DNA of 39,238 nt from Microcaldota archaeon (GTDB lineage: Archaea; Micrarchaeota; Micrarchaeia; Anstonellales; Bilamarchaeaceae), in assembly GCA_013425455.1 (NCBI GenBank), contig JACCLI010000047.1, positions 1 through 39,238 on the forward strand, read 5' to 3'. This document shows, in pieces, positions 1 through 39,238 of this stretch. The translations under genes and the position numbers were made by a program. Position 1 is the first letter of the stretch; every line of letters begins with the position of its first letter. Below the pieces are notes generated by a model. It was given only the letters and a program-made list of their open reading frames with translations, ran no database searches and was not told the DNA's origin.

Positions 1-2
1 TC

Positions 3-131
3 AATGAGATAACCATGTTCTCGATAATCTCCATAATCATAATAGCCATAATAACCTACAGCGGAACGAGGGCGATCTCGACCGCGCTGGGCGGGGAGTA
101 CTCCTTCGCCGGGATAACGAGGATGATATGA
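3..131 (+). CDS. C-terminal fragment (5' truncated by window edge) of a membrane protein, probably another member of the tandem membrane-protein family
   Basis: Frame 3 reads NEITMFSIISIIIIAIITYSGTRAISTALGGEYSFAGITRMI*. Hydrophobic helix followed by LGGE..., like the C-termini of the downstream paralogues; stop overlaps the next ATG (ATGA at 128-131). Confidence 0.6.
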   Translation, partial: NEITMFSIISIIIIAIITYSGTRAISTALGGEYSFAGITRMI

Positions 132-1009
132 TGAGGGGCGCGGCGATTTTCATAATTCTTCTTTCCCTCTCCTCGGCGGGCTGCGGCATACTGGATGATG
201 ATGCGAACCGGGCGTTCGCGGAGGCGATGCCCATAATAGGCGCGGCTATCGCGATCTCCATCGCAATAGCGGCTCTTGCCTACATGGCCGGGAGCTTCAC
301 AAAGGACCCGCACTTGCTCGTTTTCAGCAAGGACCAACTGTTCCACACATTCGTGTCCGTGCTTCTCGTGATGTCCATACAGGGGATATTCTACAGCGTC
401 TGCATGTTCGCAAGCGGGGCCGCGGGAGGGGAGATGCAAAACACCTCGCTCAACTATCTCCGCGAACTGAGGGTGGACGGAAGCCAGATGCTCACGCAGA
501 TAATGAAGAGGTCGATAGAGTACAAGTTCACGGCGGCTTACTACACCGCATACCAGGTCCCCTACATGGGAGGGGAGAGCTACTGGTGGGAGGCATACAA
601 CAACGCCTACGCGCGCCACCTGGAGATATTGTTCGACTTTGTCATGGCAGGGTATGTGAGCGCGGGGGTGCAGTACACCCTCCTGGGGATGCTGCCCCAG
701 ATTGCGCTGGGGGTGATGGTGCCGCTCGGGCTCCTGCTCCGCTGCATACCAAAGGCAAGGGACTCGGGGAACATGGTACTGGCACTCGCGCTCGCCCTTT
801 ATGTCGTCATACCGTTCACATACGCAGTGCACTCCTCCATGCGTGATACCTCGGTGCCATGGTTCACCGGGGCGCTGGACGATTCGGGCGTCTCGTTTGA
901 GAACGCCGCGCTCTACCTGTTCCAGACTGTGTTCCTGCCCAACCTTTCGCTGGTGGTGTTTGCGACCGCGGTTGGCGGGCTGATGAAGGTCGCGAAGGTG
1001 ATCCCATGA
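128..1009 (+). CDS. Polytopic membrane protein, tandem family member 1 (VirB6/TrbL-like by inference)
   Basis: N-terminal signal/lipobox-like segment (LLSLSSAGC), several TM helices, motif VPLGLLLRCIPKARDSGNMVLALALALYVVIPFTYA shared with the next four ORFs. Confidence 0.85.
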   Translation: MMRGAAIFIILLSLSSAGCGILDDDANRAFAEAMPIIGAAIAISIAIAALAYMAGSFTKDPHLLVFSKDQLFHTFVSVLLVMSIQGIFYSVCMFASGAAGGEMQNTSLNYLRELRVDGSQMLTQIMKRSIEYKFTAAYYTAYQVPYMGGESYWWEAYNNAYARHLEILFDFVMAGYVSAGVQYTLLGMLPQIALGVMVPLGLLLRCIPKARDSGNMVLALALALYVVIPFTYAVHSSMRDTSVPWFTGALDDSGVSFENAALYLFQTVFLPNLSLVVFATAVGGLMKVAKVIP

Positions 1010-3291
1010 AGGCGGCGCACATATTTGTACTGGCATTGTTCCTTTCGGCGGCCTTTGCGCAGGCCAGCGGGGAGGAAATACTTGTGCAGACACAGGAGCA
1101 TCCAACGCTGCTAGGGAACATAGCGAAGGACTGGCAGATTTACACAGTGGCGGTGCTGCTGCTGATGGCGGCGCTCGTGGCGCTTGCGTATGCCATCGCA
1201 AACTCGTTCTCGCTGCCGGACCTGAAGGCATGGGCGGACGTGGAGCTCGGGGAGATATTCGCCAGCGCGCTCATACTGATTTTCATAATAGCGGCAATAT
1301 CCTTCATAGATGTGAGCGTGGCCGGGACGATAGGGCCCAGCTTCCCGAGTTCCTGCGCAAAGCCTGGCTTCTGCCCCGCTAACATAGCGTCGGATTATCT
1401 TGAGAGCTACATCCGCGCGGCAGGTTCCGCCTACAAGATCACCATGATAAACAGCATAGACGCCGCGAACGACGCGATGGCAGGAAGCACGGTCGGGATA
1501 CAGGACCTCATATACGGATACCTCACATACAGGTTCAGGGACAACCCGCAGGAGATGATACGGGTGGAGATGTACGACCAGGTCCTGCAGAACCTCGCCG
1601 CGGTGCTGAACGCGCTGCTCGCGCAGAAATTCATGCTCCAGTTCATGACATTCAGCGTGGCGCCCATCGCAATATTCCTCGGCATAGTGCTTCGTTCCTT
1701 CTTCCTCACGCGGAAGATGGGGGGGCTGCTGCTGGCGTTCGGGCTCGGTTTCCTGGTGATTTATCCGCTCACATATGCGCTCGCGTGGTACACGCTGGAC
1801 GCGGCCATTTACGGCGCCCAGAAGGGCCCGAGCGGAAAGCTCACGCCCTGCCCCGAGGTGTGCCTGCCTTTCTCAAAAGTGGTGGACCTTTCCAAGACGC
1901 CGCTGGTGGAGGTTCCCATGGACACGGTGCGGGAGGGATTCCACGAGCAGTGCATGACCGAGCTGGAGCGGGACGGTATAGATGAAACTGGGCGCTCGAA
2001 CACGTGCATGAACGATTGCAGGGACAATGTGGACCCCACGGGGCGCTCGGCCAGCTGCATGGACGGCTGCACGGCGGAAATAGACGAAACGGGAAGGATG
2101 GTATCGTGCATGGGCGACTGCACACGCCTCTACCCCTTCAACTGCGAGGGGAGATGCGCGGAAGATTGTACGGCGCGCGGATATGTGGCGCCCGCGGCTG
2201 AGTTCCCGGACCCGGCCACCGTCGCGGCATGGGACGAGTGCATGCTCCCGTGCATGGAAAGCGAGAACTGCGATGCCACCGTGGAGGAGAAGACATTATA
2301 CTGCCAGGAGAACGAATGCCCTCCCGTAATCGGGGAGCTGGCAAGCGGGCTGGAATATTGCCAGTTATACAATTGCGGCGTGCTGGCTGGATATGCGGGG
2401 AACGAAACCGCATATTGCGAGGGCCAGTGCGTCCCGTTGGACGGCTTCGGAGGAAGCCAGGAAGAGTACTGCAACCACGAGACGGACAACATGCTTGCCC
2501 AGCTGGGGAAGGAGGGCGGCGTGGCGGTAGGAAGCGGCGCGGACTACCATGAGTATGGATATTGCCCCGCGGACCCGTGCGGGTTCCCGATCCCATACCA
2601 CAAGAAGGAGTGCCTGGGTTACCGGGGCGTTCCGAACATATGCAACACAAGGCCGTTCGTGGCCGAAGACCCCGCGTATGCGATGATGGACGCGAGCGAG
2701 CTGGTGGACGGGTGCCCCGCGGAATGCAGGACGCTTGCGCCAATGAAGGCGGGGAGCGGATGCTACAACAAGAAGAGCATAAGGCAGGACGACGGCACCT
2801 ACAAGAATTCTACGATATGCCCTTCGCAATGTATGTGGATGACGGCGGGCGGATACAAGGACCCTACCTGCCCCGCCGAGTGCAGCCGGTTCTATCCTGG
2901 CACTCCGCAGGCGCTCTGGGATGCAAAACTTTCCAGCGAGACCTGCGTATACATAATACCTGATGTTGTTTTTGACGAGCCGGACACGTGCTCGCAATGC
3001 GCGTTCGTGGCTGAGAAGGGGCTCACCATGGAGCCCGCGATGATATGGGACTGCACCGCGTTCTGCGGGGCGCCCAGCTCGACCGTGATGGGGCAGGACC
3101 CTGCGTCCATGACAAACAACATAGGCGGGATGCAGGGGCCGACCGATGTGATTGCCGTGAGCAAGCTGATGGTGCCAGCATATGTGCTCCCGTTCTTCTG
3201 CCTCGCGGTCACGCTGATGTTCATCATGACTTTGTCGCCAATGCTTGGCGGGGACATGGACATACCCGGGATGATGAGGATGATACAATGA
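1006..3291 (+). CDS. Polytopic membrane protein, tandem family member 2, with large Cys-rich extracytoplasmic insertion
   Basis: Signal peptide; IFLGIVLRSFFLTRKMGGLLLAFGLGFLVIYPLTYA family motif; about 420-aa Cys-rich insertion; C-terminal TM and LGGDMDIPGMMRMIQ. Confidence 0.9.
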   Translation: MKAAHIFVLALFLSAAFAQASGEEILVQTQEHPTLLGNIAKDWQIYTVAVLLLMAALVALAYAIANSFSLPDLKAWADVELGEIFASALILIFIIAAISFIDVSVAGTIGPSFPSSCAKPGFCPANIASDYLESYIRAAGSAYKITMINSIDAANDAMAGSTVGIQDLIYGYLTYRFRDNPQEMIRVEMYDQVLQNLAAVLNALLAQKFMLQFMTFSVAPIAIFLGIVLRSFFLTRKMGGLLLAFGLGFLVIYPLTYALAWYTLDAAIYGAQKGPSGKLTPCPEVCLPFSKVVDLSKTPLVEVPMDTVREGFHEQCMTELERDGIDETGRSNTCMNDCRDNVDPTGRSASCMDGCTAEIDETGRMVSCMGDCTRLYPFNCEGRCAEDCTARGYVAPAAEFPDPATVAAWDECMLPCMESENCDATVEEKTLYCQENECPPVIGELASGLEYCQLYNCGVLAGYAGNETAYCEGQCVPLDGFGGSQEEYCNHETDNMLAQLGKEGGVAVGSGADYHEYGYCPADPCGFPIPYHKKECLGYRGVPNICNTRPFVAEDPAYAMMDASELVDGCPAECRTLAPMKAGSGCYNKKSIRQDDGTYKNSTICPSQCMWMTAGGYKDPTCPAECSRFYPGTPQALWDAKLSSETCVYIIPDVVFDEPDTCSQCAFVAEKGLTMEPAMIWDCTAFCGAPSSTVMGQDPASMTNNIGGMQGPTDVIAVSKLMVPAYVLPFFCLAVTLMFIMTLSPMLGGDMDIPGMMRMIQ

Positions 3292-4358
3292 AGCGCCTGC
3301 TGCTGTTGCTGTTCCTGTTTTCACTCTCCTTTGCGGTTGATGAAACGCCGGAATGGATCCCGATAGCGCTTCTTGCTGTCATTGCCGGGCTCGGAGTCCT
3401 CATAATATTCTATCTTATCAGCTATGTTGTTGAGGCGGACCAGATGAGGGCCATGGCCATATCCGAGATGTGGCAGGTGGTCATCACTGGGGTGATGATA
3501 GCGGGGCTGATAGGGGCGCAGGCGCTCGCCACCGAGTTCGGGTCCGGGATGGCAAAGGATTTCGGGGCCGAGGACGGGGACACGCACATGGATTTTGCGA
3601 TAAAGGTGACGCAGGAGACTGTTGCTTACCAGTGGGCAACCCTCATGGACTTCACCAACAACATCGTAATTCCGATGGGCGACCTCGCGTCCCTTTCAGG
3701 CAACTGCTGGCTGTTCGGAGTCGCTTTCACCTATTCGGGATGCTCGAGCATAAACGTGCCCTTCTCGTCCGCATCGCTCGCTGCGAGGACGATGGCCATG
3801 GCGATACTGGCGCTGAATTCCCAGTTGGTGCTGCTCAACCTGGCAAGCAGGTTCTTCTTCCCGGTCCTTCTCCCGCTTGGCCTCTTCCTGCGGACCTTCC
3901 ACGTGACGAGGGGGACGGGGGGCGTCCTCATCGCCTTTGCGGTGGCTTTCTATTTCGTGTATCCGCTGGCGACCATCATAACGAAAGGGATGTCGGACGA
4001 GGTGCCCCTTTCCGCATTGGGCATCCATTATCCTGAACCACCAGCCATAAACCAGGTGGGTGCGGACGAGACGTGGGAGTTCAGCAACGTTTACACGTTC
4101 GAAGTTCCGGCGGAATGCGACCCATTCAAAACCTATGATTATGGGGATGGGGGCCAGGTTGAAGGATTCGGATATACGCAAACGCAGATAAACTATCTCC
4201 TGAACGAGAACATGCTGGACCCGCTGCTGTTCATTTTCATGATAAGTGGAATATTCAACCCCGCGCTTAGCATATTGATGGCGCTTGCGGTGCTGCGGCC
4301 TCTGACAAGAGTATTCGGGACCGAGGTGGACGTCTCAGCCCTCGGGAAGGTGTCCTAG
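3288..4358 (+). CDS. Polytopic membrane protein, tandem family member 3
   Basis: ATG at 3288 overlaps upstream TGA; signal peptide MKRLLLLLFLFSLSFA; LPLGLFLRTFHVTRGTGGVLIAFAVAFYFVYPLA motif; ends FGTEVDVSALGKVS. The listed ORF from 3045 is an N-terminal over-extension. Confidence 0.88.
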   Translation: MKRLLLLLFLFSLSFAVDETPEWIPIALLAVIAGLGVLIIFYLISYVVEADQMRAMAISEMWQVVITGVMIAGLIGAQALATEFGSGMAKDFGAEDGDTHMDFAIKVTQETVAYQWATLMDFTNNIVIPMGDLASLSGNCWLFGVAFTYSGCSSINVPFSSASLAARTMAMAILALNSQLVLLNLASRFFFPVLLPLGLFLRTFHVTRGTGGVLIAFAVAFYFVYPLATIITKGMSDEVPLSALGIHYPEPPAINQVGADETWEFSNVYTFEVPAECDPFKTYDYGDGGQVEGFGYTQTQINYLLNENMLDPLLFIFMISGIFNPALSILMALAVLRPLTRVFGTEVDVSALGKVS

Positions 4359-4363
4359 GTGTT

Positions 4364-5524
4364 TTGATGGTGTGCATTGAAGGCGGACTGGACTGGCTGT
4401 ATTCCCTTTCCCTGCTGTCGCTCGGGATGACGCTTGTGGTTATAGGGGTAGCGTATGCGCTCGGGCAGCTGCTGAGCAACCCGCAGTTCAACGTCTGGGC
4501 GAAGACCGAGATATTCCAGGTTTTCGTGTCGTTCTTTTTCGTACTGCTTGTGCTCTTCCTGAGCGACTCCCTGTGCCATTTCAGGTACGGGGACCTGGCG
4601 GGGCTGGGGCCTGCGGAGACCAACCCGACGAGCACCTCCAACCCGTATGCATATGCGCACCCGAGCATCTCGGCTGACGACAACGTGATAAACGCCTCCG
4701 GCAAATATCTCGCGAATGTTGCATATTTCATAAACACGGAGATGAGGGCGGCGCGCTCCCTTTACGGGATTTCCGAGGAGGCGTCCAGGTATTCGCGCAC
4801 CCCCTGCATGCCCGCGGCGACCTTCTGCCTCTACGGGACAAGCGGCTACACCGTGAGGCCGTACTCCGGGCTGAGCAGCTGGGTGCAGATACTTGGGTTC
4901 TCGCTCTATACGGACACCGCGTCCTACCTCACGGTGCTGATACAGATGGCGCTGCTCGCGTTCATATCCGGGGGAGGGATAATGGCATACCTTCCGCTGG
5001 CGATAGTATTGCGCTCGCTTCCGTTGATGAGGCAGCTGGGGGGCGGGTTGCTGGCGATATGCGTCGCGCTTTTCCTCATATACCCGGCGCTCCTGACCAT
5101 GGAATCGCTGTTCTGGAACCCGTACCAGATGCTCGGGGACGGATGGAGCACGCTGGCGGATGCGGCGGACAGCATGGGGAGGGGGTTCACCTATGTGACC
5201 GCGGGGGCATATGCGGAGACCATGGCGGCGGCGCTCTTGCTGGCGGGCGCGCTGCTGGACATTGCGGCGATAATAGCGGTGGTGGTTGCCGCGGGGTTTG
5301 TGAGCGCGGTACTTATGATAATAAGCGCAGGAGCAGTTTCCCAGTGGACGCTGACGAGCCTCCATGCGGCGATACAGGTGAGCATGCAGGCGTCATCCAT
5401 ATCTTTCTTGACGGCAACGTTCCTCCTTTCGCTGAATATAATAGCCATAGGGGCTTCCGCGAGGGAGCTCGGGAGATTGCTGGGGCAGGAAGTTGACCTG
5501 AGCAGATTGATGCAGGTGTTGTGA
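4364..5524 (+). CDS. Polytopic membrane protein, tandem family member 4
   Basis: LPLAIVLRSLPLMRQLGGGLLAICVALFLIYPALL motif; ends LLGQEVDLSRLMQVL. Confidence 0.88.
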   Translation: MMVCIEGGLDWLYSLSLLSLGMTLVVIGVAYALGQLLSNPQFNVWAKTEIFQVFVSFFFVLLVLFLSDSLCHFRYGDLAGLGPAETNPTSTSNPYAYAHPSISADDNVINASGKYLANVAYFINTEMRAARSLYGISEEASRYSRTPCMPAATFCLYGTSGYTVRPYSGLSSWVQILGFSLYTDTASYLTVLIQMALLAFISGGGIMAYLPLAIVLRSLPLMRQLGGGLLAICVALFLIYPALLTMESLFWNPYQMLGDGWSTLADAADSMGRGFTYVTAGAYAETMAAALLLAGALLDIAAIIAVVVAAGFVSAVLMIISAGAVSQWTLTSLHAAIQVSMQASSISFLTATFLLSLNIIAIGASARELGRLLGQEVDLSRLMQVL

Positions 5525-6532
5525 ATGGCTGAAGAGGATTTGTTCCACTTTGCTTTTTCGGGATGGGGAGCGGGCGGACCCTGGTTCGTCAACTGCCTTC
5601 TCGCCATCATAGTCGTCGCGGTGATAATGGGCACCGTATACGCCATCTCATACGCATTCAATTTCATGAGCTTGAAGAGGTTCGCGGTTTCGGAGTTCTA
5701 CCAGCTCGCGGCCACGGCGGTTCTTGTGATTTTCCTGGTTGCAATCGTGGAGAACGGGCAGGCATTCTTCCTCTCCAAATATGGGGGGACGGTCATCTGC
5801 CAGGGAGGGGAGATAGACAACACGGTTCAGGCGGCCATGTGCCGCACCGAGGAGAGGCTAACGTATTTCGACAAGACGTTCAATTCCATAAAGGACAGCA
5901 GCGAGCTCGCGGATAAGGAGCTGCGTTACTACTCGTCGATGTCGCTTTTCGGCATAATATTCTGGCAGGGGAACTTCGACGCAAGCCTGCACAAATATGT
6001 GGAGACGCAGCACGCAATAGCCTCCAAGCTCGTCTCGCTCATGATTTCGCTGAACAGCCAGATGTTCGTGCTGAAATACATAAAGGAGAACATGCTCGTG
6101 TTCTTCCTTCCGCTCGGGATAGTGCTGAGGACTCTGCACTTCACGAGGGGAATCGGGGGCTTCTTCATAGCCCTTGCGGTGGCGCTGTATTTCATCTACC
6201 CGGGCATGCTCTTCATAATGGACGCGTCCTATGCGCCCCCTCCGCCGCAGGCGCCCTCTTCCATTTCCAACCGGGCGGACCTGTGCAACATACCTGTTTT
6301 TTCGGGAATGTCCCTGGGCGCCACCACCGCGGAGGGGCAGAGCACGAGGAGCGCCGCTTCCATATCAGTGAGCACCTCCAGCCTCGCGGCGTTCGTGTCG
6401 CAGGTGTTCGTAAAACTGTTCTATGACAACATGGTGGCGCTGGCGATTGCGGTGACGATGATGAGGTACGGGACCATGCTGCTGGGCGGGGACAGCAACG
6501 TTTTCCTGCAGATGATGGGGAGGTGGGTGTGA
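5525..6532 (+). CDS. Polytopic membrane protein, tandem family member 5
   Basis: LPLGIVLRTLHFTRGIGGFFIALAVALYFIYPGMLF motif; ends MLLGGDSNVFLQMMGRWV; starts directly after the previous stop. Confidence 0.88.
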   Translation: MAEEDLFHFAFSGWGAGGPWFVNCLLAIIVVAVIMGTVYAISYAFNFMSLKRFAVSEFYQLAATAVLVIFLVAIVENGQAFFLSKYGGTVICQGGEIDNTVQAAMCRTEERLTYFDKTFNSIKDSSELADKELRYYSSMSLFGIIFWQGNFDASLHKYVETQHAIASKLVSLMISLNSQMFVLKYIKENMLVFFLPLGIVLRTLHFTRGIGGFFIALAVALYFIYPGMLFIMDASYAPPPPQAPSSISNRADLCNIPVFSGMSLGATTAEGQSTRSAASISVSTSSLAAFVSQVFVKLFYDNMVALAIAVTMMRYGTMLLGGDSNVFLQMMGRWV

Positions 6533-9500
6533 TGAGGGGCATTTCTGTTGTTCTGGCTTTTGCTTTCGTGTTCGGGGCGCTCATGCTCGCGGGATGCGTG
6601 GCTCCGCAGCCATCGTTCAGCAACTGCTGCATGTACGACAACGCGAGCAATGATGAGCGATGCATAACTGCGGACAGGACGGAGTACGATGCGCACGGGT
6701 GCAACATGCTGAACATGACGTGCAACGTAACGCTCGGAGAGGGGGACGACACCGAGCTGCTCCCCATCTGCCCGAAATCCGAGCTTCTGAAATGCAACAG
6801 CAGCTGCGTGGGGATGTTCTGCGGCTCTTTTGAATTTGACCCGCGGCCGCCCATCTCCCTTGATGCGGAAGACATGAACGATTCCCGCGACACCGAGAAC
6901 GCCGACAAGGGCCAGTTCGGAGGGACGAGCAAGGGCGGGGCGAAGGGGCTTTATAACGGAGAGTGCCGGCTGCTCAACATGAGCCCGGCGACCCTGCGCG
7001 CCACCGGGAACACGAACGGGGGCTTCGCGCTCAACAGCTTCAGGTTCGGGGTCGGGGACTCCTTTGCGGAATTTGACGAGGCGAACATGTACTATCCGCT
7101 CACGGATTTCGCCTGCAAGATAAACCAGATGGGGACTATAGACAGGTATGCGAATTATGCGATACCGAATTCGCTAACAGAGGCGGGGACGAGGATTTGT
7201 GCGCCTTCCGGGGACAACAAATGGGTGTGCGTGCCGAGCACCAGCTACTCGGACGTTTTCTTTGAGACATATACATATTTTGACTGCGCCACCAAGTGCC
7301 TCCTGCAATTTTCCGGGGATTTCCCGGGCATAGACCCCAACAGCGCCTACCTCACGGAAAGGAACGGGCAGATGCTGGGGAACCCGTTCGCATACGGGGT
7401 TGCGGCGGATTCGCCCTGGGGAAATCTCATCAACGACAAGGACTACAAGAGCTCGGCTGAGGATACGGCATTTTATGATGGTTATCCCCTCGGGTACAAT
7501 TATTACGGGGCGGATTTCGAGAGGGACGACCGCGTGCTGGGCCCGAACAGGGGGGGCATCGAAGGGCTCCTCGCGGAGAAGGGAAGCGGTGAATTCGGGC
7601 TGCAGAGCGACGTGATGGACTATTATTCGGGCGAAACGGCGGACCTGCCCACCATGAGATGGGACCACCTGCTCGAGAACTTCATAACCGTGGAGAGGGA
7701 GCCGCACAGGATGTATGAATTCCTGCTCACCTACCATTCCGTTTATGCGGACCAGTTCCAGAACGGGCATTATGAAGATAATGGAACCTGGAAGAACGGG
7801 GCGGAGTTCGAATGCACCATGGAGGAGAACGGCTGCCTTTCAGGGTATTGCAACATATTCGATTATTCGCGCGGCGTATGCGTGAACATGGATAATTTAT
7901 CAAAGGACGCGAACTGCGACTGCGTGTATGATTATATTGAAGGGGGGGTGGCCTGCACCGGGAAGAAGCTGTTAAGCTCGCCTTCGTGGGACAGGTACAA
8001 CGACGCGACCTCGAACATAGAGGTGGCGACAACCCTTGCCGCTCCCATAGACCGCGTAGGGGATGGCCCCTACACCCACACATCCATGCCTTCCAAGGGA
8101 AGGACGGTGACGTTCAACCTTGATAGTACGGATTACATAAGCGGACTGGCGGAATCGGACAGGGACGACATAGACAGGTCCTTCCTCGTGATATTCCTTG
8201 GCGGGCAGAACGCCTTCCCGACATACACTGCCTACCAGCCACCCACTGATGACACCGCGGCCCTGTGGAACCAGACGCTCACGATTCCGCAGGTCCTTTC
8301 CCCGGAAAAATGGAGCGGCTGCAGCAGGTATTCGGACTGCGGAAAATTCTATACGACCTTCGTGGACCAGTGCGTGCCTACTTATGAGGAGGACCGGGAG
8401 TTCTACAGGACTAGCTTTGGCGTCTGCTATTCCGGCAGCCCTATGACGACCACTTCATCTTCGATTTTTGGGGGGCTGATTGAGACAAGGGTCCCCTATT
8501 CATACGGGCAGTACCTCAAGCCGGACGGGAGCATAGATGTGGAAAACTGGAACTGCCAGGGGCTCTTCAACTTCGACAAGAAGAAAGTGACTGGAAAGGG
8601 CGACCCTTCAAGGCAGGTCTATTGCTACGCGCGGGACAAGGACGGGAACTGCGAGGCATATTCCACCGCGGCGCTTATGATAAGGGGAAGGGATGTTGAG
8701 TATGAGGACGAGGATAGAAATCTGGTGGAGGGGCAGGCGTTCGGGAAATGCATCCTGGATGGGAGCGGCAACCTGCGCACCAAAACATACGGATATTGCG
8801 ACCAGTGCAGCTTCCTGACAATGGCGAAGGAGAAGGTGGTTGCCCTCCCGGAGAACAAGTTAGACCCGGGCTACCAGGCGTTGCGCGTGGATGGAAGCGC
8901 GCAGAGGAAGGACAATAAGTACTGCCCCTCGCTGATGATAAGCACCATTTATTCCCCGGATGCGGCCTTTGAAATAGAACGAGCCTCGTCTCCGCTTGGG
9001 GAGTGGGAGGGGCAGGGAGTGCACGCTTCGAGCGACGACCCGGAGGATTCGTATTACAGGAGCCAGTGCAGGATGCCGGATGGAAGCGAGGTGGGGATGG
9101 AGGAGGCATGGCCGGATTACCTTCCTAATGCGTATTATCTGAAAACAAAACTGAAGGACTACCTGCAAAGGAACATAATGCCGGTGCTGTTTGCGGATGA
9201 TGACGGATTGTACAGGGCACGCACCACGGACAGGGAGCCATACAAGGACAAGCCGGTGCTGCAGCTGGGCCTTAGCGACCATTTTGAAGCCGTCCAGGCG
9301 GGCACGACCACGAACCCATTGATTGCATCTCTCTGGAAGCGCAACCCCTCCATTTTTGACAAATACGGCCTGCCCGGGGACCAGCCATATGCATACACCG
9401 CACAGGGAACCTATCTTGCGGATTCGGTCATGAACCTCGGGGCCGGAATAATAGTTGTGAAGAACCTGAGCACCGACTTCGTGGAGGGCAGCGACATAGT

Positions 9501-10794
9501 GGCCGGGCTGGAGTGGAGGTCCGGTTCTGTGAGGCTCATGTGCCCGAACTGCATGGTAGCGGTCGCCGCCGGATACAGCGACGAGGGCTCCGGCCCCCAG
9601 ACAAGGATGCGGCTTGTCTCACGGCTCTTCGGATACGGAATTAGATACGGGGCCGGGACGCCGCTTTGGGATGACTATTCATACAACCTATCCTGCGCCA
9701 ACGGGGAGGTCGCGTGCATTTATGAGCGCCTGGATTATGTGGATGTGATTGCTGTGAAATGGGGGTTGGGCGGGCGCAATTCCCATTGTGACATCGAGGA
9801 CGAGCAGGAGAGGTTCGCGGCGATACTCGCGGACGAGATGGAATTCGGCTCCAAGATGCTGCGCAGGTTCGGCAAGCCGGTCGTGGTGACCGACCTCACC
9901 ATAACAAGGCACGAGGGCCTGATTTATGATGAAGGAGTGAGGGACTGCTGGAACGAAACGAGCGCCGCCAAATTTATGGAATACCTCGGCCAGCACACCG
10001 AGGACCTGATAAAGAGCGGGCACATCGGGATTATTTACGGGGACTGGACGTATGACCACTCGAGCGGCACCACCGGCCCCACATATGTAAGGACAAAGGA
10101 GAGCGCGGCTGGTGGATACGTGAGCGGATACAGGGGCTCGTTATATGAGGGGACCCTGCTTGCCTCGAGGGACTTCTCCGGGTATGGAGAGATGACCTCG
10201 CTCATGGAGATACCGGTCAAGGAGAACTGCACCTGCGTCCCCTGCACGTCCACCGACCCGGCGGAGATATGCAATGGAAAATTCGCGGGAAGCGGCGCCC
10301 TCTGCGAATGGGAGGGGGAGCGCGTGATGGTCAAGTGGCCGGACGACTGCATAACCGAAGATGCGTGCATGCCCGGGGAGCAGATGGCCGAATACATGAT
10401 GGACTGCGTGCTTGTGAGCGGAGGGCAGGAGACCGAATTCAGCGTGGACGGGGCGGAGGTCGTCGGGAATCCAGAATTGTACAAGCAGATGATCGCATCA
10501 ATAGAGAATACGGTGGACAGGCCGTGCTTCATGAACAAAACCTACGGCAAGACGCAGATCACAAGGTTCCTTTCCCATCCCCTTCTCTTCAGGAAGGACG
10601 GGAACATGAGCTATACCTGCAATCCGCTCTCCGTGGCGCAGGGGGCAATGTGCGGGCCGCTCCCGAGCTTGGACCTTGAGCAGATGAGATGCACCCTGAG
10701 GATAAAGACCGGATGGCTGACGCCCGGCGGGGTTCCGAGCCCCGGAGGGTTGCCGTCGCTGCCAAGCGGGCCTGGGGGGCCCATCGGAGGATAA
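6532..10794 (+). CDS. Giant Cys-rich secreted, probably lipid-anchored protein (about 1420 aa)
   Basis: ATG overlapping the upstream TGA; signal peptide with lipobox-like FGALMLAGC; many Cys and Asn-X-Ser/Thr sequons; no internal TM evident by eye. Confidence 0.85.
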   Translation: MRGISVVLAFAFVFGALMLAGCVAPQPSFSNCCMYDNASNDERCITADRTEYDAHGCNMLNMTCNVTLGEGDDTELLPICPKSELLKCNSSCVGMFCGSFEFDPRPPISLDAEDMNDSRDTENADKGQFGGTSKGGAKGLYNGECRLLNMSPATLRATGNTNGGFALNSFRFGVGDSFAEFDEANMYYPLTDFACKINQMGTIDRYANYAIPNSLTEAGTRICAPSGDNKWVCVPSTSYSDVFFETYTYFDCATKCLLQFSGDFPGIDPNSAYLTERNGQMLGNPFAYGVAADSPWGNLINDKDYKSSAEDTAFYDGYPLGYNYYGADFERDDRVLGPNRGGIEGLLAEKGSGEFGLQSDVMDYYSGETADLPTMRWDHLLENFITVEREPHRMYEFLLTYHSVYADQFQNGHYEDNGTWKNGAEFECTMEENGCLSGYCNIFDYSRGVCVNMDNLSKDANCDCVYDYIEGGVACTGKKLLSSPSWDRYNDATSNIEVATTLAAPIDRVGDGPYTHTSMPSKGRTVTFNLDSTDYISGLAESDRDDIDRSFLVIFLGGQNAFPTYTAYQPPTDDTAALWNQTLTIPQVLSPEKWSGCSRYSDCGKFYTTFVDQCVPTYEEDREFYRTSFGVCYSGSPMTTTSSSIFGGLIETRVPYSYGQYLKPDGSIDVENWNCQGLFNFDKKKVTGKGDPSRQVYCYARDKDGNCEAYSTAALMIRGRDVEYEDEDRNLVEGQAFGKCILDGSGNLRTKTYGYCDQCSFLTMAKEKVVALPENKLDPGYQALRVDGSAQRKDNKYCPSLMISTIYSPDAAFEIERASSPLGEWEGQGVHASSDDPEDSYYRSQCRMPDGSEVGMEEAWPDYLPNAYYLKTKLKDYLQRNIMPVLFADDDGLYRARTTDREPYKDKPVLQLGLSDHFEAVQAGTTTNPLIASLWKRNPSIFDKYGLPGDQPYAYTAQGTYLADSVMNLGAGIIVVKNLSTDFVEGSDIVAGLEWRSGSVRLMCPNCMVAVAAGYSDEGSGPQTRMRLVSRLFGYGIRYGAGTPLWDDYSYNLSCANGEVACIYERLDYVDVIAVKWGLGGRNSHCDIEDEQERFAAILADEMEFGSKMLRRFGKPVVVTDLTITRHEGLIYDEGVRDCWNETSAAKFMEYLGQHTEDLIKSGHIGIIYGDWTYDHSSGTTGPTYVRTKESAAGGYVSGYRGSLYEGTLLASRDFSGYGEMTSLMEIPVKENCTCVPCTSTDPAEICNGKFAGSGALCEWEGERVMVKWPDDCITEDACMPGEQMAEYMMDCVLVSGGQETEFSVDGAEVVGNPELYKQMIASIENTVDRPCFMNKTYGKTQITRFLSHPLLFRKDGNMSYTCNPLSVAQGAMCGPLPSLDLEQMRCTLRIKTGWLTPGGVPSPGGLPSLPSGPGGPIGG

Positions 10795-10796
10795 AA

Positions 10797-10802
10797 TTTA
10801 AA
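10797..10802 (+). promoter_or_regulatory. Candidate archaeal TATA box for the 10827 gene
   Basis: TTTAAA about 25 nt upstream of ATG 10827, in the short gap after the 10794 stop; spacing suits a near-leaderless transcript. Confidence 0.35.
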
Positions 10803-10826
10803 GGTGAGCATATCCATAAGAGACAT

Positions 10827-13800
10827 ATGCGGAAGGCTTTGCTGGCCGTGCTTTTTCTCATTCCAGTACTTTTTTCCATAGTCCCGGATTTGGGCGCAGG
10901 GGCTTATGGCGCTTCCGCGCCGGGCATCTCCAACTCACGGGTCCGCATCGACATAAGCGGGGTGCACCTCATAAATCCGCAGGACGTCTGCCCCTCCTGC
11001 AGCATATTCACAACACAGCCTTTCATGGCTCCCTCCATAAACGAGGAGGAGAAGACCGTTTCCGTGAGCATGGGCGTGATAAACGAGAGCGGAGTGACGG
11101 CGGTGGAGGGGGCGACCCTTTTTGCATATGTACAGAAGGCTGACGGGAGCAACTCAAAAAGATGCAGGATATACACCAATGCGAACGGGAGCGCGAAAAT
11201 AAGCTACAACCCGGTCGACTGCCAGGACGGGTGCACTGTCAAGTTTTTCTTCTGCTGCGCCAACCCCGTCGCGCTCGCCTGCGTGCTGGAGCCCTGCCTA
11301 GGCGAGCCCGTCACCGCGTATAGCGACGTCCCAGCATGCGGCAGTGATGGATACGGGGGAGGGGAATGGCCCTCCAACGCCACGGTGGGTGGGCAGGAGA
11401 TACAGCTATACCCGACCCTAGAAGAGGCGGCGATACCCCCGAGGGCAGTGCTGCCCGGATTTGAATACACTTTTACGCTATGCTTCCCTCTCCTCATGAT
11501 ATTCGGCTTCCTGGGTGCGGCGATGTACGCGTCGGGCAGGGACCCGTTCGCGATGTTTTCATTCTATACCCCAAGGTTCACGCGGGGCATGGAGAGGCCC
11601 ATACAGGGAAGGGGATACACCATCCCGGGCTCTTCAATAATCAATGTCGCGATGAAGGCGACGGATCTAGGGACAGGGAAAACCTCCGCAAATGAGATGT
11701 TCGTTAGTTCGATGGAACAGAGCCCGATGGTCGCAAAAACCAAGGGCGCAGCTGGTGAGTTGGGAGGAGCCAAAGGAACCGCAACTGAAAGAGCAGGTGC
11801 AGGAAGGGCTAGTGCAAGCCAGGAGGAGCTTACAAGCAGGACGTCCGCTGACCGGATGGTTGCCGGGGGTTCCGGCGCAGTCATCGGCCAGAGCATCGGG
11901 GTTTCCGAGAGCATGATGCGCCCCGGCGAGGCAGGCGTTGGCGTGGGAACCGCGCTCCTTGCGCTGCTCGGGATAATGCTGAGGTTCTCAAATGCTCCCT
12001 GGCTCACAGGAGGGCTTTCACAAAGATTGATTGGAATTGCCGATGCATGGCAGGCCGAAAGGGTCTCGGGCTATTTCCAAACGAATGCGGCGCCAATAGC
12101 AGGAAGCATGCACGTTCGGTTTGACTCGGAAGGGAATGTCAGCCAGCTCACATATGTAAGCCCGCAAACCGGTGAAACGGTGACGGTTGAGGGTGTCGAC
12201 AAATGCAGGGCATTCGTAGATTCGGTGAGGAACGGCCTTGCCGCGAATGCCCAGGCGGGCGATAATAATGCGATTGATGGCCTGAACCAGTTCAATGAAC
12301 GGGTTGCGAACCTCCAGCACCCTGTGACCGGGGCGCGGGCAATGCTGATTGCTGAGGGAAGCAGGGAGGGTGGCCCTACTGGGGAGGTTCTTGCTGCAAT
12401 GGCAACGCTTGCAGACCCGAGTTCTTCTCCTGACAAGAGGCGCCAGGCCCTTGAAACTATTGCCAATTCGGACCAGGTTTCTGGGGATGTAAAAATAGCG
12501 GCGTTCGTTGCCGCAAGCGACGGAATGAATTATCAGCAGTTTGCCGCTTTTGTTGGTGCGGAAGGTTCTTCTGCGGCCAGGATATTCGGGGAACTAACTT
12601 CAAATTCTGCGGCGCTAAATGAAAGGCTGGACGGGAAGATTGACGGGAACATGCTCGGCGCGATAGGCGCGGCTGCGGAGAGGCTCGAGCAATTAAATGC
12701 CGGCAGGAGGGAAGGCCAGGCGGACAGCCTCGGCATCGGAACTATTGTCGCAAACATGAGGAGCGATATGGGCGAATGCCGTGGGGGCCCGGAAGTGTTT
12801 GTTTTCAGGAGCGGAACGGAAGATTCAGCCGCCAGGATGGCTGCAATGGGCCTCTCCGGAGCCGCATTGGATATGCGCATAAGCCTTGACGCGTTGGGCC
12901 AACGCACCGCAGAAAACGGCGAGGTAACCGACGGAATCGGCCAACGCCTGATTCTCGGCCATTTGAGTGCTGATGCACGCGCTGAGGTGGAGGCTGCGAT
13001 GGACAGCGAGGGCAGGGTGGACATATCCAAGCTAAGCGGAAATGCGAGAGGAGAATTGGGCAGTGTGATAGAACAACAGGTGAGAGGGGCAATTGTCAGT
13101 GAATACAATGTCGCCTACTCGCAACAACAGGCGACGGATTTCAAGAATGGCAACTCGGGGGAGGCACTTACCCTGAGAGACTTCCAGGAGGCGCTTGGGA
13201 ACTATGCGGCGGCAACACAAAGCTCCTACGAGATCATGAATGCGCAGGTTATGGGCCCTGCAAGGGAGGAGGCGCTCGCACTAATAGAGAGGAATCCGAA
13301 TCCAGTGGACAACCTGGGCAGGCTCACCACGATGGTCCTGCCTGAACAACTGGCAGCAAATGATGTGAGGGCTGTCATGGAGAGGCGGGGGATAGACCCG
13401 GAACTGGCAAGCATCATGGTTGGGATAGCGGGGGCGCAGGCGCAAGTAGGCTTCATTAATGGCCGCTATGAGGAACGTCCTGATGGCCAGAGGGAGTACG
13501 TACCGGGCCTCAGCGAAAGGCTTGGATTGCTGGCCATGGGGCCTACGGAATCCTACGGGCAGAGGGCAGACAATGCATATGCCAGCCTTGCTGAGATAGA
13601 CCGGCAGGTGGCTGAATTCAACGGCGCCATACAGACGCTTGACAATCCAAATGCGAGCCCGGAGGAGAAGGAACACGCGAGAGGGGTGGTCGCTGGGGGT
13701 ATGGAGCCATTTTTGGAGTACAAACGGGCCGAAGCCTCGCAGATTCTCGAAAACCCGGAAGCAAGCCAAGCGGACAAGGAATGGGCAACAAGAATTATGG

Positions 13801-14951
13801 CTTTGGACCCCGCCACCGCATTCACTGATGAGGGGCAGCGGGGGACACTCTGGCAGGAATACAATGCCCATATGGGGGAGCAGAAGGACCAGCAAAGAGC
13901 GGAAATGGAATTTGGAAGAACTAGGGAAAGCATATTTGCATCGGGGCCGCCTCTGGGCCAGCCTTCTAACGAACAGGAGAGGATAGCGGCGCAGGAAAGG
14001 GAAGCCGCCCTCCGGCAGGCGGTCGAGCAGTATACAACCTCCGCTTATTCACAAGCTGAAACCAAGCCAGACTCCGGACAGATTATACAGTTTACCATAT
14101 ACGGGGATCCGAATGCCAGGGAGATGCTCGATGCAGCAAGGCCCAACCTTCCCGCCACGGTCCAGGCGCAGCTTGACACGTTCCTGTCTAATACCGCATC
14201 ACAAGAAGAAAAATCACGTGCCCTGGACGTGCTTGTGCCCGCCCTCGATAATTATTATAGATATGCCGAAAATTCTGCCGATGACCGGCTCACTGCAGCG
14301 GACCGCAGCGAAGCTCAATGGGCAGTACACACTCTTACGACTTCCGAGGACTCCTCCGCCCGCCAACAAGCCGCAGAAAGTCTCCGCGAACTGAGAGGAG
14401 TGTCAGGTGAGGCGCAGCCTGGAATAGACGCGCTGATTGCTACGGCAACCGTGCCGCCTTCGCAGTGGACAGACGAGCAAAGGGCGAATCTCGGAGCTGT
14501 GTTGCCCAAGGTCCAGGAAAGGCTGGATATATATTTCGACACCACTGGCTATGACAGGGCGATTTCAAATCCAGATGGAACGAGGCAGGGGCTCATAAAC
14601 GATTATGCGAACGACAGGCAAAGCGAACTGAATGCGACCCGGGATTGGGCACAACAGGCAGGCACCGCTGCAGCCAGAACAGAGTACGAAACCGCGCAGA
14701 TACAGGTATCCCTTCTGGGAAATGAAGCGATAGACCGCTTTTACCAAAACATGGATGCGAACAGGGAGATTGCGGAAAGGGCCGCAAGGAACGTCACGGA
14801 ACGCGGATCAGAGAGTGTCGGGGCAGAGATTGCGGGAAGAGGCGGCTGGAGCTCCGAATACCAGGCTGCCGACAGCGCGTTTGCAGCAAGAAGGGCTGAA
14901 GAAGAGAGGCGCCGCAGGGAGCAGGGAGGCAGCGAAGGGGGGCAGAGGTAA
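10827..14951 (+). CDS. Giant membrane-anchored protein: signal peptide, Cys-containing ectodomain, TM segment(s), about 1100-aa Ala/Glu/Gln-rich predicted helical region
   Basis: Signal peptide MRKALLAVLFLIPVLFSIVPDLGAGAYG begins at ATG 10827 (the ORF from 10689 is over-extended); TM FTLCFPLLMIFGFLGAAMYA; C-terminus rich in charged residues (RRAEEERRRREQGGSEGGQR). Confidence 0.85.
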   Translation: MRKALLAVLFLIPVLFSIVPDLGAGAYGASAPGISNSRVRIDISGVHLINPQDVCPSCSIFTTQPFMAPSINEEEKTVSVSMGVINESGVTAVEGATLFAYVQKADGSNSKRCRIYTNANGSAKISYNPVDCQDGCTVKFFFCCANPVALACVLEPCLGEPVTAYSDVPACGSDGYGGGEWPSNATVGGQEIQLYPTLEEAAIPPRAVLPGFEYTFTLCFPLLMIFGFLGAAMYASGRDPFAMFSFYTPRFTRGMERPIQGRGYTIPGSSIINVAMKATDLGTGKTSANEMFVSSMEQSPMVAKTKGAAGELGGAKGTATERAGAGRASASQEELTSRTSADRMVAGGSGAVIGQSIGVSESMMRPGEAGVGVGTALLALLGIMLRFSNAPWLTGGLSQRLIGIADAWQAERVSGYFQTNAAPIAGSMHVRFDSEGNVSQLTYVSPQTGETVTVEGVDKCRAFVDSVRNGLAANAQAGDNNAIDGLNQFNERVANLQHPVTGARAMLIAEGSREGGPTGEVLAAMATLADPSSSPDKRRQALETIANSDQVSGDVKIAAFVAASDGMNYQQFAAFVGAEGSSAARIFGELTSNSAALNERLDGKIDGNMLGAIGAAAERLEQLNAGRREGQADSLGIGTIVANMRSDMGECRGGPEVFVFRSGTEDSAARMAAMGLSGAALDMRISLDALGQRTAENGEVTDGIGQRLILGHLSADARAEVEAAMDSEGRVDISKLSGNARGELGSVIEQQVRGAIVSEYNVAYSQQQATDFKNGNSGEALTLRDFQEALGNYAAATQSSYEIMNAQVMGPAREEALALIERNPNPVDNLGRLTTMVLPEQLAANDVRAVMERRGIDPELASIMVGIAGAQAQVGFINGRYEERPDGQREYVPGLSERLGLLAMGPTESYGQRADNAYASLAEIDRQVAEFNGAIQTLDNPNASPEEKEHARGVVAGGMEPFLEYKRAEASQILENPEASQADKEWATRIMALDPATAFTDEGQRGTLWQEYNAHMGEQKDQQRAEMEFGRTRESIFASGPPLGQPSNEQERIAAQEREAALRQAVEQYTTSAYSQAETKPDSGQIIQFTIYGDPNAREMLDAARPNLPATVQAQLDTFLSNTASQEEKSRALDVLVPALDNYYRYAENSADDRLTAADRSEAQWAVHTLTTSEDSSARQQAAESLRELRGVSGEAQPGIDALIATATVPPSQWTDEQRANLGAVLPKVQERLDIYFDTTGYDRAISNPDGTRQGLINDYANDRQSELNATRDWAQQAGTAAARTEYETAQIQVSLLGNEAIDRFYQNMDANREIAERAARNVTERGSESVGAEIAGRGGWSSEYQAADSAFAARRAEEERRRREQGGSEGGQR

Positions 14952-14957
14952 TCCCCC

Positions 14958-15269
14958 ATGCCAGAAACCCGCCCGATAAAAAGATTAAGACGGCACCTCA
15001 CGATTGAAAATTTGTGGCTCTATATTCTATCTATAATCAGGAGGGACGGCGAATGCTATGCGTATACGCTCCCGGACCAGATTGAGAAGGATTTCTACTT
15101 CAGACCCAGCAGAGTTATGGTATATATAGTATTGCACATGCTGGAGGGGGAGGGGCTCATCAAAAGCGAGCAGAAGGAGAGGAGGAAATATTACAGATTG
15201 ACGGAGAGGGGGAAGGAAACCCTGACCGAAGCGAAAAAGTATTTCAAATTGCTCTCCGAAACCTTATGA
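14958..15269 (+). CDS. PadR-like winged-helix transcriptional regulator
   Basis: IENLWLYILSIIRRDGECYAYTLPDQIEKDF...RPSRVMVYIVLHMLEGEGLIKSEQKERRKYYRLTERGKETL: PadR-type wHTH with wing. Confidence 0.8.
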   Translation: MPETRPIKRLRRHLTIENLWLYILSIIRRDGECYAYTLPDQIEKDFYFRPSRVMVYIVLHMLEGEGLIKSEQKERRKYYRLTERGKETLTEAKKYFKLLSETL

Positions 15270-16295
15270 GATGCGGAAGCGGAGGAGCGCAGCAACTCCG
15301 CCGAACCCCTTCAATTTGTGCGCGGAATCGCCCTTGGAGGAAAAGAACACTATGTTTGCCTTTTTTGATTCCGCCTCCTCGGTCATCCTTTCTATTTCCT
15401 TGTCCTTGCGCAATGCGTCGTCCAAAACGAGGAGGGATTCCACCGCGCTCATTTCCACCGCCTGCGCCACCTCCTTTTTTCCGTATGCGGCCAGCCCCGT
15501 GCCCTTGTTCACGCGGACCATGAATTCCTCGAACAGCTTCTCCTCCTGTTCCATCTGCGCTTCTCCCGCTATTTTTTCTATAACGCCTTTCTTCATCAGT
15601 TCGTTTATTCCGCTTCTTTCCGCATAGGAGCAGGATTCGAAAACTATCTTTTTGAGGAGGTCGGGGTATTTCTTGGAAACGAAGGATTTGAGCCCGTCCT
15701 TTGCGAAGCCCGGGCCGGCGACGATAAAGCGCTCGTCCGCCCCGGAAACATAGGAAGCGACCTCGCCGTAATACTGCCTAACCTTGTCCTCATAATTATC
15801 CTCCCTCTTGCTTCCCCCGAACCAGATGGTCGGGCCGTATTCCAATCCATATCCACGGAGGATTGCGGTGATGGCTTTCTCCTCGTCCATCACTATTATG
15901 CGGAGGGTGGGGCGGGAGGTCTCCTTCACCGCCTTCTCCAATCTTGAAATTTCGAAATTCTTCCATTCCTTGATTACCTTTACTGTGTCCCCGGCCTCCA
16001 AATCGAAGGTGTGGTGGCGGCCCTTCTGGACGAACTCCTCCGGGTTTCCGGCGATTATGACTCCAGCGATGCGGAGGCGGTTCGCGGTCTCGGCGAATTC
16101 AACGTTTTCCACTCTTAATGTAATAAAAACGGGCTTCCTTTCCTCCTTCCCCTCGCCGAATTTTACGCTGCGGTAAGTCCTGGCTTCCACTAGGTCTCCC
16201 TCCTTGAGGATTCTCTCCAGATGCCAGAGGTCCTCGAGGCGCTGGAGCATGAGCTTCATTTCGCCCGCCTTAAGGTCACGGTGGACTATTCGCAT
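15264..16295 (-). CDS. pelA: mRNA surveillance protein Pelota (Dom34/PelA)
   Basis: eRF1-like N-terminal domain (EDLWHLERILKEGDLVEARTYRSVKFG), central (ADERFIVAGPGFAKDGLKSFV) and C-terminal eRF1_3-like (ESLLVLDDALR) segments. Confidence 0.92.
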   Translation of the reverse strand: MRIVHRDLKAGEMKLMLQRLEDLWHLERILKEGDLVEARTYRSVKFGEGKEERKPVFITLRVENVEFAETANRLRIAGVIIAGNPEEFVQKGRHHTFDLEAGDTVKVIKEWKNFEISRLEKAVKETSRPTLRIIVMDEEKAITAILRGYGLEYGPTIWFGGSKREDNYEDKVRQYYGEVASYVSGADERFIVAGPGFAKDGLKSFVSKKYPDLLKKIVFESCSYAERSGINELMKKGVIEKIAGEAQMEQEEKLFEEFMVRVNKGTGLAAYGKKEVAQAVEMSAVESLLVLDDALRKDKEIERMTEEAESKKANIVFFSSKGDSAHKLKGFGGVAALLRFRIS

Positions 16296-16337
16296 ACAGT
16301 AGATAGTGGGATTGGGGAATTTAAAATAAGTGGGAAC

Positions 16338-17801
16338 TTACTTCCAGAGCTTCAGCCTTCTCTTTGCCTCCTGCCAAAACATCTTTACGTATTGCAATCC
16401 CTGCCTGGCTTTCCCGGTAAGGAGGACCATCTTCCTCAAAAGGGAGCGCCTCGCCTTCATCGGAAGGAGCTTTCCCCCGTCCAGCTCGACGAAGGCGTCA
16501 TAGGAGACCTTCGCTGGGATTTCGCATCCGTTGCGGGAGAAAGAGCCCTTGCGGAGGACCTGCACGAATTCCGAAGATGTGAAGTCCTTCTTTGCGAAAA
16601 CCTCGCGGGCGCGCTCCTTGTTCTTCTCGTCAAAGTGGATTACGAGGCGGCCGTATGAGAGCGGGCTCGCCATCCTCCAGTAGAACGGAACTCCGGAGTA
16701 AACGTGCGTGTCGTGGTCAAAATAATTCCTCTTGCCGAATGTGTGGCGACAGTGGAGGGAGAACGCGTAGGTGATGTTGTTCTGCGTCATCTTCGCAGTG
16801 GTGCCGACGTACTTCGTAACGATGCCTCTGAAGAAATCCTCGGAAATTAGCCTGCCGGAAAATGAGACGGGGCTGTTGGAGAATGTCGGGTTGTATATGG
16901 CGACCATGTCTGCGTATTTCCTTATGAAATCGAAAAGCCACTGCAGGGACTCGCCGGCATCGAGTTCGTTTATGATGCCCATGCTGAGCACGCCCGCGCC
17001 CAGCTGCGTTTCCCCGTAGGGATGGGCGATGCCGAGGGCGAGCTCGTTCCTTGCGCGCATGTCGGATATCCTTCCCAGCAGCTTTTTCCGTTCCATCACG
17101 GGCGCCATCCCGGGGAATTCGCGGACCAGGCGGTCAACCATCATCCCGTAAAAGGAGGAAGCGGTCTCAAGGCTGCTGAAATAGATGTTCATGTGGGGGC
17201 CGTTCGAGCTGTCCGGGTTCCTGTGCGGGAGGGTGAGCTCTATGGAAGGGACTTTCAGGATTCCGCATCTTCTCTCCAGCTCCGCAATCTCGCGGATGTG
17301 TTTGGGGATTACGTGGTTGTGGTATCCGGTGGCGTCTATGTCATAGTGCCAGAGGAGCATCTCGCGGATTATGTTTATCCTTGAGGATGCGCCGTCGTCC
17401 TTCCCTTCGTTCTCTCCCCAGTGGCCGTGCGGGACTACGAAGCGGGTGTTGGGGTCCTTCGCCTTCTGCACGTCCAGTACCTCGTCCTTCACCTTCTCCG
17501 CCCAGGCGTCGCTGACGCGGAACGAGGAGAAGCGGCGCATCAGCTCTCGCTTGGAAAGCGCCTTTCCGCCCTCCCCCTTGGAGGGGTCGGTGAAGAATAC
17601 CTTTGTCCTTCCGAAAAATGAGGTTTTTATGAACACGCAGAAATTGGAATCCGGGGAGTTCAGCCCGCGGTTGAGGATTATCTCCCCTTTTTTGCATAAT
17701 CGGGAGTCGTCTATTATGCCGAAGCCGAGGCCCTGAAGCTCATCAACGAGCTTCTGCCTCTTTTCAATCCCCCTCTGCTGGAGGGAGCGGAAGATTCCCA
17801 C
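16338..17801 (-). CDS. PHP-superfamily metal-dependent protein
   Basis: PHP-type motifs in order: HGHW, DATGYHNHV, VPSIELTLPH, GPHMNIYF, GIAHPYGE. Confidence 0.7.
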   Translation of the reverse strand: MGIFRSLQQRGIEKRQKLVDELQGLGFGIIDDSRLCKKGEIILNRGLNSPDSNFCVFIKTSFFGRTKVFFTDPSKGEGGKALSKRELMRRFSSFRVSDAWAEKVKDEVLDVQKAKDPNTRFVVPHGHWGENEGKDDGASSRINIIREMLLWHYDIDATGYHNHVIPKHIREIAELERRCGILKVPSIELTLPHRNPDSSNGPHMNIYFSSLETASSFYGMMVDRLVREFPGMAPVMERKKLLGRISDMRARNELALGIAHPYGETQLGAGVLSMGIINELDAGESLQWLFDFIRKYADMVAIYNPTFSNSPVSFSGRLISEDFFRGIVTKYVGTTAKMTQNNITYAFSLHCRHTFGKRNYFDHDTHVYSGVPFYWRMASPLSYGRLVIHFDEKNKERAREVFAKKDFTSSEFVQVLRKGSFSRNGCEIPAKVSYDAFVELDGGKLLPMKARRSLLRKMVLLTGKARQGLQYVKMFWQEAKRRLKLWK

Positions 17802-17861
17802 ATGCCCACCAACGTATATTTATGTGTGGTAACCTATATAAACGGGATGTGGGCGGAGGTG

Positions 17862-18350
17862 TTACGGAGAGATTTTCTTCCAGAGCTCCCTCTTCGCCTT
17901 CTCGGAAAGGCTCTTGTCCTCCTTGAAGAACCTGAGGAAGAATTCGCGCAGGAGCTCGTTGGTGCGGGCGGGGTCCCTCTTCTTCGCCATCTTCATGTAT
18001 TTGGCGGACTCTGGGCTGTCTAAAAAAAGAAGGCACGCCGCGACAAGGAACAGGGAATCCGTATCCTCGGAAATCTCCAATGCGTGGTGGAGGTCATCCA
18101 TCGCCTCCTCGAATTCGAACAATTCCATGTGCACAGAGGCCTTTGCGCGGTAGTATTTTGCATCCGGCTTAATTTGGAGTGCGCGCTCGAAACATTCCGT
18201 GGCGTATTCGAGCCTCCCCTCGTGCTGGGAGACCATCCCCATCCTGAACCAGGACTCGGGGTCCCATCTGGTCTTCCTGATGGTGTCCTTCGCGCGCTTC
18301 CTCACTTGCTCTTTCTTTCCTGCGCGCAGAAGGGCGAGCGTTTCCTCCAT
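17862..18350 (-). CDS. TPR-repeat protein
   Basis: WDPESWFRMGMVSQHEGRLEYATECFERALQIKPDAKYYRAKASVHMELFEFEEAMDDLHHALEI: TPR spacing. Confidence 0.75.
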   Translation of the reverse strand: MEETLALLRAGKKEQVRKRAKDTIRKTRWDPESWFRMGMVSQHEGRLEYATECFERALQIKPDAKYYRAKASVHMELFEFEEAMDDLHHALEISEDTDSLFLVAACLLFLDSPESAKYMKMAKKRDPARTNELLREFFLRFFKEDKSLSEKAKRELWKKISP

Positions 18351-18403
18351 GCGAGCATATGCCCATCAAGCATTTAAAACGGTTATTGTGTAGTTTAATT
18401 GCT

Positions 18404-18476
18404 AGCCCCTTCGTCTAGCGGTCAAGGATAGCGGGCTTTGGACCCGTTGACACCGGTTCGAATCCGGTAGGGGCTA
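18404..18476 (+). tRNA. tRNA-Gln(TTG)
   Basis: 7-bp acceptor AGCCCCT/AGGGGCT; anticodon loop CTTTGGA; T-arm CCGGTTCGAATCCGG. Confidence 0.93.
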
Positions 18477-18533
18477 ATAGGAGTATGGAACGACGGAGGA
18501 GGAGAGGGTTTATAAATCCTTTCCGAGTAATAT

Positions 18534-18854
18534 ATGTGTGAGAAAATGGTTATGAAAGAAAAGTACGTTCCAGAGCAACTCGACATTGTCCCTTCCAGGG
18601 CAGAAAGGGAGGCAGTTGTACCCATAGCCATAAGGCAGATGGACCATTCCGCTTATACAATAGAAAAGCTCAGGGAGAGCGTCACCGCGATGGAGCTCGA
18701 CCACCACAATTTTCCTACTCCTTTTGAGGCCTCTGCCCATACGCAGGTGGCGGAGAGGTGGGAGCGCCTGCCGATAAACAAAAATCACGGTTCCTCGAGG
18801 CACGACCCGATCGGAAGGCTTTTTGAGAATCTCAGGCACTCTGTTTCTGACTAG
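18534..18854 (+). CDS. Hypothetical protein (about 106 aa)
   Basis: ORF with TATA-like TTTATAAA upstream (about 18509); no recognised domain. Confidence 0.6.
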   Translation: MCEKMVMKEKYVPEQLDIVPSRAEREAVVPIAIRQMDHSAYTIEKLRESVTAMELDHHNFPTPFEASAHTQVAERWERLPINKNHGSSRHDPIGRLFENLRHSVSD

Positions 18855-18875
18855 AAAACCCGGAAAAGAAATTTG

Positions 18876-19832
18876 TTATTCCATCTCTATTGTGGAAGGC
18901 GGCTTGTTCGTAATGTCATAGACCACTCTTCCGACGCCCCTTATCTCGTTTGTAATCCTTGTGGAGATTGTGGATAATACCCCAAATGGGATTTCTGAAA
19001 AGTTGGCGGTCATTCCGTCCAAACTGCGGACTGCGCGCACGACCACCGTGTATTTGTATACTCTTTCATCTCCGGCGACTCCCACGGTCTTTGAAGGGAG
19101 CACAGCGGCGAAATATTGCCAGGGGCGCTCCATTTTCTTTTCCGCGGATGCGCGGTCCAGTTCCTCTTCAACGATGAAGCAGGCATCCTTTACAATATCT
19201 AATTTCTCGCGGGAGATTTCACCTACTATGCGGACCGCGAGGCCGGGGCCTGGGAAGGGCTGCCTCTCGAAAATGTAATTCGGGAGCCCGAGTTCTTTTC
19301 CAACCATGCGCACCTCGTGCTTGTAGAGTTCGCGCAGGGGCTCGCACAGTCTCAAATCCATATCTTTTGGGAGGCCGCCCACATTGTGGTGGGACTTTAT
19401 TGTCTGCCTCCCTCCGCCGCCGCTTTCAATCCAGTCCGGGGCAATTGTTCCCTGGATGAGCACCTTTACCTTTTCCTTTTTCGCTATTTCCTCGAATACG
19501 CGGATGAATTGTTCGCCGATTATTTTCCTCTTCTGCTCAGGCTCGGAAATTCCTTCCAGTTTCTTGATGAAGCGCTCGCTCTCGCTTGCGATGCGGATTG
19601 GAATGCCCACCTTTCCAGCCGCTTCTTTCACGTGCTGCGCCTCGTTCTTGCGCATGAAGCCGTTGTCCACGAAGACGGAAACGAGTTGGTTAGGAACGGC
19701 GCGGGCGGCGAGGGTGGCGGCGACCATTGAATCCACGCCTCCGGAAACAGCGATTATGCATCTCTCCTTCCCCACTGCTTTCTTTATGTCTTCCACTGCC
19801 TGCGGAATGAATTTTGATGGATTGAATGCCAT
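18876..19832 (-). CDS. guaAB: GMP synthase (glutamine-hydrolysing), ATP-pyrophosphatase subunit B
   Basis: PP-loop AVSGGVDSMVAATLA; APDWIESGGGGRQTIKSHHNVGGLP; C-terminal TNKPPSTIEME. Confidence 0.96.
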   Translation of the reverse strand: MAFNPSKFIPQAVEDIKKAVGKERCIIAVSGGVDSMVAATLAARAVPNQLVSVFVDNGFMRKNEAQHVKEAAGKVGIPIRIASESERFIKKLEGISEPEQKRKIIGEQFIRVFEEIAKKEKVKVLIQGTIAPDWIESGGGGRQTIKSHHNVGGLPKDMDLRLCEPLRELYKHEVRMVGKELGLPNYIFERQPFPGPGLAVRIVGEISREKLDIVKDACFIVEEELDRASAEKKMERPWQYFAAVLPSKTVGVAGDERVYKYTVVVRAVRSLDGMTANFSEIPFGVLSTISTRITNEIRGVGRVVYDITNKPPSTIEME

Positions 19833-19882
19833 GGCTGGATTTCTGGGGCGGATTTTAAATAGCTCACGGTCAAAAGTGGTGC

Positions 19883-21112
19883 ATGCACATTATCGCGGAC
19901 TTGCATCTCCATTCAAAGTATTCACGCGCGACCAGTGGAAACTCTGATTTGGAGGGTTTGAGCGAGTGGGCGCAGACAAAGGGGATTGGATTGTTGGGGA
20001 GCGCGGATTTCACGCACCCTAAATGGCTGGGGGAATTGAAAAAGAAACTGAAGGATGAGGGGGAGGGGATTTTCTCCTACAAGAATACGAAATTCATGCT
20101 CACCACGGAAGTGAGCAACATATTTTATCGGAAGGATGTGAACAAGAAAGTGCATAACATCCTATTCGCGCCTTCGCTGGAAGTAGTGGGGCAGATCTGT
20201 GAAGGGCTGAAGAAATTTGGAAAATTGGAGGAGGATGGGAGGCCCATCCTGAATTTGGATATTATTGAGATGATGGAGATTCTCCGCGGGATATCGCGCG
20301 AAATCTACGTCGTGCCGGCTCACGCTTGGACTCCTTGGTTTGGGGTGTTCGGCTCAAAATCCGGGTTTGATTCATTGGAAGAGGCGTTCGGGAAATATGC
20401 GAAGGATATTTTTGCATTGGAAACGGGATTGTCTTCCGACCCTTCGATGAACTGGATGCTGAGCGCGCTGGACAGGATCACTCTAATCTCCAATTCGGAC
20501 TGCCATTCCCCGCAGAAATTGGGGAGGGAGGCGAATGTGTTTGAGCTTGAGAGGCTGACGTACAAGGCGGTTATGGATGCGATAAAGACGCGGAAGGGAT
20601 TCCTGAAGACTTATGAGTTTTATCCGGAGGAAGGGAAATACCACTGGGACGGGCACCGTGACTGCAAGGTATGCCTTTCCCCTCCGGAATCAATTAAGAT
20701 GGGGGATTTGTGCCCGGTGTGCAAGAAGAAGTTGACCGTGGGAGTATTGCACAGGGTTGCTGCGCTTGCGGACAGAAAGGAGGGGTTTGTTCCTCCGCAC
20801 TCGGTTCCGTTTACGAGATTGATTCCGCTCATGGAAATTATTGCCTCTGTGCGGGATGCGGGGGTAGGCACGAAGGGGGTGCAGGAGGAGTATTTCAAAT
20901 TGGTGAATTACTTCGGGAATGAGTTTGCGGCGCTGGAGGCGCCGGAAGAGAATCTAATTCTGGCTTCGGACAAGGTGCTTGCAAAAGCAATAGTGAAGGC
21001 AAGGGAAGGGCAGGTTTACTGGAAGCCGGGTTACGATGGGGTTTTCGGGGAGATGAGATGGGAAAAGCCGAAGGAGGACCCGAAGAGCCAGAAGAGCCTT
21101 ATGGATTTCTAA
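19883..21112 (+). CDS. Endonuclease Q-like PHP-family DNA repair nuclease
   Basis: MHIIADLHLHSKYSRATS PHP start, NSDCHSPQKLGREANVFE, Cys4 zinc site (CKVC...CPVCKKKLTVGVLHRVAALADR). Confidence 0.85.
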   Translation: MHIIADLHLHSKYSRATSGNSDLEGLSEWAQTKGIGLLGSADFTHPKWLGELKKKLKDEGEGIFSYKNTKFMLTTEVSNIFYRKDVNKKVHNILFAPSLEVVGQICEGLKKFGKLEEDGRPILNLDIIEMMEILRGISREIYVVPAHAWTPWFGVFGSKSGFDSLEEAFGKYAKDIFALETGLSSDPSMNWMLSALDRITLISNSDCHSPQKLGREANVFELERLTYKAVMDAIKTRKGFLKTYEFYPEEGKYHWDGHRDCKVCLSPPESIKMGDLCPVCKKKLTVGVLHRVAALADRKEGFVPPHSVPFTRLIPLMEIIASVRDAGVGTKGVQEEYFKLVNYFGNEFAALEAPEENLILASDKVLAKAIVKAREGQVYWKPGYDGVFGEMRWEKPKEDPKSQKSLMDF

Positions 21113-21169
21113 CACTTAAAAACACCTACTACCAATATGTTTAAATACCCTTCTTGACCATATATTACC

Positions 21170-22051
21170 ATGAATGGTGCCACCAAAACCCTCAGCCCTG
21201 AGGATAGGGCAATTGCCTTTACACTCAAGAGGGGAAGCGATTCTCAATTCGCAAACAGCATGTTCAAGCTCTCTTCAGACAGGATGCCAGAAGCCGCAAG
21301 GCTCTTCAGGTACCTGGAGAAGGTGGAGGAGGCGAGGGGAACGGGGCACTTTTTCCCGCTAAAATACCTGCTTACGCTGGCAATAGAGAGCAACGAGAGA
21401 AGCCAGAGGTTCTGCCTTATAGGCGGATTCGCGGCCTTCATGTACATAACGGCTGCGGAAGGCGAGCTGAAGGGCCCCACTGAGAAGTGGAGGGGCTCCC
21501 ACGACCTGGACATAATAGCGATAGACAGGGGATTCCCGGCGATGGCGGCGGCAACTTTCAATACCCCGTTGATAAAGGCTCCTTTCCCGAACAAGACCGC
21601 GGTGAACGCATACGACGAGCACGCGGAGTTCCCGTGCGAAATGGACATCTATCACTTTGAAGGCGGAAAGCTCAGGATAGAGGAGTATGTGCTGAAAGAG
21701 AAGGACCTGAGGGCCGTAACATTCGAGAGGCTTGGGGTAAAATTCAATGTGATCTCCTGGGACCAGCTGGTCTCGCTGAAAGTTTATGCTAACAGGATGC
21801 GGGATAAGATAGATGTGGTTGACCTTGTATGCGCCCTTGCGAAGGCGGAAGAGCGCGGAATCAGCGGTGAGCTGGGGGGGAGCCTGGAGGAGCAGTTTGG
21901 AAAGCTTACCGAGGCGGAGAAGGAAGCGGTGAGGAAGGCGTTCGTGGAAGTTATCGCGACAAGGGATGTGAAGGAGAAGTTCGGGGGCATTGTCCCGTAT
22001 TACGGCAGGCAGGAGATAATCAGGGCATACGGGCAGATAGAAAGCCTTTGA
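21170..22051 (+). CDS. Nucleotidyltransferase-fold protein (AbiEii/MNT-like by motif)
   Basis: LIGGFAAFMY...SHDLDIIAIDRGF and WDQLVSLKVYANRMRDKIDVVDLVCAL, typical of NTase-fold AbiEii-like proteins. Confidence 0.6.
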   Translation: MNGATKTLSPEDRAIAFTLKRGSDSQFANSMFKLSSDRMPEAARLFRYLEKVEEARGTGHFFPLKYLLTLAIESNERSQRFCLIGGFAAFMYITAAEGELKGPTEKWRGSHDLDIIAIDRGFPAMAAATFNTPLIKAPFPNKTAVNAYDEHAEFPCEMDIYHFEGGKLRIEEYVLKEKDLRAVTFERLGVKFNVISWDQLVSLKVYANRMRDKIDVVDLVCALAKAEERGISGELGGSLEEQFGKLTEAEKEAVRKAFVEVIATRDVKEKFGGIVPYYGRQEIIRAYGQIESL

Positions 22052-22094
22052 TGCATACCTCTCTTTTTTAATCGTTATCCAGCAAATCTAACCT

Positions 22095-23585
22095 ATGGAA
22101 CTCCACGAGAGAATATATGAGCTGGCGCTCACGCGCTCCTTTTTCTACCCTTCAAATGAGCCTTATGGGCAGGTTTCGGGCTTCTATGATTATGGGCCGA
22201 CGGGATGGCAGATTAAAAGGAGATTGCAGGCCCTCTGGAGGAGGATGTTCATACAGGAGGAGGGATTTCTGGAGGTGGAATCCTCTATTGTTACTCCGGA
22301 GATTGTATTGAAGGCGAGCGGGCACGTGGAGGAATTCACGGACCCTGTGGTAGAGTGCGAGAAGTGCCACACGAAAGTGAGGGCAGACCATTTGGTCGAG
22401 AGCAAGATTGAGTTCAAGTGGGACGGAAAACTGGAGACGCTCACCGCGAAGATAAGGGACAATGAGATAAAGTGCCCTTCCTGCGGGGGAAGGCTGTCGG
22501 ATGCGTTTGCTTCCAATCTGATGTTCCATACGGGGATTGGGGCGGGGCAGGAGACTGCCTATTTGAGGCCCGAGACCGCGCAGGGCATATTTACCGCGTT
22601 TCCGCGGGTGTTCAGGAACCATGGGGCGAAACTGCCCCTTGCGGTGGGGCAGATTGGGAGGAGCTTCAGGAACGAGATTTCCCCGCGGAGGAGCCTCGTG
22701 AGGATGAGGGAGTTTACGCAGATGGAGCTGGAATACTTCTTCAACCCCAAGATTCCCACAATTGAGGGGTTTGAAAGGGTGCGGGAAAAGAAGATTAGGA
22801 TTCTCACCCGGGAAGAGCAGGAGGGGAGCGGGGCGCCAAAATGGATGAGCGCGGGGGAGATAGTGGAGAGGGGGATTGCGAACGAGATTATGGCCTATTT
22901 CCTGGTTAAGGAATGGGAGTATTATACTATTGCAGGTTTGGCTCCTGATGCGATGTGGTTCAGGCACCTTCGTGCGGATGAGACTCCGCACTATTCCCGG
23001 AGCAATGTGGATTTGGAGGTGGAAACCTCCCATGGGATTGTGGAGATTGCAGGGAACGCGTATAGGACGGATTATGATTTGGGAAGGCATGCGCAGTTCA
23101 GCAAGAAGGATTTGAGTGTGTTTTCCGAAGAGACTAAGGAAAAAGTTGTACCGCACGTGGTGGAGGTCTCGATGGGAGTTGATAGATTGTTCTTCTGCAT
23201 GCTCGAGCACTCGTTTAGGGAGAAATCCGAGGGGAAGGACTGGGAATGGTTTGACTTTTCCCCCTTTGTTGCGCCTTATGACTTATGCGTATTCCCTCTT
23301 ATGAAGAAGGACGGGCTGCGCGAGAAGGCAGAGAGCATCGTGCTTATGATGAGGGAGGCGGGAGTGGAGGCGTTCTTCTCCGATGCGGGGAGCATAGGGA
23401 GGAGGTATGCGAAGGCGGACGAGATTGGGGTTCCTTATGCGATTACTATTGATTATCAGACGCTGGAAGACGATTCCGTAACCATCCGGTTTAGGAACGA
23501 CGGAAAGCAGGAAAGGGTTGCGGTAGAGAAACTGGTGGAAAAGATAAAGAAATTGAAGAAGGAAGGGAAATTGGTATTAGGTTGA
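22095..23585 (+). CDS. glyS: Glycyl-tRNA synthetase (archaeal/eukaryotic dimeric type)
   Basis: Class II motifs: YGQVSGFYDYGPTGWQIKRRL, RPETAQGIFTAFPRVF, FRNEISPRRSLVRMREFTQMELEYFF; C-terminal anticodon-binding domain. Confidence 0.97.
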   Translation: MELHERIYELALTRSFFYPSNEPYGQVSGFYDYGPTGWQIKRRLQALWRRMFIQEEGFLEVESSIVTPEIVLKASGHVEEFTDPVVECEKCHTKVRADHLVESKIEFKWDGKLETLTAKIRDNEIKCPSCGGRLSDAFASNLMFHTGIGAGQETAYLRPETAQGIFTAFPRVFRNHGAKLPLAVGQIGRSFRNEISPRRSLVRMREFTQMELEYFFNPKIPTIEGFERVREKKIRILTREEQEGSGAPKWMSAGEIVERGIANEIMAYFLVKEWEYYTIAGLAPDAMWFRHLRADETPHYSRSNVDLEVETSHGIVEIAGNAYRTDYDLGRHAQFSKKDLSVFSEETKEKVVPHVVEVSMGVDRLFFCMLEHSFREKSEGKDWEWFDFSPFVAPYDLCVFPLMKKDGLREKAESIVLMMREAGVEAFFSDAGSIGRRYAKADEIGVPYAITIDYQTLEDDSVTIRFRNDGKQERVAVEKLVEKIKKLKKEGKLVLG

Positions 23586-23589
23586 AGAT

Positions 23590-23853
23590 ATGACTTTGAT
23601 TTCAGAACCGGAAGATTTGGTCTGGAAGGTTAAGACAGGGCGAATGTCTGCGCATGATGCCTTGCTCATTATGAAAAGATTATTTGAAAAGAATGCTAAA
23701 CTAGATGAGGCGAGGAATTTAAGGGAGATAAGGGGATACCTGGAGGACGAAGCAGCAAAAGAAAACATGAGGGCAGTCCTGAAAGCTGGTAGAAGAACGA
23801 GAATGGAAAGAAGAAATCCTGAGCCAACGCATCTGAGAAGGCTGAGGGTATAG
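23590..23853 (+). CDS. Hypothetical small protein (87 aa)
   Basis: ORF immediately after glyS, basic C-terminus; no domain recognised. Confidence 0.5.
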   Translation: MTLISEPEDLVWKVKTGRMSAHDALLIMKRLFEKNAKLDEARNLREIRGYLEDEAAKENMRAVLKAGRRTRMERRNPEPTHLRRLRV

Positions 23854-23859
23854 AAAACT

Positions 23860-24261
23860 CTAATCCTTTATGCCGAGCGCATCCTTGGCAAGGCTCATCT
23901 GGCTTTCAACCGGCTTTATTGCCACTTCGGTGAATGCGTGGTCGGTTTTTCCGAGGATGTAGACGCTCTCCAGGTCCACTTTTCTGTTTGAGAGCTTCCT
24001 TGTGAGCTTTCCCAGTTCCCCGGGCCTGTTCGCCATCTTTATTACGAGGATGTCTGCGACGGTTATCTCCCGTATTCCCACCTGCTTGTCAAGGATTCTC
24101 TTTGCGGAAACCGGGTCGGTGGTCACGATGCGGAAGATTGCGTTGACCCCCTGCCCGTAGGCGGCGATTGCCTCGATGTTCACGCCTGCGCCCCCGATCG
24201 CCTCCGCGATGTTCGCGAGAGTACCAATCCTGTTTTCCACGATTACGGTTATTTCCTTCAT
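23860..24261 (-). CDS. ACT-domain protein
   Basis: MKEITVIVENRIGTLANIAEAIGGAGVNIEAIAAYGQG and a second ACT-like half (MANRPGELGKLTRKLSNRKVDLESVYILG). The ORF extension to 24390 runs into the tRNA, so start is set at 24261. Confidence 0.85.
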   Translation of the reverse strand: MKEITVIVENRIGTLANIAEAIGGAGVNIEAIAAYGQGVNAIFRIVTTDPVSAKRILDKQVGIREITVADILVIKMANRPGELGKLTRKLSNRKVDLESVYILGKTDHAFTEVAIKPVESQMSLAKDALGIKD

Positions 24262-24311
24262 ACGGACACCCCAAATCCTTTTTGCGCCCGAAAGACCGGG
24301 CAAAAATGAAT

Positions 24312-24386
24312 TAGCGGGAGGTGGATTTGAACCACCGATCTCTGGGTTATGAGCCCAGCGGGCACTCCAAGCTACCCTATCCCGCT
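24312..24386 (-). tRNA. Initiator tRNA-Met(CAT)
   Basis: Reverse complement AGCGGGATAGGGTAGCTTGGAGTGCCCGCTGGGCTCATAACCCAGAGATCGGTGGTTCAAATCCACCTCCCGCTA; A1-U72 and GGG/CCC anticodon-stem pairs typical of archaeal initiators. Confidence 0.92.
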
Positions 24387-24545
24387 TCAAAATCTAACAG
24401 AAGTGATTCCTATTTTGAGCGACGCTCTTTTTAATTCTTCCATCGTATTTAATTAAATCTGACCTACGGCGATTGCTAATAAAAATCGCGGGGGGTTATG
24501 ATTACCCGTTAAATCGGGTGGGGGTCAGGAGGACCCTCAAACTGG

Positions 24546-24564
24546 GGGGAGGGTGTCCCTCCCC
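24546..24564. other. Perfect hairpin GGGGAGGG-TGT-CCCTCCCC upstream of tRNA-Ser
   Basis: 8-bp stem with 3-nt loop read directly. Confidence 0.6.
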
Positions 24565-24574
24565 GCGGTTCGGT

Positions 24575-24659
24575 GCTGGGGTCGCCTAGTCCGGTAGGGC
24601 GGCAGCCTGCTAAGCTGTTCTCCCAAAAGGAGTCGAGGGTTCAAATCCCTCCCCCGGCG
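24575..24659 (+). tRNA. tRNA-Ser(GCT)
   Basis: Acceptor GCTGGGG/CCCCGGC, anticodon loop CTGCTAA, long variable arm TCTCCCAAAAGGAGT, T-arm GAGGGTTCAAATCCCTC, G73. Confidence 0.93.
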
Positions 24660-24764
24660 AAGGTCTTGGGTTAGAGTTAGGTAGGACTGCTTCTGTCCGG
24701 AAGTGTCTGTTTTTAAGATTTCCTGTATAAACCCCAAACAACACATTAATACTGGGGTGAAAAT

Positions 24765-25103
24765 ATGGGATGTGGAGAACTTGATGGCGGAACCCGTTGC
24801 CTTGGGGCTATACATGGCCCGGAGGATGTAATTGCGCTATTGCGCGCTGGCGCAATAAGCGAGGCAGAGGCAGAAGAAATAATCAGAACCGGAAAAGAAG
24901 CTGACTTAAATTTTCTGACGTGTGATAGGGTCGGGATTGAAAAGGAAGCTGCACGCAAGCTGGTTGACAAGAGATATGAAAGAGTTCCAGAGCAGCTCAG
25001 GGCAGCCGCAAGCGAAAGCAGGTTCGTGGCAAAGGACAGGGGAGAAAGGATGAAAGGGACAGAAGCCACTGCCCCGGCCAAAGATGGCTTAAAGAAGAAA
25101 TAA
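24765..25103 (+). CDS. Hypothetical protein (112 aa)
   Basis: ORF with coding-like composition; no domain recognised. Confidence 0.55.
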   Translation: MGCGELDGGTRCLGAIHGPEDVIALLRAGAISEAEAEEIIRTGKEADLNFLTCDRVGIEKEAARKLVDKRYERVPEQLRAAASESRFVAKDRGERMKGTEATAPAKDGLKKK

Positions 25104-25204
25104 TCTATTGGGCTTTTACGGGAGTGGAGGTCCAAAGTTGAACCTAGAGTGAGAGGCGCTCCCCCGGCGTCTTATTTTTTAAACTTAAAAAGAGGAATAT
25201 CCAT

Positions 25205-25903
25205 ATGCGAAACCTTGCGTTCGCAATCCATCCGCATGAGATGGATGTTGCGATACGAAGGGCGAAGTCCTCGCTTCGGCTGCTTGAGGCCGAGCCATGC
25301 AAGGCACCCAAGGAAAGGAAATGGCCCATTCCGGAGCCGGTGCAGGTGGCTATGCTGAAGGCGATGCACCCGGAGATGGAGGGGGCGAGGATAAAGAGGC
25401 TGCTGCGGGACGGGAGGATGCGCCTGCCGCAAAAGAAGTACCATCTGGAAGAGGTAAAGAGGGCGGCGGTATTGGCGCTGGTTAAGCACCTTGGCAAAAA
25501 CCCCTTGTGCGTGCCGGACGAGGATTTTGAAAGGAATGGGCTGGGATGGCTTGTGAACAGGTACGGCTCGTCCTTCAAGGCGCTGAAAAGCGTCGGTCTT
25601 CTCTCTGAAAAGGACAGGCACGCGCACCGCTTCAAGAAGAAGCCCTGGACCTTCAGCAACAGGGAGAACAGGATAAAAGCACTGCGGGAGGCGGAAGAAA
25701 AGCTGGGCGGGAAGCCACGGGAGACGAGGCTGTGGCACCTCAAGGATGAATTCCCGAAGGTCCATGCGATGGTGATAAACTATTATCACGGCTCGGTCTT
25801 CGAGGCGTACGTGGATGCTGGCCTTGCCACCCGGAAGGATGAGGAATACATGCGCGCCGGGACCGAGAGGCTGAAAAGGAAGATTGCGAGGGAAGGCGGA
25901 TAA
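25205..25903 (+). CDS. Repeat-module protein, short paralogue of the 34053 protein
   Basis: AVLALVKHLGKNPLCVPDEDFERNGLGWLVNRYGSSFKALKSVGL and NRIKALREAEEKLGG...YYHGSVFEAYVDAGLATRKDEEYMR match the modules of the 34053-35312 protein. Confidence 0.75.
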   Translation: MRNLAFAIHPHEMDVAIRRAKSSLRLLEAEPCKAPKERKWPIPEPVQVAMLKAMHPEMEGARIKRLLRDGRMRLPQKKYHLEEVKRAAVLALVKHLGKNPLCVPDEDFERNGLGWLVNRYGSSFKALKSVGLLSEKDRHAHRFKKKPWTFSNRENRIKALREAEEKLGGKPRETRLWHLKDEFPKVHAMVINYYHGSVFEAYVDAGLATRKDEEYMRAGTERLKRKIAREGG

Positions 25904-26272
25904 CTATTTGTTCTCGCACCTCAGCTGCACATACATGTCCGAGCGGTCCTTCTGGTTTGCCTCCCCATCGTAGGCGAAAAGGGCGACGTCGCACTTGTAG
26001 AGCTGGGGCGGCGTGTTGTGGTTGGAGAAGACCTTTATTCCCTTGGAAAGGGAGCCGCGGGGCTCGCATATCCCGATTCTAAACCTCCCTGTGCCCATCA
26101 TCCCGGTCTGGGAAAGGGAGAGCGCGGGCGGGAGCTTCACGTCCGCCTCGTACCACATGGGCAATTCGCGAGTTGAATCTATTTTTATGATTATTTCCAC
26201 GGAATCCACGCGCCTCGCGGCGAGCGGGCCCGGATAGACTGAGAGTTCCACTTTCATTCCCACCACCTGCAA
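25904..26272 (-). CDS. Hypothetical, beta-sandwich-like small protein
   Basis: Alternating hydrophobic pattern MKVELSVYPGPLAARRVDSVEIIIKIDSTRELPMWYEADVKLP...; alternative start at 26257. Confidence 0.6.
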   Translation of the reverse strand: MQVVGMKVELSVYPGPLAARRVDSVEIIIKIDSTRELPMWYEADVKLPPALSLSQTGMMGTGRFRIGICEPRGSLSKGIKVFSNHNTPPQLYKCDVALFAYDGEANQKDRSDMYVQLRCENK

Positions 26273-26294
26273 TAATTTTACCGGATTAGTAATT

Positions 26295-26308
26295 TAAGGC
26301 TTGCCTTA
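26295..26308. promoter_or_regulatory. Inverted repeat TAAGGC-TT-GCCTTA overlapping a TATA-like element: candidate operator
   Basis: Perfect 6-bp arms, about 12 nt upstream of GTG 26321 and between divergent genes. Confidence 0.4.
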
Positions 26309-26320
26309 CAAACTGGGAGC

Positions 26321-26761
26321 GTGATACCCGAATCAAAGTTCATACGGAAAGAGATTGTGCTGCGGAACATGTGGCTCGCGGACGAAGTGAGGCTCACGCG
26401 CAAGTCCATGGTGAGGTGGGTGGCGCTCTCGCTGGGATTGATTTCGGAGAAGGAGAGCAGGGATTTGATTGTGGACCTGCTGGACGTGCTTTTCGAATTC
26501 TTTGCGAAGGGCGAGGAGCCCACGACGCAGGAGATACTGGATAGATTAAAAGTGAAAACGAATGAGGAGCCGAATCCAAAAGCGGTCTATTATCATTTAC
26601 AAAAATTGATGGACCAGGGATTATTGCAGAGGGAGAAGGGGAAGTATTTCATTTCCCGCGAGAATAAACGGCTCTCGGTTGCGGTGAAGGAACTCTACTT
26701 GAAGGAAGTGAACGAGGCGCTGGGCGAGATTACTAAAGCCCTGGAGATGCTGGAGAAGTAA
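26321..26761 (+). CDS. Winged-helix DNA-binding regulator (GTG start)
   Basis: EPTTQEILDRLKVKTNEEPNPKAVYYHLQKLMDQGLLQREKGKYFISRENKR: wHTH with wing. Confidence 0.8.
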   Translation: MIPESKFIRKEIVLRNMWLADEVRLTRKSMVRWVALSLGLISEKESRDLIVDLLDVLFEFFAKGEEPTTQEILDRLKVKTNEEPNPKAVYYHLQKLMDQGLLQREKGKYFISRENKRLSVAVKELYLKEVNEALGEITKALEMLEK

Positions 26762-27259
26762 TCAGGGCCTGCAGCAGGATAAACCCTTCCTGGGCTCCGC
26801 ATGGGATCTCATTGACTGGCAGGCGGGCATCCTTTCGAATGTGGGTTTTTGCCTTATGTCTTCCTTGCCAACGACTATTGTCTTTAGCACTTCAATCACG
26901 ATGGCAATCTTCTTGTCGCAGGTTATCACATTTCCGTCAGGCCCGCGGGCGAACCGTATCTTGTTTATCCTTTCCTGCTGGGAGATGTATTCGGGGTCGG
27001 TTTCGCTGGAGTTGTGGAGCACAAACGTATCCGGGAACCTTTTCTGGATGAGGGGCACTATGCCTGAAAAGGCGCTCTTGTTTTCTTCTATCTCCTCATC
27101 CATGATGTAGGCGTCGTATCTTGTCTCGGAAACCTTGAGGTAGCCGCCCACGCTCACCACTATGTCCACCCTCGCTTCAGGCATCATTCTACTGAAGATC
27201 TCCTTGTACATCCTAACCAGCGATGGGTTGTCCTCGACTATCAAAATCTTCATGGTCAT
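26762..27259 (-). CDS. Response-regulator receiver-domain protein (CheY-like)
   Basis: MKILIVEDNPSLVRMYKEIF, YDAYIMDEEI (putative phospho-Asp), TFVLHNSSE; no output domain recognised. Confidence 0.75.
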   Translation of the reverse strand: MTMKILIVEDNPSLVRMYKEIFSRMMPEARVDIVVSVGGYLKVSETRYDAYIMDEEIEENKSAFSGIVPLIQKRFPDTFVLHNSSETDPEYISQQERINKIRFARGPDGNVITCDKKIAIVIEVLKTIVVGKEDIRQKPTFERMPACQSMRSHAEPRKGLSCCRP

Positions 27260-27336
27260 ATTGCTCGCCTTTTGGAAAGTTCCTTATTTGCATGGCATGG
27301 GAATAAAAAGCTAGGTTTTCCCCTCAGCCTGGCGGG

Positions 27337-28620
27337 ATGGGATGTATAAAAAGGTTTTTCATACAAATAAGCCCCATGGATTTCTCGGGATTCTACAAGC
27401 TTCCAGTAAAGGATAGGCTGGCGAAGCTCAGGGAGGCCGGAAAGATTAGTGCGGAAGATGAGAAGGTGCTCCTGGACGGGGACGCCCTGAAAATGGAGGT
27501 GGCGGACCGCATGGTTGAGAACGTGGTGGGCAGGTTCCACCTTCCGTTTGCGGTTGTTCCTGGGTTTGTGGTGAACGGGAAGGAGTATGTGGTGCCGATG
27601 GTGATAGAGGAGCCGTCGGTGGTTGCGGGCTCGGCCAACGCGGCGAAGAGCGCGCGGGAGAGCGGCGGGTTCACTGCGGATGCGGACGAGCCCATAATGG
27701 TCGGGCAATTGCAGATTATGAACCCAAAGAGTGGCGCGCTCGCGAAACTGGAAGCTGCAAAGGGAAAGATATTTGCGAAGGGGAAGGAGTTCGCGGTGGG
27801 AGTGGAGAGGTACGGGGGAGGACTGAAGGAGATAAGGTTCAGGGAAGTGAAGACCTCCCGCGGAAAGATGGTTCTTGTTGAATTCGAGGTGGACGTTCGG
27901 GACATAATGGGCGCGAACACGGTGAATACTATAGTGGAGGGGACCGCGCCGCTCGTGCAGGAGATTATTGGCGGGACCGTGAGGCTTCGCATACTGAGCA
28001 ATTTGGCGGTAAAAAGAAAAGCGAGGGCGAAGTGCACCTGGAAAAAAGAGGTTATTGGGGAGGCAGCAGTGGAGGGAGTGTTGGACGGGTACGAGATGGC
28101 GGCGAATGACGTGTACAGGTGTTCCACTCATAATAAGGGGATAATGAACGGAATAGACGCGGTCGCCGTGGCGACGGGAAACGACTGGAGGGCGGTGGAG
28201 GCCGGGGCGCATTCCTTTGCGGCTTTGGGAGGATACCATCCGCTTACAACATATTGGAAAGATGCGGATGGAAATCTTGTGGGCGAGATAGAATTGCCGC
28301 TTGCGGTGGGGACCGTGGGCGGGGCGATAAACATTAATCCGCTGGCGCAAATCGGGCAGAAGATTCTCGGTGCCAAGAGCGCGCGCGAGCTTTCGATGGT
28401 CATGGCGGCGGTGGGATTGGCGCAGAACTTTGCGGCCCTCCGCGCCCTGGGGATGGAAGGGATTTCCCAGGGGCACATGAAACTGCACGCGAAAAACCTT
28501 GCGGTGATTGCGGGCGCGAGCACCACCGCAGAAATAGACAAGGTTACGGAGAAGATGAAGGAAAGCGGGGTTTATACTGTCGAGAATGCGAAGAAAATAT
28601 TCGAAGAGTTGAAAAAGTGA
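27337..28620 (+). CDS. Hydroxymethylglutaryl-CoA reductase, class II-like
   Basis: FYKLPVKDRLAKLREAG N-terminus, EEPSVVAGSANAAKSARESGGF, GNDWRAVEAGAHSFAA, GTVGGAINI, GISQGHMKLHAKNLA; N-terminus resembles the class II enzyme. ATG at 27376 (MDFSGF) may be the true start. Confidence 0.92.
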   Translation: MGCIKRFFIQISPMDFSGFYKLPVKDRLAKLREAGKISAEDEKVLLDGDALKMEVADRMVENVVGRFHLPFAVVPGFVVNGKEYVVPMVIEEPSVVAGSANAAKSARESGGFTADADEPIMVGQLQIMNPKSGALAKLEAAKGKIFAKGKEFAVGVERYGGGLKEIRFREVKTSRGKMVLVEFEVDVRDIMGANTVNTIVEGTAPLVQEIIGGTVRLRILSNLAVKRKARAKCTWKKEVIGEAAVEGVLDGYEMAANDVYRCSTHNKGIMNGIDAVAVATGNDWRAVEAGAHSFAALGGYHPLTTYWKDADGNLVGEIELPLAVGTVGGAININPLAQIGQKILGAKSARELSMVMAAVGLAQNFAALRALGMEGISQGHMKLHAKNLAVIAGASTTAEIDKVTEKMKESGVYTVENAKKIFEELKK

Positions 28621-28621
28621 T

Positions 28622-28687
28622 GGGGGGTTATGATTACCCTAAAGAGAAGGGGGGACTCCCCCTTCCTCTTGGGAAGAGGGGTTCTAA
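28622..28687 (+). promoter_or_regulatory. Structured 5' leader with two mutually exclusive hairpins
   Basis: Hairpin A: AAGAG+AAGGGGG / CCCCCTT+(bulge)+CTCTT (28642-28670). Hairpin B: CCTCTT-GGG-AAGAGG (28665-28679), overlapping the 3' arm of A and containing the purine-rich RBS-like sequence before ATG 28688. Confidence 0.45.
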
Positions 28688-30091
28688 ATGAAGGAATACT
28701 TGCATTTGTTTGCGCTTGTGCTGTTTTCTATTGGGTTCTTTTTGGTCGGCTACCAGGGGATTTCCGAGCAGGGGTACGGGAAATTGCTTGCGCTCGGAAT
28801 CAATGACGTGCAAACCGCCTACTACATTGCGCTGGGGAGCGTGGTGGTTGCACCGCTTCTTCTCTATTTTGCGTTGAAGACGGTTGGGCTTTCGGACTGG
28901 AAGTGCATGTTCGGGGGGCTGTTGCTTGCGACCGCGCCAGTGGCGATAAACAATTCAATAGTTCTTGCTGACCCGGAGGCATCCCTCATGATGGTGGGTG
29001 CGGCTGCGGCGATTCTTGTTGCGGGATTGGTTTCGCAATTAATCAAAAACAGGAGGGCGGGGCTGGTTTTCCTGCTGGTGGTGGCTGGGGCCGCTATTTA
29101 TCTGGGAATGACTAATGGGGCCGGCGTAAATTATTATGTGGGGGAATATTCCCTATTGCTCCCCTTTTCGTTCGCATTGCTCATAGAGGGGATAAAGGAG
29201 AGGCGGGAGGATAAGGTTGGGCCGCCAATATTCGGATTTGCGGCGTTGCTGTTCTCGCATCCACTTGGGGCGGCGATACTCGCCTGCACCAGCGCGCTGG
29301 GGCTTGCGGAGCTCTGGAAGGAGAAGGAGAGGCCCCTTCTCCTGGAATTCCTCGCGGTCTATTCACTGTGCCTGGTGTTCGCGCAGGGGGACCCCTTAAG
29401 GAGCGCGGTGGCTGGGCTTTTCGGATTCATTGTTTTCTATGCGATAATGATAATGTACAATGTGAAAATGAGGGATGTGGCGCAGCCTGCGGCGATACTG
29501 CTGATGCTGGTTGCGGTGCTTTCCATGGCGGGGAACCTCTCCGCGCACAAATTCGAGGGAAATGTGCTGCCCGTGCCCTCGGAGGAAACCGTCGGGATGT
29601 ACAAATGGGCGGAAGGAAAGGGGGAGATGGGCATATTCGCCTATCCCAATGCATTTGAGTATTATGCGGGAAGGGAGGCGAAGGTGCTGGACCCCCTGGG
29701 GACGGAGTGGGCGGATAACGTGATATTCACATATGATACACTGGACGCAGGGGTGGAGGGGAGCCCGAATTTGTTCTATTATATGGCTACCAGCACCGCA
29801 CAGGACAATTCCCAGTATGCAATTTACAGGAACGGGGATTACGGGCTGATGATGAGGATAATGGATGGGAGGGTGGACCGGAGCGACGCGGACCTCGTAG
29901 ACATAAATCGGCAGATGAGAATAAAGACGATACCGTTTACGAAAATAAAGATTCTGGACGGGAACTTATCCTATTCGGATGCGAAGAACAGGGTGGTCAA
30001 CGTACTGGATATAGAAGGGAGCGTGCTTGCGGAAGGGATGAAGAAGGCCAGGGAGTATTCCCTCCCCGGAGCGTTTGTGGTGAGGGGCTGA
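28688..30091 (+). CDS. Multi-pass membrane protein, possibly GT-C/STT3-like glycosyltransferase or related
   Basis: About 10 hydrophobic helices then a soluble C-terminal domain; upstream of and overlapping a GT4-type transferase. Confidence 0.7.
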   Translation: MKEYLHLFALVLFSIGFFLVGYQGISEQGYGKLLALGINDVQTAYYIALGSVVVAPLLLYFALKTVGLSDWKCMFGGLLLATAPVAINNSIVLADPEASLMMVGAAAAILVAGLVSQLIKNRRAGLVFLLVVAGAAIYLGMTNGAGVNYYVGEYSLLLPFSFALLIEGIKERREDKVGPPIFGFAALLFSHPLGAAILACTSALGLAELWKEKERPLLLEFLAVYSLCLVFAQGDPLRSAVAGLFGFIVFYAIMIMYNVKMRDVAQPAAILLMLVAVLSMAGNLSAHKFEGNVLPVPSEETVGMYKWAEGKGEMGIFAYPNAFEYYAGREAKVLDPLGTEWADNVIFTYDTLDAGVEGSPNLFYYMATSTAQDNSQYAIYRNGDYGLMMRIMDGRVDRSDADLVDINRQMRIKTIPFTKIKILDGNLSYSDAKNRVVNVLDIEGSVLAEGMKKAREYSLPGAFVVRG

Positions 30092-31062
30092 TGTGGAGCT
30101 TCATAGGAATACTGCTGTTTTCCATCGTTGTGACGGTCGCGTTCTCCGAGTTGCTCATTCCGAGGTTGAAAAGGTTCGGGATTACTGGAAAGGATGTGAA
30201 CAAGGAGGGGAGGCCGGAAGTTGCGGAGATGGGCGGGCTGGCAATAGTCGCGGGATTTACGGCGGGAGTGTTGCTGGCGATAATGCTGAATACGTTCAAT
30301 GGATTGGAGTTCAACATAACTTATGTGCTTGCGGCCCTTGTGACCATACACGCGATGGGCTTCATAGGAGTTGTGGATGATTTGCTGGACATTCCGCAGG
30401 CGGTGAAGGCGTTCCTTCCCCTTGCGGCGGCCGTTCCGCTTGTGGCGGTGAGCGCTGCGGGGAGCACCGCGATGACGATTCCTTTTGTAGGTTCGGTGGA
30501 TTTGGGGATATTCTACATAATTTTGCTTATTCCCATAGGGGTGGCGGTTTCCTCAAATTTGACCAATATGCTTGCGGGCTTCAACGGGATGGAGGCGGGG
30601 ATGGGGGGCGTGATGATGCTTGTTATGGCGCTGCTTGCCTATCTGAACGGCTCGAACGAGATGCTGGTGCTGTTCCTTCCGATGGTTGGGGCGCTTGTGG
30701 GCTTCCTGAAAAACAATTGGTATCCGGCGAAGGTGTTTCCCGGGGATGTGGGCAATTTGACCATAGGGGCGGTGCTCGCCTCCGGAGTGATAATAGGGAA
30801 CATGGAGAGCGCTGGGGCGCTCATAATGATTCTTTACGTGGTGGACTTCTTCATAAAGGCGTACAATAAGTTCCCAAGCAGCAAATGGTGGGGGGAGCTC
30901 AAAAATGGGAAACTTCGCCCTGTGGAGGGGAAGGTGCGGGGATTTGCGCAATTAGTTATGAAAATGAGCGGGGGAATAAGCGAGAGGAACCTCACGCTCG
31001 TGTTCATAGGGATGCAAATAATAGTGGGATTGGTGGTTTTCCTCCTTTATGCGAAACTCTAG
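30091..31062 (+). CDS. Glycosyltransferase family 4 (MraY/WecA/AglH-like, probable UDP-GlcNAc:dolichyl-P GlcNAc-1-P transferase)
   Basis: DVNKEGRPEVAEMGGLAIVAGF, GVVDDLLDIPQAVKAFLPL, NLTNMLAGFNGMEAGMGG, AKVFPGDVGNLTIGAVLA. Confidence 0.9.
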   Translation: MWSFIGILLFSIVVTVAFSELLIPRLKRFGITGKDVNKEGRPEVAEMGGLAIVAGFTAGVLLAIMLNTFNGLEFNITYVLAALVTIHAMGFIGVVDDLLDIPQAVKAFLPLAAAVPLVAVSAAGSTAMTIPFVGSVDLGIFYIILLIPIGVAVSSNLTNMLAGFNGMEAGMGGVMMLVMALLAYLNGSNEMLVLFLPMVGALVGFLKNNWYPAKVFPGDVGNLTIGAVLASGVIIGNMESAGALIMILYVVDFFIKAYNKFPSSKWWGELKNGKLRPVEGKVRGFAQLVMKMSGGISERNLTLVFIGMQIIVGLVVFLLYAKL

Positions 31063-31745
31063 TGCTTTGGGGATTTTTCCTTCATCTTTTCATATTCTTC
31101 CACATTCCCTATGTCATGCCAGTAGCCGGAGAGCGTGTAGGTGTTGATGCATTTTCCGGAGGAAAGAAGGCGCGGGAAGACGTTCTTGGCGAAATCCTCC
31201 TTTTCTTTTATTTGGGAGAATACTCCGGGCTCCAGAATGTAGATTCCGGTGTTTATCTTATGAGTAAGTAATGGCTTCTCCTGGAATTCCTCCACTTTTC
31301 CGTCTTTTTTTGTCTTGATTACGCCGTACTCTATTTTGGTGTGGTGATCCTGGACCGCGATGGTTGCGGGGCAGCCGGACTTCTTGTGGGAAGCGAGCAT
31401 CTCCCTGAAATTTATGTCCGTGAGGTGGTCGCCCATTGTAACGAGAAAAGTTTCGTGGGGCTTCTTTGCGTGGAGGAGGGCTCCCGCGGTTCCGCGCTCT
31501 TCCTCTTCCTCAACATATGAGATGGATACGCCCAGTTTCTTCCCGTCCCCGAAATAGTCCTTTATGTCCTGGCGCAAATAGCCAACGAACAGGGTGATGT
31601 CGGTTATGCCGGATGCCTTCATATGCTCGATTATGTGCTGGAGGATGGGCTTTCCCTCTTCTATGGGAAGCATTGGCTTTGGCATCTTGTATGTGTATGG
31701 CCTTAGGCGGGTGCCTTTCCCTCCGCAAAGAATGAATGCTTTCAT
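31059..31745 (-). CDS. NDP-sugar pyrophosphorylase (nucleotidyltransferase)
   Basis: MKAFILCGGKGTRLRPYTYKMPKPMLPIEEGKPILQHIIEHM start; start set at 31745 rather than the 31793 extension. Confidence 0.92.
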   Translation of the reverse strand: MKAFILCGGKGTRLRPYTYKMPKPMLPIEEGKPILQHIIEHMKASGITDITLFVGYLRQDIKDYFGDGKKLGVSISYVEEEEERGTAGALLHAKKPHETFLVTMGDHLTDINFREMLASHKKSGCPATIAVQDHHTKIEYGVIKTKKDGKVEEFQEKPLLTHKINTGIYILEPGVFSQIKEKEDFAKNVFPRLLSSGKCINTYTLSGYWHDIGNVEEYEKMKEKSPKH

Positions 31746-31750
31746 GTTTT

Positions 31751-32365
31751 TCACCTTATGTAAAGTCCTATTAACGCGCCTACTATAGCGCAAATTATGT
31801 TGGTGGTCCCTTTTGTGCCTATCCCCCTTTCCTCCAAAACCCCGAAAAGGGTGTCCACTATGCTTCCTGCGAAACCAGCGATGGTTATGAGGAGGGCGGC
31901 GGTGGGGGAGAGGCCGAAGAGGAAGATTGCACCTATCCCTATGAGGGCTGCCCCCAGCAAAGACATCACGAAGCCGAGGATGCTCACCGCGCCGGAGGTG
32001 CCGGGCTTCACCCGCTTGAATCCATCCAAGGAGAGGGGCTCTCCGGACAATACCCCTAATTCGGAGGCGAACTTATCGGAAGTTACGGCCGCGATGGAGG
32101 CGATGTAGGGGAGGGGGCCCACATAAACGGAAAGGCCGGCGCAGATTGCCGGTACCAATCCATTGGAGAGGACATTCTCCCAGCTCCGGTCGTGCTCGTA
32201 TATGCCCATGTCCTTTTTCTCATAATAGCCGTATTTTGTAACGAAGATGGCGAGCATGAGGAAGAAGAGCATCATCGCGAGGTAGGGGGCGCCACCGAAA
32301 ATGAAAATGGCTGCACCGAAGATTATGGCAAGGGTGAGCCCGGGCTTGTCCAGCATCGCGACCAT
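31751..32365 (-). CDS. DUF92-family membrane protein
   Basis: TSDKFASELGVLSGEPLSLDGFKRVKPGTSGAVSILG...AGFAGSIVDTLFGVLEERG, DUF92-characteristic. Confidence 0.88.
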   Translation of the reverse strand: MVAMLDKPGLTLAIIFGAAIFIFGGAPYLAMMLFFLMLAIFVTKYGYYEKKDMGIYEHDRSWENVLSNGLVPAICAGLSVYVGPLPYIASIAAVTSDKFASELGVLSGEPLSLDGFKRVKPGTSGAVSILGFVMSLLGAALIGIGAIFLFGLSPTAALLITIAGFAGSIVDTLFGVLEERGIGTKGTTNIICAIVGALIGLYIR

Positions 32366-33340
32366 TCAATCCACCTTTATGGTTGTTCCCTCTATAGAGA
32401 ATTTACTCTGGAGGAATTTCCCAATTATATTTATAGAGGTTGCTGTATGGCTGGAGACCCTGGAGGTTTTGTAGGAGGTTTTTCCTGCCATTGCCGCATA
32501 AATGAGCAATTGGTCGGCGAGGCGGTGGTCAACGTCCACATCGCCCTCTTCCTTTATTCCGTTGAAGCACTCCTCTCCCACCTTCTCGGAAGGCTTTCCC
32601 TTTTCGCCCATCACCTGGAAGCCTACGAATCCCCTCCAGGCGAGCATTGAGTTGCCGGGGTCCCTGCATTCCTCTTCCCGCACGTATACCTTATTGATAG
32701 CATTATGGGCGAATATTTTCTTCTCCCGGATTGCGATGGGCATGGGGAGGTTTGCGAGGGAGATGATTACTTGCGTAGCGGGAAAAGGCACGCGGGTCCA
32801 GTAATCGGTGGACCTGGGCTTGGAAGGCTTTACTTTTAAGCGGATTTCCCCGCCTCCGGAGGGGTAATAGCCGGCGCGGAGCATTTCCGATTCTATTTCG
32901 CAGCCCATGTACCCTAAGGCGGGAAGGAAAACCCTCTCAAAATAATCGTAGGAGGGGGCCTTGGGGTTGTGGGTGCCCCCGATAATTTTTACTTCCGAAG
33001 GCTTGGAGGCGGAAAGGAGCAACGGGAGGATTGTTTGGGCGACGAGGACTGAGGAGCCGGCGGTGCCGATGTTGAAGTCATATTTGCCCCCTATTATGCC
33101 GGAGGGGGTATAAGAAATCTCCTTGGAATCCTCTTCCGCGCCCTCTAAAGTGCCCCTTGCGATGGAGCGGACGGCCTTTGCGGCCATTAAATGCTGGGGG
33201 CGGAGGCCGGGCTTGTCCCTTTTTGCCCTGATGTTGAAGATGCGGACCGGAGTATTGGTGAGGGCGGAAAGGGTGAGGGCGGTGCGGATTATCTGGCCGC
33301 CGCCTTCGCCTGCGCCGCCGTCTATTTCTATCATTTTCAT
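32366..33340 (-). CDS. rtcA: RNA 3'-terminal phosphate cyclase
   Basis: IEIDGGAGEGGGQIIRTALTLSALTNTPVRIFNIRAKRDKPGLRPQHL; C-terminal HTATSINIIGKFL. Confidence 0.95.
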   Translation of the reverse strand: MKMIEIDGGAGEGGGQIIRTALTLSALTNTPVRIFNIRAKRDKPGLRPQHLMAAKAVRSIARGTLEGAEEDSKEISYTPSGIIGGKYDFNIGTAGSSVLVAQTILPLLLSASKPSEVKIIGGTHNPKAPSYDYFERVFLPALGYMGCEIESEMLRAGYYPSGGGEIRLKVKPSKPRSTDYWTRVPFPATQVIISLANLPMPIAIREKKIFAHNAINKVYVREEECRDPGNSMLAWRGFVGFQVMGEKGKPSEKVGEECFNGIKEEGDVDVDHRLADQLLIYAAMAGKTSYKTSRVSSHTATSINIIGKFLQSKFSIEGTTIKVD

Positions 33341-33344
33341 TCTC

Positions 33345-33620
33345 TCAGCTCTTTTTGATTTTCCATTTCTCTATTATCGCAAAAATCTCATCTTTCCTCT
33401 GAAAATTAAGGCTTACCTCCAAACCATAACCGGTCGGTTTTTTAATAAGGAAATTATCCTTTATCAGTTGTTTAGCGGCATCCTCTATTTTATCCTTAAG
33501 GTGGCTGGGTGCGCCCTTTGCAATATTGTCGAAGCTGGTGTGCTTTGCCTTCCACCAGCCGTGGCGGGCGAACTTGTCGAGAATCCATGGGATAATGTCC
33601 TCGTTTCCCAGCTCAGGCAT
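33345..33620 (-). CDS. Small putative winged-helix protein
   Basis: MPELGNEDIIPWILDKFARHGWWKAKHTSFDNI...AAKQLIKDNFLIKKPTGYGLEVSLNFQRKDEIFAII; start at 33620 preferred over 33665. Confidence 0.6.
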   Translation of the reverse strand: MPELGNEDIIPWILDKFARHGWWKAKHTSFDNIAKGAPSHLKDKIEDAAKQLIKDNFLIKKPTGYGLEVSLNFQRKDEIFAIIEKWKIKKS

Positions 33621-33683
33621 CGATGTACACCAAAATATACATTCAACGTATGGTTTTATAAACATATACGACGTTAGAATGTT

Positions 33684-34010
33684 ATGGAAAAATCATTGTT
33701 TGTGAATTTCCTTGGGGACACGCCGCTTGTGAGGGTGATGGACTTCTTCATAGGGAACAGCATATTCGACTACACAAAAACAGACATTGCGGAGAACTCG
33801 GATGTATCCAGAGCTTCCCTATATACTGTATGGCCGCAGCTTGAGCAATACGGGATAGTGAAAGCGAGCAGGAAAATTGGGAACACTACATTATACCGCC
33901 TGAACAAAGAAAACCCGGTTGTGCAGAAGCTTATTGAGCTGGATTTGAAGCTGAGCAGGGAATATGCGGATACGGGAGAGAAGGTTGCGGCGAAAGTTGC
34001 GAACAGGTAA
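33684..34010 (+). CDS. Winged-helix transcriptional regulator
   Basis: LVRVMDFFIGNSIFDYTKTDIAENSDVSRASLYTVWPQLEQYGIVKASRKIGNTTLYRLNKEN. Confidence 0.82.
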   Translation: MEKSLFVNFLGDTPLVRVMDFFIGNSIFDYTKTDIAENSDVSRASLYTVWPQLEQYGIVKASRKIGNTTLYRLNKENPVVQKLIELDLKLSREYADTGEKVAAKVANR

Positions 34011-34052
34011 GTGGAAACCTATTTAAGCACTTAAATACATAATAAATAACAT

Positions 34053-35312
34053 ATGCTGATTACCATAAACCTCTTGCCGAAAGGAAGTGCTCAGACCAAG
34101 GTGCGGGAGCCTTTGGTGGAAAAACCAAGGAAAAGGAGGGAAATCCCTGATTGGCTGAAGGTTACGCTAGTCAGGAACAGCTGCGACTCCATAAATTTCT
34201 GGAAGGTGGCGGAAGAGGCGGGCATGAGAACGCAGTTCCTGGAATTCGCGGAGATGCACTGCAACAGGGAAAGGGAGGAAAGGCTGGCTTACGGCGGCAG
34301 GCCGAACAAGCGGGTGAAGGGAATCATAGCGCAGGCATTCGAGGACATGATGGGAAAGGCAAGCAATGTGCAGATACTCGATTGGCTGGAGAAGGGATAC
34401 ATCTGCATATACCGCTACAAGTGGGGCAGGGAAAGCGTAAGGAAACTCGCGGTCATTGGGCTGGTGAATGCCCTGGGGAAAGATGTGCGCGAGACGACGC
34501 AGGACGACTTCAATGATAATGGGCTGGGCGGGCTGCTCACGAACTATTACAGAGGCTCGCCTTACGAAGCCTTGAAGGATGCGGGCTATCTCATTCACCC
34601 TTGGGAAATGAAAACAGCGCCGCACATCTATGAGAATAGGGACAACCGGGTTGCGGCCATACAATGGGTGGTTGAAAAAATGGGGGGAGACCCTAAGACC
34701 ATCACCTCCGACGATTTCCACGAGAACGGCCTTCGCGGCGTGATGCCTTATTACGAAACATTGTGGGATATGGTCTCTGATGCGGGTTATGATGTGAAGC
34801 CGTGGGAGATGGAAATGACTCCAACCTCCTTCTATGCAGAAAGGGAAAACAGAATCGCCAGGGTGAGGTGGCTGGTGGAGAAGCTTGGTAAAGAAGTGAC
34901 GGGAATAACGCAGGATGACTTCAACGCCAATGGGCTAGGCAGGCTATTGGAGGGTTACTACGGCAATTCTCCGCACAAAGCGCTTGTTGACTCCGGCTAT
35001 GATGTCAAGCCGTGGGAGATGGCGAGGGTTCCTTTTGGGACCTATGATGAGAAGAAAAATAGGGCGGATGCAGTAAAATGGCTTGTTGAAACGCTGGGAA
35101 AGAGGGCAAGGGACATTACTGTGGCCGATTTCTACAATAATGGATTCTCCGGATTGCTTAAGTATTATAATGACTCTCCTTATTCTGCGCTTCTTGAAGC
35201 CGGATTGGTTTCTGAGGCGGATGAAGAATATATGAGGTCAAAACAACACACGCATAAGGGGAAACAGGGAACTGAGATGCCTAGCCCTCCCTCTAAGGGA
35301 AGTGAGAATTAG
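34053..35312 (+). CDS. Repeat-module protein with four ~67-aa modules, putative DNA/RNA-binding
   Basis: Modules beginning VRKLAVIGLVNALGK, RVAAIQWVVEKMGG, RIARVRWLVEKLGK, RADAVKWLVETLGK, each with DDF..NGL..LL..YY..SP..AL.DAGY..KPWEM. Confidence 0.8.
   Translation: MLITINLLPKGSAQTKVREPLVEKPRKRREIPDWLKVTLVRNSCDSINFWKVAEEAGMRTQFLEFAEMHCNREREERLAYGGRPNKRVKGIIAQAFEDMMGKASNVQILDWLEKGYICIYRYKWGRESVRKLAVIGLVNALGKDVRETTQDDFNDNGLGGLLTNYYRGSPYEALKDAGYLIHPWEMKTAPHIYENRDNRVAAIQWVVEKMGGDPKTITSDDFHENGLRGVMPYYETLWDMVSDAGYDVKPWEMEMTPTSFYAERENRIARVRWLVEKLGKEVTGITQDDFNANGLGRLLEGYYGNSPHKALVDSGYDVKPWEMARVPFGTYDEKKNRADAVKWLVETLGKRARDITVADFYNNGFSGLLKYYNDSPYSALLEAGLVSEADEEYMRSKQHTHKGKQGTEMPSPPSKGSEN
34437..35245 (+). 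repeat. Four degenerate tandem protein-coding modules (about 200 nt each)
   Basis: Protein-level internal repeat with consensus NR..AV.WLVEKLGK....IT.DDF..NGL.GLL..YY..SPY.AL.DAGY...PWEM. Confidence 0.8.
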
Positions 35313-35334
35313 GCCAGCGCACGTATGCGCTGGC
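35313..35334. other. Perfect stem-loop GCCAGCGCA-CGTA-TGCGCTGGC immediately after the stop codon of the 34053 gene
   Basis: 9-bp perfect stem, 4-nt loop, no T-tract; possible 3'-end or processing structure. Confidence 0.6.
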
Positions 35335-35483
35335 TGGCAAGGCGACCAGTTTCCTCCCCAAAATACGCAACCTACTCTTAGGAAGTACCATATATATAAA
35401 TCTTTGGGGGGTGTGTCTGAATGGAAACAGACGTGGATTTGCCGTCTTTTCCTTTAAAAAAGTATCCGAACAAAGGAGAACCC

Positions 35484-35663
35484 ATGATAGAGATTAATCA
35501 CGATAGGTGCATACAGTGCGTGGGATGCGCGTCCGTGTGCCCCGTGCTCGCAATAGAGCTGGTGGGGCTGAGGATGAAGACCTATCCGGAGAAGTGCATA
35601 AGCTGCAAGGCTTGTGTGAGGGTTTGCCCGGCGGATTGCATTAAACTAATAGAAAAGAAGTGA
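35484..35663 (+). CDS. 2x[4Fe-4S] ferredoxin
   Basis: CIQCVGCASVCP and CISCKACVRVCP. The ORF can extend to ATG 35421; ATG 35484 gives the conserved ferredoxin start. Confidence 0.9.
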   Translation: MIEINHDRCIQCVGCASVCPVLAIELVGLRMKTYPEKCISCKACVRVCPADCIKLIEKK

Positions 35664-36883
35664 ATCCTATGGATTACGATTATGATATCATAATAATAGG
35701 GGGAGGACCCGCGGGGGCTTCCATGGCGAGGATTGCCGCCCAGAACGGAATGAGCGTAATGATTTATGATAAAAGGAAGGAATTGGGCGAGCCGGTGAGG
35801 TGCGGGGAGGGGCTCGGGCAGAGGGAGGTGCTCGCGCAGGGGATAGATTTGCCGAGATGGTGCTTCTCAACGGAAATCCACGGGGCGAAGGTGATTGCGC
35901 CCAATGGGAAGAGCATAACCTGGAAGAGCAAGGATACGAAGGGATGGGTGCTCGAACGAAAAATGTTTGACAAGTGGCTAGTGGAGCTGGCCGTGGAGAA
36001 GGGCGCGAAGGTGAAGACTTATGCCAGGGTTACGGATTTGGTGAAGAAGGACGGGAAAATAGATGGAGTGATGGTCTCGCAATGGGGCAAGGAGCCGTTT
36101 GAGGTCCGGGCGCCACTGGTGGTTTCGGCGGAGGGGATGGAGGCAATCGTTGCCCGTAAGGCGGGGCTGAAGGCCATGTCCACGCTCTATGATGTGGATA
36201 CGTGCTACCAGTATGAGATGAAGCCCTACGACCATGAGAATCTGATAGAACTCTATTTTGGGAACAAGATTGCACCGAGGGGGTACGTATGGATATTCCC
36301 GAAGGACGCGAAGAAGGCGAATGTGGGAATAGGGATAGGCGCGCACCTCACGAACTGGAAAAAAGGAGGGAACGTGGATGGGGCGGACCCCAAAATCCTT
36401 ATGGACAGGTTCATAGAGAACCATCCCCAATTGAAGGATTCCAGCGTATTGCAGGACTTCGGGGGGGTTATTTCGGTCGGGGCGCCGATAGAGTCATTCG
36501 TGAAGGACGGGTTCATGTGCATCGGGACCGCGGCGAAGCAGGTGGACCCCATACACGGGGGCGGGATTGCGCTTGCGATGGAGACGGGCATACTGGCTGC
36601 GGCGATTGCGAAGAAGGCGCATGGGAAGAAGGATTACTCGGAAAAGGCGCTGAAGGAGTATGAGAGCATATGGAGGGCCGGGCCGGGGAAGAAGATGGCG
36701 AAGAGGCTGCTCTTAAGGAAAGTGATGGAGGAAGTGAACGATGATGATTTGAACCATATCTTCAATACCATTACGGATGCGGATTTGCAGAAGGTAATGG
36801 AGGGGAGCTTTGCCGGGCCTGTGGCGAAAGTGGTTGGCGGAAGGCCGCAATTATTGCGTATTCTGAAGGCTCTGATTAGCTAA
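35660..36883 (+). CDS. Geranylgeranyl reductase family FAD enzyme (archaeal lipid saturation)
   Basis: YDIIIIGGGPAGASMARIAAQNGMSVMIYDKRKELGEPVRCGEG; GTAAKQVDPIHGGGIALAMETG. Confidence 0.93.
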   Translation: MNPMDYDYDIIIIGGGPAGASMARIAAQNGMSVMIYDKRKELGEPVRCGEGLGQREVLAQGIDLPRWCFSTEIHGAKVIAPNGKSITWKSKDTKGWVLERKMFDKWLVELAVEKGAKVKTYARVTDLVKKDGKIDGVMVSQWGKEPFEVRAPLVVSAEGMEAIVARKAGLKAMSTLYDVDTCYQYEMKPYDHENLIELYFGNKIAPRGYVWIFPKDAKKANVGIGIGAHLTNWKKGGNVDGADPKILMDRFIENHPQLKDSSVLQDFGGVISVGAPIESFVKDGFMCIGTAAKQVDPIHGGGIALAMETGILAAAIAKKAHGKKDYSEKALKEYESIWRAGPGKKMAKRLLLRKVMEEVNDDDLNHIFNTITDADLQKVMEGSFAGPVAKVVGGRPQLLRILKALIS

Positions 36884-38229
36884 ATTATCGGGCGGAAGGA
36901 AAGCTCGCCGTTCTTTGCGATGGGCATGGCTGCCCCGTTCTTTCCTGCCAGTTTTACGAAGTACATCGCCATGTCGGCAAGGTCTATCATGAGCTGGCAC
37001 CAGTCCTTTGCATATTCCAAAAGCTGGCCGTCCACCTTGTCCGGGAGCTTCTTCTGCCTACGGATGCGCTTGAGGTCCGCATCGCATTTCTCCCTCATCT
37101 CCTTCATACGCTCTATGCGCTCCACGACCCTTTTCATTATCTCCTGCTTGAAATCCACGGGAAAGCGCCTCACCTCGCGGAGCTCCTGCCAGATGGATGA
37201 GCCAACCACGCCGACGCTGGTGCGTATCCCGAGTGGACCGGACTCTGTCTGACAAACCATTGGGTCGAAGAGGCTGTGGAGGTATGTGCCGTGCCGTTCG
37301 ATGTCCTGGATGGTTGCGACGCCTGGGTTGAGGAGGAAGAATTCCTCGCCCCCGTACCTGGAGGCGAAGCCGCCCGCCTCGGAGCGGAGCCTGGAGCCAA
37401 GTATGCCCATCACCTCGTCAGCGGTGCCATGCCCGTAAGTGTCGTTGAATTCTTTGAAGTCGTCTATGTCGATCATGGACGCCGCGAAGCGCCTTTTTCT
37501 CACTATGCTGGCGATGGCCATCTTAAGGAGCACCTCGTTGAGGAACCGCCTGTTCCAGAGGTTTGTGAGCGGGTCTATGTTCTTGATTTCCTCGTCGCGC
37601 TGGGTATAGAGCTCCTGCCAGATGAGGCGGGCCATTCCAACAAGATAGTCCAGCTGTTCGTTGTCCCTGCTCCCCGAAGGGTTCACGAAGCCCTCCACCG
37701 CGACCATGTGGGTGACATCCATGTGGCCCCTGGACATGTTTCCGAGGGGTATCCAGCAGCCGCAGTTGCCGAATGAGGTGGTCAGGCTTTCCTCCCGCAT
37801 GTTGAAGTCGTCCGGGTCGGAGGTAAATAAGGATATCTTGTCCCCGTTGAAAATTACGGTCTGGCCGCCCAGTATCTTGCCTATGCGGGGGTCCGTGCGC
37901 ATCATGAACTCCCTCTGCTCGCTTCCGATGGGGGTGCCGCCCACCCGCGACATCAGGCGGAGGCCGTCGTCCTTCGCCTCCCAGAGCTCCACCTTGGAGA
38001 GGTTCGGGTCGGTGGTGAGAATCTCCTTCATTATGAAGTTGCGCCGGTTGTGCCTGTGCCCCACCATGTGGAGCCTGCGTACGACTGAGCTCTGGGAGCG
38101 GAAAAAGGATGTTTGGGGGTCCTTCAGGCCGAATTCCTTGGGGGCTGGCGGAGGCTGGGATGCCCTTGTATCCTGGCAACCCGGGCTGGGTGGAGCTGAA
38201 AGTCTGGATTTATCATTCATACTATTCAA
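36880..38229 (-). CDS. GGDEF-domain protein (putative diguanylate cyclase) with N-terminal GAF-like region
   Basis: DPLTNLWNRRFLNE, MIDIDDFKEFNDTYGHGTADEVM, ASRYGGEEFFLL, TSVGVV, and DLADMAMYFVKLAGKNG. Confidence 0.88.
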   Translation of the reverse strand: MNSMNDKSRLSAPPSPGCQDTRASQPPPAPKEFGLKDPQTSFFRSQSSVVRRLHMVGHRHNRRNFIMKEILTTDPNLSKVELWEAKDDGLRLMSRVGGTPIGSEQREFMMRTDPRIGKILGGQTVIFNGDKISLFTSDPDDFNMREESLTTSFGNCGCWIPLGNMSRGHMDVTHMVAVEGFVNPSGSRDNEQLDYLVGMARLIWQELYTQRDEEIKNIDPLTNLWNRRFLNEVLLKMAIASIVRKRRFAASMIDIDDFKEFNDTYGHGTADEVMGILGSRLRSEAGGFASRYGGEEFFLLNPGVATIQDIERHGTYLHSLFDPMVCQTESGPLGIRTSVGVVGSSIWQELREVRRFPVDFKQEIMKRVVERIERMKEMREKCDADLKRIRRQKKLPDKVDGQLLEYAKDWCQLMIDLADMAMYFVKLAGKNGAAMPIAKNGELSFRPII

Positions 38230-38305
38230 CCAACTATAACTACTAATTAATGCACCACATCTGTTTTTATTTGTTTCCCTACTTCCATAGGGGCAGGTGG
38301 AACAA

Positions 38306-38398
38306 ATGTTCGCTTTCGATGAAGACGAGGACTGGGAGGACGAGGACTTCGACGACGAGGAATGGGGAGAGGACGGAGAAGAGGAGGAAGAGGGCTAG
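38306..38398 (+). CDS. Putative 30-aa hyperacidic microprotein
   Basis: ATG TTC GCT ... TAG = MFAFDEDEDWEDEDFDDEEWGEDGEEEEEG; AGGTGG RBS-like sequence just upstream; hairpin plus T-tract downstream. Confidence 0.5.
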   Translation: MFAFDEDEDWEDEDFDDEEWGEDGEEEEEG

Positions 38399-38423
38399 TC
38401 TTTCCCTTGCGTTTTTTCTTGTA

Positions 38424-38448
38424 GCCCGCTCTTGCGGGCCCTGTTTTT
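38424..38448 (+). terminator. Terminator-like hairpin with T-tract
   Basis: GCCCGC-TCTT-GCGGGC followed by CCTGTTTTT. Confidence 0.5.
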
Positions 38449-38510
38449 CACTTTCCGGAGAGGGAATAGTGTTAAAAATTTACGGGAATAATGTTCTCTA
38501 AGGTGTTCTA

Positions 38511-38972
38511 ATGGGAATTATGGACTACTTCCTGGGTGGAAAGAGAGAGGAGCCGAGAAAGGCTGCGTCTGGTGCGCCTATGGCCACGAAGCCGGTGGAG
38601 AAGCCGTTTGCGATATCCACAAAATTCAGCGCACTGAGGCTCAGGACCGGGAGGAACAGCAAGATATTCATAGAGGTGAACGTGAAGAACATAAGCCCCA
38701 CGAAGCAGCTGGTTTCCGTGGATTTGGGGCTTCCCCTGAACTCCAAGATAGGGTTCGACGTGAACTGCAACCAGAACTATATCGAGAAGAGATTGGGGGA
38801 GATCGCCCCGGGGGCGGCTGCGGACTTCACCGTCCCGATTTATGCCTCAAGCCTTACGAAGGAGGGGAGCTACACCGTGGAGATAAATGCATTCTCGCAC
38901 TATATAGATTACAAAAAGGTATTGTCCCAGATGAAGAAGAAGGTTGCGCTGAGGGCAGTCTCCGGGGCTTAG
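38511..38972 (+). CDS. Hypothetical protein with beta-sandwich-like domain
   Basis: SKIFIEVNVKNISPTKQLVSVDLGLPLNSKIGFDVN...LGEIAPGAAADFTVPIYASSLTKEGSYTVEINAF: CARDB/Ig-like pattern. Confidence 0.65.
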   Translation: MGIMDYFLGGKREEPRKAASGAPMATKPVEKPFAISTKFSALRLRTGRNSKIFIEVNVKNISPTKQLVSVDLGLPLNSKIGFDVNCNQNYIEKRLGEIAPGAAADFTVPIYASSLTKEGSYTVEINAFSHYIDYKKVLSQMKKKVALRAVSGA

Positions 38973-39238
38973 CCGAGGAGGGCGGAGAGCGCCCCCTTAA
39001 CATTTTCCATATAACCTGGGGCGGAAAAGGGCTCGCCGTGCCCGGGGAAGAATTTTTCTATTTTTAATTTGGAGAGCCTCTCATAAGATTGCAGAAGCTG
39101 GAACGGGTCGCTCCTTGGGAGGGAGAGGTTGGGGAGCATCAGGTCCGGGAATACTGTGTCCCCGGAGAATAAATATTTCTTTTCCTTAAGATAGATGCAG
39201 ATTGCGCCGGGGCAGTGGCCGGGCGTATGGAGGATGCG
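38969..39238 (-). CDS. Metallo-beta-lactamase-fold hydrolase, C-terminal part (truncated at window end)
   Basis: Reverse strand reads RILHTPGHCPGAICIYLKEKKYLFSGDTVFPDLMLPNLSLPRSDPFQLLQSYERLSKLKIEKFFPGHGEPFS...: HTPGH, SGD and PGHGE motifs. Not in the supplied ORF track because it is partial. Confidence 0.88.
   Translation of the reverse strand, partial: RILHTPGHCPGAICIYLKEKKYLFSGDTVFPDLMLPNLSLPRSDPFQLLQSYERLSKLKIEKFFPGHGEPFSAPGYMENVKGALSALLG

Follow-up and report, generated by a model that had tools for sequence, protein, structure and literature searches.

Six consecutive paralogous genes of a Micrarchaeota archaeon would encode six distinct channel or platform subunits of a type-IV-secretion-like membrane apparatus akin to the Ced system, an explanation which, taken whole, we regard as the best available and to which we give a probability of about 0.8. 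The stretch of DNA analysed here (the window, 39,238 nucleotides) is one entire contig (C7) of a 986 kb genome in 87 contigs (G000), that of a tiny and probably host-dependent archaeon. The operon at its start (operon 1) comprises the following genes.

3 to 131, forward strand: subunit a, C-terminal 42 residues of the first of six CedA/VirB6-like paralogues, known from its translation; the remainder lies past the contig end
128 to 1009, forward strand: subunit b, 293 aa, polytopic, placed by its tree clade b/B
1006 to 3291, forward strand: subunit c, 761 aa, polytopic, placed by its tree clade c/C
3288 to 4358, forward strand: subunit d, 356 aa, polytopic, with weak matches to the CedE and CedA profiles
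4367 to 5524, forward strand: subunit e, 385 aa, polytopic, placed by its tree clade e/E
5525 to 6532, forward strand: subunit f, 335 aa, polytopic, placed with F in the tree and modelled with AlphaFold2 (m033eaf5f73a3)
6532 to 10794, forward strand: giant 1, 1420 aa, predicted secreted, Cys-rich, with the lipobox-like start LMLAGC
10827 to 14951, forward strand: giant 2, 1374 aa, found at the same place in relatives
14958 to 15269, forward strand: PadR-like winged-helix regulator at the operon end, its position conserved in relatives

The original prediction had counted five, probably six, tandem paralogues, and six are borne out. In the relative G004 the first gene is complete (L022:10879-12168, 430 aa), and its C-terminus is almost the same as the tail at 3-131, which ends in ALGGEYSFAGITRMI; the operon therefore has six members, a to f. 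When the five complete proteins b to f were compared by BLASTP, nearly all pairs were significant, the best being g3-g5 at 1e-18, and every alignment took in the LPLG..LR..TR..GG...YP block, just as a shared central block had been proposed. The proteins are thus homologous and not unrelated, and no described transporter family accommodates them: a Pfam search of all operon members and proteins of the window found no fitting family, and a search of the PDB by sequence yielded nothing useful. Two details of the prediction stood in part. Overlapping ATGA starts occur at three junctions (128, 1006 and 3288), and genes e and f start without overlap, so that 'mostly' overlapping is barely fair; and of the C-termini given as LGGE, GTE or GQE, two read GGD and subunit b has no such ending. 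The AlphaFold2 model of subunit f (pLDDT 74, pTM 0.64), submitted to the Foldseek check that had been suggested, found no significant relative in the PDB, returning only insignificant matches to TTYH2 and microtubule proteins with a top probability of 0.33.

Subunit c contains 41 Cys and has a Cys-rich insert of about 450 residues ahead of its last TM helix, a loop whose length and Cys content vary strongly. Giant 1 contains 53 Cys, and its C-terminal region (window 9022-10251) is predicted to alternate between alpha and beta elements (pLDDT 63), and weakly resembles the TIM barrels of glycoside hydrolases (top E 0.007), which we take as a hint only. Giant 2 combines a signal-like N-terminus, a small exterior domain, one or more TM segments and a long hydrophilic tail. 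The counterpart of the PadR-like regulator in a relative (L033:14473-14799) matches PF03551 at 3e-12. Genes for a membrane AAA ATPase and a zinc-ribbon protein lie upstream of operon 1 in some relatives, and were left out as parts on account of their inconstancy. Elsewhere in the window, a 419-aa protein (34053-35312) consists in part of several repeats of a unit of about 65 residues built around 'WLVEKLG...ITxDDFxxNGLxxLL..YY..SPxxALxxAGY', and a shorter relative of it is encoded at 25205-25903.

The family was present in 220 of the 246 Micrarchaeota genomes searched, several families being without it, and is therefore a candidate core machine of the phylum. A search of GTDB species genomes with an alignment of subunit f gave 32 loci; one lies in a record titled 'Candidatus ainarchaeum', and the record titles of the others are Candidatus Micrarchaeota archaeon, archaeon or uncultured archaeon. 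The synteny survey called for in the original prediction showed gene order to be conserved in relatives, orders having been rebuilt with a simple ORF caller by which small genes may be missed. The number of family genes was exactly six in every complete copy of operon 1 used for the tree (16/16), in six copies of a second operon (operon 2), and also in five hexads from sister orders.

This second hexad is present elsewhere in genomes of the window's order, and in the window's own genome lies on contig C26 (L035). No giant accompanies it and the Cys-rich insert is missing from its subunit C; insert and giants belong to operon 1 alone, and the LPLG..R..TR..GG core persists in both sets. In a 6x6 hhalign comparison of operon 1 with operon 2 profiles, the best partner of each subunit was the one at the same position, with the exception of d (1d scored 256 with 2D and 261 with 2E). 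The bootstrapped tree recovered clades a/A (98/92), b/B (99/92), c/C (98/96) and e/E (98/95), and less firmly f/F, which formed one clade in 74% of bootstraps; D grouped with e/E and not with d. One-to-one orthology at all six positions was accordingly rejected for d/D, a pair that an earlier quick tree had placed near each other. Among the sister-order hexads, the last four positions joined where expected, w falling with c/C, x with D, y with e/E and z with f/F, and u and v were at their expected places for one genome only; the deep details of the tree are unsure because its branches are long. The pairing in order of a-A, b-B, c-C, e-E and f-F nevertheless indicates that a whole set of fixed order was duplicated and kept, as is expected of subunits which hold fixed places in one complex. 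The lack of a clean orthology between d and D counts against our explanation.

The nature of the subunits is suggested by remote homology. For subunit d the top two NCBIfam matches were CedE (E 0.0021) and CedA (E 0.0097). The CedA and CedE profiles were run over the 246 genomes, Sulfolobus acidocaldarius serving as positive control; for either profile, the 30 best loci all fell within this family (57 of the 60 assigned by script and three contig-edge cases by coordinates), with best E-values of 2.4e-8 and 1.5e-6 for the two profiles. No family member reached the NCBIfam cut-offs of 330 and 400 bits for CedA and CedE (NF041796, NF053657), the best scores being 32 and 27 bits. Hexad profiles matched single lone-copy proteins from T4SS loci (see below) with 97-99% probability, and 29 unrelated polytopic control proteins from the same loci with at most 2%; the thirtieth control, a TrbL-like VirB6, reached 2-17% and took first rank with each of the four hexad queries.

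The link to TrbL itself was weaker. In five genomes searched with PF04610 (TrbL) at E<=10, no family member matched, and the single hit was a different protein below the cut-off, at 11.3 against 25.9 bits; as a route to the family this search was abandoned, having led instead to a separate locus encoding a TrbL-like VirB6. With a profile of 21 such TrbL-like proteins, subunit a scored 68% and subunit e 59%, in alignments of some 40 columns (controls 0.7%), and a single TrbL-like VirB6 query picked up hexad members with per-genome E-values between 4e-5 and 9e-4. These TrbL-like proteins do not themselves match PF04610 in Pfam and are therefore weak as an anchor, and R388 TrwI as a single target was not matched by the hexad profiles. 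As far as sequence comparison goes, the Ced system is the best anchor for the family. TrbL-like VirB6 matches were found in 33 of 296 Micrarchaeota genomes, mostly at a separate locus (L104-L119, L078), some of the weak ones being hexad members; in G029 a 314-aa protein which by eye resembles the VirB3/PrgI type follows the TrbL-like VirB6, and these loci are possibly conjugative elements.

Genomic context points the same way. A thirteenth family member stands alone, in G014 between an 81-aa 2-TM (VirB2-like) protein and a 259-aa 2-TM protein, which is followed by a 477-aa HerA/VirB4 ATPase; the ATPase of the lone-copy locus matches the Pfam families DUF87 (8.9e-17) and AAA_10 (1.6e-15). In sister orders (L082, L090, L100, L101, L080) it is the hexad that is followed by two 2-TM proteins and a HerA/VirB4 ATPase, the ATPase frame of L080 containing a stop, and in L082 and L090 VirB2-like proteins precede the hexad. 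A polytopic protein encoded beside VirB2 and VirB4, the mark of the VirB6 type, is hence found at the lone copy and the sister-order hexads, this adjacency being absent from the window, and a HerA/VirB4-class ATPase in the same operon, the mark of the Ced/Ted type, occurs in the sister-order hexad operons and the lone-copy loci. The VirB2-like profile matched the R388 TrwL pilin at 79% by hhalign (controls <=1.4%), and the VirB2-like 2-TM proteins gave E 0.049 with PF18895, below its cut-off. VirB3, VirB4 and VirB8, used as single-sequence targets, gave no match; for the 2-TM partner, which shows no demonstrable kinship to VirB3 or VirB4, 'B3B4N' is therefore a name only.

In the window's order neither hexad adjoins an ATPase. 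The ATPase that the original prediction had suggested looking for upstream of the window's operon, in DNA that lies past the contig end and is supplied by relatives, is not adjacent in these relatives either, the HerA/VirB4 gene lying elsewhere in the genome, in a separate operon of a 2-TM protein, the ATPase, a 2-TM CxxC protein of about 130 aa, a coiled protein of about 250 aa and a 2-TM protein of about 850 aa. Genes homologous to the final three lie behind the ATPase in the sister-order hexad operons. In the window's genome this cassette is split over contigs C5 and C50 and the lone-copy locus over C53 and C3, and the best NCBIfam matches of its ATPase are CedB (6e-20) and CedD (2e-19). 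The suggested VirB6/TrbL/CedA comparison is thus supported by the VirB2-like and HerA/VirB4 context and by remote homology to CedA and CedE, although PF04610 (TrbL) itself gives no match. As separate observations, the conserved ATPase cassette with its three uncharacterised genes travels with the hexad system (L097:2-5220 with L096:7608-8285); the lone-copy ATPase of G004 (L045:4057-7131, reverse strand) carries an intein-like insert directly after its Walker A motif (GxGKS), and that of the window's own genome (L098:167-1600) is uninterrupted; and in a membrane AAA ATPase near operon 1 (L030:14180-18391, reverse strand) the first AAA domain holds a comparable large insert, again with intein-like features.

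We envisage an ancestral minimal operon of a VirB2-like protein, a CedA/VirB6-like protein, a 2-TM partner and a HerA/VirB4 ATPase, whose single CedA/VirB6-type gene would have multiplied to six in an ancestor of most Micrarchaeota, the copies then becoming distinct parts, none replaceable by another, in an unchanging gene order. Within the window's order, the entire hexad would have been duplicated and separated from the ATPase operon, and the window's copy may have gained the Cys-rich insert in c, an exterior-anchored, giant Cys-rich lipobox protein, and giant 2, which might reach from the exterior to the cytoplasm. Because the Cys-rich insert and the Cys-rich giant occur together, operon 1 appears to be the edition with an exterior part. 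Subunits a to f would together form a single membrane channel or platform that the separate HerA/VirB4 ATPase would feed, with the giants as an exterior cap or host-contact device and with DNA (as in Ced) or a host-directed protein as cargo. Judged from these comparisons, assembly of a to f as a hetero-oligomer is likely, and a ring with one of each is possible; known VirB6 complexes are pentamers (PMC12857230) and therefore fit poorly with a ring of six. Scores below the CedA, CedE and TrbL cut-offs, the Foldseek search in which the subunit f model met no solved relative, the missing match to R388 TrwI, the distance of both hexads from an ATPase in the window's order and the 2-TM partner's want of kinship to VirB3 or VirB4 likewise weigh against the explanation. 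The fullest form of the proposal, an obligate hetero-hexameric channel made from six specialised VirB6/CedA paralogues, existing as two parallel editions of which one has a Cys-rich host-contact exterior cap, and present in most of this phylum of probably symbiotic archaea, is put forward tentatively, at rather less than even odds.

It could be argued instead that the hexad merely descends from a CedA/VirB6-like protein and now serves as a non-transporting membrane scaffold, by which the Cys-rich c loop and giant lipobox protein are displayed so that the cell can attach to a host or neighbour. The separation of both hexads from the ATPase in the window's order would suit such a scaffold, as would the confinement of the insert and the giant partners to operon 1; yet the core motif is conserved across both sets, and the same genomes keep the ATPase cassette, its genes arranged as in the sister hexad operons, so that we consider this reading unlikely. 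The diversity of the family and the strongly variable c loop could also be expected if the six were alternative, interchangeable channel subunits, used according to phase or host and never joined in one complex. Such alternatives would come and go freely, whereas every complete copy has all six genes in a single operon and in one constant order, which the duplicated set kept, and this renders interchangeable use quite improbable.

Still less credible is an unrelated family of polytopic transporters or permeases with an accidental similarity in one motif. The unmet curated cut-offs and the shortness of the link to TrbL-like VirB6 would agree with it, but the top CedA and CedE profile matches across the phylum all lie in this family, its operons are shared with VirB2-like proteins and VirB4/HerA, and the TrbL-like single query reaches hexad members. 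Six subunits of one Ced-like apparatus therefore remain our preferred explanation. If it is true, a homomeric membrane channel has given way to six different subunits that form a fixed set. To our knowledge, such a change is known for other ring complexes and not for VirB6. The system would also bear on how DPANN archaea exchange material with their hosts.

Among known systems, Ced of the Sulfolobales, which moves DNA (PMC11868833), consists of CedA, CedE, CedA1, CedB and CedD (PMC9905601, PMC11868833). The Micrarchaeota system is like it in being a reduced archaeal T4SS-like set of a polytopic CedA/VirB6-like protein, a VirB2-like 2-TM protein and a HerA/VirB4 ATPase, and in its remote sequence homology to CedA/CedE and CedB/CedD. 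The number of channel paralogues is one or two in Ced and Ted (PMC9905601, PMC11868833), in Ced CedA and the genus-specific paralogue CedE, whereas here there are six fixed paralogues, often in two sets, accompanied by Cys-rich giants and by three further genes in a conserved cassette. Ted of the Thermoproteales (PMC9905601) is a minimal VirB2-VirB6-VirB4 set, as is the lone-copy locus, and has a single channel gene and neither hexad nor giants. The VirB6/TrbL proteins of bacterial conjugation (PF04610; R388 TrwI) are likewise polytopic channel or platform proteins beside VirB2 and VirB4, and the TrbL-like Micrarchaeota proteins show weak profile similarity to the hexad core; the differences are that no PF04610 match occurs here and that the VirB6 assemblies known so far are built as homopentamers (PMC12857230). 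A T4SS is likewise conserved in the Patescibacteria, ultrasmall host-attached symbionts unrelated to the Micrarchaeota; it serves epibiotic growth, and for one strain virB6 is reported to be essential for growth. This points to a shared solution; the patescibacterial system is of the bacterial MPF-FATA class, and the available portion of that report describes no tandem channel genes (PMC12102498). In the open-access journal literature on Micrarchaeota or DPANN with these components, no such system was described, so that to this extent the original description of the system as undescribed holds.
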